NCBI RefSeq assembly: GCF_022352215.1
Contig: NZ_JAKRWF010000002.1
Location: 372,001 to 436,000 of the forward strand
Length of the DNA stretch: 64,000 nt
Source: Flavihumibacter cheonanensis
Lineage (GTDB): Bacteria; Bacteroidota; Bacteroidia; Chitinophagales; Chitinophagaceae
Direction of reading: 5' to 3'
The notes beneath the pieces were generated by a model. It was not told the DNA's origin. It saw nothing but the letters and a program-made list of their open reading frames with translations, and ran no database searches. A program made the translations under genes and the position numbers. This document shows, in pieces, positions 1 to 64,000 of this stretch. The first letter of the stretch is position 1. Every line of letters begins with the position of its first letter.

Positions 1-1157
1 ATGCCAATCCGGAGCTCAGCACACAGGAAGTTAACACGGCCGCCTTTCTCAAACAGGAAATGAAAACAATGGGCTGGGAAATCATCGACTCACTGGGTTA
101 TCACAGTTTCGCTGCAGTGTTGAAAAATGGAAAAGGTCCGGTTATTCTTTACCGCACCGATATGGACGGATTGCCCCTCAAAGAATTAACCAACCTGCCT
201 TTTGCAAGTACCTCTTCGGCTATGCATGCATGTGGGCATGATCTGCATATGACCAGCTGGCTGGGTATTGCAAAAGTTCTTAGTGCGATGCGTTCCCAAT
301 GGTCGGGTACCCTGGTCTTTCTGGCACAATCTGCCGAGGAAACCGGTCAGGGTGCTAAAAAAGTAGTTGCCGCACCCAATTTTGCAAAACTGCCAAAACC
401 CACGGCCCAATTAGCGATACATGATCATGCAGAGCTGGTAGCTGGACAAGCAGGCTTCTGCGATGGTTATTCCATGGCGGCAGTGGATATGCTGAACATC
501 ACGGTGTTTGGAAAAGGCGGACATGGAGCTGTGCCCAACAAAGCCATCGATCCGGTAGTGTTGGCGGCTCAATATGTGCTGGCACTACAAACTGTTGTCA
601 GCAGGAACCTGCCCACTACTGAAAATGCAGTTGTAACAGTAGGTGCCATCCAGGGTGGTACTGTAGGAAATATCATCCCGGATAAGGTGGAGCTCAGGCT
701 GACTATCCGTTCTTTTAGTAGCGAATCGCGCCATCTCATCTTTGACCGCATCAAAACAATTGGAAATAACCTGGCCCTTGCAGCCGGACTCGACAGCTCA
801 CGTTTACCCGTATACGATTTACTGGATATGTCGATTCCCTCTGTTTATAATGATCCTGCTCTAGGAGAGCGCCTTCGCACCAACCTGAAACGCAAACTGG
901 GAGAAAGCTCATTCACCAGTGTTGCTCCTGTTATGATTGGTGAGGATTTTGGCGTCTATGGCCAGCAGGCATCAAAAATCCCGTCCTATATTTTATGGAT
1001 GGGTACGGTAGCACCTGCCAGAAAGCAGGCTGCCTCAGAAGGAAAACTGGAATTACCCTCCCTGCATTCTCCCCGCTTTGCACCTGATCTGGAGCCAACC
1101 TTGAAAGGTGGCATTCACGCCCTTACAGTGAGTATCCTGGAATTGTTATCGCTTTAG
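1..1157 (+). CDS. M20 family amidohydrolase/metallopeptidase (5' end outside window)
   Basis: Zinc-dependent hydrolase of the M20 family, which removes acyl or amino acid groups from amide-linked substrates; the substrate here is unknown. The frame is open from base 3 and the first readable residues (ANPELSTQE) match the family's usual N-terminal HxNPELS motif, so the true start lies upstream and the internal ATG at 60 is not the start. Metal-binding motifs are visible: HACGHDLHMT, QSAEETGQG and HDHAE, followed by the dimerisation domain (around GKGGHGAVP) and a C-terminal GEDFG. The last 12 bases overlap the convergent VWA gene. Family assignment is firm. Confidence 0.9.
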   Translation, partial: ANPELSTQEVNTAAFLKQEMKTMGWEIIDSLGYHSFAAVLKNGKGPVILYRTDMDGLPLKELTNLPFASTSSAMHACGHDLHMTSWLGIAKVLSAMRSQWSGTLVFLAQSAEETGQGAKKVVAAPNFAKLPKPTAQLAIHDHAELVAGQAGFCDGYSMAAVDMLNITVFGKGGHGAVPNKAIDPVVLAAQYVLALQTVVSRNLPTTENAVVTVGAIQGGTVGNIIPDKVELRLTIRSFSSESRHLIFDRIKTIGNNLALAAGLDSSRLPVYDLLDMSIPSVYNDPALGERLRTNLKRKLGESSFTSVAPVMIGEDFGVYGQQASKIPSYILWMGTVAPARKQAASEGKLELPSLHSPRFAPDLEPTLKGGIHALTVSILELLSL

Positions 1158-2279
1158 TACTAAGTCTTCTTTCGCAGCCCATTGACCAATGTCCTGCTTG
1201 CTCAGGGCCTGTGCCATCAGATCCGGAAATTTATCCGGCGTACAGGCAAAAACCGGAATGCCCAATGAAGCCAGGTAAGCCGCATTCGCATGATCATAAC
1301 CGGGAGCGCCATCATCATTCAATGCCAATAATACAATCACCTGCACCCCTGCCGCCACCAGCTCGGCAGCTTTTTTGCGCATGGGTTCATCTGATCCCCC
1401 TTCATACAAATCGGTTATCAGTACCAGCACCGTATCCAGGGGGCGCGTTATGATTTGCTGACAATAACCCAATGCCAGCTGGATATCCGTACCTCCTCCC
1501 AACTGCACACCAAACAACAGATCCACCGGATCCTCCAGCTCTTCAGTCAGATCCACCACCGCCGTATCAAACACCACCATCTTTGTTTTGATAGCAGGAA
1601 TCGAGGCCATCACAGATCCAAAAATTCCGGAGTAAACAACTGAGGTACCCATGGAACCGGATTGATCCAGGCAAAGCACTACATCTTTCAACGCAGATCG
1701 TTTGCGGCCATACCCGATACGCTGCTCCGGGATGATGGTTTTATACTCGGGCTGATAATGCTTCAGGTTCTTTTGAATAGTGGCATGCCAGTTGATTTCA
1801 GCATGCCTGGGTCTCGTATTTCGGATACTTCTGTTCAAACTCCCCTGGATCGCCTGTTGCATCGGACTCGAGAGCTTGCGCAATAATTCTTCCACTACTT
1901 TTCTTACAACCTGGCGCGCGGTGTCTTTTGTTTTATCCGGAATCACCCTGCTCAGTGTTAACAAGGTGGCCACCAGGTGTACATCCGCCTCCACATTCTC
2001 CAGCATTTCCTTCTCAAACAAGAGTTGCGTAAGGTTGAGGCGTTGCAAGGCGTCCCGCTGCATTACCTGTACTACTGAACTTGGAAAAAAAGTCCGGATA
2101 TCACCCAGCCATCGGTTCACATTGGGTGAAGAAGGTCCTAGTCCCGCACTGCGTTCACTATCATACAGGGCGCTCAGTGTTTTATCCATTTGAAGATCGA
2201 CACCGGTTAATGAAAAACCGGTACCATCATTTTGATCTCCGCCCAGTATCAGGCGCCACCTTCTAATTGCTTCCTCCAT
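1146..2279 (-). CDS. VWA domain protein of MoxR/DUF5682 cassette
   Basis: A 377-residue cytoplasmic protein with a helical N-terminal half and a C-terminal von Willebrand factor A domain. The MIDAS metal site is intact: D205-x-S207-x-S209 (CLDQSGSMG), T264 (GGGTD) and D290 (LITD). No signal peptide or membrane segment is visible. It is the last gene of a tightly packed minus-strand cassette, starting one base after the stop of the DUF5682 gene. VWA proteins paired with MoxR ATPases are generally thought to act as adaptors for remodelling or metal insertion; the target here is unknown. Confidence 0.88.
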   Translation of the reverse strand: MEEAIRRWRLILGGDQNDGTGFSLTGVDLQMDKTLSALYDSERSAGLGPSSPNVNRWLGDIRTFFPSSVVQVMQRDALQRLNLTQLLFEKEMLENVEADVHLVATLLTLSRVIPDKTKDTARQVVRKVVEELLRKLSSPMQQAIQGSLNRSIRNTRPRHAEINWHATIQKNLKHYQPEYKTIIPEQRIGYGRKRSALKDVVLCLDQSGSMGTSVVYSGIFGSVMASIPAIKTKMVVFDTAVVDLTEELEDPVDLLFGVQLGGGTDIQLALGYCQQIITRPLDTVLVLITDLYEGGSDEPMRKKAAELVAAGVQVIVLLALNDDGAPGYDHANAAYLASLGIPVFACTPDKFPDLMAQALSKQDIGQWAAKEDLVLKR

Positions 2280-2280
2280 C

Positions 2281-4467
2281 TTAACTTGTTTTAGGATATC
2301 CCAATAATTCCATCACCACCGGTATAGCCTGTTTACCGGCTTCGCGATTGATTCCTGCAACTGCTTCCTTCATCAAAACACCGGGCTTTCCTCCCTGCTT
2401 CAGTTTCTCTCCCAGTTTTCTTCTTTCCGCAGGGGTAAACTGACTAAATGTTCTTCGTAGTAACGGCAAGGCCTGAACGAAATCTTCTTCCGGAATCTGC
2501 TGCACCCATTCGTGTACAATGCCCCAGAGATTTTCATCCAGCAATAACAAGGTGCCACTTCCCTGTAAAAACCCTTCCAGCCAGGCGGCCGTATCGGCAA
2601 CCGGCAAGGCGCGACTCAAACTACTATAGAACAAGCGGTTCAGGGTTTCCTTTTCCAGTTTTTTCGCATCCATCAATTGCCGGGTGGAAAATCCCCGCAT
2701 CATGGGGGCGGCCTGCTGCATCCAGGTGATCTTTTCCAGGCAGACATGCCATTCCTGCACATATTCCGGTTCCTGTAATAAATGAATGCTGTGATTGATG
2801 CTGTTGCAATCGTCCGTGAGTTTGCGCGTGGTCTCTTCATCAATTCCCGCGCAGGCAAGGGGCAAGCCGATACAGATCCTGGTGATCATACTCTCTACAA
2901 TATACCTTACCAGTGCTGCATCTGTCTTACGTACATTTCCATACCGGATGATACGCGCCAATCCGGGTAAAACAGCTACCAGTTCAATGATATCATTGGT
3001 GGCAGCAGCCAGGTTTTGAATACGCTCCGCGATGGCATTCGCAGCGCCACTCAGGTCTGCAGGTATCACCTGCTCCATCAATCCGGCAATGGCCTGCAGT
3101 GATTTTTCCTCCTTACAGCGATGAACGAGCCAGGCATTACAGGCTTCCTCTAACGTATTGCCCCAAACGCCTTTTTCAATAATGTAAAGAATGAAAGAGG
3201 GATCCCATTGCAGGCGCCACTGTTCTTTAAAGGTTCCCTTTCCGCTAACCAGGCTTTTTTGTCCCCATGGTATGCCCAGCAATTCCAGCCGATGCAAAAA
3301 GATACTCCGCTCCAGGTCATTTTCCTTGCGGAGATCCAGCATATAATCTTTCCAGTCGGCACTCGCGGGCAGGCGCAATCGCTTTTGGATCTTTTCAATA
3401 TCTACCTGCAGGGGTGGCTTGGGTATCTCATCCGGAACCGTACCAATTCGGTTACTCACGGTTAACTGTTCCCGGATCAATTGCATCAGTATTTCCTCCC
3501 CATTACAGAAGACACTGAGCGTGGCTTCATTCAATTCGGTTAATCCTGCTTTAGACAGGTTGCGCAGGGAAGCCAGGGTAGTTGCCAGTCGCACTGATTC
3601 AATCACATGCGCTACAGATACATCGCGCTGGTGTTCTCTGAAGAGGCGCGCCACTTTGGATAACCACAAGGTTCCATCATCGGTGGGATGATTCCAGACA
3701 TGATCATACCAGCCCGGTGATTCAATCCCTGCGCCATAACCGGAATAGAGGCTCAAGCGATCGTAGGTCCAGGGAATCCAGGTGGTTTCCACTTTCACTT
3801 TCGGCAATCCTTTCAGCAATTCATTGTCCTCTTTCTGTTTCGGCATATTGGCCAGGGCCGGCACATGCCAGGCACCACAGATCACCGCAATTTCGGTATA
3901 CATTTCCTTCTCTGCCTGGCGGATGAGTTTACGCATCCACGCTTCCCGCAATTGTTCCATTTTTTCGGAGGGCGTAGGCTGCTCCTCCCGAAGAGCTGTC
4001 ATCGCTTCCTGCACAGCTTCAAAAACCGAATCATGCTCCTGCCGGTGTTCGATCAGGATCTCCCACCAGCGATCTTCCTGCTCAAAGCCAGCTGCAGCAG
4101 CCAATTCCTGCAGCGGGCTCCTGGTTTTGCGCTCCACTTCATCTTCCTTGATTGCCATCACATGCGTCAGGGGCAGGTCCATAAAACGGACAGGTATACC
4201 CGCTTTTTTCGCATAGTGAATGGCCTGCCATTCCGGGGAGAATTCAGCAAAAGGATAATACACCGCCTGTTGCAATGCATCCGTTTGATAAACCAGTATG
4301 GCAACAGGAGGTTTCAATTCAGCATGATCAGTATAACGGAGCAACTCATCCGCTTCAGGCGGACCTTCCACAAGCACAATATCCGGTTTCAGTGCCTCCA
4401 GGTATTGCTGCACATTACGCGCGGAACCCGGACCATGATGTCGTATGCCTAATAAATGTACTGCCAT
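2281..4467 (-). CDS. DUF5682 family protein
   Basis: Large protein (about 728 residues) that I recognise as DUF5682, a family of unknown function. I chose the ATG at 4467 because it lies 5 bases past the upstream stop and gives the conserved N-terminus MAVHLLGIRHHGPGSA; an in-frame ATG at 4491 would overlap the ATPase gene. The pattern GIRHHGPGSA, then LVEGPPEA and later ICGAWHVPAL recalls the TraB/TIKI/EreA-ChaN fold (paired acidic and histidine motifs), which suggests a hydrolase-like site; this is inference. The rest is helical. It lies between the MoxR ATPase and VWA genes and is presumably their functional partner. Confidence 0.85.
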   Translation of the reverse strand: MAVHLLGIRHHGPGSARNVQQYLEALKPDIVLVEGPPEADELLRYTDHAELKPPVAILVYQTDALQQAVYYPFAEFSPEWQAIHYAKKAGIPVRFMDLPLTHVMAIKEDEVERKTRSPLQELAAAAGFEQEDRWWEILIEHRQEHDSVFEAVQEAMTALREEQPTPSEKMEQLREAWMRKLIRQAEKEMYTEIAVICGAWHVPALANMPKQKEDNELLKGLPKVKVETTWIPWTYDRLSLYSGYGAGIESPGWYDHVWNHPTDDGTLWLSKVARLFREHQRDVSVAHVIESVRLATTLASLRNLSKAGLTELNEATLSVFCNGEEILMQLIREQLTVSNRIGTVPDEIPKPPLQVDIEKIQKRLRLPASADWKDYMLDLRKENDLERSIFLHRLELLGIPWGQKSLVSGKGTFKEQWRLQWDPSFILYIIEKGVWGNTLEEACNAWLVHRCKEEKSLQAIAGLMEQVIPADLSGAANAIAERIQNLAAATNDIIELVAVLPGLARIIRYGNVRKTDAALVRYIVESMITRICIGLPLACAGIDEETTRKLTDDCNSINHSIHLLQEPEYVQEWHVCLEKITWMQQAAPMMRGFSTRQLMDAKKLEKETLNRLFYSSLSRALPVADTAAWLEGFLQGSGTLLLLDENLWGIVHEWVQQIPEEDFVQALPLLRRTFSQFTPAERRKLGEKLKQGGKPGVLMKEAVAGINREAGKQAIPVVMELLGYPKTS

Positions 4468-4472
4468 GTTGA

Positions 4473-5552
4473 TCAGGATAAATCTCTGCAAGCACGATAC
4501 ACATCTTTCCAGTCCTCGCGGGTTTTAATGACGGTCTCCAGGTATTCCCGCCAAACCAACTGATCCTGCACGGGATCTTTCACCACTGCCCCCTGGATAC
4601 CGGCAGCCAGGTCGGCCGCCTTAAGCTGGCCATCACCAAAATAACCCGCCATCGCGAGGCCATTGTTCACCACCGAAATAGCCTCCGCGGTACTAAGGGT
4701 ACCACTGGGTGATTTCAGTTTGGTTTTTCCATCGAGGGTAAGCCCATTTCTCAATTCGCGGAAGATGGTTACGATTCTACGAATCTCCTGCAGGGCAGGT
4801 TTTTCCGCCGGCAGTTCCATGATCTTCTCAAAGCTTTCCACTCTTCTGCGCACGATATCAATTTCCTCTTCCATGCTATCGGGTACCGGAAGAATCACTG
4901 TATTGAATCTTCGTTTGAGCGCACTTGATAAATCATTCACGCCTTTATCGCGGTTGTTGGCTGTCGCGATGATATTAAAACCACGCACGGCCTGCACTTC
5001 AGTATTCAATTCCGGAATCGGCAAGGATTTCTCTGAGAGAATCGTGATCAGGGTATCCTGTACATCAGCGCCGATACGTGTAAGTTCCTCCATGCGCACC
5101 AGCTTACCATCTTTCATGCCCCGGATCACTGGTGTTTCCACCAGGGCTCTCTCAGATGGTCCTTCCGCCAGCAACTTTGCGTAGTTCCAACCATAGCGGA
5201 TGGATTCCTCACTGGTACCTGCTGTGCCCTGGATGATCAGGGTACTATCGCCACTGATAGCAGCAGCCAGGTGTTCACTGACCCAGCTTTTCGCCGTGCC
5301 CGGTAATCCATAGAGCAGCAAGGCGCGATCTGTTGTTAAGGTGGCAACTGCAATTTCCATCAGGCGGCGTTGCCCGATGTACTTCGGACTCACTTCAAAA
5401 CCATTGGAGAGTTTGCCTCCCATCAGGTAGGTAACCACGGCCTGTGGACTCAGTTTCCAGTTAGCCGGACGTTTACCGCTATCTGTTTTTTGCAGGGCTT
5501 CCAGTTCTTCGGCGAAAAGCTGTTCAGCATGTTGACGTAAAATGGTGGACAT
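4473..5552 (-). CDS. MoxR-type AAA+ ATPase
   Basis: AAA+ ATPase of about 359 residues. Walker A is GLPGTAKSW near residue 82, a Walker B-like segment is LVRMEELTRIGADVQD, and sensor 1 is IIATANNRDKGVNDLSSALKRRF. The start at 5552 (MSTILRQHAEQ) is preferred because it avoids overlap with the DUF5691 stop at 5557; a 15-residue longer frame begins at 5597. The Walker B acid is in an unusual context (MEE instead of the common DEIN). MoxR ATPases act with VWA proteins as chaperone-like remodelling machines, and the VWA partner is two genes downstream. Co-transcription with its neighbours is inferred from spacing of under 10 bases. Confidence 0.87.
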   Translation of the reverse strand: MSTILRQHAEQLFAEELEALQKTDSGKRPANWKLSPQAVVTYLMGGKLSNGFEVSPKYIGQRRLMEIAVATLTTDRALLLYGLPGTAKSWVSEHLAAAISGDSTLIIQGTAGTSEESIRYGWNYAKLLAEGPSERALVETPVIRGMKDGKLVRMEELTRIGADVQDTLITILSEKSLPIPELNTEVQAVRGFNIIATANNRDKGVNDLSSALKRRFNTVILPVPDSMEEEIDIVRRRVESFEKIMELPAEKPALQEIRRIVTIFRELRNGLTLDGKTKLKSPSGTLSTAEAISVVNNGLAMAGYFGDGQLKAADLAAGIQGAVVKDPVQDQLVWREYLETVIKTREDWKDVYRACRDLS

Positions 5553-5556
5553 ATAG

Positions 5557-7047
5557 TTAGGCGTTAAATGATTGTTGAATGCGTTTTTTAAGGTCAAAAA
5601 GAGGTTGGATTTCTTCTTTAATCGATTGCCAGTAGTGTCGTTGATATCCTTCCGGGGGATCGAACTGATCCAACCAGGAGGCTCCTTCGAGAGGAAGCAG
5701 GTGCATGAGCTGCTGGTAAAAAGATTTCGTGTATTGATAGGGGTTAGCAGCAGTATAATTCATGAGTTGGCGGGCCAAAGGAGCCGGCCATTCGGTTTCC
5801 CTGTTTACAAACACCGGAATAAAGAACTCCTCCTTTCCTGTAAACCAGGTTTTCGCATAGGCATCCTGTTTAGCAGGCGGCAATGCGACAATGAGTACCG
5901 GTAAAAAACTATCGGACTGCTCGGCCAGGGTGTTGATCCAGTCCTGGTTTCGAAACCGCACAGCTGCTGACGCGATGGCCGGCAGCCATTGTTTGAGTTT
6001 CTCCTTTTGTAGTGCCTGTATCAGCTCAATCGTACCCAATCCGGATAGTTCATTCAGCAGGGTAGGAGGCACCCAGTGCAGCAGTTGAAACAGGATGTAT
6101 TCCTCATCTGTAAACTCTTTGGAATTACTAACGGTTTCGAGTCCCTGCTTGCGCCAGTCCGGGTGGATCTCAACCGGCGTTTTAACTTCCCAGCTAAGTT
6201 TTGAAGACAAGCCCAGCAGGGTTTTTTCTTTTCGGATAACCAGAGAAGAACGAACCACCTGCGCATAGGCACTAACCAGCTCCGATTCCGGAATTTGTCT
6301 GATCAGTTCCAGCACCTGTTGCTGCACTTTCTGGCTTTTATCTTTCAGACAGGATTCCAGGAAAGGCAGATCCGCATCGCTTAAGGCAGTATCAAAGGCT
6401 TCAAGTAGTTTTTGTTTTACGGCGGCGGCTTCCTTGCTCCAGCTTTCGGTTAACCATAAACGGGAGATCTCTGGATTTTCCATTCGTTGTTGCCGGAGTG
6501 CTGCTACGCGTTGGTCGGTAGTACCCTGTTCCCAGCTCTCTTCCAGACTCAGGCTTTTGCTCTCCTGCCAATCGGGATTGAGTTGCGCCAGCCATTCACC
6601 CCGCTTACCGGTGATCACCCGAATGGGATCACGCAGTTCCGGATTTTTAGCAGCCAGTTGCAGCAGCAGGGGTACCAGCTCCGGGGGAGCAATCCGTTTA
6701 GCTGCAGCGCAATGCCTTATCCAATAATAAAAAAGTCCCAGTGCCTGGTATTCAAACAATTCGCGCAGGGTATCCTTTGCAGCAGCCGAACAATACGGAA
6801 GGGTTTCTGCTTCCGCGATGGAGTACTCCATTTCTTTGAGTTCCTGGGCTGTTTGTCCGGCTTGCCGAAAATTAAACAGCAGGGCCGTAGCCTGCAGCAA
6901 TTGTTCTTCCGCATCCAGGTCAGTATTTCCAGCAATGGATTGCAGGGCAGGGACCAGCTCCTCATCGGTGCTAAGGGCAGCCGGTTCAGGCGGTTTTTTT
7001 TCTGTGCCGATCAGGGCGTTTTGAAGCAATTGATTCCAGCTGTTCAT
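5557..7047 (-). CDS. DUF5691 family protein
   Basis: A 496-residue soluble protein that begins MNSWNQLLQNALIGTEK and that I recognise as DUF5691, a family of unknown function. It is rich in helices, Leu and Gln, and has a HEAT-like look in the middle (around LEAFDTALSDADLPFLESCL), suggesting an alpha-solenoid scaffold. It sits 10 bases after the SWIM gene and 5 bases before the MoxR ATPase gene on the same strand, so it belongs to the same transcription unit. No catalytic motif was seen. A scaffold or adaptor role for the ATPase is inference only. Confidence 0.8.
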   Translation of the reverse strand: MNSWNQLLQNALIGTEKKPPEPAALSTDEELVPALQSIAGNTDLDAEEQLLQATALLFNFRQAGQTAQELKEMEYSIAEAETLPYCSAAAKDTLRELFEYQALGLFYYWIRHCAAAKRIAPPELVPLLLQLAAKNPELRDPIRVITGKRGEWLAQLNPDWQESKSLSLEESWEQGTTDQRVAALRQQRMENPEISRLWLTESWSKEAAAVKQKLLEAFDTALSDADLPFLESCLKDKSQKVQQQVLELIRQIPESELVSAYAQVVRSSLVIRKEKTLLGLSSKLSWEVKTPVEIHPDWRKQGLETVSNSKEFTDEEYILFQLLHWVPPTLLNELSGLGTIELIQALQKEKLKQWLPAIASAAVRFRNQDWINTLAEQSDSFLPVLIVALPPAKQDAYAKTWFTGKEEFFIPVFVNRETEWPAPLARQLMNYTAANPYQYTKSFYQQLMHLLPLEGASWLDQFDPPEGYQRHYWQSIKEEIQPLFDLKKRIQQSFNA

Positions 7048-7056
7048 GCGACGGAT

Positions 7057-8358
7057 TTATAGAGCAATGAATTCCTGTTGATAAAAAGCGCTAAGAGGTT
7101 CTACCCTGTCTTCTTTCTGCACAATGGCCAGGTCCAGGGGCGCCCCTCCACTCAGGGCCAGTAATTTCCAGAGCGCAGGATAGCCATCGGGCAGGGACAT
7201 CAGGCGATTTTCCTGGTCCTGCAGGCACCAGGCACCCTGGTATTGAACCGGGCGAAGCTGGTGTACCAGGGCTGGCATCTCCAACTGAAAAGGCAGCCTT
7301 GCAAAGGAGTTTGCCCGGTGTTGCAGTTGTTCCTGCCATCCGCTGAAACCCTTGATGGGTGGCCTTTCTTTGATGGGTTGCTGTGATTTTATAAGCGCCC
7401 GCAGGGGAGCTGCGGAGGGGAAATAAACCAGTTCAGCCTGGAGCAGCATGCCGGTTGAAAGAGAGAATTGAAGTCCTTGTCCGCGTACAATAAACTGCAG
7501 CACCAGGGCATACTTACCCGACTGGAGGCCATATAACCAGCTGCGATCGGTGGTGAACTGATCTTCTTCCTGAAGCTGCTTGCCGATCACCAGCCACTGG
7601 TCGGTAATGCCGGACTGTTGTTTTAGTTCTTCCTGTGAAATCGAGATCCCGACAGCAGTACTGAGGTCCTCTTTGAGCAAGGGGTTGATAGCCTCCCGGT
7701 GTTGAAAACCTTTGGCGATCAGGTAGATCCGGGCAAGTTGTTCGAGGAAGCGGGATTGCCATCCCTCCTGGTAGAGATTGATCTGGCTGAGTTGGCGAAG
7801 CTGGTTGGCGAGACCGGGAGCTTTGGCATCAATCATCCTGCGACTGATTTCTTCCATAAAAGCGGGACCTTTTTCAGGCAGGGAAAGCATGCCGTTTCGA
7901 ACCAGGTCTTTCATCCAGGTCAGCAGTTCATCGATACCCTGTTCAATACTTTCTTCGCGGGCCTGCTGGCGTTTGGCCTGGGCCGCTTCATCAACCGGTT
8001 TGGCGGGGGCGGCTTCTTTCTGGACTGCTTTTTCCTGGCGTTTACCAATCCAGTCTGATACCCAATCGGGGGTGGCGGAGTCGGTGAAGAGCGCAGGTTG
8101 TCTGCTGTTCAATAAGAGGAGGCCGATCCCATGTTTGCAGGGAAATTTTCGGCTGGGGCAGGAGCATTTGAAGGCGATGGATTGCAGATCGATTTGGGTC
8201 TGGTAGGGTTTGCTGCCACTACCCTGGCATTCACCCCAGAGGGCGAGATCATTTTTGCCTTTGGAGACCCATTTACCCGGACTCGCAAGTGCGCTGCCGG
8301 CTTTACGTGAGGCATCATCGGGGGCAAGGGCAAGGACCTGGTCTTCAGAAAAATTCAC
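7057..8358 (-). CDS. SWIM zinc-finger protein
   Basis: First gene of the minus-strand cassette, 433 residues. The SWIM zinc finger is at residues 65-76: C65-x-C67, then C74 and H76 within FKCSCPSRKFPCKHGIG. SWIM fingers bind zinc and are associated with nucleic acid or protein interaction. An Ala/Lys/Glu-rich linker follows (about residues 105-140), then a long helical and beta-rich C-terminal half with no motif I can name. Divergent from the lipoprotein gene at 8511, with about 150 bases between them that must carry the cassette promoter. Confidence 0.85.
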   Translation of the reverse strand: MNFSEDQVLALAPDDASRKAGSALASPGKWVSKGKNDLALWGECQGSGSKPYQTQIDLQSIAFKCSCPSRKFPCKHGIGLLLLNSRQPALFTDSATPDWVSDWIGKRQEKAVQKEAAPAKPVDEAAQAKRQQAREESIEQGIDELLTWMKDLVRNGMLSLPEKGPAFMEEISRRMIDAKAPGLANQLRQLSQINLYQEGWQSRFLEQLARIYLIAKGFQHREAINPLLKEDLSTAVGISISQEELKQQSGITDQWLVIGKQLQEEDQFTTDRSWLYGLQSGKYALVLQFIVRGQGLQFSLSTGMLLQAELVYFPSAAPLRALIKSQQPIKERPPIKGFSGWQEQLQHRANSFARLPFQLEMPALVHQLRPVQYQGAWCLQDQENRLMSLPDGYPALWKLLALSGGAPLDLAIVQKEDRVEPLSAFYQQEFIAL

Positions 8359-8510
8359 GGAGCTGGTTTAGGCAATGAAGATAGCGGGTTTTGGTATTGC
8401 ATGTATAGGTAGAATCCTGTAAAAAATGAGTCGTGAAAGCGGCCATGTTGGGGGTTGTGAATACCATCCATAAAATGGATGGCGTTAAGAGCCGGTACCC
8501 TATATCGTTT

Positions 8511-9128
8511 ATGACACAGATAAGAAAATCCCTTTGGTTCTTGCTGCTGGTGGTTGGTTGGACTGCCTGCAGCAAAACCGGGGAGAACCCCACGCAGGAA
8601 TCCGAAGAAACCCTACCCAATACAGGGGCAACAGTTGGTGCCGGATTTAAAACCTATACCATATTGGCAGGCGCGCATTATGCAACAGAGAATCCCATAG
8701 AAAAGGTAACAGGAGATTCTATTGCCTTTTCTGTACGATTCGACAGTACCTGCCGGTACCAGACCAAAAATCCCAGGAACCAGGATGATATCAACAAGCT
8801 GATGGGCTTCAGCGACAATGGGGTGAAGCATCATCAGAACAGTGCGCGGGTGGGCTGGAGGTGGAAGAAGGAGAAGATTGAGTTGTTTGCCTATTGTTAT
8901 GCGGAAGGCAAGCGCAGTTTTGTGAAGCTGGGGGAGGTGGCGATTGGCGATACGGCAAGGATGCTGATTAAGTTGAGTCCGGTTGGCTATGAGTTTCAGT
9001 ATAAGGGAGTATCTACCATCATGAGCCGGGGGCTAACGAGCAGTTCTATCAATGGGTATTTGTTGTATCCATATTTTGGTGGAGATGAGCCGGCGCCGCA
9101 TACGATGAAGCTGTGGATCAAGCGATAA
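8511..9128 (+). CDS. Small lipoprotein of unknown function
   Basis: About 205 residues starting MTQIRKSLWFLLLVVGWTAC, a lipoprotein signal peptide with lipobox GWTAC, so probably anchored in a cell-envelope membrane. I chose ATG 8511 since it gives a clean signal peptide; the frame is open back to 8433. The mature part is rich in beta-type segments and has no catalytic motif I recognise. Downstream lies tRNA-Phe. Function unknown. Confidence 0.72.
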   Translation: MTQIRKSLWFLLLVVGWTACSKTGENPTQESEETLPNTGATVGAGFKTYTILAGAHYATENPIEKVTGDSIAFSVRFDSTCRYQTKNPRNQDDINKLMGFSDNGVKHHQNSARVGWRWKKEKIELFAYCYAEGKRSFVKLGEVAIGDTARMLIKLSPVGYEFQYKGVSTIMSRGLTSSSINGYLLYPYFGGDEPAPHTMKLWIKR

Positions 9129-9184
9129 AAACCTCCTTCCCAAAAAAAATGTTGATAACCCGAGGTATTTTGTTGAAATCCCCC

Positions 9185-9192
9185 TATTTTTG
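9185..9192 (+). promoter_or_regulatory. Bacteroidota -7 box upstream of tRNA-Phe
   Basis: TATTTTTG matches the Bacteroidota sigma factor -7 consensus TAnnTTTG perfectly and lies 30 bases before the tRNA. No well-spaced -33 TTTG was found. Confidence 0.5.
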
Positions 9193-9222
9193 CGTCCCGA
9201 TTGATGATAAATCAGTCAGTAT

Positions 9223-9295
9223 GGTGCGGTAGCTCAGTTGGTAGAGCAAAGGACTGAAAATCCTTGTGTCGCCGGTTCGATTCCGGCCCACACCA
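9223..9295 (+). tRNA. tRNA-Phe(GAA)
   Basis: A 73-base cloverleaf: acceptor GGTGCGG with CCACACC, TA at 8-9, D arm GCTC/GAGC, anticodon stem AAGGA/TCCTT with loop CTGAAAA (anticodon GAA), variable loop GTGTC, T arm GCCGG/CCGGC with loop TTCGATT, discriminator A. The 3' CCA is not encoded (next bases CGG). The acceptor contains one C5:A68 mismatch. A terminator follows directly. Confidence 0.96.
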
Positions 9296-9303
9296 CGGAA
9301 AAT

Positions 9304-9328
9304 GCCCAGCAAATGCTGGGTTTTTTTT
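9304..9328 (+). terminator. Rho-independent terminator after tRNA-Phe
   Basis: Stem CCCAGC/GCTGGG with a short A/T loop followed by eight T residues, 10 bases past the tRNA end. Confidence 0.85.
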
Positions 9329-9349
9329 ATGCCTTAAAATATCCTAAAT

Positions 9350-11332
9350 CTAGTTTTCAAGGTATCTAATGCCAATACTTTTCAAATAATTGAAAGTAGC
9401 ATCATAATATTCTGCTTTGCGGGTTGGATCCTCAGTATTTCCTTCCGGCACTACGATCACCATGCCCTGTCTTGCCCTTGTAAGTAAAACACGATACGCA
9501 TTAATCAGGTATTTTTTTCTTTCAATGTTGTGAATGTTTTGCCACTTACTTCCCTTAAATGCAAATGTTTTCCAGCCGTCATGCGCATATCTTAGATCTC
9601 CATCCCAAGTAACACAAGCCCAATCCAATTCAAGTCCCTGTACATGAAATTCCGTAGCCACATCTTCCAGATAGTAGGAGGATCGAACATCGTCCTTTCC
9701 ATCCAAAAACCAATTCACCGGATTGATTTGAGACTTTACATCAATAGCTAGGGGTTTTAGTCTTTGCGCTTGCGATGAAACAATTATTCCATAGCGCTCA
9801 CTACCCCGCGCTTTTTCCTTCAGCCATTTTTTTGCTTTCGACAAATCTCGAGTCAGCACAATTGGATATTTATCCTGAATTTTTTCATGTATCTCTTTAG
9901 CATCTTGATGATTCAAATCCAGGATATTTTTTACAAACAAAGAAAGATTTTCAGACCTAAAAGAACGCATGGATACACTAAGATGTAAATCATGGTTAAA
10001 TGTCACCGAGCAGTTATGTTGAAGTTGTGTTATTGCCGTTTCAGCTGCATATTCAGAATCAGTTAGTTTATCAGAAATGTATACTTGCCAGTTAGAAAAC
10101 GTATTTTTTATAGCGTTCAACCACTCTGATATTCCTGCTTCTCCAGTATTGATTTCTTGTCCTCCGCCAACCAAACAAATTACAACAGCCCAATCTGGAT
10201 GTCTATCCAAACAGGAAATCAGAAACTCTGGCTCAGAATAGTCAAAATCATGTTGGTTCTTTTTCTGCCGCATAAACTTGACAGTTTGTTCCTTATCCCA
10301 AGCTCTTTGTGCTTCATCAAAGATCGCAACATGATCAAAGGGGGCTTTAGCATCTCTCAAGTATTCATCCCGGTAGTGGTGGATGATTTGAATAAATGAT
10401 TTTACAGCTTGCCTTGCTTCCTTTTTGGTAATTCTTTTCCCTATATCCAGCTCTCTAATTACCTGATCTCTTGCTAGTGCCTCTTGAAGAATAGCAACCA
10501 GTGGGGCATTTCCTGAAAGATAAACACTAGAGTTTCCTTTCTCTTTATCTAAATGTTGAGTAGCCACATTCAATCCCACCAGTGTCTTACCTGCTCCGGG
10601 AACACCTGTTACAAAACAAATTATTTTCTGGTGATTCTTTTTTGCAAGCTCAATAATTGTTGAAATAGTATTCGTAGTAGACGTTAGATTTTTAACTTCT
10701 GCATCACTCCTTGTTATATTGTCAACGGAATGATTATTATAAAGTGAAACAGCCGCTTCGATTATTGTTGGAGTTGGTGAATAGGTTCCATTTGCAAAAT
10801 CATCACTGGATAATTGAATTGATGATTTATAAGAATGTAAAGTATTAGAAATAGCATCTCTTAATCCTTCTATATTTGTTTTTACAGGACGCAAAAGATT
10901 ATCGTTATGGGAAGTGAATCCCGTTTCAATAAATGATGTTTTTGCTTCTGTTGCAACTAATATGGGTAGAATGACAGCAGTATGACTAGGCTTATGAAAG
11001 TTCTTTAGATCAAGCGCATAATCCCAAACCTGCTCAATTTGGTGTTGAAGGTATTTTTGTTCTCCCACTTTAAACTCAATTACAAAAATTACACCTTCAA
11101 TAATCACTATTGAATCAACTCTTTTACCCATTCTGGGAATGGAAAATTCGAAGAAAACAGAGCCATCAAAATCACTAAGGGCTTTTTTTAGAATTGGAAT
11201 TTGTTGCTCCCAGGATTTATTTTGAAGTTGAGTGGAATCAAATTGATTTGAAATCGTAATCGCACCAATAATTTTTTCCGTACTTTTTTTTAGAAAGCTT
11301 TGAATGGAGTCTTTAAAATAATAATTCAGCAT
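9350..11332 (-). CDS. DUF2075 family nuclease-ATPase (Schlafen/helicase-like)
   Basis: A 660-residue protein. The N-terminal domain looks like a PD-(D/E)xK-type nuclease: D73, then E86-x-K88 in VIEFKVG. A superfamily 1-like ATPase follows, with Walker A GVPGAGKT at 243-250 and Walker B IFDEAQ at 337-342, and C-terminal helicase-type segments including LLTRARQGMVIVVPEG. DUF2075 proteins are often found in defence or mobile regions. The gene is clearly more AT-rich than its neighbours, points head-on toward tRNA-Phe and lies beside a decayed Fic gene, all consistent with horizontal acquisition. Its cellular role is unknown. Confidence 0.86.
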   Translation of the reverse strand: MLNYYFKDSIQSFLKKSTEKIIGAITISNQFDSTQLQNKSWEQQIPILKKALSDFDGSVFFEFSIPRMGKRVDSIVIIEGVIFVIEFKVGEQKYLQHQIEQVWDYALDLKNFHKPSHTAVILPILVATEAKTSFIETGFTSHNDNLLRPVKTNIEGLRDAISNTLHSYKSSIQLSSDDFANGTYSPTPTIIEAAVSLYNNHSVDNITRSDAEVKNLTSTTNTISTIIELAKKNHQKIICFVTGVPGAGKTLVGLNVATQHLDKEKGNSSVYLSGNAPLVAILQEALARDQVIRELDIGKRITKKEARQAVKSFIQIIHHYRDEYLRDAKAPFDHVAIFDEAQRAWDKEQTVKFMRQKKNQHDFDYSEPEFLISCLDRHPDWAVVICLVGGGQEINTGEAGISEWLNAIKNTFSNWQVYISDKLTDSEYAAETAITQLQHNCSVTFNHDLHLSVSMRSFRSENLSLFVKNILDLNHQDAKEIHEKIQDKYPIVLTRDLSKAKKWLKEKARGSERYGIIVSSQAQRLKPLAIDVKSQINPVNWFLDGKDDVRSSYYLEDVATEFHVQGLELDWACVTWDGDLRYAHDGWKTFAFKGSKWQNIHNIERKKYLINAYRVLLTRARQGMVIVVPEGNTEDPTRKAEYYDATFNYLKSIGIRYLEN

Positions 11333-11383
11333 TCTTACTTCTTAGCATTTGGATCAATGAATATAGCGGATTCACCTAGATTA

Positions 11384-11539
11384 TTAAATCTTCGACCATT
11401 TGGAGCTGTTTTGTATTCCTTCGAAACCATCCAGGAGTTTATTCAGCATCAATCGCTGGCGCGGATTCAAACTGGTAATGGCATGTTTTTCTCAGAAGCT
11501 GGCTTTCTTCAATACACTGGCCAGAGTTAACTGCTGGAC
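11384..11539 (-). pseudogene. C-terminal remnant of a Fic/DUF4172-type protein
   Basis: Reading the minus strand gives TLASVLKKASF, an in-frame TGA, EKHAITSLNPRQRLMLNKL and LDGFEGIQNSSKWSKI. This matches the C-terminal segment of Fic proteins (TLxxVLxKAxFWxxH, LNxRQxxxLNxLLDGFEG, SKWAKI), with TGA in place of the expected Trp codon. The Fic core motif (HPFxxGNGR) is absent and the frame ends after SKWSKI. A dead remnant is the simplest reading. Confidence 0.65.
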
Positions 11540-11545
11540 TCAATG

Positions 11546-11628
11546 GGCCCGGCCCAGCAGTCTACCCTGCTGGCCTCGGATGCCAGTAACAAGGTAAATA
11601 GCCATTCGCCGCATGATTTGCGGTGAAT
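11546..11628. repeat. Two intergenic hairpins between Fic remnant and nrtR
   Basis: The first hairpin has arms CAGCAG and CTGCTG, flanked by GGCC on both sides, around TCTACC. The second (about 11606-11628) has arms CCGCA and TGCGG, flanked by TTC and GAA. Neither has a T run, so they are not obvious terminators. A related CAGCACTGCTGGCCT string occurs near 17267. The rest of 11333-11690 holds only the Fic remnant. Confidence 0.4.
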
Positions 11629-11698
11629 ACTGCCAATTTTCCCCGCATTTATAAATATTCCTCCCCAAAACTTGCCAATTCCAATTAATTGTGTTTTG

Positions 11699-11719
11699 TT
11701 TGCGTCATAATAACGCATA
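11699..11719 (+). promoter_or_regulatory. Probable NrtR operator
   Basis: A 17-base near-palindrome at 11701-11717 (TGCGTCATAATAACGCA) ends 4 bases before the proposed GTG start of the Nudix regulator gene and follows a -7-like TAATTGTG at about 11685. NrtR-family repressors bind palindromes of about this length in front of NAD genes. Assignment to NrtR is from position and symmetry. Confidence 0.6.
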
Positions 11720-11721
11720 CA

Positions 11722-12420
11722 GTGACCGCCGCATTTTCGTCTTACCAAAATCCGTCGCTGGCCGTAGACCTGGTGGTATTTGGCTATGATAAGGAGGCCC
11801 TTTCGGTATTGCTGCTGAACCGGAAGGAAGCTCCTTTCAAAAACCAATGGACCCTGCCCGGAGCATTCCTCCAACTCGAGGAACGTTTCCTGGAAACCTG
11901 CCAGCGTATCCTGGAAACCAAACTCGGTCTCACGAATATTTACCTGGAACAACTCTACTCCTTTGATGAACCCGACCGCGATCCCCGGGGCAGGGTTATT
12001 TCCGTAGCCTATTTTGCGCTCGTCAATCCTGAAAACTACCAGCTCACTGCCGGCAAAATGGCTAATGATGTGAAATGGTTTCCGCTTGCCGACCTGCCTT
12101 CCCTCGGATTTGATCACGCCGCCATTGTCCGGAAATCAGTAGAGCGCCTGCGGGCAAAGATTTTATACCACCCCGTTGGATTTGAACTGCTCGACCAGGA
12201 CTTTACCCTGCCGGAATTGCATCATCTCTTTGAAGCTGTCCTGGATACCAAACTGGACAGAAGAAATTTCAGAAGAAAGATCCTGGACTCCCATATCATT
12301 CTTCCAACCGGACAAAAGAAAACCGGCGCACAAAACCGACATCCCGATCTCTACATTTTTAATAAAGCAATTCATCCCAATCAATTTAACCTATCCATCA
12401 CTCCCAATTCAAAAGCATGA
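11722..12420 (+). CDS. nrtR: NrtR-family Nudix transcriptional regulator of NAD metabolism
   Basis: N-terminal Nudix-fold domain (SLAVDLVVFGYDKEALSVLL, WTLPGAFLQLEE) joined to a C-terminal winged helix (FTLPELHHLFEAVL to KILDSH). The Nudix catalytic motif is degenerate: where active enzymes have REUxEE the protein reads RILETK, as expected for NrtR, which binds ADP-ribose-type ligands rather than hydrolysing them. I chose GTG 11722 because an upstream TTG at 11689 would place the operator inside the gene. The stop overlaps the next start (ATGA), so it is co-transcribed with the NAMPT gene. Likely a repressor of its own operon. Confidence 0.85.
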   Translation: MTAAFSSYQNPSLAVDLVVFGYDKEALSVLLLNRKEAPFKNQWTLPGAFLQLEERFLETCQRILETKLGLTNIYLEQLYSFDEPDRDPRGRVISVAYFALVNPENYQLTAGKMANDVKWFPLADLPSLGFDHAAIVRKSVERLRAKILYHPVGFELLDQDFTLPELHHLFEAVLDTKLDRRNFRRKILDSHIILPTGQKKTGAQNRHPDLYIFNKAIHPNQFNLSITPNSKA

Positions 12421-13898
12421 ACTACTCTCCCCTTATCCTTAAAGATGGCTACAAAGTGGGGCACAAATTTCAGTACCCTGAAGGAACTACACTGGTATAT
12501 TCCAACCTCACGCCCCGTAAATCCAGGAACAGCGAAATCCAGGAAATCGTATTCTTCGGACTTCAATATTTCATTCTGGAATACCTGGTTCGGCAGTTCA
12601 ATGATGGCTTCTTCAATCAACCCAAATCCGAAATCGTCAATAGCTACAAAAGAAGAATTGATAACTACCTGGGTAAGGATTGCATTAGCTATGATCATAT
12701 TGAAGCCCTGCATGACCTTGGTTATCTGCCGCTGGAAATCAAAGCCGTTCCTGAAGGTAGCCTGGTACCCATGCGCGTTCCGGTTTTCACGATCCGAAAC
12801 ACCCAACCTGAATTTTTCTGGCTTACCAATATGTTGGAAACCGTTATGAGTGCTGTTCTCTGGAAACCCTGCACTTCTGCAACTACTGCCTATCAATATT
12901 TAAAAACCTTTACCCGTTTCGCAGATGAAACGATTGGTGCTGACAAAGGTTTTATTCCCTGGCAAGGGCACGATTTCTCTTTCAGGGGTATGAGTGGTAT
13001 TGAAGATGCAGTACTTAGCGGAGCTGCACACCTTTTGTCTTTCTCCGGAACCGATACCATTCCTGCTATTGATTTCCTGGAAGAGTACTACGGTGCAAAC
13101 GCAGAGCAGGAGCTAATTGGTGGTTCAGTTGCAGCTACCGAACACAGTGTGATGTGTATGGGAACACAAGGTGATGAACTGGGCACGTTCCGGCGACTAA
13201 TTGAAGAGGTCTATCCAACCGGAATCGTTTCTATTGTTAGTGATACCTGGGATTTCTGGCAGGTCATCAACTCCTTTCTGCCAGCATTAAAAGAACTTAT
13301 TTTATCCCGCGAGGGTAAAGTGGTTATTCGTCCCGATAGCGGCGACCCGGTCAAAATTATTGTTGGCGATCCGGATGCACCAGCTGGCAGTCCGGCTTTC
13401 AAAGGCGCAATTGAATGTCTCTGGGAAACATTTGGTGGTACGATAACTGAAAAGGGATATCGTCTGCTCGACCCGCATATCGGTTTGATCTATGGTGATA
13501 GTATTACACCCGACCGACAAGTCAGCATACTAAATGGATTAAAGGAAAAAGGCTTTGCAAGCTACAATGTGGTGCTTGGCATCGGCTCTTTTACCTATGA
13601 ATACGTGACCCGCGACACCTTTGGTTTTGCCATGAAGGCGACGTATGGGGAAGTAAATGGTGAAGGAAGAGCCATCTTTAAAGATCCCAAAACAGATGAT
13701 GGAACTAAAAAATCAGCAAAGGGCTTACTTCAAGTGTATCGCAATGCTAGCACCGGCAAACTTGAAGTCAAAGATGAATGCTCCTGGGAAGAAGAAAAGA
13801 CCGGCGAGTTAAAAACTGTCTTTAAAGATGGAAAACTAGTGGCTCACCAATCGCTGGCTGATATCAGGAAAAAATTATTGGATCAACTGTACAACTAA
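12417..13898 (+). CDS. nadV: Nicotinamide phosphoribosyltransferase (NAMPT/NadV family)
   Basis: A 493-residue NAMPT-family enzyme, normally joining nicotinamide and PRPP to give NMN in NAD salvage. Recognisable blocks include DGYKVGHKFQYPEGT, HDFSFRGMSG, GGSVAATEHSVM, SDTWDFWQV, VVIRPDSGDP and YGDSIT. Length is normal for the family. It overlaps nrtR by 4 bases and is followed 5 bases later by a short PRPP-synthetase-like gene that probably makes its phosphoribosyl-type donor. The same gene pair forms the phage NARP1 pathway, where the NAMPT relative uses ADP-ribose pyrophosphate; which substrate applies here cannot be told from sequence alone. Confidence 0.92.
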   Translation: MNYSPLILKDGYKVGHKFQYPEGTTLVYSNLTPRKSRNSEIQEIVFFGLQYFILEYLVRQFNDGFFNQPKSEIVNSYKRRIDNYLGKDCISYDHIEALHDLGYLPLEIKAVPEGSLVPMRVPVFTIRNTQPEFFWLTNMLETVMSAVLWKPCTSATTAYQYLKTFTRFADETIGADKGFIPWQGHDFSFRGMSGIEDAVLSGAAHLLSFSGTDTIPAIDFLEEYYGANAEQELIGGSVAATEHSVMCMGTQGDELGTFRRLIEEVYPTGIVSIVSDTWDFWQVINSFLPALKELILSREGKVVIRPDSGDPVKIIVGDPDAPAGSPAFKGAIECLWETFGGTITEKGYRLLDPHIGLIYGDSITPDRQVSILNGLKEKGFASYNVVLGIGSFTYEYVTRDTFGFAMKATYGEVNGEGRAIFKDPKTDDGTKKSAKGLLQVYRNASTGKLEVKDECSWEEEKTGELKTVFKDGKLVAHQSLADIRKKLLDQLYN

Positions 13899-13903
13899 TT
13901 GTC

Positions 13904-14749
13904 ATGAATACCATCAATCTTATCTATCCGGAAAAATCATCCGTACCCTTTGAACGCATTGTTTTTCCGGATGGCCAACCTCATATAAAAATCAATCCGG
14001 TTGCCCTTGATTCCCTGGATAAAGCAGCACCTATTGCGATTTATTCGCGCATTAGCTCTGCTAATGAACTGTTGCTGGTGTTATTGATAAAAAACATCCT
14101 GGATTATCATGAATTTGAAAAGATAGAATTGCATATCAGTTACCTGCTTGCAGCCAGGATGGATCGGGTGATGACAGATGGCGAACCGTTTACATTAAAA
14201 GTAATCGCCGGTATGCTGAACACTGCCAATTTTAAGAAGATCCGGATTTTTGATCCGCATTCGGAAGTGAGCACGGCCCTGCTTAACCGATCCTATGCTG
14301 TGAACAATCACTCCTTTGTAAAAGATGCTCTGGCACATTACTGGAAAACTAATCCGGCTGAAAAACATTGTATCGTTTCTCCGGATGCCGGTGCCTTGAA
14401 AAAAATTCATTCGCTGGCTAATTACCTCGGTATCGATCAGGTAGTAGAGTGTATGAAAGAAAGAGACGTGAAAACAGGAACGCTTACCAACTTCACAACC
14501 ACCGCATCCAATCTGCAAGGTTTCTTCTGCTTTATTGTGGATGATCTCTGCGATGGAGGAGGAACTTTTATTGGTACTGCCAAACTGTTGAAATCATTGG
14601 GAGCAAACAAGGTAATTCTTGTTGTCAGCCATGGGATCTTTAGCAAGGGTCCTGTTTTGGAAGGAATTGATGCGATCTATTGTACAGACTCTTACAAGCA
14701 GATAGATAATATCAACTGTTTTCCGATCAGTAATTATTTACTGCCATAG
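13904..14749 (+). CDS. Short ribose-phosphate pyrophosphokinase-like enzyme
   Basis: A 281-residue member of the PRPP synthetase family, shorter than the usual 310-330 residues. The phosphoribosyl signature is IVDDLCDGGGTFIG (housekeeping enzymes have DTGGT). The ATP region reads AARMDRVMTDGEPF in place of YARQDRK...REP, and the DLHxxQIQGFF block is replaced by FDPHSEVSTALL. These changes resemble phage-type or dedicated Prs paralogues, not the housekeeping enzyme. As third gene of the nrtR operon it probably supplies the activated ribose donor to the NAMPT; it might pyrophosphorylate ADP-ribose instead of ribose 5-phosphate (hypothesis). Confidence 0.85.
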   Translation: MNTINLIYPEKSSVPFERIVFPDGQPHIKINPVALDSLDKAAPIAIYSRISSANELLLVLLIKNILDYHEFEKIELHISYLLAARMDRVMTDGEPFTLKVIAGMLNTANFKKIRIFDPHSEVSTALLNRSYAVNNHSFVKDALAHYWKTNPAEKHCIVSPDAGALKKIHSLANYLGIDQVVECMKERDVKTGTLTNFTTTASNLQGFFCFIVDDLCDGGGTFIGTAKLLKSLGANKVILVVSHGIFSKGPVLEGIDAIYCTDSYKQIDNINCFPISNYLLP

Positions 14750-14821
14750 AATAGGAAAGGGAAAGGCCCACAGCTTTTCACCAAAAGGGACAATAGTTGA
14801 AAAAGGGGGTAGCTCTTCCTT

Positions 14822-14861
14822 ACCTCATAGAAACCTCATCCAAACCTCATCCTAACGTCAA
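14822..14861. promoter_or_regulatory. Phased ACCTCAT direct repeats
   Basis: ACCTCAT occurs at 14822, 14833 and 14844, exactly 11 bases apart, with a weak fourth copy (ACGTCAA) at 14855. One-turn spacing of direct repeats is typical of OmpR/PhoB-type response-regulator sites. A -7-like TATCTTG follows near 14877. No coding gene lies downstream on the plus strand until 18559. Confidence 0.45.
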
Positions 14862-15044
14862 ACGCGCTCTTAAACTTATCTTGTTCGATATGATTCTGAT
14901 TATTAATATGTTGCAAAGTAAAATTCAACTTTATAAAATCTAAAGCGCTGCTTTATTTTTACAAGACCCTCTAACCCAGTTTGTTTTCCAGCATAATTCA
15001 AACCCCTTAATTCAGGCCTCAGTAATGCGAAAGTCCGGATTTCT

Positions 15045-15375
15045 GAGCCGATTGATTGAGCCGATGAGCCGATTATTTGCGGGGATGAGCTGATTTTTGG
15101 AGGATTTGAGCTGATCTACTTCCTTTCATTGGAACATTTTTAAAAGTGTGAGAAGAATCAAAAATAAAACTTAATATATTGATTTTAAATGATTTATATA
15201 CATTTTTGAAGCTTGAATTCGTTTATTCGAAAAGTTATGACGACCTCTTATTTCTTCATTTCCTACAGAGATCCTACGACCTTCCTTCGAGCTTCCTACA
15301 GTATTGAACTGCTAATGAATAGATAATCATCCACTTACGATTCACTTGAATCGGCTCAATCGGCTCAATCGGCTC
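15045..15375. repeat. Spaced inverted repeat of GAGCCGATT units
   Basis: Three GAGCCGAT(T) units at 15045-15074 face three perfect tandem AATCGGCTC units at 15349-15375, so the arms can pair across about 270 AT-rich bases. A 22-codon ORF (15025-15093) overlaps the left arm. Apart from these and the phased repeats, 14750-15476 contains no gene I can support. Confidence 0.6.
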
Positions 15376-15476
15376 ACGGAGGGAGTTTTAAAATCAGTTC
15401 TTTAGTTGGGAGATCGGCTTTGAAAGATTCACTTTCTTTTGAACTACAAGTGATACAGATCCCAGCCCAGGTGGGT

Positions 15477-15887
15477 TTACTTTTTTGCTTTTTTTAGTTC
15501 CTCTATTTCCTTTCTTAAAAAAGCAATTTCTTCGTTCTTCTCTTTATTTGCCTGCTCTAATATCTCAACAATTTTATCGACTGGATTAAATGAAGGATAA
15601 TAATTCATTGCGGAAGCAACTGCATTGTCTTTAAAATCTGTAAAAGTATTTGCAACAATGCTTATGGCAGTTTCTTCATCAAAGTTCTTTATTGCTTCAA
15701 CCGGTATCTTTAATGCTCTTGCCACTTCATCCAAAATTCCTTCTTCAATTTCATTCTTTGCCTCTAACCTGGAAATCTTCAACTGGGTCCAATCATCACC
15801 CATTATTGACGCCAGCAAATCTTGTTTCATTCCAAGCATTTGACGGAACCGGGAAATGTTTTTCCCCTGATGAATTTTCTTTTCCAT
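15477..15887 (-). CDS. XRE-family helix-turn-helix regulator
   Basis: A 136-residue DNA-binding protein. Residues about 8-65 form a Cro/CI-type helix-turn-helix (ISRFRQMLGMKQDLLASIMG, then ISRLEAKNEI). The C-terminus is a Lys/Glu-rich coiled coil (LEQANKEKNEEIAFLRKEIE) probably used for dimerisation. The type is common in Bacteroidota. It ends next to a long noncoding gap containing inverted repeats; no target can be assigned. Locally AT-rich. Confidence 0.8.
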   Translation of the reverse strand: MEKKIHQGKNISRFRQMLGMKQDLLASIMGDDWTQLKISRLEAKNEIEEGILDEVARALKIPVEAIKNFDEETAISIVANTFTDFKDNAVASAMNYYPSFNPVDKIVEILEQANKEKNEEIAFLRKEIEELKKAKK

Positions 15888-15967
15888 ATAGATAAAGTTA
15901 ACCTTTTTAAAAGGTGGACAAAAATACTGAGATTGAATTATTTAATCATTTTCAGAATATTATAATC

Positions 15968-16001
15968 AAAAACCGGAACTGATCCTGCCAGTCCCGGTTT
16001 T
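15968..16001 (-). terminator. Terminator of the slipin transcription unit
   Basis: Arms AAACCGG and CCGGTTT enclose a second small stem (ACTG/CAGT). On the minus strand a run of T follows. It lies directly after the slipin stop. Confidence 0.75.
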
Positions 16002-16003
16002 GT

Positions 16004-17101
16004 TTATTTAGGCGTGAACAATTCTTTCAACTGTTCCACCAGCTTGCCATTGCCATTCACGGTGATGGTGCTGATTTTTTCCGCGATCTTTTCTACGTAT
16101 TCCATCTCCTTCAGCTTCCATAACATCGCGTTTTCTTCCATCAGCTTCGCGGTGTTCAACAAGGATCGGGTGCTCGCGGTTTCTTCCCGTCTCATGATGG
16201 TATTGGCCTGCGCCCTTTTTTCGGCCACCAATACCTGGTTCATGATTTCTTTCACATCGCCAGGTAAGATGATATCCCGGATCCCGAATCCAACGACTTC
16301 CACACCCAGTGCTTCCGCCTTGTCTTTGATCCGTTCCAGCATATAGGGTGCGATGGCTTCTTTTTTCTCCAGCAACTCATCGAAGCCGAAGCCTGCCACA
16401 TATTCCCGCAATACCAGCTGGATGCTGATATACAATTGCCGTTCGTATTCCTTGTTCTGCAACAAGGCTTTTTCGATATCAAGCACTTTGTATTGCGCCC
16501 AGGCGTTTAACCGCAACGCAGCTTTATCCTTTGTCAGAATTTCCTGTCCGTTGATCTCCACCTGCAATTGCCTGGTATCCACTTTCGCCACCTGGATCAC
16601 CACAGGGTTTTTCCACCAATGATAGATCCCGCTTTCCAGGAAACCTTCGAACTTTCCATCCATGAACAAGACTCCTTTTTCATAGTTCTCGATGGTGTAG
16701 GTCCGCACATAAGGCGCCAGCAACGCGTGGTTTAACACCATCCGGTCGAAACCAGGATCGATAGCAACTTTGCTGATATCCACTTTTACGAAAGCATAGT
16801 TCACGGGCCCTTTCCAGAAGGTATATCTTCCGGCCTTTAATACCGCCTTCAGGATGCCGTTCACATATTGCAACACCAGCTCCGTATCTTTTACTTCCAC
16901 CAATTCCAGCATCGCTGCCAGTTGTTCATTCGCTAACAGAATGTTCAACTCAACAGGTGCGATGAACTCCCTGGTAGTATCGTATACATATACCTGTTCT
17001 CCTTTCCAGAACCAGTAGGTACCTTGCTCCAATACTTTTTGCAAAGCTCCTTTCCGGAATACCAATCCTACTTCGTAGGCATTTACTTTTACTTGTTTCA
17101 T
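16004..17101 (-). CDS. Slipin family protein (SPFH/band 7)
   Basis: A 365-residue SPFH/stomatin-type protein (e.g. YENYEKGVLFMDGKFEGFLESGIY, VDTRQLQVEINGQEILTKDKAALRLNAWAQYKV, GFGIRDIILPGDVKEIMNQVL), ending in a helical coiled-coil tail. No N-terminal transmembrane segment is visible, unlike classical stomatins, so it may be cytoplasmic or peripherally bound. It is preceded on the same strand by a structured leader of over 500 bases that carries tRNA-like modules, and before that by a DUF458 protein. From memory, slipins recur beside RNA-repair genes in Bacteroidota; that link is not verified here. Confidence 0.88.
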   Translation of the reverse strand: MKQVKVNAYEVGLVFRKGALQKVLEQGTYWFWKGEQVYVYDTTREFIAPVELNILLANEQLAAMLELVEVKDTELVLQYVNGILKAVLKAGRYTFWKGPVNYAFVKVDISKVAIDPGFDRMVLNHALLAPYVRTYTIENYEKGVLFMDGKFEGFLESGIYHWWKNPVVIQVAKVDTRQLQVEINGQEILTKDKAALRLNAWAQYKVLDIEKALLQNKEYERQLYISIQLVLREYVAGFGFDELLEKKEAIAPYMLERIKDKAEALGVEVVGFGIRDIILPGDVKEIMNQVLVAEKRAQANTIMRREETASTRSLLNTAKLMEENAMLWKLKEMEYVEKIAEKISTITVNGNGKLVEQLKELFTPK

Positions 17102-17340
17102 TGTTTTGGTTTTTTGTTTTGGTTGATAAAAACCAGGGAACAGCCATCCGGCTTAGCGGAGTTTGGTAATTCCTTTCTTAGGTATGAACAGTTCGCTTGC
17201 TGCTATCATCCGGCAGGTCGGATGCTTCGCAACAACTGAAGTGAACTACTGCTGAAAGGAATGACCAGCACTGCTGGCCTACACCGGATAGTTGTTTTAC
17301 CAACCAGCGGCTGTTCTCCTGATTTTTAAATGGTCATCTT
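17102..17340 (-). ncRNA. Structured leader between tRNA-like array and slipin
   Basis: No ORF is supported here. Minus-strand sequence has several hairpins, such as CATCCG/CGGATG around ACCTGC (near 17210-17225) and CCAGCA/TGCTGG near 17267. It may be part of the same RNA as the tRNA-like array or the 5' UTR of the slipin mRNA. Confidence 0.35.
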
Positions 17341-17368
17341 TTTATAGAAGCGATGGACTTCTTTTTTC

Positions 17369-17586
17369 CAACATCCGAAGTGTTGTGTTCTACCACTGAA
17401 CTATCACGATCTGAATCGTGAGCAGGATTCGAACCTGCGCAAAAGGGCTAAAGCTCTACCACTGAGCTACCGTTTGAGGGGAAGGAATCGAACCTTCGAC
17501 ACTTAGCGAAAAGGGAATGAACACCATTACAACAACAGCATACAGCGCGTTACTACGGCTGCACTGTGGGGCTCTAAATACCCTCA
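17369..17586 (-). ncRNA. tRNA-like RNA array with a circularly permuted module
   Basis: Minus-strand order: TGAGGG (17586-17581), about 83 bases, T arm GAAGG-TTCGATT-CCTTC (17497-17481), CCCTCA (17480-17475, pairs with the first hexamer), TA plus D arm GCTC-AGTGGTA-GAGC (17467-17453), a 14-base link with no anticodon stem, T arm GCAGG-TTCGAAT-CCTGC (17438-17422), TCACGAT, TCAG, ATCGTGA (perfect 7-bp stem), TA, D arm GTTC-AGTGGTA-GAAC (17401-17387), then stem-loop CAACA-CTTCGGA-TGTTG (17385-17369). The last part has all tRNA arms but with the 3' half before the 5' half. A normal folded tRNA gene cannot be drawn. Lies between DUF458 and slipin genes on their strand. Confidence 0.75.
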
Positions 17587-17635
17587 CCTGGTTTGTTTGC
17601 AACAGATGATCCCCTCTTCCCTTTGGGAACCCTAT

Positions 17636-18115
17636 TTATTGAACCAGTTTGTTGGCACAACTGGAGCTTGCGAACGCATGGGGTTTTGCACGGAATGCGA
17701 ATCCCATCCCCATGATATAACCCATCGCTTCTTTTAAAGCATCGTTGCTTTTAAATCCCGGATTGGTATTGATATCTGCATGCAATTCCATATCCACCTT
17801 GTACTTCGTGCAAACACCACATATTCTATACGCCGCATCAATGCTTTTGGATACTTCCAGTAACATTCTTTGTTTGATGCTCATCTTCCATTGCGTGCTT
17901 TCGGGCAGTATATACATAAACCCTCCTTTTCCTTTTCGGATCACAGCAATCACAGTAGCAAACTGCGTGTGTTTACCTTTTACCTGGCTATCGGTTCCGA
18001 TGCATAATTTCAATTCATGTCCCGCTGCTTGCTCACGAAGGATCATCATTCGGATCTCTTCCTCTATCGGCAGGCGGATCCGTGTTCCGTCTAATTTTCT
18101 CCATAACTGTTCCAT
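17636..18115 (-). CDS. DUF458 (YkuK-type) RNase H-like protein
   Basis: Predicted RNase H-fold nuclease family. Visible motifs are CIGTDSQVKG (first acidic residue), MELHADINTNPGFKSN and the C-terminal GFAFRAKPHAFASSSCANKLV. I place the start at 18115 (MEQLWRKLDG), giving 159 residues, because the longer frame to 18253 would run through a perfect terminator hairpin (18136-18169). The tRNA-like array follows 50 bases downstream and slipin after that, all on the minus strand, suggesting an RNA-processing or RNA-quality-control locus. Catalysis and substrate are not established. Confidence 0.8.
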   Translation of the reverse strand: MEQLWRKLDGTRIRLPIEEEIRMMILREQAAGHELKLCIGTDSQVKGKHTQFATVIAVIRKGKGGFMYILPESTQWKMSIKQRMLLEVSKSIDAAYRICGVCTKYKVDMELHADINTNPGFKSNDALKEAMGYIMGMGFAFRAKPHAFASSSCANKLVQ

Positions 18116-18135
18116 TTCATTTTGGTTTAAATCAT

Positions 18136-18169
18136 AATAAAAAACCCGGTCGTTTATCGCGACCGGGTT
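18136..18169 (-). terminator. Terminator just upstream of the DUF458 start
   Basis: Perfect 10-bp stem AACCCGGTCG/CGACCGGGTT followed on the minus strand by a T-rich run (TTTTTTATT). It ends a short upstream RNA or acts as an attenuator for DUF458. Confidence 0.8.
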
Positions 18170-18327
18170 CTCTACTCCTGTATGGATAGTATCTACTTCA
18201 TACAACAGTCTCTCCATCGGTTGCGATTTATTTCTACTGGCATGCGGAGGCAATTGCTATTCGCATCCTGCCAACTCTGCCAGCTGATAAATTTTCTATG
18301 TTGTTTCTCCCGTTTCATTTTTTTCCA
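18170..18327 (-). ncRNA. Possible short structured RNA between two terminators
   Basis: About 160 bases bounded by terminators at 18328-18358 and 18136-18169. Minus-strand sequence can form a stem CTGGCA/TGCCAG with inner ATGCG/CGCAT, giving a tRNA-arm-like shape. No separate promoter was recognised, so existence as an RNA is inference. Confidence 0.35.
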
Positions 18328-18358
18328 ATAAAAAAGCCCCGCAATCCAGGCGGGGCTT
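18328..18358 (-). terminator. Terminator after the 31-codon ORF
   Basis: Nine-base stem AAGCCCCGC/GCGGGGCTT with a 7-base loop and a T run on the minus strand. Confidence 0.82.
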
Positions 18359-18382
18359 CTATTTCAGTATTTTTATAACTTG

Positions 18383-18478
18383 TTATAAGTGTACAGCAAT
18401 ACATGCCCCGGCAACGGTACGATACTCACTTGGAGTAAATCCGTTTAGTATTTCAATATGTTGTTTCCGTGATTGCAT
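18383..18478 (-). CDS. Possible 31-residue small protein or leader peptide
   Basis: ATG at 18478 to TAA at 18383; the peptide starts MQSRKQHIEILNGFTPSEY and ends AVHL. It lies between a promoter-like box (18497-18504) and a strong terminator (18328-18358), so a transcript of about 160 bases seems designed to carry it. GFTPSEYR resembles the end of AraC-type domains, perhaps by chance. No homologue is recognised. Confidence 0.4.
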   Translation of the reverse strand: MQSRKQHIEILNGFTPSEYRTVAGACIAVHL

Positions 18479-18496
18479 GTAATTTTATTTGTAGTG

Positions 18497-18504
18497 CAAA
18501 GATG
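18497..18504 (-). promoter_or_regulatory. Promoter of the short RNA/31-codon ORF
   Basis: CATCTTTG on the minus strand matches TAnnTTTG at 7 of 8 positions, with TTG 21 bases upstream at the expected -33 position. Confidence 0.5.
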
Positions 18505-18558
18505 GTATAGTTTTTTCGATATTACCAATAACGCGGTAAACTTTTTTTAAAAAAATTT

Positions 18559-19302
18559 ATGACTCGTATGAACAGGACATTTGTTATCGGTGATATTCAT
18601 GGTGCCTACAAAGCATTGGTTCAACTCATTGATCGCATACAACCTACTGAAAAAGATACGCTGATTTTTCTCGGTGATTATGTTGATGGCTGGTCGCAAT
18701 CTGCGGAAGTGGTGGATTATCTGCTTCAACTCAAATCAAGCATCAACTGCATTTTTATCCGGGGCAATCATGATACCTGGTGCAGTGAATGGTTGAATGG
18801 AAATCTTTCCAAACAGGACTGGATAGATGGCGAAGGTGCAGCTACAGTTAACAGTTATAAAAACATATCAAAGGAAAGATTAGTACAACATCAATCCTTT
18901 TATAACAGCACCATCATGTACTGGATTGATGAAGATAACCGACTGTACATACACGCGGGCTTTGCTTCCATGCACGGGCCGATTAAAGAAACCTATTCCA
19001 GTAATTATTCCTGGGATCGCACCTTGTGGGAACTGGCGCTTGCGCTGGATCCGCAACTCCCCAAAGATTCTATCTTTTATCCCAAGCGATTGAAACTATT
19101 CAGTGAAATTTATATCGGTCATACGCCCACTACCAATTATAATATCAGTACTCCGGTGAACAAAGCCAATCTCTGGAATGTGGATACCGGTGCCGGATTC
19201 AGGGGGCCTTTATCTGCTGTTGAAGTGCATTCCAAACAGGTGATTCAATCTGATCCCGCTTTTAGTTTTTATCCGGATGAAAAGGGCAGGACTTATGTAT
19301 GA
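18559..19302 (+). CDS. PPP-type metallophosphoesterase
   Basis: A 247-residue calcineurin-like phosphoesterase with the three signature blocks near the N-terminus: GDIHGAYKAL, GDYVDGWSQS and RGNHDTWC, then HAGFAS and IGHTPTTN for the remaining metal ligands. Family members dephosphorylate phosphoproteins, nucleotides or dinucleoside polyphosphates; the substrate is not predictable. A second ATG at 18568 is an equally good start. It is divergent from the slipin/DUF458 RNA locus, so a functional link is possible but unproven. No signal peptide. Confidence 0.86.
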   Translation: MTRMNRTFVIGDIHGAYKALVQLIDRIQPTEKDTLIFLGDYVDGWSQSAEVVDYLLQLKSSINCIFIRGNHDTWCSEWLNGNLSKQDWIDGEGAATVNSYKNISKERLVQHQSFYNSTIMYWIDEDNRLYIHAGFASMHGPIKETYSSNYSWDRTLWELALALDPQLPKDSIFYPKRLKLFSEIYIGHTPTTNYNISTPVNKANLWNVDTGAGFRGPLSAVEVHSKQVIQSDPAFSFYPDEKGRTYV

Positions 19303-19316
19303 GTTAAGAAAATAAA

Positions 19317-20366
19317 TTACTTTGTATTTTTTAATTTGTTTTCAATCCTTTCTTTAATTTCTTTAGAAGCAAAGGAGTGACGAATGGCTTCCAGGTTAGT
19401 CTTCAAAAATTCTTTCGATCCCCAATTGAACTGCCTGGCAAGGGTAGTATATTCTTCAGTAAGGCTAATATTAGAAATCGTACGCGCATCCGTGTTGATA
19501 CTGATAGATACTCCCTTATCGTAAAGTTGGTCCACAACATGATCCTGTATGCGTGGGTAGATATTGGTTTGTACATTACTGGTGGGACAGATTTCTAAAT
19601 GAATATCCTGTTTCTTTAGATACTCAATCAGCTTAGGATCTTCGATGCTTCTAACACCATGACCAATTCTTTTTGGACGCAAATTTTTCATGGTTTCCCA
19701 AACACTTGCAGCACCCTTAGCCTCTCCGGCATGAGCAGTACAGGGTATACCGGCCTTATTAACTAATTGAAATGCTTGTATATGATTATCTATAGGGAAG
19801 CCTGCTTCATCTGCCGCAATATCAAATCCCACTACACCTTTATTTCGGTATTTATGAACCAGGTTGGCTGTTTCCAAACTCTGACTTTCTGAAAAATGGC
19901 GTAGTGTACACAAAATCAAACCTGCTTCTATATTATAGGTTTGTATTCCTTCTCTCATAGCGGATAAAACTGTCTCCACCACTTCAACAGGAGACAGGCC
20001 TTTGTTTGTATGCAGTAAAGGAGCAAATCGTATTTCAGCATATACTATATTGTCCGCCTTGAGCTGTTTAAACAGGTCGAGGGTAACAAGTTGAAGTGAT
20101 TCTTTGGTCTGCATCAGTTCAACTCCACTTACAGCCCGTTTGATATAATCCGCCAAATCGGTACACTTTGAAGGTGCGATAAAGTTTGCCGTATAGTCGT
20201 CGAACGAAATACCGGGTTGGAGGATTTTTACCACCTCATAACTTAGGGAGCAGTCCAGGTGAAGATGTAACTCTACTTTGGGCATCAGGGCAAGGGAAGA
20301 TTGTCCCACTACAACAGGTCCTTGAAACAAAAAGGTTGTTAATATCAGGAAGCTTATCTTTTTCAT
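19317..20366 (-). CDS. Exported adenosine deaminase-like protein
   Basis: Amidohydrolase of the adenosine/AMP deaminase family with an N-terminal signal peptide (about residues 1-21, ending VVVGQ), so probably periplasmic. Motifs: HLHLDCSLSYE (usual HxHLDG), TAHAGEA, RIGHGVRS, ICPTSN and SINTDAR. The last is normally TDDP; the first metal-binding Asp is kept but the second is Ala. It may act on extracellular purine nucleosides, or on another substrate given the altered site. Divergent from a Crp/Fnr regulator with a palindrome between them, which suggests control by that regulator. Confidence 0.82.
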   Translation of the reverse strand: MKKISFLILTTFLFQGPVVVGQSSLALMPKVELHLHLDCSLSYEVVKILQPGISFDDYTANFIAPSKCTDLADYIKRAVSGVELMQTKESLQLVTLDLFKQLKADNIVYAEIRFAPLLHTNKGLSPVEVVETVLSAMREGIQTYNIEAGLILCTLRHFSESQSLETANLVHKYRNKGVVGFDIAADEAGFPIDNHIQAFQLVNKAGIPCTAHAGEAKGAASVWETMKNLRPKRIGHGVRSIEDPKLIEYLKKQDIHLEICPTSNVQTNIYPRIQDHVVDQLYDKGVSISINTDARTISNISLTEEYTTLARQFNWGSKEFLKTNLEAIRHSFASKEIKERIENKLKNTK

Positions 20367-20410
20367 TTACCAGTTGCTTACAAAATTAGATGGAACGAAT
20401 GCTATATTTC

Positions 20411-20424
20411 GGGACATTTGTCCC
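20411..20424. promoter_or_regulatory. Crp/Fnr-type operator
   Basis: Perfect 14-base palindrome GGGACATTTGTCCC in the 62-base divergent promoter region between the deaminase and Crp/Fnr genes. Its form fits Crp/Fnr sites, so autoregulation and control of the deaminase are likely. Confidence 0.65.
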
Positions 20425-20428
20425 ACAT

Positions 20429-21001
20429 ATGATTCTGCAGAACGATAAGCTATTGGCTTATATCTCCAGGTTATTAAATACCGGAGAAGAAAGTAAGCGG
20501 CTGTCCTATCTTGAACTTAATAAAGATCTTTTCTTACTTAACCAGGATAAAGCGGTACACGCTGTTTATATTATAAAGGATGGAATTTGCCGATGTTCAA
20601 TAAAACAAACGAATCAAAAATCATACTTATTGGAGTTCCTTGGAAGGGGAGAGATAATAGGTGAAATCGAAGCAATCCTGGATAGCTATAGTTTAGCAGA
20701 GGTTCAGACAATGTCGACTGTTGCTTTATTTAAATTAGATAAAACCTATTTTCAACAATTGATGAGACAGGATCCGGAATTCAATGAACTGGTAGTCGCC
20801 TCCTTAGCCATCCGATTGATAAACACTGCACTGAAAGCAGCCTTTCAGCAAACTAATACAACGGAGGTAACACTACAACGATTGCTTTTATTACTGAAAC
20901 AGGAACAAATCCGTCTACCAAAAAATGACCTCGCTAATTACCTGGGCATTACAGTCAGAACTTTAAACAGGTCGTTGAATCGACTGAATGAATCGATTTG
21001 A
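20429..21001 (+). CDS. Crp/Fnr family transcriptional regulator
   Basis: About 190 residues: N-terminal cyclic-nucleotide-binding-like beta-roll (KAVHAVYIIKDGICRCSI, LLEFLGRGEIIGEIEAIL), dimer helix and a C-terminal helix-turn-helix (LPKNDLANYLGITVRTLNRSLNRL). I use ATG 20429 because the upstream ATG at 20390 would put the operator palindrome inside the gene. No Cys cluster for an iron-sulfur centre is seen, so it is not an Fnr-type oxygen sensor. Likely controls the divergent deaminase and possibly the DUF2490 gene downstream. Confidence 0.86.
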   Translation: MILQNDKLLAYISRLLNTGEESKRLSYLELNKDLFLLNQDKAVHAVYIIKDGICRCSIKQTNQKSYLLEFLGRGEIIGEIEAILDSYSLAEVQTMSTVALFKLDKTYFQQLMRQDPEFNELVVASLAIRLINTALKAAFQQTNTTEVTLQRLLLLLKQEQIRLPKNDLANYLGITVRTLNRSLNRLNESI

Positions 21002-21062
21002 TCTAAATTTTTCTTTCCCGGTTACATGCTGATCCGTTTTGGCAACCAATTCAAAACAGCCT

Positions 21063-21851
21063 ATGTTATACGGATCAAAACCCAGGAAATCAATACTGCT
21101 GCTATTAGCACTGCTTTTTTCTTTCGCATGGTTACAAACTCAAGCACAGTGGCAAAGTAGAAATGCTATAAGTGTGGCTGTTTCTCTTTCAGATAAATTG
21201 GATCTGACGGCGAGTCATCTGCGTGCCTATGATTTGAACAACAAGTTCAACAATATCTTTTACCAGTCGGGGTTGCAGTTAAGATACGAACTAAGCAAAC
21301 GCTGGGATGTATACGGCAACCTGCAATTTCTCACAGGAGGGGCGTCAGCAGAAACAAGAACAAGAGCATTCATTCGCGCAGCACATACGTATCGCTTAAC
21401 GAAGAAAATAAACTGGACCAATTCCATCCGCCTGGAAACCAATTCACAAAATGAAAACAGGTTTCGTCACAGGATTGGTTTCGCCACGCGCCTGGGACTA
21501 AGAAAGCGATTGGATTTTCTGAACCTTTCGCCATCGGTAACCTATCAGTTGTTTTATAATATAGGCGGTAATCCCATCCGGTATTACAATGATTCCAAAC
21601 AGCTGATTGCGAGGCAACCTCCTGATGGGTTACATCGCAGCCGGCTCATCCTGAACCTGAATTCAAAACTGAATAAGTACCTCAATCTTAGCCTTTACTA
21701 CATGCGGCAACAGGAATTCAATTTTATGAGTGCGGACACGAGAAAGATGAATGTCTATGATCCGGTACGCAACCGAACCCTCAGACCCTTTGACAATTTC
21801 AACACCATCGGATTAAGTGCACAGATCAATTTAAATCCACTCTTCAACTAA
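21063..21851 (+). CDS. DUF2490 outer-membrane beta-barrel protein
   Basis: About 262 residues with a signal peptide (KSILLLLALLFSFAWLQTQA, cleavage before Q) and alternating polar/aromatic beta-strands throughout, fitting the DUF2490 family of small outer-membrane barrels. ATG 21063 is chosen over a TTG at 21039. The C-terminal strand ends NPLFN. Follows the Crp/Fnr gene by about 60 bases on the same strand. Transported substrate unknown. Confidence 0.78.
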   Translation: MLYGSKPRKSILLLLALLFSFAWLQTQAQWQSRNAISVAVSLSDKLDLTASHLRAYDLNNKFNNIFYQSGLQLRYELSKRWDVYGNLQFLTGGASAETRTRAFIRAAHTYRLTKKINWTNSIRLETNSQNENRFRHRIGFATRLGLRKRLDFLNLSPSVTYQLFYNIGGNPIRYYNDSKQLIARQPPDGLHRSRLILNLNSKLNKYLNLSLYYMRQQEFNFMSADTRKMNVYDPVRNRTLRPFDNFNTIGLSAQINLNPLFN

Positions 21852-21881
21852 TAAAAATCTTCACCTTAAAAAAGCCTCTAT

Positions 21882-22925
21882 ATGGAAAAGAGAATAAAAA
21901 AATCCTATATCTGTCGCGATGTAAATAAGTACCTCGTAGATCAGGACCTGGTTCATTTTCATAATCCCACTGTTGGCGACATAGCAGTATTTGAAGTAGT
22001 CAGTATTGGCAAACACAAAACCATCCAGGGAGCAGATAAACGAAATGCTGCGATTTATCCGGGTGATCATATCATGGCCGCTTTTGGAACCCGGTATGCC
22101 ACCGGACAATTTGAAGGGTATGTAGAAATGAATCATTTTCAGGAGTACCAGGTACTCGGAGCCGGTGGAACCGTAGGGATTATTCACAGCATGCATCAAA
22201 AATTCACCAGCATCGGGCCTACTCAATTGAAACTAATCGGGTATGCAGTAGATGCCCGGGGAGAAATTCTCAATACTAAAAAAGTAAGGAAACCAGAGCT
22301 GCTACCGTATACCGGTGTTGCACAAACGCTGACCAATATCATCCTCTCCATTGGTTCGTCGATGGATAGTGGTAAAACAACCACCGCCGCACACCTGGTA
22401 CGTGGCCTGAAGAAAAACGGCTTAAAAACAGGATTTATTAAACTCACCGGTACTGTATATACGAAGGATTGTGATCTTAACTATGATAACGGTGCGGATG
22501 TAGTGACTGATTTCAGCGCTATGGGCTTTCCTTCCACGTATTTATGTGAGCTGGATGAATTACTGGATCTTCATGAAACCCTGCTCATGAAAATCAATGC
22601 CAGGGAGCTGGATTATGTGGTCATTGAAATTGCAGACGGACTCTTTCAGCGGGAAACAGAAATGCTGCTCACGCAATCCAGGTTTATGAGTGGGGTAGAT
22701 GCTGTTGTATTCTCCGCGGGTGATAGCCTCTCTGCGGTACAGGGAGTAAAAACCTTGCAGGAAATGAATATACATCCGGCCGCCCTGAGTGGACTCTTTA
22801 CAGCCAGTCCGCTGCTCATCAAAGAAGTAAAAAGCAAGCTCAACCTGCCCATCTTCACCATCGACCAGCTGGCTGCAGGAGAACTGTTGCAGTTGATTAA
22901 AGAACCTCTTGGCAGCATCGCTTAA
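21882..22925 (+). CDS. P-loop protein, DUF1611-like
   Basis: A 347-residue protein. The N-terminal about 140 residues are beta-rich; the second half is a MobB/dethiobiotin-synthetase-like P-loop NTPase with Walker A GSSMDSGKTTTAAHL and KLTGTVYTKD, NGADVVTDFS further on. I recall similar proteins as DUF1611, but that label is moderate. It may bind or activate a small molecule. It is followed by an ABC transmembrane gene 12 bases later, so the two are probably co-transcribed. No signal peptide. Confidence 0.6.
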   Translation: MEKRIKKSYICRDVNKYLVDQDLVHFHNPTVGDIAVFEVVSIGKHKTIQGADKRNAAIYPGDHIMAAFGTRYATGQFEGYVEMNHFQEYQVLGAGGTVGIIHSMHQKFTSIGPTQLKLIGYAVDARGEILNTKKVRKPELLPYTGVAQTLTNIILSIGSSMDSGKTTTAAHLVRGLKKNGLKTGFIKLTGTVYTKDCDLNYDNGADVVTDFSAMGFPSTYLCELDELLDLHETLLMKINARELDYVVIEIADGLFQRETEMLLTQSRFMSGVDAVVFSAGDSLSAVQGVKTLQEMNIHPAALSGLFTASPLLIKEVKSKLNLPIFTIDQLAAGELLQLIKEPLGSIA

Positions 22926-22937
22926 TCCAACAACAAG

Positions 22938-23969
22938 ATGCAAACCAATCCCGTTTGGTGGGCTTTTATAAAGCAGCACAAAAAGGAAACCATCGCATTG
23001 CTGGTATGCAGTTTACTTGCCAGCTATTTCGCGCTGATTGTTCCGCTCAGTATAGGAAAATACCTGGAAATCGTGTTTTCAGCGGGAGGGGGTAAAACAA
23101 AAGCGCTTCAACTCCTGGGGATCAGACTGCCGGAAAACCTGGTTTCCTTTTTTATCTTCTTTTTTTGTTTGTTGCTGATACGGTTTGTTTTTAGCTGGCT
23201 GCATCAATACCAGGCTGCGCTCCTGGGTGAACGATTCGTGAGTCAACTCCGGTCGCAGCTCTTTGAGCAGCACCTGTCACAAAAGCAAGCGGGACAGCAA
23301 CCTCATTCAGCTGCTTTATTGGCTTATAGCAATGAAGCTAAGAACATGCAGCAATGGCTGGTGAAAGGGGTGATTGGCCTGACCAAGGACCTTTTGTTTT
23401 TCGCGATGGCATTGTATGTGTTGTATTCACTGAATGCAGTGCTGACGATTACTGTCCTCTTATCGGTAATCGTGTTTTATCTAATACAACGGCAGTACCA
23501 TCATTCTTATAAAAACGTGTGGGAGGAGAAACGAAAACGCCAGGGCAGTTTATTCAATCAGGTTAGCAGGTCGCTGCTGGAGGAGGAAGCCGAAGCAAGC
23601 GGGGAGTCTCAAAAAAAATATCGCGCGAAAGAAACGAAACTGCTGAACATCCTGCGTTCGTATCATTTTCATAAAAGCTTTTTACGTGCACTCAATCCGC
23701 TGCTGCTATATGTAATGCTGGCAATTGTAATGCTGATACTACGTTGGGATGCGGCAAAAAGCAGCCTGACAGCAGGGGATGTAGTAGCCTACCTGCTTGT
23801 ACTGATGCACTTGTTTCCGACCCTGCGGAATATCCTCAAAATTGAACAGATCTGGTTGCAGGGGGAATTGGCAGCAAAAAAATTTACACGGTTTGATTCA
23901 CCTGCGCAACGCGGCCAGGCAAGGTTCTCAGCGCCAGCCAAATCAGGAGAAATAAAATCCCAATACTAA
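22938..23969 (+). pseudogene. ABC exporter transmembrane half, lacking its ATPase domain
   Basis: A 343-residue frame matching the membrane domain of type-1 ABC exporters: several hydrophobic helices (ETIALLVCSLLASYFALIVP, LVSFFIFFFCLLLIRFVFSW, LLLYVMLAIVMLILRW) and the usual intracellular loops. The normal continuation into a nucleotide-binding domain is missing. After about base 23884 the frame runs on the antisense of the 3' end of the MFS gene, giving a tail with no family character. Probably cut by a deletion at the domain junction; a genuine stand-alone membrane subunit cannot be ruled out. Confidence 0.6.
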
Positions 23970-25422
23970 CCCAGGCGCTTACATGCATGGCATTGATGAA
24001 AGCATTTTGTGCGGCGGTTAATAAACTGGCTCCGTCTGCTCCTAACTTGTTTGCTTCATTCACGGCAGCACCCAGTGTTTGTCTGGCCTGTTGCACAGAT
24101 GTTGCTGGTATTCCTTCAAAAGATTTACTGAACATGTATTGCCGGTAGACCGCGGTTCCCAAACTGCCGAGAACAGCCATGCCGGTGGCGCCTCCGAACT
24201 CGGCACTGGTTTCTGATATGGCGCTTGCAGCACCTGCGCGTTCAGGTGGGGCGGACCCAATAACGAGATCCGTAGCCATGGTAACAACAGGTGCAAAGCC
24301 GATGGAAGTGAAGAACATCGCCACAACTGTCCATAGTACGGAGCTCTGTGCATCGAGTCGCGCAATGATGCTAAAGCCAATGGTAGCCAACAACAAACAA
24401 AGCGCCATTAGTTGTGCGTGTGATAATCGTTTCAAGAGGTTTGGTCCCTGTGTGGCGCCCAACATAAATCCTGCAAAAGAAGGCAGTGCCCATAAGCCGG
24501 CAACCAGGGGTGTGAGTCCGAGTACCAGTTGCATATACTGATAGGTGTAAAAAAAGGAACCAAACATCACAAAGCAACCCACGCCATATAACGTGAGTGA
24601 ACTACTGAAACTGGGAATGCGAAAAAGGGCGATATCAATTAATGGATCTGCGAGTTTAGCCTGTCGTTGGATAAAGAGAAGACCAATACCTGCACCCGCC
24701 AGTATGGATGCGATGGCAACCCCACTGATGCCATAGGTTGCAATTTCCTTCAGGCCAAAAATGATCAGCAGTACAGCAGCTAAGGATAAAAAGGCGCTGC
24801 GTAAATCAAGTTTACGCGCCTGTGGATCTTTGAATTCAGGAAGCAAAATCGGACCGGTAATCAAGAGCAAAAGCATCACGGGAATCGCAATGAGAAAAAC
24901 AGATCCCCACCAGAAATATTGCAGGAGCAACCCTCCGGCAAGCGGACCGAGCGCACCACCGGCAGCATATCCCAAGGCCCAGAGTCCAATCGCTTTGGTT
25001 CTTTCTTCCGGCACCTGGAACATATTGCTGATTAAAGAAAGGGTAGAAGGCGCAATGGTAGCACCTGCAATACCTAAAACAGCGCGGGCGGCAATCAGGG
25101 TTTCGGCGCTGTTGGCAAAGGCAGCCAGTAAAGAGGCCGCGCCAAAAAAAGCGGCGCCAATCAGCAGGAGTTTTCTTCTGCCGATACGATCTCCCAGGTT
25201 TCCCATGGTAATAAGGAAACCGGCTACCAGGAAACCATAGATATCCATGATCCAGAGGAGTTGTTCGCTGCTGGGATGCAGATCCGCACTCAGTTCCGGG
25301 ATGGCTAAATTCAGCACTGTCAGGTCCATCGAGTAGACCATACATGGAAGGGCAATCACCAGCAATCCCAGCCATTCTTTGCGGGTGGCTTTGGGTGCAT
25401 TAGTTGGTTGTAATTCGATCAT
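23884..25422 (-). CDS. MFS multidrug efflux transporter, DHA2 (14-helix) type
   Basis: A 512-residue inner-membrane proton-driven exporter with about 14 hydrophobic helices. Signatures include MDLTVLNLAIPELS in helix 1, the loop 2-3 motif GDRIGRRKLLL and AVLGIAGATIAPSTLSLI in helix 5 (motif C-like). Resembles SmvA/QacA drug pumps; actual substrates are unknown. The 3' end overlaps the truncated ABC gene on the other strand by 86 bases. The upstream region (25423-25540) has two similar TTGATTACA/TTGATTGTA strings 18 bases apart that could be operator half-sites. Confidence 0.88.
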   Translation of the reverse strand: MIELQPTNAPKATRKEWLGLLVIALPCMVYSMDLTVLNLAIPELSADLHPSSEQLLWIMDIYGFLVAGFLITMGNLGDRIGRRKLLLIGAAFFGAASLLAAFANSAETLIAARAVLGIAGATIAPSTLSLISNMFQVPEERTKAIGLWALGYAAGGALGPLAGGLLLQYFWWGSVFLIAIPVMLLLLITGPILLPEFKDPQARKLDLRSAFLSLAAVLLIIFGLKEIATYGISGVAIASILAGAGIGLLFIQRQAKLADPLIDIALFRIPSFSSSLTLYGVGCFVMFGSFFYTYQYMQLVLGLTPLVAGLWALPSFAGFMLGATQGPNLLKRLSHAQLMALCLLLATIGFSIIARLDAQSSVLWTVVAMFFTSIGFAPVVTMATDLVIGSAPPERAGAASAISETSAEFGGATGMAVLGSLGTAVYRQYMFSKSFEGIPATSVQQARQTLGAAVNEANKLGADGASLLTAAQNAFINAMHVSAWVSIGILFLLIWLALRTLPGRVAQVNQTV

Positions 25423-25540
25423 GGATAAAAGGTTTGATTACAAACTTACAGGTTGATTGTATCTTTCAAGAGGGGTAAAACTGCCATTTGAAAGGTAGTT
25501 TACGACAATTCTGTTGGTACGAAATATGTAAAACACAAGT

Positions 25541-26086
25541 ATGAAAATTATTATAATCTCGGGCAGTGCCCGCCCTAATCGGCAATCGCATAAAATAGCA
25601 TTGGAAGTTCTGAAGCGACTGGAGCCTCTAGAAAATATCCAACCTGCATTGCTGGATGTTCGTGAAAAGCCCCTGCCCTTGCTCGAATCTATTTATCGCA
25701 ATCATCCCAATCCCACTGAAAACATGCATCATTGGAAAAAAGAATTTGATCAGGCGGATGCTTTTATTATCGTTTCTCCCGAACACAACGGCAGCTATTC
25801 AGGTGCGCTAAAAAACACACTCGATCATTTCTTTGAAGAATATAATAATAAACCGATGGGTATTATCGCAGTTTCGGCAGGAGCCCTGGGTGGTACCAAT
25901 GCAGCTATGGCCTTGCAACATTTTTGCCTTAAAGTAGGCGGACTGCTGATGCCGGCTTTTCTTATTACGCCAAAAGTTCAATCGCTGTTTGATGCAGATG
26001 GAATTCTGATCGACGAATCCTATTCCAAACGGCTTGATAAGTTCCTGCACCAGTTTATTGAATTCTCACAAAGGATGAACAAATAA
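25541..26086 (+). CDS. NADPH-dependent FMN reductase family protein
   Basis: A 181-residue flavodoxin-fold reductase. The FMN phosphate loop is GSARPNRQSHKIA near residue 7, and the second flavin motif is SPEHNGSYSGALKNTLDHF (usual PEYNxSxPGxLKN). Such enzymes reduce quinones, azo compounds or flavins using NAD(P)H. Divergent from the MFS pump with 118 bases between, so shared control as a toxic-compound response is possible. Cytoplasmic, normal length. Confidence 0.87.
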   Translation: MKIIIISGSARPNRQSHKIALEVLKRLEPLENIQPALLDVREKPLPLLESIYRNHPNPTENMHHWKKEFDQADAFIIVSPEHNGSYSGALKNTLDHFFEEYNNKPMGIIAVSAGALGGTNAAMALQHFCLKVGGLLMPAFLITPKVQSLFDADGILIDESYSKRLDKFLHQFIEFSQRMNK

Positions 26087-26132
26087 ATCGTTTTCTCTCC
26101 GGCTCGAACTTACCCAAGGTCAAGGAATAGCC

Positions 26133-26180
26133 AAGGTTTAAGAACTTGTTTTGTGCTACAAATTCTTAAACCTTTTTTTC
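26133..26180 (+). terminator. Hairpin with T run abutting the TonB receptor start
   Basis: Perfect 12-base arms AAGGTTTAAGAA (26133-26144) and TTCTTAAACCTT (26163-26174), followed by a T run and then ATG at 26181. It may end the FMN reductase mRNA or shield the next start codon. Confidence 0.65.
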
Positions 26181-28619
26181 ATGAAATATTTTTCATCGCT
26201 GTTTCTTTTTCTTTTACTGTTGGCCGGCAACAGTTTTGCACAAAAAACCCAACAAACAATCCGTGGTACCATAGTCGATACGGATAGCAAATTACCCGTG
26301 CAGGGAGTAACCATACAAATTGAACTAAACAACAATAGGTTAAGTACCATCACAGATGCCCAGGGTAATTTCCGGTTTGAAGCACTAACCATTGGCCGTT
26401 ATACCTTATCCGCCAGTTCCATTGGATACGATAAACTGGTGCTACCTAACCTGGTATTGACAGCAGGTAAAGAACTAGTGCTGTCGCTCAGTCTTCAGGA
26501 AGCAGCAACGAGCTTAAAAGAAGTACTTGTAACCATCGACAAAAACAAGGGACAGGCATCCAATGAGATGTCGCTGGTCAGCAGCCGGTCCGTTTCACCC
26601 GAACAAACCAACCGATATGCAGGAGGCTTCAATGATCCCTCTCGCATTCTTTCCAACTTCGCTGGTGTTAACAACACGCAGGACGGTAGCAATGATATTA
26701 TTGTACGGGGTAATTCTCCCAAATACCTGCAATGGCGACTGGAAGGTGTACAAATCACCAACCCCAACCATTTTGCGGATCAGAGCTCAGTTGGTGGTTC
26801 CATCAGTACCCTCAATAATAACCTGCTCGCCAATTCCGATTTCTATACCGGTGCTTTCTCTGCTGAATTTGGCGATGCGCTCTCCGGTGTGTACGATGTA
26901 AAACTCCGGGCGGGAAACAATGAGAAATTTGAATCCATCGCCAGTATTGGTATAATCGGAACAGACCTGACCTTCGAAGGACCATTTAAAAAAGGGTACA
27001 AAGGTTCTTTCCTGGTGAACTATCGTTACTCCACTGTATCGTTGCTGGACAACCTTGGTCTCTTCGATGATATAGATGGTGTGCTGAATTTTCAGGATGC
27101 TGCTTTCAAAGTAGTGCTGCCCACCAATAAACTCGGTACCTTTTCAATTTATGGATTGGGCGGTATCAGTAATTTTCGGTTTAATGATGTCACTCCAGCA
27201 CTCTGGCAAACACCCGGCAATCGTTTTATCCGGAATAAAACAGGAGAGGATTTTAAAAAGAAATCACATCTGCTCAACCTGGGCATCAACCATACGCTTA
27301 CCCTTAACCGAAACAGTCATTTGTTCACTGCCCTCACGTATTCAAGCGAAGGAATTGATGATGCCGTTTATGAAAGCTTTCTGTTTAAGGTCTACGATGA
27401 TAATGGAAACTATGTCAAAGATTCCACACGAAAGAACCAGCTGAATTTTGACGGAGGAATAAAAAAATCAACCTACCGGGCAGAGATGACCTATAACCAC
27501 AAATTCAATGCCCGTCATAAAATTCAACTGGGCACCAAATACGGATTGCAGCAGTATGATTTCAACCAGTCGATGTTGAAAGACAGTAGTTCCGTCCGTA
27601 CCACCCTGGTTGATTTTACTGATAACCTATCCACGATACGGAACTTTATCAACTGGAAGTTTCGAATCAATGAGGCTTTCAGCATGGTTGCCGGTGTTCA
27701 CAACATGAACGTATTGCTGAATAAAAAATCAACGATTGAGCCACGTTTTGCCATGAACTATAAACCCAATCGCAGTTCCACCTGGAGCCTGGGTTATGGC
27801 AATCATAGTGCGTTGGAAAGCATTCATCATTATTTCACGCGGATTGAAAACCAAATCGGGCAGGTTACTGAACCCAATAAAGACCTTGGTTTATTGAAAG
27901 CCAATCATTTTGTTGTGGGTTATGAAAGAAAACTCGGTAAAAATCTGCTGGTCAAAATGGAAGCTTATTATCAGCAGTTGTATAACCTGCCGGTTGCGAA
28001 TGCCGATACCAATATTTTCAGCACCATCAATGAAGGGCTCGATTTTCAATACGTTGATCTGGTTAACAAAGGAAAAGGAAGCAACTACGGTATTGAACTT
28101 ACCCTGGAACGATTTTTCAATCGCAATTACTATTACCTGATCAATGCCTCCGTTTATAATTCTACCTATAAAGCGCTGGATGGCATAGAGCGCAATACGC
28201 GTTTCAATGGCAACTACCTGGTGAATGCTTTGTTCGGAAAGGAATTTCCGAAACTGGGAAAAAAGCAGAATAAAACTTTTGCTATTAACAGCCGCTTATT
28301 CTTTGGTGGGGGTAAGAAACATATCCCACTGCTTCGCGATGCATCTGGTAATCTTGTAGTGGATCCTGCTAACAATCAATTTTTTGATTATTCCAGGGCG
28401 TATAAAAATGGGCTGGATGATCTGTACCACCTGACTGTATCGTTCAGTTATAAAATTGATATTCGCCGGACTACCCACGAAATCTTTCTCAACATTGATA
28501 ATATCACCAATAACAGGGCCCGCTTAACGGAGTTTTATGATCCTTCGGAGCCGGGTTCAGTTGGTTATATGCGCCAGTCCTCTGCCTTTCCTAATCTGCT
28601 CTACCGTATTTATTTTTAA
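26181..28619 (+). CDS. TonB-dependent receptor with carboxypeptidase-regulatory-like domain
   Basis: About 812-residue outer-membrane transporter. Signal peptide MKYFSSLFLFLLLLAGNSFA, then a carboxypeptidase-regulatory-like beta domain (IRGTIVDTDSKLPVQGVTIQ), a plug domain (GGFNDPSRILSNFAGVNN, DIIVRGNSPKYLQWRLEG) and a long beta-barrel ending in an aromatic residue (LLYRIYF). Start at 26181 is chosen for the signal peptide. No SusD-like partner is adjacent, so this is not a standard polysaccharide locus; ligand unknown. Confidence 0.9.
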   Translation: MKYFSSLFLFLLLLAGNSFAQKTQQTIRGTIVDTDSKLPVQGVTIQIELNNNRLSTITDAQGNFRFEALTIGRYTLSASSIGYDKLVLPNLVLTAGKELVLSLSLQEAATSLKEVLVTIDKNKGQASNEMSLVSSRSVSPEQTNRYAGGFNDPSRILSNFAGVNNTQDGSNDIIVRGNSPKYLQWRLEGVQITNPNHFADQSSVGGSISTLNNNLLANSDFYTGAFSAEFGDALSGVYDVKLRAGNNEKFESIASIGIIGTDLTFEGPFKKGYKGSFLVNYRYSTVSLLDNLGLFDDIDGVLNFQDAAFKVVLPTNKLGTFSIYGLGGISNFRFNDVTPALWQTPGNRFIRNKTGEDFKKKSHLLNLGINHTLTLNRNSHLFTALTYSSEGIDDAVYESFLFKVYDDNGNYVKDSTRKNQLNFDGGIKKSTYRAEMTYNHKFNARHKIQLGTKYGLQQYDFNQSMLKDSSSVRTTLVDFTDNLSTIRNFINWKFRINEAFSMVAGVHNMNVLLNKKSTIEPRFAMNYKPNRSSTWSLGYGNHSALESIHHYFTRIENQIGQVTEPNKDLGLLKANHFVVGYERKLGKNLLVKMEAYYQQLYNLPVANADTNIFSTINEGLDFQYVDLVNKGKGSNYGIELTLERFFNRNYYYLINASVYNSTYKALDGIERNTRFNGNYLVNALFGKEFPKLGKKQNKTFAINSRLFFGGGKKHIPLLRDASGNLVVDPANNQFFDYSRAYKNGLDDLYHLTVSFSYKIDIRRTTHEIFLNIDNITNNRARLTEFYDPSEPGSVGYMRQSSAFPNLLYRIYF

Positions 28620-28637
28620 CTTGATGAAATATTTTGA

Positions 28638-29600
28638 ATGAAAGCTGCTGTACGATACAATTACTGCTCGCCTAATGAACTAACGCTGCGTGAAGTACCA
28701 ATTCCTTCAATACGTTCGGATGAAGTGTTGGTAAAAGTCAAAGCCACCACCGTGAACCGATCTGATTGTGGGGTACTAACCGGAAAGCCTTATGCGATTC
28801 GCCTGTTTGCAGGTTTATTCAAACCCCGCAAACCCATAACAGGTACTGATTTTTCGGGGATTGTAGTAGCCTGTGGTGAGCAGGTGGAACAATTTCAGAT
28901 TGGGGATATGGTATATGGGTTTTTTGACGTAGGCCTGGCAACACATGCTGAATATGTTGCAGTGCCGGTATCAAAAGCCATCTTAAAAAAACCGGAGCAT
29001 ATAACGTTTGAACAGGCGGCAGCCAGTTTGGAAGGAGCTCATTATGCTTATTATTTTCTTGATAAACTCAAGCTCAAAGAAGGTGACGCTGTGCTGGTGA
29101 ATGGAGGTACCGGAGCAATTGGGAATGCAGCGCTTCAGTTTCTGAAACACAAAAAGCTACGTGTAGTTGTTACTTGTGAAACAGCTTTTGTGGATTATCT
29201 CTATAAACAGGGAGCTGACTATGTTATTGATTATACGCAGGAAGATTTCACTCAATTCGATGAACAATTTGATGCAGTTTTTGATGCTGTTGGGAAAAGC
29301 AGTTTTGGCAAGTGCAAACGGCTGCTTAAACCGATTGGTGTGTATGTGTCCTCAGAATTGGGGCCGTATTGGCAGAATCCTTTCTTAGCACTGGCAGCTC
29401 CTCTGATGCCTGGAAAAAAAGTACGGTTTCCATTGCCTTTTTCTATTAACAAAAGCATGCAGTTTATCCATGAACTGATTGAAAAAGGGGCTTTTACGCC
29501 ATTGATTGACCGAAACTATTTGTTGGAAGATATTTCAGCCGCCTTTAACTATGTGATGAGCGGCCAGAAGAAAGGAAATGTTATCATTCGCTTTGATTAA
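28638..29600 (+). CDS. MDR-family NAD(P)-dependent oxidoreductase
   Basis: A 320-residue medium-chain dehydrogenase/reductase of the quinone-oxidoreductase type. N-terminal GroES-like domain (LTLREVPIPSIRSDEVLVKVKA, ITGTDFSGIV), then a Rossmann domain with the nucleotide loop GDAVLVNGGTGAIGNAALQF. The zinc ligands of alcohol dehydrogenases are not evident, so a zinc-free reductase is likely. It starts 19 bases after the TonB receptor and is followed by a Crp/Fnr gene on the same strand. Substrate unknown. Confidence 0.87.
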   Translation: MKAAVRYNYCSPNELTLREVPIPSIRSDEVLVKVKATTVNRSDCGVLTGKPYAIRLFAGLFKPRKPITGTDFSGIVVACGEQVEQFQIGDMVYGFFDVGLATHAEYVAVPVSKAILKKPEHITFEQAAASLEGAHYAYYFLDKLKLKEGDAVLVNGGTGAIGNAALQFLKHKKLRVVVTCETAFVDYLYKQGADYVIDYTQEDFTQFDEQFDAVFDAVGKSSFGKCKRLLKPIGVYVSSELGPYWQNPFLALAAPLMPGKKVRFPLPFSINKSMQFIHELIEKGAFTPLIDRNYLLEDISAAFNYVMSGQKKGNVIIRFD

Positions 29601-29623
29601 TTTTACAGTATCAGTCATGAACC

Positions 29624-30253
29624 ATGCAACCTGTAAATTTTTCATCCAGATCAAGCGCCGCCAATCAGGTAGATGAAGAGGTATTAGCAATTCAGCAATC
29701 GCTGCTGCAATCACCTTATAACCTGCCGGAAGAGAAAGATTTTTTTGCGGAAAATATTGAAGTCCGGCGCGTTCCAAAAGGAGAGTTCCTGATACGTCAG
29801 GGACAGCGGCTGTTTTGTTCCTATCATCTTTTCAAAGGCTGCGTCCGCGAATATTATAACAAAGACGGGGAAGAAAAAACAATCGGCTTTCACACTGCCG
29901 GCGACAGTTTGTTCGATGGTGGTGATAAACTGAACCAGGAGGCCAGTTCCGTGAATTGGGAAACCGTTTCCGAATGTATTGTATCGGTATTTACGCATGA
30001 AGTGGAAAAGGAAATGTATCGTCGTTTCCCCCGGTTGGAATCCTTATGCCGGATGGAAACCGAAAAGCAATATTCCAGTTATAAAAAATCACTGCATCAG
30101 TTCCTGGATTCAAGTCCGGAAGAACGCTATGAAAACCTGATTGAAACCAAACCTGAGTTGTTTCAGCTGGTGCCGTTGTATCATATTGCCAGTTACCTGG
30201 GTGTTACGCCTGAATCACTCAGCCGTATCCGGAGAAGAATGAAAGTGTCTTAA
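29624..30253 (+). CDS. Crp/Fnr family transcriptional regulator
   Basis: A 209-residue regulator: cyclic-nucleotide-binding-like domain (EVRRVPKGEFLIRQGQRLFC, LFKGCVREYYNKDGEEKTIG) and C-terminal helix-turn-helix (YHIASYLGVTPESLSRIRRR). This is the common Bacteroidota form without cyclic-AMP-specific residues. It follows the MDR gene by 23 bases and converges on the PQQ dehydrogenase gene. Confidence 0.88.
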   Translation: MQPVNFSSRSSAANQVDEEVLAIQQSLLQSPYNLPEEKDFFAENIEVRRVPKGEFLIRQGQRLFCSYHLFKGCVREYYNKDGEEKTIGFHTAGDSLFDGGDKLNQEASSVNWETVSECIVSVFTHEVEKEMYRRFPRLESLCRMETEKQYSSYKKSLHQFLDSSPEERYENLIETKPELFQLVPLYHIASYLGVTPESLSRIRRRMKVS

Positions 30254-30256
30254 CCT

Positions 30257-30272
30257 CACCCGTCCGGTGGGG
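30257..30272. repeat. Palindromic repeat family, half copy 1
   Basis: CACCCGTCCGGT directly after the stop of the Crp/Fnr gene and 4 bases from the stop of the PQQ gene. Only the left arm is intact; the right arm is degenerate (GGGGCTAGGGG). Confidence 0.6.
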
Positions 30273-32426
30273 CTAGGGGAGCGCAAAGGCGACATACGCA
30301 TCATGTCCTTTCTTGCCGAGTTTGCCACCACCGCAGGCGATGACAAGGTATTGTTTGCCATCAACCATGTAAACAGATGGAGTGGCAAAGCCAGGTGCCG
30401 GTAAATCAGCTTCCCATAAAATCGCTCCTGTTCTTTTATTGTATCCGCGGATCTTGCTATCACTACTGGCTGCTATGAATACGAGTCCGCCTGCTGTTAC
30501 AACCGGACCACCATAATTCTCAGTACCTGTTTCAATGCCTTTTGCTTTTAGCTCGGGATAGCTGCCCAGTGTTTTCTTCCAGGCAATTTTGCCGGTGTTG
30601 AGATCAATCGCATTCAACGTGCCCCAGGGTGGTGATACGGCGGGATACCCTTCCGGCGTCAGCAACTTATGATAACCGGTTCCAACATAGGGGAGATTAA
30701 AATAGGGATCGCCTGGTTGGGAAGGTCTTTCAAATGCAGTGCTGCCTGCCTGCTTATCTCCCAGCACATAAACCGCTACTGCTTTTTTCTCCGACTCACT
30801 GAGATGTGCAAACGAAGGCATCATACGCCGGCCGGCATGCAGGAGTGCTATCAAATCAGATTGCTTGTAGTGGTTTTCAATACCCAATAAGGAAGGATAA
30901 TTACCCGCGCCCTTTCGCTCGGCACCATGACAGGCAATACAGGCGCCATTGTAAATTCGGTTACCCGCCTCCCAAAGCGTTTCCTTTTTCTCCGACTCCG
31001 CCTTTTTATCTATCAGTGTCAGGATCCAGGGCATTTCATTCGCATTCACATAGAGCAATCCGGATGTTGGATCATAGGCTGGTCCGCCCCACTCAGCACC
31101 TCCATCAAAGCCGGGGAAAATAATCGTTCCCTGTTTGGATGGCGGAGCATACATATGATCATGCCTAGTGGAAAGAAATCGTTTGCGGATACTATCTTGT
31201 GAGGCGGGTGGTACTATGCTATTCAAATCGTTTTCGGTTATTCCTTGCCGTACAAAGGGTTCCGGGAAAACCGGTTTCGGTTGGGTATGAGAGAGGACTT
31301 CTCCTTTTAAATCGGAATCAACCGGAACGGCAGCTTCTTCAATAGGGTAAATCGGTTCCCCGGTTACACGATCTAACAGGAAGGTATAACCAGTTTTGGT
31401 GACTTGTGCCAGGGCACCAATTTTTTTCCCATCTTTTTCAATGGTTAATAGCACCGGAGCAGTTGGCAGATCCCGGTCCCATACATCATGGTGAACAGTC
31501 TGGTAATGCCAGAGGCGTTTGCCGGTTCCTGCATCCAGGGCGATGATACTATTGGCATAGAGATTATTACCCAATCGTTTTCCTCCATAGAAATCATACA
31601 CTGCAGATCCGGTTGGCACATAGACGATGCCTCTTTTTTCATCCATGCTGAAGCCGGCCCAGGCATTGGCGCCTCCTACATATTTATAAGCGAGGCTATC
31701 TTCCCAGGTTTCAAATCCCGGTTCACCCGGTTGTGGAATGGTATGAAAGATCCAGCGCCGCTTACCGGTGTGCACATCATAAGCGCGTATATGTCCGGGT
31801 GCCGCTTTTGATTCCTCAGCCACCCGCATGCCTACAATGATCAGGTCTTTGTATATGATACCCGGACTTGTTCCTGCTACATAGAGATCAGCCGCATCGC
31901 GGTCCAGGCCTTCACGCAAATCAATTTTTCCAGCCTTACCAAAACTGCGGACAGGCTTTCCCGTTAGGGCATCAATACAATAGAGTTTGGAATTGGCGGA
32001 ATAGAAGAGGAGTTTTTCTGCTGCGTTGGTATACATGGCCAGTCCGCGTGCTATGTTGAACGAAAAATAGCCTTCCCCTTTGACTTCTTCTCCCATGCTA
32101 TCCGTTACCGGATCATAGAACCATTGTTGTTGGCCGGAGGCCGCATCCAGCGCAAAGAGTTTCAGTTTGGGACTTATACCATAGAGCACGCCATCTACCA
32201 CCAGGGGATTCACCTGGATTTGGGTAGAGGAATCCGCATCACCCGTCCGGTAATCCCAGGCCTGTTGTAGTAAGTGCACATTGGAGGTATCAATTTGAGT
32301 TGCCGCCGAATAGCGGGTGTTTTCCTTTGAGCCGCCATACACCGGCCAATCAAGGTTGGAGGACTGCTGTGAACAGGCGCCTGCTAAAATTGCTACCAGG
32401 CAAATAGCTCCCAGGGATTTCTTCAT
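30273..32426 (-). CDS. PQQ-dependent dehydrogenase with cytochrome c domain (lipoprotein)
   Basis: A 717-residue quinoprotein. Lipoprotein signal MKKSLGAICLVAILAGAC, then an eight-bladed PQQ propeller (repeated tryptophan-docking segments such as GKRRWIFHTIPQPGEPGFETW, LDAGTGKRLWHYQTVHHDVWDRDLP). A cytochrome c insertion is seen with CIACH and a distal methionine region (GRRMMPSF). Such enzymes oxidise alcohols or sugars in the periplasm and pass electrons through haem. The sugar or alcohol is unknown, and no PQQ biosynthesis genes lie in the window. Confidence 0.88.
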   Translation of the reverse strand: MKKSLGAICLVAILAGACSQQSSNLDWPVYGGSKENTRYSAATQIDTSNVHLLQQAWDYRTGDADSSTQIQVNPLVVDGVLYGISPKLKLFALDAASGQQQWFYDPVTDSMGEEVKGEGYFSFNIARGLAMYTNAAEKLLFYSANSKLYCIDALTGKPVRSFGKAGKIDLREGLDRDAADLYVAGTSPGIIYKDLIIVGMRVAEESKAAPGHIRAYDVHTGKRRWIFHTIPQPGEPGFETWEDSLAYKYVGGANAWAGFSMDEKRGIVYVPTGSAVYDFYGGKRLGNNLYANSIIALDAGTGKRLWHYQTVHHDVWDRDLPTAPVLLTIEKDGKKIGALAQVTKTGYTFLLDRVTGEPIYPIEEAAVPVDSDLKGEVLSHTQPKPVFPEPFVRQGITENDLNSIVPPASQDSIRKRFLSTRHDHMYAPPSKQGTIIFPGFDGGAEWGGPAYDPTSGLLYVNANEMPWILTLIDKKAESEKKETLWEAGNRIYNGACIACHGAERKGAGNYPSLLGIENHYKQSDLIALLHAGRRMMPSFAHLSESEKKAVAVYVLGDKQAGSTAFERPSQPGDPYFNLPYVGTGYHKLLTPEGYPAVSPPWGTLNAIDLNTGKIAWKKTLGSYPELKAKGIETGTENYGGPVVTAGGLVFIAASSDSKIRGYNKRTGAILWEADLPAPGFATPSVYMVDGKQYLVIACGGGKLGKKGHDAYVAFALP

Positions 32427-32445
32427 CCTTCTAATTTACTCCATT

Positions 32446-32472
32446 CACCCGTCCGGTGGCACCGGACGGGGG
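32446..32472. repeat. Palindromic repeat family, copy 2
   Basis: Left arm CACCCGTCCGGT, spacer GGC, right arm ACCGGACGGG followed by more G. Lies 5 bases past the stop of the FG-GAP gene. Confidence 0.75.
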
Positions 32473-32476
32473 GGGA

Positions 32477-35146
32477 TTATTCTTTGACAAACTTGCGAAT
32501 GAAAAACCGATCGTTTCGTTCATCAAAAAGCTGGAGAATGTAAATTCCGGACCGGAGCTGCTGCAGGTCAATTCTATTACTGGTTCTGTTGGTACGGATA
32601 GATGTGATTCTTTTTCCGGAAAGATCAAAAACGGAAATCGACAACTGCAAGAGTTGAGAGTTCTTAATGAACAAGCTGGATTGAACCGGATTGGGGTGTA
32701 TGCTAATTCCTCCTTGCAATTCCAATTGATCAATAGATGTAATAACCACCTGCTTCGTTTCTGACAGTTCACTTGTACAGGCACCAGCCTTCACCTGCAC
32801 AGCATATGTGCCCGATTCAAATACAGTCAGCTTTTGTTGTGTTGCTCCTGTAATTGCCTGGCCATTAAAATACCATTGATTGCCTGTAACAGCCGAAGAG
32901 GTGAGCAAATTACTCTGCACTGTAATTTCTGGTTTGGGGGGTGTTTGAAAAACCTGAACCTGCAAGGAGGCTGTAGCCGTTCCTACTTTATTGGTTGCAC
33001 TAACGGTATAGGTACCAGAACTGGTAACCGTTACTACCGAATCAACCGTAACCGGATTGGTATTCCAGGAATAGGTACAATCGGTACAACCAGCTGAAGA
33101 TGCAACCAACCGAATGGATGTACCGGAACAAACTTCCTGAGCGGGTTTAGCAACAATTACAGGTACAGCAGGTGCCTGTGGCTTTGCAATCATGGCATCA
33201 TTCTGTGGAGCTACAAAAAATCCACTGAATCCGGTTACATCAAAACTCACTTCCCATAACTCTTCTATATCATTCCATACAATCTTGTTATCATCCGGGT
33301 TGATTTCAATACCCTCACCTGTATATTCAGAAGGATGATGAGAACCAATTGAAAGCCCTCCGTATTTGTACACGCGCAGGTTTGCTTTACCAATAGTATC
33401 CTCCGGACCTGTTGGTAAATTCTGATCATCCGGTCTGTATGCATTAAATTCTGTGAAATCCTGTTGCGTAAAATATAAGGTTATGGTTGCTTTTACAGTT
33501 GAGCCATTTTGCTCGGGGTTAATTTCATAATGCCGGCGAACAAAGGGGGCATTATTATGGGTTCGGATGGAATCATCCAGAAACATAGATTGATCGATAT
33601 AGCCAGCAGGAGGGGAGTCTGGCGCTACTTTTACACCTGCGTCATTACTGGTATTTTTTACAATTTGAACCTGGCCCGGAGATATATTTCCAAAAATCAG
33701 ATCCGGAGTTCCATTTTCATCCAGGTCGCCATCAAAAACAGTAATAAGAGAACCATTTAAGTTTAATCCAACCGGAGGATCAAATTGTATGTTTCCCGGA
33801 TTACTGGTGTTTTTCATGTAATAACTGCTGAAAGCAGTTGCCGGAGGATCATACTGGGGATTTCTGGAAAAAACTAAATCACGGCGCCCATCTCCATCTA
33901 TATCCGCAAATATGGATTCATAATTATAACTCTTTATTGATAGCTGAGCCGGCTTTTCAAACAGGAAGCTGCCATTTTCGCTACGGTTCCTGAACACCGT
34001 TAACATAGAATCTTTAGAACCAAGAAAATACAAATCCAGCTTTCCGTCTCCATCTATATCTTCGATATTTCCTACCACATTAGGTTGCATCGAAATCGAA
34101 AATCGTTGAGCAATCTCCAATCTATTCGGATCCAGCAATTGGCCTTGTTCATGGAGATTTCTTACAATATAGATGGAATCATTATTTTCCCCTCCATTCA
34201 TAATAATCTCCTGTTTCCCATCCCCATCCAGGTCTCCATTCAATAAAACATAATTTCTGTCTGACTGGTCTCCAATCATTTTGATAATTCCTTTTTTAAA
34301 GGAAGGTTCGCCATAGGTACTGTTATTCTCAAACAAAATCAATCCCCGGATTATTCTACATACAAGATCCGGTTTCCCGTCAGCGTTCAAATCCATCAGT
34401 CTATGAACAGTATCATAGAAACTAAAAACACTGTGACTTATATTTGCAATGAGATTATAATCAAATGAGTCGGGATTGGATTTATTCTGGAGAATTTGTA
34501 TTAGACCCGTATTGACTAATATTTCCTCTACACCATCCCCATCAAGGTCTCCGGTAGTACTATATCCACCTTTGTTATTTTCGAGCCTTTTTATTATTTC
34601 ATAGCCAAGCTTTTTATTGTTTTTATCTCTCGCTAGTAATAAACCCGCATAGAAATTTTGTACCCCTTGTAGCGCAAAAACATCCAGGACTCCATCGTTG
34701 TTTAAATCAGCAGTAACTACTGAATAGGGATTCCCGGCCGCAGTATAACTCCTTGCCAATTGAACCGACCTCTTCCCTAATGTTTTACCCAAACTCTCAA
34801 ATGTTACTTTGAATATGTAATCCGTCATTGTTATCAGTCCGTCCTTACTCATAACTACCAATCGCTGGCTATTCATACCAATAGGAATCCGGATGGTTAA
34901 TTCCGTACTGGTTGCAGATAAAACCGGACAAACGATCCCGCCCATGCGAACAAAATTTTCTGCAGGTACAGGAGAGAAATTTTTACCCTGAATCGTTACT
35001 ATCGTACCTATGGGTCCGGCTACTGGTGATATGCCGGTAACTACAGGAACGCGTTCGGAAAGCTTAAGAGAATCCTGCGCCAGCAAAGGCAAGTGGAAAC
35101 AAAAAACAAGCAGTGAAAATAAAAATGTGCGGACATGTAAACTCAT
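32477..35146 (-). CDS. FG-GAP/IPT repeat protein with T9SS sorting tail
   Basis: About 889-residue secreted protein. Signal peptide MSLHVRTFLFSLLVFCFHLPLLAQ; start 35146 is used because the longer frame to 35239 would translate the palindromic repeat. Domains: IPT/TIG (VTGISPVAGPIGTIVTIQGKNF), at least seven FG-GAP calcium-binding repeats (DLNNDGVLDV, DLDGDGVEEI, DLNADGKPDL, DLDGDGKQEI, DIDGDGKLDL, DIDGDGRRDL, DLDENGTPDL), Ig-like modules, and a type A type IX secretion tail (SIHPNPVQSSLFI, LQQLRSGIYILQLF). Likely on the cell surface or released, in adhesion or substrate binding. Confidence 0.9.
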   Translation of the reverse strand: MSLHVRTFLFSLLVFCFHLPLLAQDSLKLSERVPVVTGISPVAGPIGTIVTIQGKNFSPVPAENFVRMGGIVCPVLSATSTELTIRIPIGMNSQRLVVMSKDGLITMTDYIFKVTFESLGKTLGKRSVQLARSYTAAGNPYSVVTADLNNDGVLDVFALQGVQNFYAGLLLARDKNNKKLGYEIIKRLENNKGGYSTTGDLDGDGVEEILVNTGLIQILQNKSNPDSFDYNLIANISHSVFSFYDTVHRLMDLNADGKPDLVCRIIRGLILFENNSTYGEPSFKKGIIKMIGDQSDRNYVLLNGDLDGDGKQEIIMNGGENNDSIYIVRNLHEQGQLLDPNRLEIAQRFSISMQPNVVGNIEDIDGDGKLDLYFLGSKDSMLTVFRNRSENGSFLFEKPAQLSIKSYNYESIFADIDGDGRRDLVFSRNPQYDPPATAFSSYYMKNTSNPGNIQFDPPVGLNLNGSLITVFDGDLDENGTPDLIFGNISPGQVQIVKNTSNDAGVKVAPDSPPAGYIDQSMFLDDSIRTHNNAPFVRRHYEINPEQNGSTVKATITLYFTQQDFTEFNAYRPDDQNLPTGPEDTIGKANLRVYKYGGLSIGSHHPSEYTGEGIEINPDDNKIVWNDIEELWEVSFDVTGFSGFFVAPQNDAMIAKPQAPAVPVIVAKPAQEVCSGTSIRLVASSAGCTDCTYSWNTNPVTVDSVVTVTSSGTYTVSATNKVGTATASLQVQVFQTPPKPEITVQSNLLTSSAVTGNQWYFNGQAITGATQQKLTVFESGTYAVQVKAGACTSELSETKQVVITSIDQLELQGGISIHPNPVQSSLFIKNSQLLQLSISVFDLSGKRITSIRTNRTSNRIDLQQLRSGIYILQLFDERNDRFFIRKFVKE

Positions 35147-35184
35147 GCCGCACAAGAAACAACTTTTTACGAGGATTTCAAATC

Positions 35185-35211
35185 CACCCGTCCGGTGGCA
35201 CCGGACGGGTG
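35185..35211. repeat. Palindromic repeat family, copy 3
   Basis: Perfect 12-base arms CACCCGTCCGGT and ACCGGACGGGTG around GGC, 8 bases past the stop of recQ. Confidence 0.8.
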
Positions 35212-35219
35212 GGGAGAGA

Positions 35220-37520
35220 TTACATCCCGTATTGCGCAAGAAATTTAATGCGCATGATCTTTAGCTGCTCCCAGGAGAAATTGCTGTCGGACATTTCTTC
35301 CTGCGCTACCTGCAGAGAGGAGGTTTCGCAGCTCTTAAAATAATCGAGGATCTCTTCCTGTTCGTATTCATCCAGCATTTCGTCAATGGCGTAATCCAGA
35401 TTGAGCTTGGTACCGCTGGCCGCGATAGTTTCCATCTCTTCCAGCAAGGCATCGAGCCGCAGCTCTTTGTTCTTGGCGATGGTCTCCAGCGGAATGCGTT
35501 TATCTGTCTGTTGAATGATATAAACTTTCAGGCCGCTCTTGTTCACCACACTCTTCATCACAAACTCATCCGGCTTCTCGATATTATTATCCTCTACATA
35601 TTTGGCAATCAGTTCAACAAAGGGTTTACCATAACGGATTGCTTTTCCCTTACTCACGCCCTGGCATTTATCCAGTTCCGCTACTGAGGTAGGATAAAGT
35701 GTTGCCATATCCTGCAGCGAGGTTTCAAGAAAAATCACAAATGGAGGCAGGCCTTTTTTCTTGGCTTCCTTCTGACGCAATTCCTTCAGCATTTCAAACA
35801 GCTTCTCATCCACAGCAGATACCGCACCACCAGTTTCTACTCCACCTTCTTCATCATCCTCATTCGCTTCCTCATAGAGATTGTTCAACACGATCTTAAA
35901 GCTCTTTGGCTTTTTGATGAATGCTTCTCCCGCTTTGGAGAGTTTCAGCACCCCATATTCTTCAATATCCTTGGTGAGGTATCCACCCAGCAAGAGCTGG
36001 CGAATTAACGTGCTCCAGTAATGATCGGGCTGATCCTTGCCCGCACCAAATTCATCGAGGCCATTGTGACGGTACATCTGAATCTGGGGGGTCATCCGGC
36101 CAATCATCACATTCACCGTATAATCGGTAGCAAAACTTTCATTAAGTTTCTTCACCAGCTTGAGCACTTTCACCGCATTGTCTTTGGCTTCCACCTGCTC
36201 TTTCGGATGTTTACAGTTATCGCAACCGCCACAATTTTCAACCGTCCATTCTTCTCCGAAATAACTCAATAAAATCTTCCGTCGACAAACACCACTCTCT
36301 GCATAGGCCACGGTTTCATTGATCAATTGCGCACCCACTTCCCGTTCACTCAAAGGCTTATCCCGCATCAGGTGCTCCAGCTTGGCTACATCCTTATGCG
36401 AATAATAGAGGATACAATGCCCTTCCAGTCCATCCCGGCCAGCGCGACCGGTTTCCTGGTAATAGTTTTCAATACTCTTGGGAATATTATAATGAATCAC
36501 AAAACGCACATCGGGCTTGTCGATACCCATACCAAAGGCGATGGTTGCTACAATTACCTGTGTATCCTCATTGAGGAATTTATCCTGGCGTTCAGCCCGC
36601 AGTTTGGAATCCAGGCCAGCATGATAGGCAACTGCCTTGATGCCATTGGCCACCAGCACATCCGCCAGTTCTTCTGTGGTCTTGCGGTTCAGGGTATAAA
36701 TGATGCCACTCTTGCCTTTATTCTGTACAATATATTTTACGATGCTACGAATGGTCTGATCCTTTTTGATTTTGGGCTGGATCTCGTAGTAAAGATTGCT
36801 TCGGTTGAAAGAAGAAATGAAAATCTCCGGATCCCGAAGTCCGAGGTTCTTCACAATATCACTCTGCACTTTTGGGGTAGCCGTTGCTGTTAGTGCGATG
36901 ACGGGGATCTTATCATTGATCTCGTCCATCATTTCCCGCAGTCTTCGGTATTCGGGTCTGAAATCATGGCCCCACTCCGAAATACAGTGTGCCTCATCCA
37001 CCGCGAAAAAACTGATCTCCAGGTCGCGGAACAGTTCCAGGTTTTCGGCCTTGGTCAGGGTTTCCGGGGCTACGTACAACATCTTGGTATGGCCCTGCTG
37101 CAGGTCCTCATGCACTTCGCGAATCTCCTTTTTTGTGAGGGTGGAGTTTAGAAAATGCGCTACATCGTCCTTGCTGCTATAGCCTCTCACCAGGTCTACC
37201 TGGTTTTTCATCAGGGCAATCAGGGGAGATACAATAATGGCAACGCCCGGCATCAGCATAGCGGGCAACTGGTAACAAAGACTTTTACCTCCGCCCGTGG
37301 GCATGATTACAAATGTATCGCGACCCGCCATCAGGTTTTCAATGATGGCCTCCTGTTGTCCTTTAAATCCGTTGAATCCGAAATACTCCTGTAATGAGTC
37401 GGAAAGGGAGAGACCTCCATTATTAGTAGTGGCAACCTTTTTTTTGGTGGCGGCTTTGGCCGGTTTTGCAGCATCTGCCTTGGCAGTGGTGGTTTTCCGG
37501 GATTTTGATGTTGTTGACAT
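35220..37520 (-). CDS. recQ: ATP-dependent DNA helicase RecQ
   Basis: A 766-residue superfamily 2 helicase that unwinds recombination and repair intermediates. N-terminal Lys/Ala-rich extension (about 35 residues), Walker A MPTGGGKSLCYQLP, DEAH box AVDEAHCISEWGHDFRPEY, motif VI YYQETGRAGRDG, a zinc-binding region (CRRKILLSYFGEE, CGGCDNCKHP), winged helix, and an HRDC domain (LPPFVIFLETSLQDMA). C-terminal extension after HRDC. Length and motif order are those of a full RecQ. Confidence 0.95.
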   Translation of the reverse strand: MSTTSKSRKTTTAKADAAKPAKAATKKKVATTNNGGLSLSDSLQEYFGFNGFKGQQEAIIENLMAGRDTFVIMPTGGGKSLCYQLPAMLMPGVAIIVSPLIALMKNQVDLVRGYSSKDDVAHFLNSTLTKKEIREVHEDLQQGHTKMLYVAPETLTKAENLELFRDLEISFFAVDEAHCISEWGHDFRPEYRRLREMMDEINDKIPVIALTATATPKVQSDIVKNLGLRDPEIFISSFNRSNLYYEIQPKIKKDQTIRSIVKYIVQNKGKSGIIYTLNRKTTEELADVLVANGIKAVAYHAGLDSKLRAERQDKFLNEDTQVIVATIAFGMGIDKPDVRFVIHYNIPKSIENYYQETGRAGRDGLEGHCILYYSHKDVAKLEHLMRDKPLSEREVGAQLINETVAYAESGVCRRKILLSYFGEEWTVENCGGCDNCKHPKEQVEAKDNAVKVLKLVKKLNESFATDYTVNVMIGRMTPQIQMYRHNGLDEFGAGKDQPDHYWSTLIRQLLLGGYLTKDIEEYGVLKLSKAGEAFIKKPKSFKIVLNNLYEEANEDDEEGGVETGGAVSAVDEKLFEMLKELRQKEAKKKGLPPFVIFLETSLQDMATLYPTSVAELDKCQGVSKGKAIRYGKPFVELIAKYVEDNNIEKPDEFVMKSVVNKSGLKVYIIQQTDKRIPLETIAKNKELRLDALLEEMETIAASGTKLNLDYAIDEMLDEYEQEEILDYFKSCETSSLQVAQEEMSDSNFSWEQLKIMRIKFLAQYGM

Positions 37521-37681
37521 GTCTTAAAGTTTCAATCTCACTTGAAGCGGAACTCTCATAAGTTAACGAAAAACTAGCAGTGGATTTGGCCCTTTTTTTC
37601 AGGGGGATGCGAAATTACTGAAAATAAGGGGGGAAAAGCACCCGAAAATGTTAATACCGAACGCTCCTTAGCCAAATCTCC

Positions 37682-37689
37682 TATTTTTG
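37682..37689 (+). promoter_or_regulatory. -7 box of kdsD
   Basis: TATTTTTG matches TAnnTTTG; ATG follows 11 bases later, implying a very short leader. Confidence 0.6.
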
Positions 37690-37700
37690 TGCCGCCTGAT

Positions 37701-38669
37701 ATGAATACAGAACAAATACTGGCTGTTGGCCGTCGCACTGTTGAACTGGAAACCCGCTCTGTGGAAGGGTTACAGGCCTATCTGAACGAGGATTTTGCTC
37801 AGGCGGTTCAGGCAATCTTCCACTGCAAGGGCAGGCTGGTAGTCAGCGGTATTGGCAAAAGCGCGATTGTAGCCCAAAAGATTGTAGCCACCCTGAATTC
37901 AACCGGCACCCCGGCTCTTTTTCTCCATGCAGCAGATGCCATCCATGGCGATCTGGGTATGGTCCAGGAAGATGATATCGTGCTAATCATCAGTAAAAGC
38001 GGGGAGAGCCCGGAGATCAAAGTGCTGGTGCCATTGATAAAAAACTTTGGTAATCAACTGATTGGCATGGTCGGACAAACACAGTCCTTCCTGGCTCACC
38101 AGGCTGATTTTGTGCTCAATACCACGGTTTCGAAAGAAGCTTGTCCCAATAACCTGGCTCCCACCAGCAGTACTACAGCACAAATGGTGATGGGCGATGC
38201 GCTGGCCGTTTGCCTGATGGAAATGAAAGGATTCAACGGGCAGGACTTTGCCAAATTCCACCCCGGAGGCAATCTGGGAAAGCGTTTGTACCTCAGAGTC
38301 AAGGATTTATATGTGCAGAACCAGCGGCCGGCAATTGCACCGGATGCCGTATTGAAAGAAATTATCATATCCATCTCGGGCAGTAGGCTGGGAGTAACAG
38401 TGGTAACGGATTCAACTCAAAAAGTATTGGGAGTTATCACCGATGGTGACCTTCGCCGGATGCTGGAAAGGGAATCTGAATTAACCAGTGTGCGTGCAGA
38501 AAAAATCATGACCCGCAACCCCAAACAGATCGGTCCGGATGCCATGGCCATTGAAGCCCTGGACCTGCTTCGCAAACACGATATCACGCAATTGGTTGTT
38601 GTTGACACCAATCAGGAGTATCTTGGCGTTTTACATTTACACGACCTAATAAAAGAAGGCCTTTTATAA
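37701..38669 (+). CDS. kdsD: KpsF/GutQ-type D-arabinose 5-phosphate isomerase
   Basis: About 322 residues. N-terminal SIS sugar-isomerase domain (GIGKSAIVAQKIVATLNSTG, ALFLHAADAIHGDLGMV, ISKSGESPEI) followed by two CBS domains. It interconverts ribulose 5-phosphate and arabinose 5-phosphate, the first step to Kdo of lipopolysaccharide. ATG 37701 is preferred to a GTG at 37689 that lies inside the promoter box. The stop overlaps the ATG of manC, so the two sugar-nucleotide genes are translationally coupled. Confidence 0.92.
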   Translation: MNTEQILAVGRRTVELETRSVEGLQAYLNEDFAQAVQAIFHCKGRLVVSGIGKSAIVAQKIVATLNSTGTPALFLHAADAIHGDLGMVQEDDIVLIISKSGESPEIKVLVPLIKNFGNQLIGMVGQTQSFLAHQADFVLNTTVSKEACPNNLAPTSSTTAQMVMGDALAVCLMEMKGFNGQDFAKFHPGGNLGKRLYLRVKDLYVQNQRPAIAPDAVLKEIIISISGSRLGVTVVTDSTQKVLGVITDGDLRRMLERESELTSVRAEKIMTRNPKQIGPDAMAIEALDLLRKHDITQLVVVDTNQEYLGVLHLHDLIKEGLL

Positions 38670-39751
38670 TGAACAAACATCACTACGTAGCCATAATGGC
38701 CGGAGGAATCGGAAGTCGATTCTGGCCCATGAGCCGTACCAATTACCCGAAACAGTTCCTGGATATCCTGAATACGGGTAAAACCCTGATCCAATGGACC
38801 TATGAGCGCTTTGCAGAATTTATTCCCAAAGAGAATATTTTCGTTGTTACTTCAGATGAATATGCGGAGATCGTGGCCACCCAATTGCCTGATTTGCCGG
38901 TCGCCAATATCCTGGGTGAACCTTCCCGAAAGAATACAGCGCCCTGTATTGCCTATATTTCCTTCAAACTCCAGCAGATGGATCCTCAGGCCAGCCTGAT
39001 TGTGGCGCCTTCCGATCACCTGATCCTGGATACCATCGCCTTTCGCAAAGTTTGCCTGGAAGCGCTGAGTTTTGTGAATAAACACAATGCATTCATTACG
39101 CTGGGTATCAAACCAACGCATCCCAATACCGGGTATGGTTACATCCAGTTTGAGCAACATGCTATTACGGACAATGTATATAAGGTGAAAACCTTCACAG
39201 AAAAACCCAACCTGGAGCTAGCGAAAACCTTTGTAGCCAGTGGGGAGTTTCTCTGGAATGCCGGCATCTTTATCTGGCAGGTAAAAAATATTCTGCCCGC
39301 CTTTGAAAAATACCTTCCGGAAATGTATGAGGTATTTGCGGCTGAAAAGGAAAAATTCAACACCCCGGAAGAAGCCGAAGCGCTGGAAGCCATTTATCCC
39401 CAGTGTACCAATATATCAATTGATTTTGGAATTATGGAAAAGGCTGATAATGTGTATGTTATACCATCATCTTTCGGCTGGAGCGACCTTGGTACCTGGA
39501 ACAGTGCCTACGAGAATTTTGAGAAAGACTACCTGGAAAATGCAGTAGCCGGAAACAACGTGGTGGTAATTGATGCCACCAAATGTATGGTGCATGTACC
39601 GGATGATAAACTGGTGCTATTGCAGGGACTGGATGATCATATCATTGTTGACACAAAGGACGTATTACTGATTTGTAAGAAAAATAAAGAGCAGGAAATC
39701 AAGGAATATGTGAATGAGGTAAAAAGAAAGAAGGGGGAAAAATTCCTGTAA
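38669..39751 (+). CDS. manC: Mannose-1-phosphate guanylyltransferase
   Basis: A 360-residue nucleotidyltransferase that makes GDP-mannose from GTP and mannose 1-phosphate. Signature GGIGSRFWPMSRTNYPKQFL at the N-terminus, VAPSDHLI, and FTEKPNLELA. The protein has the short form without the C-terminal isomerase domain. Coupled to kdsD by a one-base overlap; both feed surface polysaccharide synthesis. Confidence 0.93.
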   Translation: MNKHHYVAIMAGGIGSRFWPMSRTNYPKQFLDILNTGKTLIQWTYERFAEFIPKENIFVVTSDEYAEIVATQLPDLPVANILGEPSRKNTAPCIAYISFKLQQMDPQASLIVAPSDHLILDTIAFRKVCLEALSFVNKHNAFITLGIKPTHPNTGYGYIQFEQHAITDNVYKVKTFTEKPNLELAKTFVASGEFLWNAGIFIWQVKNILPAFEKYLPEMYEVFAAEKEKFNTPEEAEALEAIYPQCTNISIDFGIMEKADNVYVIPSSFGWSDLGTWNSAYENFEKDYLENAVAGNNVVVIDATKCMVHVPDDKLVLLQGLDDHIIVDTKDVLLICKKNKEQEIKEYVNEVKRKKGEKFL

Positions 39752-39779
39752 TCGATTTCGACCACTCATAAAAATTAAC

Positions 39780-39814
39780 AAAATGCCATGACAGTTAAAG
39801 TCCTGGCATTTTTG
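39780..39814 (+). terminator. Terminator of the kdsD-manC operon
   Basis: Stem AATGCCA/TGGCATT with an inner GAC/GTC pair, then TTTTTGTTTT. Confidence 0.8.
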
Positions 39815-39859
39815 TTTTACCAGTAACATTGCAGTTGGACTATCCATAAACCGCATCCA

Positions 39860-40252
39860 ATGACAAGATTTAATTATGCCTCAGGCGCTCCCTGGGAAGA
39901 CATTGTTGGGTATAGCCGGGCTGTGAAGGTCGGCAATATAATAGAGGTAACCGGAACGGTTGCCATTAATGAACACAATGAACTGGTGGGAGCAGATGAT
40001 GCCTATGCGCAAACCAGTTTCATCATTCAAAAGATTGCACGCATTCTCGAGCAGGCCGGAGCCGGGCTTAAGGACGTAGTGCGCACCCGTTTGTATGTAA
40101 CTGATATCAGTCGCTGGGAAGAATATGGAAGAGCTCATGGAGAGTTTTTCGGAAGCATCAAACCTTGCACCACGATGGTGGAAGTAAGTTCTTTGATCGC
40201 CCCCGAATACCTGATTGAAATTGAAGCCACAGCGATACTAGCCTCAAATTAG
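39860..40252 (+). CDS. RidA/YjgF family protein
   Basis: A 130-residue Rid-family protein. Members hydrolyse reactive enamine/imine intermediates made by PLP enzymes. Conserved features: YSRAVKVGNIIEVTGTVA at the N-terminus, the VRTRLYVTDISRW block with the substrate-binding Arg, and the EIEATAIL C-terminus. A PLP aminotransferase lies about 1.1 kb downstream, with an AraC regulator between, which fits a housekeeping role beside PLP metabolism. Confidence 0.88.
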   Translation: MTRFNYASGAPWEDIVGYSRAVKVGNIIEVTGTVAINEHNELVGADDAYAQTSFIIQKIARILEQAGAGLKDVVRTRLYVTDISRWEEYGRAHGEFFGSIKPCTTMVEVSSLIAPEYLIEIEATAILASN

Positions 40253-40273
40253 AACCAATAAACCTCTAGAGAA

Positions 40274-41197
40274 ATGCAAAAGCAGGTTGCCTATTACGAA
40301 AACCTGGTAGATTCTTTTCCTGATAACAGTACACTGGAACCGAATTCACCCTACTTTGATATTTTACGATTTGAAGAAATCCCTCTTCGGATGCAGGACA
40401 ACACGGGAAATCCTTTCCGCTTAAACGCATTTGTAGTTGGGCTTGTTACCAAAGGGAATTTCAAGCTGAGCATTTCCAATGAAGTGTATGAGATTACCGG
40501 TAACCAGCTTTATTTCACATCTCCCTGGCATATCCGGCAGTACATGAACATTGATAATTGGAATGGGTATCTGTTATTCTTTACCCCGGATTTTATTTTT
40601 CAATACCCGCAGGGAGAATACATTTTCAGAGAGTTTCGTTATTTCCATACGGAGAACGGGATGTTATTCTCTCCTTCACCTGAGCAACTGGCCAAATTGC
40701 ATGGCCAATTGGAAGCTATGTATGAACTTCTCCGTACCAATCATCCGGAAAGATTCAAGATGCTCTACCATTATCTGAATATCTTTTTGTACGAGTGTAA
40801 GGATGCCATGTCTGAGATGACTGTTCCGCGCAGCGGTCCTAAGGATACTACCATCAATAATTTCCTGCAGGCACTCAACACCTATTTTATAGAGCTGAAC
40901 AAGGGAAAGATGGACAAGCCGCTAACACTGAAATATGTGGCGAATGAATTGCACCTGCACCCCACCTATCTGAGCAACCTGCTGAAACAGCAAACCGGTA
41001 AAACGGCTGCCCAGCTGGTTCGGGAACGGCTGATCCTGGAAGCACAGTCTCTTTTGAAAAATACAGATATGACAGTAGCAGAAGTGGCGTATTATCTGCA
41101 TTTCAAAGACAATTCCAATTTTGCGAAATTTTTCAGGCACCAGGTGGGAATCAGCCCCTCTGACTACCGCGAAAAAGCAAAAATGCCAAATGAATAA
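40274..41197 (+). CDS. AraC family transcriptional regulator
   Basis: A 307-residue regulator: N-terminal cupin-like sensing domain (RLNAFVVGLVTKGNFKLSI, YFTSPWHIRQYMN), and C-terminal double helix-turn-helix (KYVANELHLHPTYLSNLLKQ; MTVAEVAYYLHFKDNSNFAK, ending GISPSDYREK). Follows ridA by 21 bases on the same strand. The inducer is unknown. Confidence 0.9.
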   Translation: MQKQVAYYENLVDSFPDNSTLEPNSPYFDILRFEEIPLRMQDNTGNPFRLNAFVVGLVTKGNFKLSISNEVYEITGNQLYFTSPWHIRQYMNIDNWNGYLLFFTPDFIFQYPQGEYIFREFRYFHTENGMLFSPSPEQLAKLHGQLEAMYELLRTNHPERFKMLYHYLNIFLYECKDAMSEMTVPRSGPKDTTINNFLQALNTYFIELNKGKMDKPLTLKYVANELHLHPTYLSNLLKQQTGKTAAQLVRERLILEAQSLLKNTDMTVAEVAYYLHFKDNSNFAKFFRHQVGISPSDYREKAKMPNE

Positions 41198-41322
41198 AAA
41201 CTACCACACAAACTCATACTACTACCCTACGCTGTACAGGATGACATAGTATCTTCATTATGCAGTCTGTTAGCAGCGGATTGCAAAACCTCTTCTTCAT
41301 GCAGGTTTTAGGGTGGTCCTTA

Positions 41323-41352
41323 TAGAGTCCTTAACGGGACTCTATTTTTTTT
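41323..41352 (+). terminator. Terminator after the AraC gene
   Basis: Eight-base stem TAGAGTCC/GGACTCTA with loop TTAACG and a run of T. A weaker hairpin (AAAACCT/AGGTTTT) lies just upstream. Confidence 0.85.
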
Positions 41353-41358
41353 GTACCC

Positions 41359-41366
41359 TATCTTTG
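41359..41366 (+). promoter_or_regulatory. -7 box of the aminotransferase gene
   Basis: TATCTTTG matches TAnnTTTG perfectly and ends only 4 bases before the ATG, so the mRNA is probably leaderless or nearly so. Confidence 0.6.
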
Positions 41367-41370
41367 ACGC

Positions 41371-42489
41371 ATGCAGGGCACCACCATATTTACCACCATG
41401 AGCGCGTTGGCGCAGGAACATAATGCCATTAATCTGGGCCAGGGTTTTCCGGATTTCCCCATGAGCCCGGTGTTGACTGAAGCAGTCAACCATGCGATGC
41501 GGTCGGGGTATAATCAATATGCGCCCATGGCGGGATGGCTGCCCTTACGCGAAGTACTTGCAGAAAAAATTGACTACCTGTATGGGCAGTCGGTTCATCC
41601 GGATACTGAAATTACAATTACTCCGGGTGGAACCTATGCTATCTATACCGCATTAACTTCCATACTTAGCCCGGGTGATGAAGTGCTGGTGCTGGAACCT
41701 GCTTACGACAGCTATGTTCCCAATATCCTGGCCAATCATGCAAAGCCTGTATTGATTTCACTGAATCAACCTCATTTTTCCATTCCCTGGGAAAAGATTA
41801 ACGCGGCTGTAAATTCAAAGACGCGGGCCATCATCATCAACACCCCTCATAATCCGAGCGGAACAATCTGGTCTGCAGCAGATATGCAAAAGTTGCAGCA
41901 ACTGGTAGTTACAAACAAGCTATATGTAATCAGTGATGAAGTGTATGAACACCTGGTGTATGATGGGGAAACACATCAGTCTGTACTACGATATCCCGAT
42001 TTGTTTCAGCGTAGTTTTGCCTGTTTCTCTTTTGGAAAAACCTTTCACTGCACGGGTTGGAAAATCGGATACTGTGTTGCACCCAAGGAACTCATGCAGG
42101 GATTTAGAAAGATCCACCAGTACAATTGTTTCAGTGTACATACACCCTCTCAGGTTGGTATAACCGAGTATTTAAAAGATCGATCCTCCTACCTCGAGCT
42201 GGCTTCCTTTCTGCAGGAGAAAAGAGATTATTTCATAGAATTGATGAGATTAACGCGATTTAATTTGCTTCCTTCAAAAGGAAGTTATTTTTGTTGTGCA
42301 GGCTATGAGCAGATCAGCGAATTGCCTGATCTTGATTTTGCACTCCACCTCACACGCGAACATGGAGTGGCTACAATACCTGTTTCCGCTTTCTACCAGG
42401 ATGCACAACCGAGCCCCTATATCCGCTTTTGCTTTGCGAAGAAAAAAGAAACACTGGAAGCGGCGGTGGAGAAGCTGAGGAAGGTGTGA
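41371..42489 (+). CDS. PLP-dependent (methionine-type) aminotransferase
   Basis: A 372-residue fold-type I aminotransferase of the YbdL/methionine aminotransferase group. Seen are GTTIFTTMSALAQEHNAINL with GQGFPDFP, the Asn/Pro pair in INTPHNPSGTIW, SDEVYEHLVY, and the PLP lysine in SFGKTFHCTGWKIGY. An in-frame TGA at 41365 blocks any upstream extension, so the N-terminus is slightly shorter than in relatives that begin with xLPxVGTTIF. Likely transaminates methionine or aromatic keto acids. Confidence 0.88.
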   Translation: MQGTTIFTTMSALAQEHNAINLGQGFPDFPMSPVLTEAVNHAMRSGYNQYAPMAGWLPLREVLAEKIDYLYGQSVHPDTEITITPGGTYAIYTALTSILSPGDEVLVLEPAYDSYVPNILANHAKPVLISLNQPHFSIPWEKINAAVNSKTRAIIINTPHNPSGTIWSAADMQKLQQLVVTNKLYVISDEVYEHLVYDGETHQSVLRYPDLFQRSFACFSFGKTFHCTGWKIGYCVAPKELMQGFRKIHQYNCFSVHTPSQVGITEYLKDRSSYLELASFLQEKRDYFIELMRLTRFNLLPSKGSYFCCAGYEQISELPDLDFALHLTREHGVATIPVSAFYQDAQPSPYIRFCFAKKKETLEAAVEKLRKV

Positions 42490-42522
42490 GATGTGAGACG
42501 TCAGACGTGAGACGTGAGACGA
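42487..42522. repeat. TGAGATGT/GAGACGT degenerate tandem repeat, copy 1
   Basis: Begins on the TGA stop of the aminotransferase: TGAGATGTGAGACG, then CAGACGTGAGACGTGAGACG. See the related copies at 44311 and 60768. Confidence 0.8.
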
Positions 42523-42534
42523 GAAAAAAGAGAC

Positions 42535-44313
42535 ATGAAAAAAGTTGTAGAACTATATAAATTCCTGTTGAGCTATTTGCGGCAGCGGCTCAATCGATTA
42601 CAGTACATGATGTTTGTAGCTGTAATCACCGGATTGATTGCTGGTCTGGCTGCTGTTCTGCTGAAAACCTTTGTTCATTTTCTGCAGGAGTGGATTAACC
42701 GTCCGGTTAAAAACGACTATATATACCTGTTATTCCCGATCATTGGATTGCTGATTGTTGTGCTTCTGAAAAAGCGTTTCTTTCATGGTTATATCGAGAA
42801 AGGGGTTGCCATGGTACTCAGAAGTATTGCAGGTAAAAGTTCCTTCATCCCACTTTCGGATACCTACAAACATATGCTCACCAGTGCTTTTACAGTTGGC
42901 CTTGGAGGTTCTGCGGGATTGGAAGCACCGATTGTTTCAACTGGTGCTGCCATCGGTTCCAATACAGGCCGCATCCATGGGATGGAATACAGAGAAAGAA
43001 CCCTGCTGATTGCCTGTGGAGCAGCAGCAGGCATTGCTGCGGTCTTTAATGCACCCATCGCAGGTGTAATTTTTGCGATTGAAATTTTGCTCACGGAAAC
43101 CATAGTCAGCTATTTCATACCCCTGATGATTGCTGCTGTTACCGGGGCACTCTGTTCCCGCATCATTTTACAGGAATCGATACTTTTCAATTTCAGGTTG
43201 CGGGAAGCTTTTGATTACTATAATGTTCCGTTTTATATTTTACTGGGTTTCGCCTCCGGATTTGTTTCTCTCTACTATGCCCGGGTGTTTAAAAGCACAG
43301 AGAAAAAAATAGTTGGGATTACCCAGCGCCCTTATCAACGGGCTATTGTTGCTGGTGTTTTTCTGGTGTTGCTCATGGCAGTTTTTCCTCCACTTTTTGG
43401 TGAAGGCTATAACACCATCAGTTTGCTGGCGAATGGAAACCCACAGGGCGTGGTGGAAAAGTTCATCGGACGCGAGTATATCAATGAATGGGGACTGCTC
43501 CTGTTTGCCGGCGCTATCTTTTTACTCAAACCTGTAGCAGCGGGTATTACGTTGGGAGGTGGGGGTAATGGAGGAAATTTTGCACCCTCACTGTTTGTGG
43601 GCGCATACCTTGGCTTCTTTGTATCTCGCCTGGCGAACAATACAAAATGGCTAACACTGCCCGAAGCAAATTTCAGCCTGGTTGGTATGGCGGGTGTGCT
43701 GAGTGGTGTGATGTATTGTCCGCTTACCGCCATCTTTCTCATTGCTGAGATCACCAATGGTTATGAACTCTTTATCCCGCTGATGCTGGTATCTGCCATT
43801 TCCTTTTTTATTGTAAAACATTTTGAACCTTACTCAATGGAGACCAAACAACTGGCCATGGAGGGGTCCATCTTCACGCACCGCAAAGAAGATAATATTC
43901 TCAGCCAGCTCCGGGTAGCTGATTTCAGACTGGAACAATATGCTACCATACGAAATGATCAAAGCCTGGCAGACCTGGTCAACCTGATTAGTAGTGTAAA
44001 TAAAAATCTGTTTGCAGTAACAGATAAGGACAACCGATTTGTAGGTATAGTAGACTTGAATGATTTGAAAGGGCGCTTGTTTGATCCAAGTGGATTAGCG
44101 CAGGCAAAAATCCAGACCTATGTAAAGAAAGCTCCGGCAGTGATCACGCCGGAGGAGCCCATGAAGAAAGTAATGGAAAAAATGGATATTACACAGAGCT
44201 GGTACCTTCCTGTAGTGAACAGTGAAAAAGAGTTTATCGGCTTTTTATCCAAGGCGATCATATTTGAGAAGTACAGGGAGGCGTTGGCGAATCAGGCGGA
44301 TTTGTATACGTGA
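42535..44313 (+). CDS. ClC family chloride channel/antiporter with CBS domains
   Basis: About 592 residues: ClC membrane domain of about 10 or more helices, with the selectivity-filter region GGSAGLEAPIVSTGAAIGSN (the gating Glu kept in LEAP where the usual motif is GxEGP), GGGGNGGNFAPSLFVGAYLG, and a C-terminal pair of CBS domains (about the last 130 residues) that may sense nucleotides. ATG 42535 is used; the frame opens at 42514 inside the repeat. Transports chloride or another small anion across the inner membrane. Confidence 0.9.
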   Translation: MKKVVELYKFLLSYLRQRLNRLQYMMFVAVITGLIAGLAAVLLKTFVHFLQEWINRPVKNDYIYLLFPIIGLLIVVLLKKRFFHGYIEKGVAMVLRSIAGKSSFIPLSDTYKHMLTSAFTVGLGGSAGLEAPIVSTGAAIGSNTGRIHGMEYRERTLLIACGAAAGIAAVFNAPIAGVIFAIEILLTETIVSYFIPLMIAAVTGALCSRIILQESILFNFRLREAFDYYNVPFYILLGFASGFVSLYYARVFKSTEKKIVGITQRPYQRAIVAGVFLVLLMAVFPPLFGEGYNTISLLANGNPQGVVEKFIGREYINEWGLLLFAGAIFLLKPVAAGITLGGGGNGGNFAPSLFVGAYLGFFVSRLANNTKWLTLPEANFSLVGMAGVLSGVMYCPLTAIFLIAEITNGYELFIPLMLVSAISFFIVKHFEPYSMETKQLAMEGSIFTHRKEDNILSQLRVADFRLEQYATIRNDQSLADLVNLISSVNKNLFAVTDKDNRFVGIVDLNDLKGRLFDPSGLAQAKIQTYVKKAPAVITPEEPMKKVMEKMDITQSWYLPVVNSEKEFIGFLSKAIIFEKYREALANQADLYT

Positions 44314-44337
44314 GATGTGAGACGTGAGACGTGAGAA
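44311..44337. repeat. TGAGATGT/GAGACGT degenerate tandem repeat, copy 2
   Basis: Begins on the TGA stop of the ClC gene: TGAGATGTGAGACG followed by TGAGACGTGAGAAG. Confidence 0.8.
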
Positions 44338-44380
44338 GAGGGATCCCTAAGGTCGAACATTCTAATAAAAATCTGGCAAC

Positions 44381-45730
44381 ATGAATAAGGCGACGAGGTT
44401 TGTAAAATGGTTTCTGTGGGATCGGTTTAATCTGCATGGAGATGCGGCGAGCCCAGATGAAAGCATTGAATCCTTTAAACGGAATGTGGATTTCAAGGGG
44501 ACCAATCTCTGGATCCTCATCTTCGCCATTTTCATTGCCTCCATCGGATTGAATGTCAACTCTACTGCAGTAATCATTGGAGCGATGTTGATATCGCCAT
44601 TGATGGGGCCCATCATGGGTTTTGGGCTGGGTATCAGCATCAATGATTTTCAACTGGTAAAAAGAGCATTGCGCAATTTAGCAGTAGCGGTCTTTATCAG
44701 TATCTGCACTTCAACTCTTTATTTCTGGTTGAGTCCACTTAGTGATGCCCAATCCGAATTACTGGCCAGAACTTCACCCAACCTCTATGATGTACTGATT
44801 GCTTTCTTTGGCGGACTGGCTGGAGTTGTGGCAGGTACGCGCAAAGAAAAGAGTAATGTAATTCCAGGAGTTGCCATCGCCACAGCATTGATGCCGCCAC
44901 TTTGTACAGCGGGATATGGAATAGCATCCGGACAATGGAGCTACTTCCTGGGTGCTTTTTACCTGTTTATTATCAACAGTGTTTTCATCAGTCTGTCGGT
45001 TCTCCTGATTGTGCGCTTCCTGAATTTTCCAAGGGTTAGCTATATCAATGACAAAGAAAGAATCCGCGTCCGCAATTATATCTGGATCATTACCCTCTTA
45101 ACCCTGCTGCCCAGCATCTATTTTGCCTACCGCCAGGTTCAGAAAAACATCTACCAGAAAAATGCACAACGATTTATTGACACGGAAATGCAGTTCAATG
45201 AGGCGACCCTGCTTCGACAGAAAATTGATCCCAACCAACGTACACTTGAATTAGTGTATGTGGGCATCATGGTACCGGATAGTTTGATTGAAGTGCGCAA
45301 ACTGGAGCTTCCAAAATATCAACTGGCTGGTACAGATATCCGCATCCGTCAGATTGGAATTACTGACAGTGCCCGGATTGCACAGTTAAAAGCCAGTATA
45401 ACAAAGGAAGAACAGGGCACTGAGCTTACCAAGGCCAATGCAGAACGGATCCAGGAACTGGAAAACCAGGTTAAACGTTACCAGGAAACGGAACTGGAAC
45501 GGAAGAATATGTTTTTAGAGGCGCAGGCCATCCAACCTAAAATCACCAGCCTGGCACTGGAAAACACGATTTTCGAAAGAGCCGGTAACAAAACGGATAC
45601 CCTGCAACTTATTTACCTGGAGTTTAGGCGGAAGCTATCAGCAACCGAAGCCAAACAACTCAGAACCTGGGTAGAAGCAAGGTTGAAAACCAAGAAGTTC
45701 AAGTTGATCACTGAACCGGATCTGCCCTGA
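44381..45730 (+). CDS. DUF389 (TIGR00341) membrane protein
   Basis: A 449-residue protein of the DUF389 family. A membrane domain of about six helices contains the conserved IGLNVNSTAVIIGAMLISPL and PGVAIATALMPPLCTAGYG segments. The C-terminal about 170 residues are soluble, with a coiled coil around ELTKANAERIQELENQ. Function of the family is not known. Follows the ClC gene and a repeat on the same strand. Confidence 0.87.
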   Translation: MNKATRFVKWFLWDRFNLHGDAASPDESIESFKRNVDFKGTNLWILIFAIFIASIGLNVNSTAVIIGAMLISPLMGPIMGFGLGISINDFQLVKRALRNLAVAVFISICTSTLYFWLSPLSDAQSELLARTSPNLYDVLIAFFGGLAGVVAGTRKEKSNVIPGVAIATALMPPLCTAGYGIASGQWSYFLGAFYLFIINSVFISLSVLLIVRFLNFPRVSYINDKERIRVRNYIWIITLLTLLPSIYFAYRQVQKNIYQKNAQRFIDTEMQFNEATLLRQKIDPNQRTLELVYVGIMVPDSLIEVRKLELPKYQLAGTDIRIRQIGITDSARIAQLKASITKEEQGTELTKANAERIQELENQVKRYQETELERKNMFLEAQAIQPKITSLALENTIFERAGNKTDTLQLIYLEFRRKLSATEAKQLRTWVEARLKTKKFKLITEPDLP

Positions 45731-45741
45731 GATAACTCTTT

Positions 45742-45757
45742 TTAATCAATTTATAAT
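45742..45757 (+). promoter_or_regulatory. Possible response-regulator half-sites upstream of the two-component operon
   Basis: TTAAT at 45742 and ATAAT at 45753 are 11 bases apart, like the four perfect copies at 47909-47946. Suggests weak autoregulation. Confidence 0.3.
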
Positions 45758-45823
45758 TAGACTCCGCCGGTCGCGGCCCCTGTTTCTGCCTAATTTTACA
45801 GGTGAACAAGTTCCGCAAGGATT

Positions 45824-46513
45824 ATGCATGACATCAGTATTCTATTGGTTGAAGATGAAAAGAAAATAGCCGAGACCCTGAAAAAAGGCCTCGAGGAACA
45901 ACAATATGAGGTTGAAATCGCCGCAGATGGAGATACCGGGAGGCTGTTTTTCGATAATAAAACCTACGACCTGGTCATCCTGGATGTTAATCTTCCCGGC
46001 ATGAATGGATACGAATTGCTGCAACATATAAGGGGTGTCAACCAGCAGGTGCCCGTCCTGATGTTAACCGCGCTCAGCAGTACAGAAGATAAGATTGAAG
46101 GATTCAATACCGGAGCGGATGATTATCTCGTAAAGCCCTTTGATTTTGCAGAACTGGTGGTCCGCATCCGGGCATTGATCAAGCGGGCGCAACAGGCAGC
46201 TCCTGTTGGTAAAAGTCTGCGGGTAAACGACCTGGTGATCAATCTCGACAGTAAAGAAGTTTCGCGGGCCGGAAAGCCCATCCAGCTAACTGCCAAGGAA
46301 TTCCAGTTGCTGGAATACATGATCCGGAATAAGAACCGGGTGGTATCCAGGGCAGATATCGCACTCAATGTGTGGGATATTGATTTTGATACCGGCACCA
46401 ATGTTATAGATGTTTATGTAAATTTCCTTCGTAAAAAGATTGACCGCGACTATGAACAGAAACTCATTCACACCCAGGTGGGTATGGGCTATGTGTTAAA
46501 AGAAAATTCCTGA
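45824..46513 (+). CDS. OmpR-type response regulator
   Basis: A 229-residue response regulator: receiver domain with acidic pocket (LLVEDEKK), phospho-acceptor Asp in LVILDVNLPGMNGYELL, Lys in DDYLVKPFDFAEL, and a winged-helix DNA-binding domain (LTAKEFQLLEYMIRNKNRVVSR, VDVYVNFLRKKID-like end). Paired with the kinase gene one base downstream. The best candidate to bind the 11-base phased TTAAT repeats in front of the next operon. Confidence 0.92.
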   Translation: MHDISILLVEDEKKIAETLKKGLEEQQYEVEIAADGDTGRLFFDNKTYDLVILDVNLPGMNGYELLQHIRGVNQQVPVLMLTALSSTEDKIEGFNTGADDYLVKPFDFAELVVRIRALIKRAQQAAPVGKSLRVNDLVINLDSKEVSRAGKPIQLTAKEFQLLEYMIRNKNRVVSRADIALNVWDIDFDTGTNVIDVYVNFLRKKIDRDYEQKLIHTQVGMGYVLKENS

Positions 46514-46514
46514 T

Positions 46515-47897
46515 TTGACCATTCGCACCAAAATAACCCTGCTGTTTTCGATCCTGGTAACAGTATTGTTATTGGCAACCTCCTTTTCTGTTTATTATTT
46601 TTCGGCATTAGAGCGTTCCTCTGTTTTCAAACAACGTTTATCCGGAAGAGCACACAATGCATCTCAACTGTTTTCTATTTTAGGTGATACCAGCCAGGCA
46701 CTCCTGAAAAAAATTGATGCGAGTAATGCACGGTTTTTTTCCCGCAAATCCATCCGGATCTTTTCAGTTGATAAAAAACCGCTCTATGTATTTAATACAA
46801 ATCCGGAGGATGAATTTATTGTCGGCAACGATATAATAAATACAATCATCACAAAAAACGAATTCTCCTTCAAAATTGGTGACCGGGATGCATTTGGTCA
46901 ATATGTAAAATCAGTGAGGCAACCTATAATAATCATTGTAACTGCTTATGATGCGGACGGACATAAGTGGTTATCTGATTTGAAAAAAATTCTGGCACTT
47001 ACGATGGTGGCGGGTATACTTTTCAGCATTCTGATCGGATCTGTTTTCTCCAAGCAACTTGTCAAACCCATTTCCAATATCATTGAAGAAGTAGATAATA
47101 TTTCTACCCATAATCTCTCTCAACGCATTGATGCCGGAAGCGGACAGGATGAGCTCTTTCAACTTGCGCGCACCTTTAATGAATTGCTGGATCGCATGCA
47201 GGAATCCTTCACGATTCAGCGGAGATTTATTTCAAATGCGTCTCATGAATTATCAACACCGCTTACTTCTATCTCCTCGCAATTAGAAGTGGCACTGCAA
47301 AAGCCGAGGTCGGATGAAGAATACAGGAAAGTGATGTTATCTATTCAGGAAGATGTGCAGCAAATGCGCCACCTCACAAAAAGTTTGCTGGAGATTGCCA
47401 AAACAGGACATAAAGGAAGTATCGAGTTAGATGAAATCCGCCTGGATGAAGTAGTACTGAAAGTGACAGGCGCGGTACAGAAACTTTCATCCACCTACCA
47501 GGTACAATTGAACTTTGAAGAATTCCCGGATGATGAGAGTAAATGTATGGTCTTCGGTAATGCAGATCTGTTGTTCAGTGCATTGAAAAACATTGTTGAA
47601 AACGGATGTAAATATTCTCCCGACCATACCAGCCATGTGCAACTGAAATTTACCGATAAAGAATTAATAACTGAAATATCCAACCAGGGTGATATCATTG
47701 CGCAGGAAGAAATTGAACATATTTTTCTTCCCTTTTATCGCTCTCCGCACAATGCCCATCAGAAAGGATTCGGACTCGGGCTGGCGCTTGCAAAGCGTAT
47801 TATCAGCCTGCACAAGGGGCAACTAGAGGTAAACAGCAATGAAAAAGAGGGTACGATTTTCCGGGTAATCCTGCCCGCAGCAGCTCAGTTCCGCTGA
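46515..47897 (+). CDS. HAMP-domain sensor histidine kinase
   Basis: A 460-residue inner-membrane kinase. Two transmembrane helices (about residues 5-27 and 155-175) flank a periplasmic sensor of about 125 residues; then HAMP, the phospho-acceptor His in SNASHELSTPLTSISSQLEV, N box NIVENGCKYSP and G box GFGLGLALAKRI. The start is TTG at 46515, one base after the response-regulator stop, so the genes are coupled. Signal unknown. Confidence 0.92.
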   Translation: MTIRTKITLLFSILVTVLLLATSFSVYYFSALERSSVFKQRLSGRAHNASQLFSILGDTSQALLKKIDASNARFFSRKSIRIFSVDKKPLYVFNTNPEDEFIVGNDIINTIITKNEFSFKIGDRDAFGQYVKSVRQPIIIIVTAYDADGHKWLSDLKKILALTMVAGILFSILIGSVFSKQLVKPISNIIEEVDNISTHNLSQRIDAGSGQDELFQLARTFNELLDRMQESFTIQRRFISNASHELSTPLTSISSQLEVALQKPRSDEEYRKVMLSIQEDVQQMRHLTKSLLEIAKTGHKGSIELDEIRLDEVVLKVTGAVQKLSSTYQVQLNFEEFPDDESKCMVFGNADLLFSALKNIVENGCKYSPDHTSHVQLKFTDKELITEISNQGDIIAQEEIEHIFLPFYRSPHNAHQKGFGLGLALAKRIISLHKGQLEVNSNEKEGTIFRVILPAAAQFR

Positions 47898-47908
47898 GAA
47901 AATGCCTT

Positions 47909-47946
47909 TTAATATCCTTTTAATCTGTGTTTAATCGGGTCTTAAT
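47909..47946 (+). promoter_or_regulatory. Four phased TTAAT direct repeats (response-regulator operator)
   Basis: TTAAT starts at 47909, 47920, 47931 and 47942, exactly 11 bases apart. A -7-like CATATTTG lies at 47957-47964. This is the geometry of OmpR/PhoB-family activation sites. It lies between the kinase gene and the glycosyltransferase-HAD gene. Confidence 0.65.
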
Positions 47947-47984
47947 ACCCACTGTCCATATTTGAAGACTAGAATTGTGTGAAT

Positions 47985-49361
47985 ATGGTAACAGTTATTA
48001 TCCCTGCTTTAAACGAAGCACAAACAATCGGCCAGGTAGTAGCCTATTGTCTCTCCCAGCCGGTTGTGTCACAGGTGATCGTGGTAGACGATCAGTCTGT
48101 GGATGATACGGTTGCCATTGCGAGAGAGGCTGGTGCAGAGATCATTATCAGTGCAAGCCGCGGAAAAGGAATCTCCATGAAAGAAGGCATCCAGGCGGCC
48201 CGAAATGAAAGCCTGATTTTTCTCGACGGAGATATTGAGTATCCGGAAGACACCATCGCGCTGCTTGCGAAACCTTTACTTGAAAATGAAGCTGATTTTG
48301 TAAAAGCTACTTTTTCAAGAAACGCAGGAAGGGTAACAGAGCTGGTTGCCAAACCTTTGCTGAGTATTTTTTATCCGGGACTGGCGCATTTCAGTCAGCC
48401 ACTCAGTGGGATGATCGCCGGGCGTAAACAATTCTTTTCGAGAATTGAGTTTTTCCAGGATTATGGTGTTGATATAGGTATCCTGATTGATATGTTCCTG
48501 ATGAGGGCCCGGATCAGTGAAGTGGCCATCGGGCATATTGAGAATAAAAGCAAACCCTGGCATGCCCTTGGTAAAATGAGCCGGGAAGTGACCCGGGCGA
48601 TCATCATGAAAGCCATGCGCCAGAAGAATGAACTCGTGAATCTGAATGAGCTGGAACTGGTTAACCTTATTTCATCTGAAATGAAATCCGTAATGGAGGA
48701 CCAGGTGAATCAGATGAAAAAAATGGTGGTTTTTGATATGGATCATACCATTTTCAAAGGAAGTTTTATTGAAACCTGTGCAGATAAATACGGGTTCAGA
48801 AAAGAATATGATCAGATCCGCCTGCATGAAAAAGATGCTTCCGCTTTTACCAAGCGGGTATCCTTGCTGTTGAAAGGTATCAGCATGGATGATTTATTGC
48901 ATACAGCTGCAGAAATTCCCATGATTGATGATATCCAGTCGGTAGTAGCCATGCTGAAACAAAGAGGTTACCTGGTGGGTATTGTAAGTGAAAGTTATCA
49001 CCTGATTACGGAGTATGTAAAAAACAAGATTGGTGCAGATTTTCATCTCTCCAATCAACTGGAATATTTTGAAGGGAAAGCTACCGGCGAAGTTCGGATT
49101 CCTTCTTATTTCTATCACAACGAAGAAAGCAGTTGCTCGCATCCCATTTGCAAAACCAATGCGCTTAGACATCTTTCCAGCCGCTATGATATTCCCCTGG
49201 ATAATTCCGTGGTAGTTGCGGATGGAGAAAATGATCTCTGCATCATTGAACAGGCGGGTGTGGGTATCGCTTTCTGCACTACGAATGAATTGGTACGCTT
49301 TGTGGCAGATGGAGAGATCACTGAGCCTGCCTTCTCTAAAGTGCTGCAATTTGCCAACTAA
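47985..49361 (+). CDS. Bifunctional GT81/GT2-like glycosyltransferase and HAD phosphatase
   Basis: About 458 residues in two domains. Residues 1-230 resemble glucosyl-3-phosphoglycerate synthase: MVTVIIPALNEAQTIGQVV, RGKGISMKEGI, FLDGDIEYPED (DxD), AGRVTELVAKPLL, FSQPLSGMIAGR, YGVDIGILIDMF. The second domain is a HAD-IB phosphatase: FDMDHTIFKGS, ESYH, EGKATGE, VADGENDLCII. Together they could make glucosylglycerate or a relative through a phosphorylated intermediate, a compatible-solute pathway. ATG 47985 is chosen over GTG 47979. First gene of a unit with a stress protein, behind the phased repeats. Confidence 0.78.
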   Translation: MVTVIIPALNEAQTIGQVVAYCLSQPVVSQVIVVDDQSVDDTVAIAREAGAEIIISASRGKGISMKEGIQAARNESLIFLDGDIEYPEDTIALLAKPLLENEADFVKATFSRNAGRVTELVAKPLLSIFYPGLAHFSQPLSGMIAGRKQFFSRIEFFQDYGVDIGILIDMFLMRARISEVAIGHIENKSKPWHALGKMSREVTRAIIMKAMRQKNELVNLNELELVNLISSEMKSVMEDQVNQMKKMVVFDMDHTIFKGSFIETCADKYGFRKEYDQIRLHEKDASAFTKRVSLLLKGISMDDLLHTAAEIPMIDDIQSVVAMLKQRGYLVGIVSESYHLITEYVKNKIGADFHLSNQLEYFEGKATGEVRIPSYFYHNEESSCSHPICKTNALRHLSSRYDIPLDNSVVVADGENDLCIIEQAGVGIAFCTTNELVRFVADGEITEPAFSKVLQFAN

Positions 49362-49368
49362 GAAGACC

Positions 49369-50208
49369 ATGGAAAAATTATTAAAACAGATACTGGTAGT
49401 AGTCGACTTTTCAGAAAAAAGTCGCCAGGTGTTGGATAGCATCCTGCCTATGGCGAATGAGCTGAAATGCGATATTCACCTGTTGTATATTGTACAACCA
49501 TCTGTTTTACCATTTACCATTAATGCTAGTCAGATCATAGCAGTGAAAGCTGATCAAACAGCACTAGCTACGAGTCGCATGATGGCCATGCAGGGTGAGT
49601 ATATTCCACAAATGGAGAAAGGCCGGTTTATTTATAGCCATGTGATGGAAGGCAGCATTGAGCGCAGCATCCGCAATTTCACCATGCGACATGAGATTGA
49701 TCTGGTAATTATAACACACCGGCGTCGTTTCGCGTGGAGTAAGTATTTAAGCAGGATCAATATCAACCGGCTGGCAAGAAAAACGCAGTGCCCCGTTTTA
49801 AACATTCCGGAATCAGCGCATATTCATCAAATCAGAAATATTGTATTGCCGGTAACCAATGTGCTGCCACTGCGAAAGATCATGTTCGCCAGTTACCTGG
49901 CACAATATCATGATGCGCGGATTCACCTGGTGGCGTTGAAAGAGGATGCCGAAGGGGAAACAGAAAAGGATAATTCCTATCTCTATAAATCGTATCAGCT
50001 GTTGAGAGATAATACAGATCTGGCAATTGAATGTCATCCTGTGATGGGTGAAAATATTGCAGATACCACACTGCAATACGCTGAAAAAGTGAATGCCGAT
50101 CTGATCGTGGTACAACCTGGTAAGGAAGCTGAATTGCCGGGTGTTTTAAACAATATTTTTTCACGCTTTTTATTCTCGGCCTCCCGGATTCCCGTGATGG
50201 CTGTATAA
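49369..50208 (+). CDS. Tandem universal stress protein
   Basis: A 279-residue protein with two UspA-like domains: KQILVVVDFSEKSRQVLDSIL at the N-terminus, IDLVIITHRRRFAW and CPVLNIPES ending the first domain, and NADLIVVQPGKEAE with IPVMAV ending the second. The ATP-binding GxxGxG motif is poor in both halves. Starts 7 bases past the GT-HAD gene, so it is co-transcribed with it. Stress-response role inferred from family. Confidence 0.85.
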   Translation: MEKLLKQILVVVDFSEKSRQVLDSILPMANELKCDIHLLYIVQPSVLPFTINASQIIAVKADQTALATSRMMAMQGEYIPQMEKGRFIYSHVMEGSIERSIRNFTMRHEIDLVIITHRRRFAWSKYLSRININRLARKTQCPVLNIPESAHIHQIRNIVLPVTNVLPLRKIMFASYLAQYHDARIHLVALKEDAEGETEKDNSYLYKSYQLLRDNTDLAIECHPVMGENIADTTLQYAEKVNADLIVVQPGKEAELPGVLNNIFSRFLFSASRIPVMAV

Positions 50209-50227
50209 AATACAAAACAAAGTAACA

Positions 50228-51838
50228 ATGAGAACTATTCTGATCGCTGGATTGACGGTTATGGCCTGCTCTGCCATGGGTCAGTCGATTGAAGAGGCAA
50301 AACAACATCTGTATCATGATCGGCTGCAAAGTGCAGAACAGGTTTTACAACAGGTATTAACGCAAGAGAAAGAAGCCTATTACTGGCTCACTGAAGTGTA
50401 CCTGGAAGACAATAAAGTTGATAAAGCAAAATCCCTGCTGAATTCAAGCTCGGATATATTAAGTGCGCATCCGTTGAATAAGGTTGCTTATGGAAATGTG
50501 TTATTGGCTGAAAACAAACCAGCCGAAGCCAAAGCACAGTTTGACCAGGCGCTGAAAGATGCCAATCGCAAAACTGAAGTAGATGTGATCAAAGCTATTG
50601 CCCGCGCACAGGTAGAGAATAAAGCGGGTGATGCCAATATGGCCCTTAACCTGATCAGCCAGATCAAGGAAAAGGCACTGGATGCAGAAGCCATTACACT
50701 TCGTGGAGATGCTTATCGCAAACTGAACCAGGGTAGTGAAGCTGCCAAAGCTTATATGGAAGCGCTGTTGAAGGATGAAAAATATGCACAGGCTGCGTAT
50801 AACCTGGGAAAAATTTACATGACCCAGCAGAACAGCGATATGTTCCTGAAATATTTCAATCAGGCCATTGAAGCGGATCCAAAATTTGCGGCTGCTTACT
50901 ATGAGCTGTACTATTATTACTACTTCCGTGATGTAAACAAGGCTAAGGAATACCTGGATCTCTACATTGCGAATACGGATCCCAGCATGGAGCATCAGTA
51001 TATGAAAATGGATCTGATGTATGCTTCTGCAAAATATGATGAGGCAATTTCAGGAGCGAATGCCATCCTCGAAAAGGAAGGTGAACAGGCCAAACCCCGT
51101 CTGTATAAATTGCTGGCTTACAGCTACGATGCCAAAGGTGATTCAACCAAAGCATTTGAATTGCTGAATACCTATTTCGCCCGCGAAGTTGACAGCAACC
51201 TGGTAGCAAAAGACTTTGATCTGCAGGCTAAATTGTACAAGAAAATGGATCAGGATTCTTTGGCTGCCATCGCCTGGGAAAAAGCAGTTGCCATGGATAC
51301 AGTTGAAAATTACAAACTGGAATACATGCAGCAAATGGCCCAGATGTTTAAAGAAAATGGAGATCGCAGCAAGGAAGCAAAATGGCTGGGGAAAATTTTC
51401 GAAACGAAAAAAGACCCCAACAACCTGGATCTCTACAACTGGGGATTGGCACACTATGCAGCATCTGAATTCAGCCAGGCTGATTCTGTGTTTGGCAAAT
51501 ACACAGAGAAATATCCCGACCAGGTATATGGTTACTACTGGAAAGCAAAGAGCCTGGCCCAGATTGATACCACTATGGAGCTTGGCTTAGCAGTGAATGA
51601 TTACAAAAAAGTGGCAGAAATCGCAGCAGCTGATAAGGAAAAGAATAAGAGTCTGCTCATCCAGGCTTATGGTTACCTGGGTGCCTATGAAGCAAATGTT
51701 TCCAAGGATTACCAGGCTGCTTTAGGCTGGTTCGAGAAAATTCTCGAAGTACAACCTGATAACAGCGATGCGCAAAAGTTCGCAGACATCCTTAAGAAAT
51801 GGATTGAAGAAGGTAAAGGACAAACAAAAACTGAATAA
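50228..51838 (+). CDS. Exported tetratricopeptide-repeat protein
   Basis: A 536-residue protein with an N-terminal signal peptide (MRTILIAGLTVMACSAMGQ) and TPR repeats along its length (e.g. AYYELYYYYYFRDVNKAKEY; AYGYLGAYEANVSKDYQAAL). The Cys in MACSAMG might also be a lipobox, but the following residues favour cleavage after MG. TPR proteins scaffold envelope complexes. Starts 19 bases after the stress protein gene; last gene of the unit, ended by strong terminators. Confidence 0.85.
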   Translation: MRTILIAGLTVMACSAMGQSIEEAKQHLYHDRLQSAEQVLQQVLTQEKEAYYWLTEVYLEDNKVDKAKSLLNSSSDILSAHPLNKVAYGNVLLAENKPAEAKAQFDQALKDANRKTEVDVIKAIARAQVENKAGDANMALNLISQIKEKALDAEAITLRGDAYRKLNQGSEAAKAYMEALLKDEKYAQAAYNLGKIYMTQQNSDMFLKYFNQAIEADPKFAAAYYELYYYYYFRDVNKAKEYLDLYIANTDPSMEHQYMKMDLMYASAKYDEAISGANAILEKEGEQAKPRLYKLLAYSYDAKGDSTKAFELLNTYFAREVDSNLVAKDFDLQAKLYKKMDQDSLAAIAWEKAVAMDTVENYKLEYMQQMAQMFKENGDRSKEAKWLGKIFETKKDPNNLDLYNWGLAHYAASEFSQADSVFGKYTEKYPDQVYGYYWKAKSLAQIDTTMELGLAVNDYKKVAEIAAADKEKNKSLLIQAYGYLGAYEANVSKDYQAALGWFEKILEVQPDNSDAQKFADILKKWIEEGKGQTKTE

Positions 51839-51885
51839 TTAGTATAACTGTTTTCTCAAACCGCAAGGTTGGTTTTTTGGGTGTG

Positions 51886-51914
51886 GCCCCTCTTTTCAAA
51901 GAGGGGCATTTTTT
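51886..51914. terminator. Bidirectional terminator between the TPR and chrA genes
   Basis: Perfect 10-base stem GCCCCTCTTT/AAAGAGGGGC followed by ATTTTTTAT; a smaller AACC-GCAA-GGTT hairpin with six T lies just upstream at about 51860-51878. Confidence 0.85.
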
Positions 51915-53160
51915 ATACCAGGATACCAAGCAGCAGGCAGGCTACTACCAGCACAGGAGATGGTAGCCTTGAATAATGCAATGCCAGCCAGGTGCCAACA
52001 ATAACGGCCAGGTTCATCCAGCCATGATCAGCCCATTCCGGCATGGGAATATCTTTCAACATGTAAAGTGTAGAAGCGATCAGGAACCCTACCACCGATG
52101 CATTGATACCTTCCAGTGCGCGGAATACAATGGCGTATTTTTTCAGGTTGTTCCAGATAGGAAAGAAAAACAGTACCAGTAACAAACTGGGTAAGAAAAT
52201 AGCAACTGTACCAATTATACAACCCAGGATCTGCCAGCCTGTACCCCGATCGCTCATGGCAATTCCTCCCATGAAACTTGAAATGCTGAATACGGGTCCA
52301 GGCATGGCACGAACAATACCTGCACCGGTATAAAAATCATCTCTTGTAATGCGCACTACATTGGGATTTCGCTGCATCACTTTTTCCGACTCCGGGCGAA
52401 CCACAAACTGTTCGTACATCATGGCCACCAATACCTGTCCGCCTCCAAATACAATGCTCCCAAATCGATAGGTGTTTTCAAACAGGTTGATGGGCCGACG
52501 ATTCTGCCAATCGTTTTTACGCGCCGTTTCAGAAAGCAATCCCGCTATGAGGAATATCAGTGCAAACAACCAGATATTGGCCCAGTTGATTTTCTTTCGG
52601 TTTTCCTCTGCCTGGGGATAACGGCGATCGCTGAGATTGGTAACAAATCCACCCACCACAATCAGCAGGGGAATCATCCAGGGTATTTTGAAAAAAGCAA
52701 AACTCAGGGTGGCGCTGGCTAATACAATGACCCTGGTGATCGTGTTGTGAATAGCCAGCCTGAACGCTACCGTAGATGCATACGCGAGAAAGCCGATGGT
52801 CATGGGTGCCACGTACTTGAATACATCGTGCTGCAGTTCCTTGTTATGGAAATAGCGCAGGAGAAAGGAGAGTGCCCCCATTAGTAAACTGGCTGGCAGG
52901 ATCCAGACCAATAAAGTCAGAATTGCCAGAGAAATGCCACCACGTTTATAACCTACCAGTGTCAATACCTGTGTGGAGGATGCGCCTGGAAGCATCTGGC
53001 AGAACGCATTGTAGTCCAGTAATTCTTCATGCGAGATGTCCTTCCGGTCATGCACAAAGGTTTTCAGCATCATCCCGAAATGGCCCTGCGGTCCGCCAAA
53101 AGCCGTAAGGCTGTGCAGTAAAACCGCTTTTAGAAAAGGAATATGCCTAACCAGTGCCAT
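51913..53160 (-). CDS. chrA: Chromate efflux transporter, ChrA family
   Basis: A 415-residue CHR-family membrane protein with two homologous halves: [13 protein letters not shown] and [20 protein letters not shown] in the first, [17 protein letters not shown] and [18 protein letters not shown] in the second. About 10 hydrophobic helices. Family members export chromate; in genomes without chromate exposure the true substrate may be another oxyanion such as sulfate. No regulator is adjacent. Starts 14 bases after the addB stop. Confidence 0.88.
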
Positions 53161-53174
53161 TCAGTTAATTGATT

Positions 53175-56081
53175 TTATCGGCCACAGATTTTTTGATAAG
53201 GACAATATTCGCATTTTTCCCGACGCTCTGTTTGATCAAATGGCTGATCCCTGGTAAAAATTTCACTTAATACCGAATGGAGGGAATCCATGAGTTCAGG
53301 ACCTATCTCTTTAATCCGATAATCATCCAGTTTTGTTTTGGAAGCATTCTCTGAAAGCCGCCAGTCGAACTCAGGTCCTTCGCTACGCATCTGGCGAACA
53401 TTATAGAGGCCAGCCTGTACGCGGGCGGCACCAATATGTGACTGCATCCAGGCAGGGGCAGTTCCTGATTTTGGCTGTTGTTCCAGCTGCTTTCCCAGTA
53501 ATTCCGCATACAACAGGGTTTGCAAAGCTGCCTTGTTTCGGTCTGTCCGGTCCCGGGTAAACAAATCTTGCACAGAGCGAAATTCTTTTTTATCACTTCC
53601 GGTTTTATAATCAATGATCCGGTATATACCATCCTTTTTGTCAAGCCGGTCAATAAATCCACCCAATCGAATGGTAATGAGTCTGCCTTCCACTTCGAGT
53701 TGAACCGGATGAGCAATTTTCCATTCCTGGTCCACCATCTCAAAAGGAGCCCAGCGTTTATCCTGTTTTAATACCTCTTCAATATAAATCTTCACCACTT
53801 CTTCAACGATGCGAAGGGTACCAGTATAATCTATCACATGCGTGCGGTCCTTTGCCAGTTCCAGTCCCAATGCTTCCTTGAGATACCTGTCAATCTGGCC
53901 ATTGAGCCATTCAAAATCTCCGGGCTCCACCCATTTATTTCCTTTTTTTTCTTCCAGTCCTTTGTAAAGAAACTCCATGGCGCGATGCAGAAAATTACCA
54001 AGTACACGTGGCGAAATTTCCTCTTCTCTTTCCTCTGGTTCGCGAATGCCCTGCAGGTTTTGAAAGTAAAAGCGCAGGCGGCAATCGATGTAGGTGTTCA
54101 GTGCAGACGGACTTAAAATCACTTCTTCTCCCGTATACTTATTCAAGGTGCGCATGACCGCATCATCTTTTTCAATTACGATGGGATCTTTTGCTTTGGG
54201 GTTTATATCCATCCTGACCGATTTCCGAATGATCGGGATACCGGTTTCATATTCAATCTGTGTCAGAAAACGGCTCTGCTCCGCCATGCCTCTTTCATCC
54301 ACCGCTGTATTGTACAGGCAGGAAACCGATTGACTTCTTTGAAGGAGGCGATAAAATACATAGGCAAAAATCGCATCCTGGTTTTCAAGCACACTTAATC
54401 CATAGGCTCTTCGAATGCTATCAGGAATCAGGGTAGGAGCAACTGCTTTCTTTGGAAGGATGCCTTCATTTACATTCAGCAGGATGATGTGTTTGAAATC
54501 GAGCGCGCGACTCTCCAATAGACCCATTATCTGTAAACCGCGGAGTGGTTCACCTTCCAGCGGTACGGATTGGGAGCGCATTACCTGTAGTATCAGCTCA
54601 GAAATAAAGGAAAGGCTTAGCTCTTCTTTTCTTTCGGTGAGTAAATCTTCCAGCCGGTTTAATTGTGCATGTGCTGCATGAATCAATTGTGATTGCAGGT
54701 CGGTGGCTTCACCCTCCACAACACTTGCCAGGTGATCTTCCAGTATATTCCGGATCAGGGAAATAATTTCTATCGGGTGCTGTATGAGCGTCAGGCATTT
54801 TTTTAAGCGGGGTTCTTCTAGTTTTTCCCAGGTTGTTGAAGGAATGCTGACAAGGGCTTTTTGTAAAACAGTTTGAGCAATTTCAGCGGCTTCCGGAAGC
54901 TGGTACAGATAGGGGTGTTGTACCAACTGCAAAAGCGGTTGATAATAAACTGAACGCCCTTTGTTTTGCCAGAGTGATTCCTGTATCCGGATGATGGTTT
55001 GCATCAGAGAATACAGGGGCGATTGCACCAGGCCATAACCCATGGTTATATTTACTTTGTCTGTCCAGTCGGGAAGCGCGTGTAAAACCGGTAATAGCTG
55101 GTTTTCATCTGCCAGTAAAATCGCGGTTTGTTCGGGCTCTTCCTTTATACCGGGAATATGCTCCAGCAATGCAGGAAGCATTCTAACCTGCGCGGCATTT
55201 CCTTCTGCGGCTATCAATTGAATGGAACGATCAGTTCTTCGTATGTTGTTACCTGTTGGTAACTGGTTGTTGAAAAGGGATAGATTCCTTCTTAAGAACC
55301 GACCGGCTTCCTGGAGTTCATCCTCTATATAATGTGTATCGGTATCAAAGTAAAACAAGGCGAGGCCCTGCTCTTCCCATTTTTTTAATACCTGCAACTC
55401 GGATCGGTTCAATGCATTATAGCCAACAAATACGAGGTGCTTCCATCTGGTTGGAAAATCTTTTCGGTCGTATGCTTCAGTAACAAGGCTCCGGTAGATC
55501 ATACCGGTTGTGATCAATCCTCTTTGCTCCAGTTCGTTTCGGAATAATTCAAATATAGCGGGCAGGTGTTTCCACAATTGGAGAAAACGTTCCTTTTGTT
55601 TACTCAGGCGTTCAACTGAAAAGTTTTTCCAGAAACGTTGCAGATAATCCAGCTGCTCTTCTGATAAGTAATCGAGTCCCTGGTCAATGGCTGCCAGCTC
55701 TGCCAGGTTGCTGTAGATATCTTTTATGGATACCGCATTTGATTCGAGTTCGGTAAAATCATTCAGTAAGATTTCACCCAATGGATAAAAGCGTTCATAG
55801 CTAACCGGTAGTAACTGCTGATCAGACCAAACCTTGGAATATGCTTCATACAATAAAAAGGAACAAAGCAGCCGGTCTGCCGGTAAGCGGTTGGTAGATT
55901 CCTGGATAAATTCATGAATGGTGAATAAATCCGGGCTCCAGATAGGGCGGTCTACCAATTGGCCGAGCTCTTTTCTGAAATAAATAGCCGGACGTTTATT
56001 CGGAAAGATGATTGCACAATCTGCAATATTATTTCCAAATTTTTCATATAAATGGGTTGCAACTGTTTTTAGAAAACTCAT
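53175..56081 (-). CDS. addB: AddB-like PD-(D/E)xK nuclease/helicase subunit
   Basis: A 968-residue subunit of a RecBCD/AddAB-type double-strand break repair nuclease. The N-terminal UvrD-like part is degenerate (no clear Walker A), as in AddB. The C-terminal nuclease shows GGFIDRLDKKDGIYRIIDYKTGSD. Four Cys for a 4Fe-4S cluster are present: IDCRLRFYFQ and CEYCPYQKIC at the end. Downstream partner of addA, 16 bases apart on the same strand. Confidence 0.88.
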   Translation of the reverse strand: MSFLKTVATHLYEKFGNNIADCAIIFPNKRPAIYFRKELGQLVDRPIWSPDLFTIHEFIQESTNRLPADRLLCSFLLYEAYSKVWSDQQLLPVSYERFYPLGEILLNDFTELESNAVSIKDIYSNLAELAAIDQGLDYLSEEQLDYLQRFWKNFSVERLSKQKERFLQLWKHLPAIFELFRNELEQRGLITTGMIYRSLVTEAYDRKDFPTRWKHLVFVGYNALNRSELQVLKKWEEQGLALFYFDTDTHYIEDELQEAGRFLRRNLSLFNNQLPTGNNIRRTDRSIQLIAAEGNAAQVRMLPALLEHIPGIKEEPEQTAILLADENQLLPVLHALPDWTDKVNITMGYGLVQSPLYSLMQTIIRIQESLWQNKGRSVYYQPLLQLVQHPYLYQLPEAAEIAQTVLQKALVSIPSTTWEKLEEPRLKKCLTLIQHPIEIISLIRNILEDHLASVVEGEATDLQSQLIHAAHAQLNRLEDLLTERKEELSLSFISELILQVMRSQSVPLEGEPLRGLQIMGLLESRALDFKHIILLNVNEGILPKKAVAPTLIPDSIRRAYGLSVLENQDAIFAYVFYRLLQRSQSVSCLYNTAVDERGMAEQSRFLTQIEYETGIPIIRKSVRMDINPKAKDPIVIEKDDAVMRTLNKYTGEEVILSPSALNTYIDCRLRFYFQNLQGIREPEEREEEISPRVLGNFLHRAMEFLYKGLEEKKGNKWVEPGDFEWLNGQIDRYLKEALGLELAKDRTHVIDYTGTLRIVEEVVKIYIEEVLKQDKRWAPFEMVDQEWKIAHPVQLEVEGRLITIRLGGFIDRLDKKDGIYRIIDYKTGSDKKEFRSVQDLFTRDRTDRNKAALQTLLYAELLGKQLEQQPKSGTAPAWMQSHIGAARVQAGLYNVRQMRSEGPEFDWRLSENASKTKLDDYRIKEIGPELMDSLHSVLSEIFTRDQPFDQTERREKCEYCPYQKICGR

Positions 56082-56097
56082 ACTGATTCATTAACCA

Positions 56098-59000
56098 TTA
56101 ACCGAATAATTTTCCCTGTTGATGGGGCAGGGCATGAAGTGGTACCAGGGAATTGTTATAACCATAATAAACAAAAGCCTGTACAGCAGGAAAGCCCATC
56201 TGTTCCAGCAACTCCCGGTATTCTTTTAACTGCCTGGCATGTGAGGGACTGGATTCCTGTGTGAATTTAAAATCGAGCAGAATCGTTTCCTGTTCTCCTG
56301 ACAGGATTTTATCGGGTCTTCTCACAGCACCTCCGGGCAAGAGGATGGATTTTTCATTCAGTACTGTATACGTTCCGCTTAACCATTTTCCCAGTTGATC
56401 CTGTTCAAATACTTCCATTACATAGGCTTTCACCTGTTCGAGTTGTGCTGAATTGATACTGCCTTCCATCTGCATTCGCTGCAGGCAGGGAGCCAATTCT
56501 TTTGCTGCTGAAATTCTGGACAATACCAGGTGCGCCAGTTGTCCGATTTTCTGTTGCTCTGTAGGATGCAATTTCAACAGCTGTTCTTCCCTGGCAGGTT
56601 CTCTCAATACGCTAAGCTGCCTGAGGGAGCCTGGGGTCTTTGGAAGCACCAGGTCCTTTTCCATTGCTGGCGCTGTATCATCCCGTACAAGATCACCTTC
56701 AATAATAAATGGGTTTGTGTGATTGATTCCTTCGTAGATCAGGTCAGCAATAGTATTCATTGTTTTATCTGCCTTCGAAGAGGGCTGTGGAGCCAGCATA
56801 TAAATACCCAGTCTTGCGCGAGTCAGTGCTACATAGAGCAGGTTGAGTGCATCCATCCTGCTCATCAGCATTTCTTCAAAATACTCATAGGCAAAAGCTG
56901 TTTCCGCTAAGGAGGATTGAATGTCTACAGGCAATACATCCAGTTCTGATGCATCGTCTTTCCAATCGCACCATAATAAACCCTTATCCGATTTCAATTT
57001 CCAATCGGTATAAGGCAACAACACTACATCAAAAGCAAGTCCCTTTGATTTATGAATGGTCAGTATCTGTATGGCGTTGGAAGCGGATGAAAGCGGTAAG
57101 GCTCTTTTTTCTCCATCTTCTTTCCACCAGAGTATGAAATCACGTATCGAGGGTTTGCCTTTGGTACTGAAGTTATTTACCAGATCGCGGAAGGAAAGGA
57201 TATAGGGCTGTTCATTTTCCCATGCATCCAGTTCAAAAATCGCGATCAGGAGTTCTGTTGCTTCGTATAATGATGATTGTGAAATCCGGTTTTTTTCCTC
57301 AATAAATGCTGCAGGCAATAAGGAGAGCTGGTGATTGATATCTCTTCGATACAATGATTTTTCATTTATAGATATTTGCTGGCGTAGTGCATTAGCCTGC
57401 ACCAGCTCCACTCTTGCGATATCATCTTTTTCATTCAGGAGATAGCGGAATGCAGCCAGTAACAATTGTATAGCAGGGGAGGCGCTGATCAGCAGCGCGT
57501 CAGATGACACCAGTTTATAATCGTGGACATTGCCTGATTTTTGTTTGTGTTCCAGTAGTACGTTGATGATTCTGCGTGCATCCGCATTGTTGCGGGTAAG
57601 AATGGCCAGTTGCTCCGGCTTCAGCTTTTTCTCTAGCAGCAGTTCATCAATCAATTCACAGAGTCGGTTTTCCGCTGCAGGTTTCCAGGAGGTAGGTGCC
57701 TGTGAATTTTCTTTTTCAAAAAATTGTATTTCCACTTTGCCACCAGATTGGCAGTTTGCCGGCTTTTCCTGCAGCACATCTTTATATGCTTCTTCGATGA
57801 TCGTGAAATAGGAATTGCCGTGCAGGCGTTCCTGGATGGAGGAATCCTGAACCTGGCTCATTTCATTTGAGAAGTCTTGCTGAAGTAAAGCAGGAATGCG
57901 GCTGAATAAAGCATTATTAAAATTAATAATAGAAGCACGACTCCTATAGTTTTCCTGCAGACTGGCTTCCTGCACCAGCTGATAACCGATATCCTGTTTC
58001 ACCTGTGATTGAAGCAATCGCCAGTCGCCATTTCTCCAACGATAAATGGATTGTTTCACATCACCTACCACCAGGTTATAGGCACCAACAGCAACGGACT
58101 GTTCCAATAAGGGTTTGAAATTATCCCATTGAAAGCGGCTGGTATCCTGGAATTCATCAAGCAGAAAATGCTGATAGCGGTTTCCGATTTTTTCATATAT
58201 AAAAGGAACCTCATTATCTTTTACCAGTTCTCTTAATAGTTGCTGGGTATCGGATATCAGGAGCACATTATTATCGCGGCGGTAATCACCCAGCTGATCC
58301 GCGAGTATGCGCAATAAGCTGAGGTTATTCAGTTTGCGAAGAATGGCTTTGGCTGTCTGATAGGAGAAGGCTTGCCCTTCGTAATAATCAAGCGCCTGAG
58401 CCAGGCAGGTGTTAAGGGCAGGGTAGATGTTGGCAACTGCTTCTTTTATTTCCGGAGCTGCTTTTGCCGTGGTCCATTTGTCGAGGTTGTCACGAGCATC
58501 CTGCACAGTAACGGTGGCTTTGTACTCTTTCTTTTGAATTTTAGTGAAGTAGGTAATGAAACCCTTATTACCTCTGGAAAAGAAAGAAGTATCGATCCCT
58601 GCATTTTGTATGATGTCGTTTCCCTGCTGGCCGAAAATCCGCATGGATTCCTCTACTTTTTTCACAACATCCTGCATGGATTTTCTAAGCGTATCGAAAG
58701 CAGCAGTCGGGTTATCCAGGTTACGCATATTCTCTTCAAAGCGATAAAAACGTTCCTGGAAAATTTCACTGGCTAGGGATAACAGTTCAGATCTGAAATC
58801 CCAGTTTTGTCCGGCATCAATTCTATCAATGGCGATGGATCGTATCCAGTCTAATAATTCCTGGCTGGATTCCAACATTTCAAAAAGGCGATCTGCCAAT
58901 TCTTCTTTTACTATATCCTGGTTTAATTGTAATTCAAAACCTGCATCCAGGCCAATTTCAAAAGCAAAGGAGCGGATAACCTGTTGAACAAAACTATCAA

Positions 59001-59334
59001 TAGTAGAAACAGAGAATTTCGCATAGTCGTGCAGGATGGTTCTGTAAATACGATCGGCGGCAACCTGTAAAGCAGTAGTATCCTGTAATTCCGGAAATCT
59101 TTCCTGGATAATGCGGCTATAGGGAGTTGAAGTTCCGGTGGCGATTTTTTTTAACTCTCCCAATATCCTTTCCTTCATTTCTTCCGTAGCCTTATTCGTA
59201 AATGTAACAGCCAGGATCTCCCGGTATTTATACGGATTCTCAAATAAGAGGCATAGGTATTCAGAGGCGAGTAAAAATGTTTTTCCGGATCCTGCGGAAG
59301 CTCTGTAAATATGGAGAGGGGCGCTGTTTAACAT
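56098..59334 (-). CDS. addA: AddA-like UvrD helicase/exonuclease
   Basis: A 1078-residue superfamily 1 helicase with C-terminal nuclease. Walker A at residues 12-19 (RASAGSGKTF), LAVTFTNKATEEMKERI, DEFQDTS (Walker B), GDVKQSIYRWRNGD, LTIHKSKGLAFDVVLLPY and LYVALTRARLGIYML. Nuclease motif LLDFKFTQES near the C-terminus. With AddB forms the end-resection enzyme of homologous recombination. Divergent from dgt. Confidence 0.9.
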   Translation of the reverse strand: MLNSAPLHIYRASAGSGKTFLLASEYLCLLFENPYKYREILAVTFTNKATEEMKERILGELKKIATGTSTPYSRIIQERFPELQDTTALQVAADRIYRTILHDYAKFSVSTIDSFVQQVIRSFAFEIGLDAGFELQLNQDIVKEELADRLFEMLESSQELLDWIRSIAIDRIDAGQNWDFRSELLSLASEIFQERFYRFEENMRNLDNPTAAFDTLRKSMQDVVKKVEESMRIFGQQGNDIIQNAGIDTSFFSRGNKGFITYFTKIQKKEYKATVTVQDARDNLDKWTTAKAAPEIKEAVANIYPALNTCLAQALDYYEGQAFSYQTAKAILRKLNNLSLLRILADQLGDYRRDNNVLLISDTQQLLRELVKDNEVPFIYEKIGNRYQHFLLDEFQDTSRFQWDNFKPLLEQSVAVGAYNLVVGDVKQSIYRWRNGDWRLLQSQVKQDIGYQLVQEASLQENYRSRASIINFNNALFSRIPALLQQDFSNEMSQVQDSSIQERLHGNSYFTIIEEAYKDVLQEKPANCQSGGKVEIQFFEKENSQAPTSWKPAAENRLCELIDELLLEKKLKPEQLAILTRNNADARRIINVLLEHKQKSGNVHDYKLVSSDALLISASPAIQLLLAAFRYLLNEKDDIARVELVQANALRQQISINEKSLYRRDINHQLSLLPAAFIEEKNRISQSSLYEATELLIAIFELDAWENEQPYILSFRDLVNNFSTKGKPSIRDFILWWKEDGEKRALPLSSASNAIQILTIHKSKGLAFDVVLLPYTDWKLKSDKGLLWCDWKDDASELDVLPVDIQSSLAETAFAYEYFEEMLMSRMDALNLLYVALTRARLGIYMLAPQPSSKADKTMNTIADLIYEGINHTNPFIIEGDLVRDDTAPAMEKDLVLPKTPGSLRQLSVLREPAREEQLLKLHPTEQQKIGQLAHLVLSRISAAKELAPCLQRMQMEGSINSAQLEQVKAYVMEVFEQDQLGKWLSGTYTVLNEKSILLPGGAVRRPDKILSGEQETILLDFKFTQESSPSHARQLKEYRELLEQMGFPAVQAFVYYGYNNSLVPLHALPHQQGKLFG

Positions 59335-59384
59335 GAAGCGTAGTTAAGCTGCCCAAACTTATCGATAATTGCTAAAAGGGAACC

Positions 59385-59392
59385 TACATTTG
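59385..59392 (+). promoter_or_regulatory. -7 box of dgt
   Basis: TACATTTG matches TAnnTTTG; the ATG follows 4 bases later, again pointing to a leaderless or near-leaderless mRNA. Confidence 0.6.
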
Positions 59393-59396
59393 CAGC

Positions 59397-60764
59397 ATGA
59401 TGAATTGGAATACCTGTTTTACAAATGCAAGATTTGGTCAGGAGTATCGGTCGGCCCAGGCCAGAACTGCCTATGAGCGTGATTTCGACCGCCTGATTTT
59501 TTCTGCTGCTTTCCGTCGGTTGCAGGATAAAACACAGGTATTTCCATTACCCGGACCCGTACTCGTACACAATCGTCTGACCCATTCCCTCGAAGTAGCG
59601 AGTGTGGGGCGATCACTTGGTAAGTTAGTGGGACTGGAACTGGCTGAACTGGCTGATCCAGCTGCGCGCGAATTTTACCAGGCTGATTTGTCAAGCGTGA
59701 TAGCTGCTGCCTGCCTGGCTCATGATATCGGGAACCCAGCATTCGGGCATTCCGGAGAGTCTGCCATCTCTGCTTATTTTACCGATGCAGCAGCAGAAAC
59801 ATTAAATGGTATTTCACTTCTTGAACATTTCAAGGAGGCGGAATGGCAGGATCTGACTCATTTTGAAGGTAATGCCAATTCCTTCCGGATCCTCACCCAT
59901 CATTATGCGAATCGCCAGCAGGGAGGATATCAGTTAACCTATAGTACATTGGCGGCAATTGCCAAATATCCCTGTGCTTCCCTGGCAGCAGATGGCTCAG
60001 CAGTACACCGGAAGAAATATGGATTTTTTCAATCGGAGCAGGAGAGTTTCAGAAAAGTGGCGGAAACCCTTGGAATGGTGGCAGAACAGGAAGACCCACT
60101 TGTCTTCAGAAGACATCCCTTTGTGTACCTGGTGGAAGCCGCCGATGATATCTGTTATCGGGTAATTGATTGGGAAGATGCACATCGGTTAGGCATACTC
60201 GATAGCAAAACTGCTGTGGAAGCATTGGTGAACCTGCTGGAAACAGGAAGAAAGGAACGCATGGATCGCATTCATGTGACGCTGGATAAATTAAAAGGCG
60301 ATTCCCGTGAACAGTTGGCCTTTCTCAGGGCTATGTCGATCAACCTGCTGGTGGAAACAGCGGTTCAGAATTTCATGAAAAATGAATCCGTATTACTAAC
60401 AGGTAAGTATAACCGATCTTTACTGGATGAAGTAGAACCTGCCATGGGAGCTGCTTTGAAAGAAATCAACAATATAACGGTAAAGCGCATTTACAATCAT
60501 GAAACGGTGGTAAAAATTGAACTGGCAGGATATGAAGTGATGCATTCGCTACTAAGTCATTTTATTCCGGCGGTATTGAACCAGCGACCCAGTCACAGGG
60601 AAAAGAAAGTATTGCAGTTATTACCGGATCAATACCGGGAAGAAGGAGCGGGTGCTTATGGAAAGGCATTAAATGTGGTAGATTTTATTGCAGGCATGAC
60701 CGATTCCTATGCGATGGAATTGTACAAAAACCTGCGCGGTATCAGTTTACCCCGCCACACCTGA
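59397..60764 (+). CDS. dgt: Deoxyguanosinetriphosphate triphosphohydrolase
   Basis: A 455-residue HD-domain dNTPase, hydrolysing dGTP to deoxyguanosine and triphosphate. Metal residues are in HNRLTHSLEVASVGRSLG and ACLAHDIGNPAFGHSGE, with a later Asp in YLVEAADDICYRVID. Divergent from addA, with 62 bases between. Besides nucleotide pool control, some family members limit phages; nothing here indicates that role. Confidence 0.92.
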   Translation: MMNWNTCFTNARFGQEYRSAQARTAYERDFDRLIFSAAFRRLQDKTQVFPLPGPVLVHNRLTHSLEVASVGRSLGKLVGLELAELADPAAREFYQADLSSVIAAACLAHDIGNPAFGHSGESAISAYFTDAAAETLNGISLLEHFKEAEWQDLTHFEGNANSFRILTHHYANRQQGGYQLTYSTLAAIAKYPCASLAADGSAVHRKKYGFFQSEQESFRKVAETLGMVAEQEDPLVFRRHPFVYLVEAADDICYRVIDWEDAHRLGILDSKTAVEALVNLLETGRKERMDRIHVTLDKLKGDSREQLAFLRAMSINLLVETAVQNFMKNESVLLTGKYNRSLLDEVEPAMGAALKEINNITVKRIYNHETVVKIELAGYEVMHSLLSHFIPAVLNQRPSHREKKVLQLLPDQYREEGAGAYGKALNVVDFIAGMTDSYAMELYKNLRGISLPRHT

Positions 60765-60767
60765 TTC

Positions 60768-60797
60768 GTCTTCTCACATCTCACGTCTGACATCTCA
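60768..60797. repeat. TGAGATGT/GAGACGT degenerate tandem repeat, copy 3 (inverted)
   Basis: On the minus strand the unit begins on the TGA stop of the serine hydrolase gene: TGAGATGTCAGACG followed by TGAGATGTGAGAAGACG. It also lies 4 bases past the dgt stop. Confidence 0.8.
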
Positions 60798-61664
60798 CTT
60801 TCCATATTGCTCCCAAAGCAGTGCAGCCACTTTCCTGGCCAGCACCCAACCTTCGTTTTCGGGTTCCCAGCTCTGATCCTGCTGATTTTTGGTAATAATG
60901 GAGAAGATATAAGGACCTTTTGGCGCCATCACCAGCAAGGTTTCACTTCTGGAGGCATTGACCGCACCATTTTTGGAAGCAATAAAAACTGTGGGCGGGT
61001 GAACGGAAATCGCTTCTTCATCCCAGAAATTTCTTCCCATGATGCGAAGCATCTGATCGGAAGCGGCTTTATCAATCACTTGTCCGCGATAAATCAGTTC
61101 CATCAGGGTACCCATTTCGCGGGGAGTGGTTTGTCCCCATCCATAGACCTGCTGATTTTCTTTTCTACCGGGAGTTCTGGAATTCACCCGGGTATGTTCT
61201 AACCCAAGTTGCGCCATCAGCTCATTAATCCGGGTTCCGGTACCAGCCAGCGATTGCAGCCATAAACTGGCAGTATTATCGCTGGTGGTCATCATCAGCA
61301 TCATGACTTTCGCCAGTTGAATGGTTTCACCATCCTTGAAAGAGCCCAGGATATCTTCTCCTTCATAGAGAAGAGAATCTTTGTAGATCAGGGGTTGGTG
61401 GTAGGAGAGCTCCTTTTTATTGAGCTTGTCCATAATGCCAATCAATATGGGAATCTTGACCATGCTGGCGGTTGGGAAAATGCTATCTGCCTGAATGGCC
61501 ACCGTTTTGCCTGTTTTAAGGTGTTTTACATAAATACCAACATCTCCTTTGAAATCCGCCGTAAGTTGGCGGAGTTTTTCCTCCAGTTTCCAGTCTGTTT
61601 TCTGTGCTGCGGAACTGATTGAAATACAAATAATTAGGAACGCGAAACTAAATCTGTTAAACAT
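60795..61664 (-). CDS. Class A beta-lactamase-like serine hydrolase
   Basis: A 289-residue exported protein (signal peptide of about 20 residues ending SSAAQ). The penicillin-recognising fold shows S-x-x-K in FPTASMVKIP and SDN in TTSDNTASLW. The third motif is KNGAVNAS in place of KTG, and the omega loop (RVNSRTPGRKENQQVYGW) has no clear ExxLN. It is therefore not a convincing active beta-lactamase and may be a peptidase or esterase of the same fold. Confidence 0.8.
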   Translation of the reverse strand: MFNRFSFAFLIICISISSAAQKTDWKLEEKLRQLTADFKGDVGIYVKHLKTGKTVAIQADSIFPTASMVKIPILIGIMDKLNKKELSYHQPLIYKDSLLYEGEDILGSFKDGETIQLAKVMMLMMTTSDNTASLWLQSLAGTGTRINELMAQLGLEHTRVNSRTPGRKENQQVYGWGQTTPREMGTLMELIYRGQVIDKAASDQMLRIMGRNFWDEEAISVHPPTVFIASKNGAVNASRSETLLVMAPKGPYIFSIITKNQQDQSWEPENEGWVLARKVAALLWEQYGK

Positions 61665-61688
61665 AGTAAAGGTTTAAGTATCCTGGCT

Positions 61689-62258
61689 TTAGCGATAATA
61701 ACCATTTTTCTCAATTTCTTCCCGTACGGGTTCTGGAACCAAGTAGTGAATATCATTTCCTGCCTTGATCTGATCTCGGATAAAAGTGGCGGAGATATCC
61801 AGCAGGGGAGCATTTACAGCTGTTATATTCGCTTTAAGGACAGTACTAATAGGGAATCCTGGCCTTGGATAAACATAAAAACTGGTTCGTTGAACCAGGG
61901 TTTCAGCATTTTTCCATTTATGCAGGTTTTGTAAACCATCGCTTCCCATAACGATGCTGAATTCATGCTGGGAAAATTTCTCTTCAAGGTAGATCAGGGT
62001 ATCAATGGTGTAGGAGGGCCTTGGTAAATGAAACTCAATATCTGTAGCCCGCAGCCGGTCAATTCCCTGGATAGCAAGCTTTGCCAGATGCAGGCGGTGA
62101 TATTCATTTAAAAGACCATTGGAAGGTTTGAAAGGGTTCTGAGGTGATACTACCAGCCAGACCTGTTGAAGATCAGTCTGATAGGCCATCTGATGGGCTA
62201 CGATACAGTGGCCTGTATGAATGGGGTTGAAGGAACCGAAATACAAACCGATTTTCAT
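61689..62258 (-). CDS. nadD: Nicotinate-nucleotide adenylyltransferase
   Basis: A 189-residue NadD, transferring AMP to nicotinate mononucleotide in NAD synthesis. GSFNPIHTGH near the N-terminus is the nucleotidyltransferase HxGH signature; GSDGLQNLHKWKN and SATFIRDQIKAGNDIHYLVP are also typical. Follows feoA by 8 bases on the same strand. Confidence 0.93.
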   Translation of the reverse strand: MKIGLYFGSFNPIHTGHCIVAHQMAYQTDLQQVWLVVSPQNPFKPSNGLLNEYHRLHLAKLAIQGIDRLRATDIEFHLPRPSYTIDTLIYLEEKFSQHEFSIVMGSDGLQNLHKWKNAETLVQRTSFYVYPRPGFPISTVLKANITAVNAPLLDISATFIRDQIKAGNDIHYLVPEPVREEIEKNGYYR

Positions 62259-62266
62259 GATCTGTA

Positions 62267-62491
62267 TTAAAGTTCTTCTACAAAAATATTACGCGCCTCA
62301 TCCAGGCGGAGGCTCAGGTTATAACCTGAAACAGTAATTGCTATGGGATCACCCAAAGGTGCAATCTGTTCAATCCTGATTTTTTCACCAGGTACACATC
62401 CCATTTCCATCAACTTGAGAAAAATTTCATTGTTCTCAAAACTCTTGATGACGACCGTACGGCCGATTCCTATTTCTGATAATCGTTTCAT
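62267..62491 (-). CDS. feoA: FeoA-like ferrous iron transport protein A
   Basis: A 74-residue SH3-like FeoA domain (MKRLSEIGIGRTVVI, LKLMEMGCVPGEKIRIEQIAPLGDPIAI, LSLRLDEARNIFVE). ATG 62491 is preferred since it is preceded by GGAG and by a TAGTTTTG promoter box; longer frames start at 62521 or 62557. No feoB gene is adjacent in the window, so it may act with a distant FeoB. Divergent from ybeY. Confidence 0.85.
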   Translation of the reverse strand: MKRLSEIGIGRTVVIKSFENNEIFLKLMEMGCVPGEKIRIEQIAPLGDPIAITVSGYNLSLRLDEARNIFVEEL

Positions 62492-62512
62492 ATTTCCTTC
62501 TCCAAAACTACG

Positions 62513-62520
62513 ATCGGCCA
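62513..62520 (-). promoter_or_regulatory. -7 box of feoA-nadD
   Basis: TAGTTTTG on the minus strand matches TAnnTTTG perfectly, 21 bases before the feoA ATG. Confidence 0.5.
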
Positions 62521-62540
62521 TTAAATTTGTTTTACGAATT

Positions 62541-62990
62541 ATGGAAATGATGCACAAAGCTACCGATAATATCTCCTTTCATTACCAGGCCTCCGGATTT
62601 AAGTTCTCTAATAGAACCCAGCTAAAAACTTTCCTGGCCACCCTTTTCAAGCGGGAGAAAAAAGCACTGGAGGAACTCAATTATATCTTCTGTACCGATG
62701 ATTACCTTTTGGAGATCAACCGGAGCTTTTTACAGCACGATTATTATACGGACATAATCAGCTTTGAATTAGCCGAAAAAAAGCAACCCTCCCAGGGAGA
62801 AATCTATATCAGCATAGATCGGGTAAAGGAAAATGCCCGGGAAATAGGAGAATCTTTTCAGCGGGAGTTACACCGGGTAATCTTTCATGGAGCCTTACAC
62901 CTCTGTGGATACCGCGACAAGTCCGCAAAAGAGACCACCTTAATGAGGGCTAAGGAAAATGAGTACCTGGATCTCTACTTTAATAACTGA
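62541..62990 (+). CDS. ybeY: rRNA maturation endoribonuclease YbeY
   Basis: About 149 residues. YbeY is a zinc-dependent RNase for 16S rRNA 3'-end maturation and ribosome quality control. Seen: YYTDIISFEL and HRVIFHGALHLCGYRDKSAKE; the third metal His of the usual HGxLHLxGYDH is replaced, a form I recall as normal in Bacteroidota. Start may be 62541 or 62550. Divergent from feoA. Confidence 0.9.
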   Translation: MEMMHKATDNISFHYQASGFKFSNRTQLKTFLATLFKREKKALEELNYIFCTDDYLLEINRSFLQHDYYTDIISFELAEKKQPSQGEIYISIDRVKENAREIGESFQRELHRVIFHGALHLCGYRDKSAKETTLMRAKENEYLDLYFNN

Positions 62991-62992
62991 CT

Positions 62993-63008
62993 TGTTCCAC
63001 GTGGAACA
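62993..63008. other. parS-like site 1
   Basis: Perfect 16-base palindrome TGTTCCACGTGGAACA, close to the bacterial ParB-binding consensus TGTTTCACGTGAAACA. Only 3 bases past the ybeY stop. Confidence 0.75.
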
Positions 63009-63467
63009 TAAAGAATAGACGGTTACTATTCTCCCTGAGTGAAAGTTAATTGCTTTACTTATTCATACTTCAGTGAATTTTTTTGAGCAGCGTTAATTCT
63101 TAAGGAATGAGTATCGGCCACTTCAAAAATAACTTGTGGTACTGAGGGGCCACTTAACTGGAAAGCAGGCCTGCTTTTTAATTCAGATCATGTAGTAAAA
63201 ATTCCTGTTCTTTTAGTCACCAAACATTGACTAGCAGATATTCTACCAATCCTTGAAATTTACCATATCAAAATAAGGATTTCATTGCCTGGGTTCCAGG
63301 TTATAAATTGACCATGATATAAGAGCTTGCCACGGTTTACTTTATAGTTCTTTCTTGAAGGAAGCCTCTCTTTTCATTCATTATACGTCCCCTTCCACCT
63401 TTTTCCCTCTTCCATTCCTCCTTTATCCATCCTCCCTTTCCTTTGTTTCCTCTACTATTTACCCCTC

Positions 63468-63483
63468 CGTTCCACGTGGAACA
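63468..63483. other. parS-like site 2
   Basis: CGTTCCACGTGGAACA, identical to site 1 except the first base; 475 bases from it. Confidence 0.75.
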
Positions 63484-63516
63484 TCATATTAATAACCACT
63501 GCTTACCTGAACTCTG

Positions 63517-63524
63517 TATTTTTG
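63517..63524 (+). promoter_or_regulatory. -7 box of mnmG
   Basis: TATTTTTG matches TAnnTTTG, 18 bases before the mnmG ATG. Confidence 0.6.
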
Positions 63525-63541
63525 CACCTTAAATCATTTGA

Positions 63542-64000
63542 ATGTTTCCTGAGTACGATGTTATTGTTGTGGGAGCCGGACATGCGGGTTGTGAAGCAGC
63601 TGCAGCCGCAGCTAATATGGGTAGCTCGGTTTTACTGGTAACCATGAACATGCAAACCATTGCGCAAATGAGTTGCAATCCTGCCATGGGTGGTATAGCA
63701 AAGGGCCAGATAGTACGTGAAATAGATGCACTGGGTGGTTATTCTGGCATCGTAACAGATCGCTCTACTATTCAATTCCGAATGTTGAATCGTTCAAAGG
63801 GTCCTGCTATGTGGAGTCCCCGAGCTCAGAACGACCGCATGCTATTTGCTGCAACCTGGAGAGAACTGCTCGAACAAACCAAAAAGGTAGATTTCTACCA
63901 GGATATGGTAAAGGGTTTACTTATTAAAGATGGCAGAGCAACTGGAGTTATTACCGGTTTAGGACATTCCATCCATGCCAAAGCCGTGGTTGTTACCAGT
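63542..64000 (+). CDS. mnmG: tRNA modification enzyme MnmG (GidA), 3' end outside window
   Basis: First 153 codons of the FAD-dependent enzyme that, with MnmE, forms the carboxymethylaminomethyl group on wobble uridine 34 of several tRNAs. The N-terminus carries the FAD dinucleotide loop YDVIVVGAGHAGCEAA, then MSCNPAMGGIAKG and LNRSKGPAMWSPRAQNDR, which are highly conserved in MnmG. The frame is open to the window end. Two parS-like sites precede it. Confidence 0.95.
   Translation, partial: MFPEYDVIVVGAGHAGCEAAAAAANMGSSVLLVTMNMQTIAQMSCNPAMGGIAKGQIVREIDALGGYSGIVTDRSTIQFRMLNRSKGPAMWSPRAQNDRMLFAATWRELLEQTKKVDFYQDMVKGLLIKDGRATGVITGLGHSIHAKAVVVTS

What the first reader, a model, noticed from the sequence alone, without database searches (positions are those of the whole stretch)
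17369..17586. Circularly permuted tRNA-like module and tRNA half-array
The minus strand has T arm, 3' acceptor strand, TCAG, 5' acceptor strand, D arm and anticodon-like arm in that order, with a perfect 7-bp acceptor stem. This is a tRNA opened in the variable loop. It is fused to a second D arm/T arm pair without an anticodon and to a third T arm closed by TGAGGG/CCCTCA. Bacterial Y RNAs are known tRNA mimics with a closed acceptor end; this could be such an RNA or a new one. The anticodon-like loop is CTTCGGA (UCG at 34-36, or a UUCG tetraloop).
Basis: partly seen in the sequence, partly recalled or inferred. Interest (0 to 1): 0.85.

Follow-up and report, generated by a model that had tools for sequence, protein, structure and literature searches.

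The report
Tandem tRNA mimics beside slipin gene
Between two genes of a Bacteroidota bacterium lies a conserved structured RNA that carries two rearranged, closed copies of the tRNA shape; its relatives sit next to the same cage-type protein gene, often beside RNA-repair enzymes, which suggests that bacteria use a tRNA look-alike when they respond to broken tRNAs.

Summary
The circularly permuted tRNA fold is real and under selection. It recurs upstream of the same slipin (SPFH) gene in 78 of the 80 best-matching loci of the phylum (permissive descriptor), and its eight helices covary strongly (93.6% of cells paired against 38-48% when slid). There are two modules. M1 is opened in the anticodon loop, as in bacterial YrlA Y RNA. 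M2 is opened in the variable loop and keeps an anticodon arm. Both modules sit inside a larger structured region of about 500 nt, with covarying 5' and 3' domains and a pseudoknot. Rfam YrlA matches both modules below threshold, but the genome has no Ro60/TROVE match. Neighbours in relatives include RtcB, RlaP, PrfH, WYL, DUF458 and tRNA arrays. Best reading: the RNA partner of an SPFH protein in RNA-repair operons, a Y-RNA-like scaffold or decoy. I recall, but could not open, a 2016 paper noting an SPFH-linked tRNA-like RNA; hence new variant of a known kind.

The parts
17369..17508 (-). Tandem circularly permuted tRNA-like modules M1 and M2 (core of the finding)
   Evidence: R1 115.4 bits at 17370-17509 (row of the model); covariation
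17498..17508 (-). M1 5' strand of the anticodon-position stem (GCTAA) plus variable segment GTGTC
   Evidence: (helix 1)
17481..17497 (-). M1 T arm GAAGGTTCGATTCCTTC
   Evidence: (helix 2)
17468..17480 (-). M1 closed acceptor hairpin and spacer; short and imperfect in the window, 4-7 contiguous outer pairs in 62 of 74 loci
   Evidence: (helix 3)
17453..17467 (-). M1 D arm GCTCAGTGGTAGAGC
   Evidence: (helix 4)
17439..17452 (-). M1 3' strand of the anticodon-position stem (TTAGC) and linker to M2
   Evidence: (helix 1)
17422..17438 (-). M2 T arm GCAGGTTCGAATCCTGC
   Evidence: (helix 5)
17404..17421 (-). M2 closed acceptor hairpin TCACGAT-TCAG-ATCGTGA, 7 bp
   Evidence: (helix 6)
17387..17401 (-). 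M2 D arm GTTCAGTGGTAGAAC
   Evidence: (helix 7)
17369..17385 (-). M2 anticodon-type arm, loop CTTCGGA (TCG at 34-36)
   Evidence: (helix 8)
17346..17362 (-). Hairpin AGAAG-TCCATCG-CTTCT of the pseudoknot
   Evidence: 39 of 40 detected hairpins have loop-tail complement of 4 or more bp, shuffles at most 28 of 40
17328..17338 (-). Stretch with the pseudoknot 3' strand GATG
17128..17327 (-). 3' domain closed by AAAAATCAGG (17318-17327) with CCTGGTTTTT (17128-17137), ending 26 nt before the slipin start codon
17537..17587 (-). 5' domain hairpins P2 (17566-17587, GTGAGGG..CCCCAC) and P3 (17537-17565, AGTGCAGC..GCTGTATGCT)
17613..17631 (-). P0 hairpin at the 5' edge of the structured region, directly after the DUF458 stop codon
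16004..17101 (-). Slipin/SPFH protein, 365 aa, the constant neighbour of the RNA
   Evidence: Pfam Band_7 E 1.9e-34; 78 of 80 loci; 20 of 20 further regions
17636..18253 (-). DUF458-type RNase H-like protein (PF04308); start probably downstream of the listed TTG
   Evidence: family in 30 of 80 loci

Best explanation
The region 17128-17631 (minus strand) encodes a structured RNA of about 500 nt containing two tandem, circularly permuted tRNA mimics whose acceptor ends are closed by hairpin loops, so that without cleavage they cannot carry CCA or an amino acid. Shown here: conserved structure, placement directly upstream of one slipin subfamily, and frequent company of RtcB, RlaP, PrfH and extra tRNA genes in relatives. 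Inferred: it is co-expressed with slipin when tRNAs are damaged; it presents tRNA-like elbows (T and D loops) and an anticodon arm to tRNA-acting enzymes; and it does so bound to a slipin oligomer that takes the place Ro60 has in Y RNA particles, so that the particle gathers or protects tRNAs, nuclease and ligase during repair.
For: Fold: (93.6% paired; 38 of 42 pairs with double changes; covariation 0.628 against 0.09-0.14 slid; 0 of 500 shuffles), sequence-anchored strands: M1 82.4% against shuffle mean 49.6%, M2 83.7% against 51.2%. Larger RNA. Slipin to RNA: 78 of 80 loci and 20 of 20 further regions chosen only by slipin from the 44, 4 of them duplicates. RNA to slipin: 10 of 10 phylum hits at 98 bits or more, against 1 of 20 fetched loci at 63.2-79.4 bits (G000 and possibly other training species are among the 10). 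Repair context: RtcB family in 48 of 80 flanks, DUF458 30, WYL 14, RlaP 10, PrfH-type 8; rtcR-slipin-nucleotidyltransferase in Citrobacter. tRNA mimicry: Rfam YrlA matches; anticodon loop C32 25, U33 26, R37 27, A38 27 of 28 usable rows of 38, while 34-36 vary. No TROVE match in G000 nor in 39 of 44 slipin-bearing family genomes.
Against: No transcript, RNA-protein contact or phenotype was seen. The RNA lies on the same strand with the M1 T arm 321-708 nt before slipin (70 loci), which a cis-acting leader would also give. In the window RtcB is not adjacent (one copy about 313 kb away on the same contig, a divergent one on another contig) and the M1 acceptor is weak. RNA folding energy is unremarkable. 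The slipins match no RNA-binding family convincingly. Two of 80 loci (L099, and L100 with only 226 bases upstream) showed slipin without a closed module. TROVE and slipin do not exclude each other: 5 of 44 slipin-bearing genomes have both.
Confidence: 0.45

Rival explanations
1. Decoy or sensor for anticodon nucleases: the anticodon arms (one in M2, in some loci further hairpins after it) are bait that ribotoxins cut or bind in place of real tRNAs; closed acceptors keep the bait out of translation, and RtcB can reseal it.
For: Anticodon-type hairpins with variable anticodons of 14 amino acids follow the last module in 58 of 75 loci (that scan required U33 and R37 and may include chance hairpins); loop shape is conserved without that requirement (28 of 38 rows usable); tRNA arrays lie in many of the same loci. 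PMC7790460 (passages read) itself suggests that YrlA may act as a competitive inhibitor of an anticodon nuclease, and reports that YrlA is not cut.
Against: M1 has no anticodon loop at all; 17 of 75 loci gave no such hairpin; the conserved 5' and 3' domains and pseudoknot are not needed for a decoy.
Confidence: 0.25
2. Cis-acting leader: the RNA is the 5' leader of slipin mRNA and controls slipin expression by competing with real tRNAs for a tRNA-binding factor.
For: Same strand, with the M1 T arm 321-708 nt before slipin in 70 loci; the closing helix of the 3' domain ends just before slipin and is followed by a T-rich stretch.
Against: Much more structure than a leader needs; two tandem modules; YrlA, which the modules resemble, acts in trans with Rsr (PMC8394870, passages read).
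Confidence: 0.22
3. Permuted precursor of a working tRNA, matured by ligation as in algae and archaea.
For: Order 3' half then 5' half, and RtcB-type ligases in the neighbourhood of relatives.
Against: The two seven-base acceptor strands are at most five bases apart in 67 of 74 M1 and 45 of 58 M2, little room for two processing sites; two modules are welded in tandem into a larger conserved RNA. A minority, mostly Flavobacteriaceae M1, has loops of about 20 bases.
Confidence: 0.02
4. Decaying tRNA genes left from the tRNA arrays seen in relatives.
For: Relatives carry tRNA arrays at the locus, while the Flavihumibacter loci L031-L035 have none to two ARAGORN tRNAs.
Against: Strong covariation kept across the phylum and presence in 20 of 20 further slipin loci.
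Confidence: 0.01

Closest known systems
YrlA, bacterial Y RNA (Rfam RF02553; PDB 6CU1)
   Same: Circularly permuted tRNA mimic with T arm, closed acceptor and D arm; in M1 the RNA enters and leaves through a stem at the anticodon position; found in RtcB-type repair loci.
   Different: Scores 30-39 bits against a gathering score of 69; two tandem modules, the second with an anticodon arm; embedded in a structured region of about 500 nt; slipin instead of Ro60.
SPFH/Band-7-linked 'novel tRNA-like molecule' of RNA-repair systems (Burroughs and Aravind 2016, NAR 44:8525; content recalled from its abstract, paper not held, seen here only in reference lists of PMC7824862 and PMC6514570)
   Same: Same protein family and same operon type.
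   Different: Cannot be compared: its sequence, topology and extent could not be seen. The present RNA is probably the Bacteroidota form.
Eukaryotic vault particle (major vault protein, TEP1 with TROVE domain, vault RNA)
   Same: The slipin model has three tandem beta repeats followed by an SPFH domain, and Foldseek lists major vault protein chains from E 1e-8 over 403-453 alignment columns; an SPFH shell plus a small RNA would be the same idea.
   Different: Human stomatin ranks higher (E 3e-14); no vault family is among the Pfam matches; no particle has been seen.
trn operon and TrcR regulon of Anabaena (PMC10272220, abstract and passages read)
   Same: A tRNA operon of 26 genes, RtcB and a slipin gene belong to the genes raised in a repressor mutant or released under translational stress.
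   Different: Genes are dispersed, and no tRNA-mimic RNA is described in the passages read.

Membership tests
YrlA / bacterial Y RNA | Circularly permuted tRNA-like domain with closed acceptor | tested here: met
YrlA / bacterial Y RNA | Module closed by a stem of its own 5' and 3' strands at the anticodon position | tested here: met
   Met for M1 (helix 1); not for M2, which has a hairpin anticodon arm instead
YrlA / bacterial Y RNA | Score at or above the Rfam gathering threshold | tested here: not met
   33.1 and 30.5 bits in the window, 38.6 in L066, threshold 69
YrlA / bacterial Y RNA | Ro60/Rsr (TROVE) partner in the genome | tested here: not met
   No PF05731 match in G000, nor in 39 of 44 slipin-bearing family genomes
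YrlA / bacterial Y RNA | Discrete RNA of about 90-150 nt | tested here: inconclusive
   The conserved structure spans about 500 nt, but transcript ends are unknown
YrlA / bacterial Y RNA | Tethers polynucleotide phosphorylase | not testable with these tools
   needs RNA-protein binding data
tRNA gene | Linear cloverleaf with free acceptor end | tested here: not met
   ARAGORN finds none there; the acceptor strands form a hairpin
Permuted pre-tRNA gene | Intervening sequence with processing sites between 3' and 5' halves | tested here: not met
   Four-base loop in M2 of the window; strands at most five bases apart in 67 of 74 M1 and 45 of 58 M2
tmRNA | Match to tmRNA models with tag reading frame | tested here: not met
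   ARAGORN finds no tmRNA in the window; Rfam tmRNA fragments of 10.7 and 12.9 bits only
SPFH-linked tRNA-like RNA of 2016 | Sequence and structure as published | not testable with these tools
   Paper not held
Vault-type particle | Shell protein with tandem repeats followed by SPFH domain | tested here: inconclusive
   Fold match E 1e-8, internal repeats, 33 of 34 proteins without a 19-residue stretch above 1.6; no vault family by sequence

The most novel reading that the evidence does not exclude
A bacterial vault-like particle for RNA repair: a soluble SPFH protein with three vault-type beta repeats forms a cage that holds a large RNA made of permuted tRNA mimics, an Ro60-independent counterpart of both the Y RNA particle and the eukaryotic vault.
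Probability: 0.15. Interest if true: 0.93.

Novelty: new variant of a known kind. Interest (0 to 1): 0.72.

Why it matters
It would show that tRNA mimicry by circular permutation is not tied to Ro60 but recurs with SPFH proteins in RNA-repair operons, in a large RNA with separate domains. What looks like a simpler form lies before slipin in 1623 of 5426 complete E. coli genomes and has no annotated feature in the rows viewed, so its role in tRNA damage could be tested directly. It also offers an approach to what an SPFH cage with an RNA might do, which remains open for the vault.

Tried and rejected
Tandem decayed tRNA genes: rejected by covariation and by recurrence in loci chosen without regard to the RNA.

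Third module closed by TGAGGG/CCCTCA: rejected.

Model R1 as a census tool: all 296 phylum genomes had a match at E 0.01, because pairs of ordinary tRNA genes score up to about 79 bits; only the 10 at 98 bits or more were treated as sure, and loci with one module score lower, so the RNA is under-counted by that threshold.

Viral relatives: the slipin profile found none in viral contigs. Single-sequence folding energies were uninformative. The PADLOC library gave nothing for slipin. TROVE and slipin are not associated among 195 family genomes (5 of 44 against 11 of 151, odds ratio 1.6, p 0.36). The library with VIA-align was not available.

In one search the module table was picked by hand; 10 of 80 loci (L059, L070, L075, L078, L083, L099, L100, L106, L123, L124) are in neither list, and one M1 (L067) and one M2 (L091) fell out for want of the anchor. 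In 7 of 74 M1 and 2 of 58 M2 rows the two seven-base strands overlap, so those cells are not independent. A later R1 scan at E 1e-10 matched 8 of the 10 left-out loci, some weakly, and not L099 and L100. In one search the hairpin was found in 40 of 75 loci. Six of 40 slipin rows were left out.

Literature: ten searches listed no paper that I recognised as describing this RNA; I read passages of some of them only. The 2016 paper that most likely mentions its class is not held, so no claim of absence from print is made.

Full report
What is in the sequence. The region lies between a DUF458-type gene (PF04308) and a slipin gene (Band_7), both on the minus strand. Read 5'->3' on the minus strand it holds two units. 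M1 (17508-17447) has the order strand GCTAA, variable segment, T arm, closed acceptor hairpin, D arm, strand TTAGC, so that a stem of its own ends replaces the anticodon stem. ARAGORN finds no tRNA there and Rfam finds nothing there above threshold.

It is conserved. A search with the neighbouring DUF458 protein brought loci from related genomes; strict T-arm motifs occurred beside the eight closest copies (L001-L008, in L007 and L008 as parts of ordinary tRNA genes) and in none of the 22 other loci. A profile of seven slipins then gave the best 80 of 404 named candidate loci, all from Bacteroidota; the window's genus is Flavihumibacter, since unnamed same-genus genome G004 has a contig of the same length as F. 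fluminis. A permissive descriptor (T arm, closed acceptor hairpin of at least 3 bp, D arm) found at least one module within 900 nt upstream of slipin in 78 of 80 loci; L099 and L100 were the exceptions (L100 has only 226 bases upstream), and some of the hairpins are weak, 3 bp in L107 and in M1 of L081.

Covariation. With acceptor strands defined only by their distance from the T and D arms, 70 distinct M1 hairpins (of 74 used) are 82.4% paired against a shuffle mean of 49.6% and maximum of 57.3%, and 50 distinct M2 hairpins (of 58 used) 83.7% against 51.2% and 58.6%, in 2000 shuffles (in 7 and 2 rows the two strands overlap). On a MAFFT alignment of 38 sequences the eight helices reach 93.6% paired cells, 38 of 42 pairs with changes on both sides and a covariation score of 0.628; sliding the partners gives 38-48% and 0.09-0.14, and none of 500 shuffles reaches any of the five measures.

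Larger RNA. Downstream of M2 a hairpin with a seven-base loop forms a pseudoknot: 39 of 40 detected cases have at least four contiguous loop-tail pairs, shuffles at most 28 of 40 (hairpins were detected in 40 of 75 loci). The 5' domain (20 sequences, 32 pairs, 21 with double changes, score 0.426 against 0.05-0.13 slid) and the 3' domain (18 sequences, 27 pairs, 23 with double changes, 0.494 against 0.08-0.13) also covary; these two structures were predicted on the same alignments, which favours them. The conserved structure thus runs from about 17631 to 17128.

Link to slipin, both ways. Model R1 on 296 genomes of the phylum matched all of them because ordinary tRNA pairs also score; the ten places at 98 bits or more all have slipin in the 1.5-kb flank, against 1 of the 20 fetched loci at 63.2-79.4 bits. 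In the other direction 44 of 195 family genomes have this slipin subfamily; of 20 upstream regions that I fetched from these 44 without regard to the RNA (16 not identical to a locus seen before), all 20 have a permuted module and 18 score 76.9 bits or more.

Repair context. Families in the flanks of the 80 loci: RtcB in 48 (41 copies on the same strand within 4.5 kb downstream), DUF458 30, AAA ATPase 20, WYL regulator 14, TPR 14, radical SAM 13, RlaP 10, PrfH-type release factor 8; the names come from one representative of each family, the counts from clustering. Flanks of some loci are cut short by contig ends. ARAGORN found 2 to 20 tRNA genes in each of 16 loci that I chose. In the window's own genome one RtcB lies about 313 kb away on the same contig and a divergent one on another contig, and no tRNA array lies beside slipin. 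Outside Bacteroidota, five plasmid-collection records with full-length slipin each have a tRNA-like piece upstream: closed acceptor hairpins in the E. coli, Citrobacter and 'Subdoligranulum' records, linear tRNA-like forms in Photobacterium and Burkholderia; R1 scores there are 12 to 48 bits, so common descent is suggested but not proven. In Citrobacter the order is rtcR, gap with the RNA, slipin, nucleotidyltransferase. The 251-base E. coli upstream stretch is in 1623 of 5426 complete genomes; in the region viewed no feature is annotated there.

tRNA mimicry. Rfam's YrlA model matches both modules below its threshold. In M2 the anticodon loop keeps C32 (25), U33 (26), purine 37 (27) and A38 (27) of 28 usable rows (of 38) while the anticodon itself varies; 58 of 75 loci have such a hairpin after the last module, with anticodons of 14 amino acids, the window's reading TCG. 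The acceptor ends are closed, so aminoacylation is not possible without cleavage.

Protein partner. The slipin model (mean pLDDT 77, the last 57 residues below 50) shows three tandem five-strand repeats, also visible in sequence (scores 64-70 against shuffle maxima of 39-41), then an SPFH domain. Foldseek ranks human stomatin first (E 3e-14) and lists major vault protein from E 1e-8 over 403-453 columns. 33 of 34 proteins have no 19-residue stretch above 1.6 on the Kyte-Doolittle scale, so a soluble protein is likely. This is suggestive of a cage; nothing shows that it holds RNA.

How it most likely works. Shown: a conserved RNA of tRNA-like modules next to slipin, in repair-type loci, in a genome without a Ro60 match. 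Inferred: slipin and RNA form a particle that acts as Y RNA and Ro60 do, offering tRNA-like surfaces to enzymes that cut, mend or modify tRNAs. A decoy for anticodon nucleases and a cis-acting leader are serious rivals; the data do not separate them.

Known and new. Bacterial Y RNAs are permuted tRNA mimics (PMC11472068 and PMC8394870, passages read). I recall that Burroughs and Aravind (2016) report SPFH/Band-7 modules with a novel tRNA-like RNA; the paper is not held, so I could not check. PMC13086221 (one passage read) notes an SPFH gene inside the rtc locus of Pseudomonas. What appears new here, as far as the ten searches show, is the tandem permuted topology with statistical support, the anticodon arms, the surrounding domains and pseudoknot, and the mutual linkage to slipin.

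Noticed in passing
window 18137-18171 and 18328-18411 (-): Upstream of DUF458 two terminator-like hairpins followed by T runs and a conserved CGGGGCATGTA motif recur in near relatives; looks like a transcription attenuator. The listed TTG start of DUF458 (18253) lies upstream of one of them, so the true start is probably near 18115.
   Followed up: partly
L033:5358-6488 and L034:9670-10800: A short divergent RtcB-like protein (376 aa) lies close to slipin in two Flavihumibacter genomes but not in the window.
   Followed up: partly
L060, L063, L066, L068, L111 about 2-4.5 kb before slipin; L118 on both sides of slipin: Arrays of 11-20 tRNA genes with mostly one or two genes per amino acid lie in the same loci; their purpose is unknown.
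   Followed up: partly
L187:2780-3308: The E. coli stretch with the RNA is unannotated in the genome viewed, where a zeta toxin family gene lies beside the nucleotidyltransferase.
   Followed up: no
L102, L109, L110, L115, L116, L117, L120, L127, L128 after M2: A further anticodon-type hairpin follows that of M2, giving two anticodons in one RNA.
   Followed up: partly
window 11689-14749 (+): A protein that looks Nudix-like by eye, nicotinamide phosphoribosyltransferase and a phosphoribosyltransferase-type gene lie in a row, perhaps an NAD salvage cluster.
   Followed up: no
window 15477-15887 (-): Small protein downstream of slipin with a weak helix-turn-helix match in PADLOC (E 7.5e-5) and no Pfam match.
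   Followed up: no
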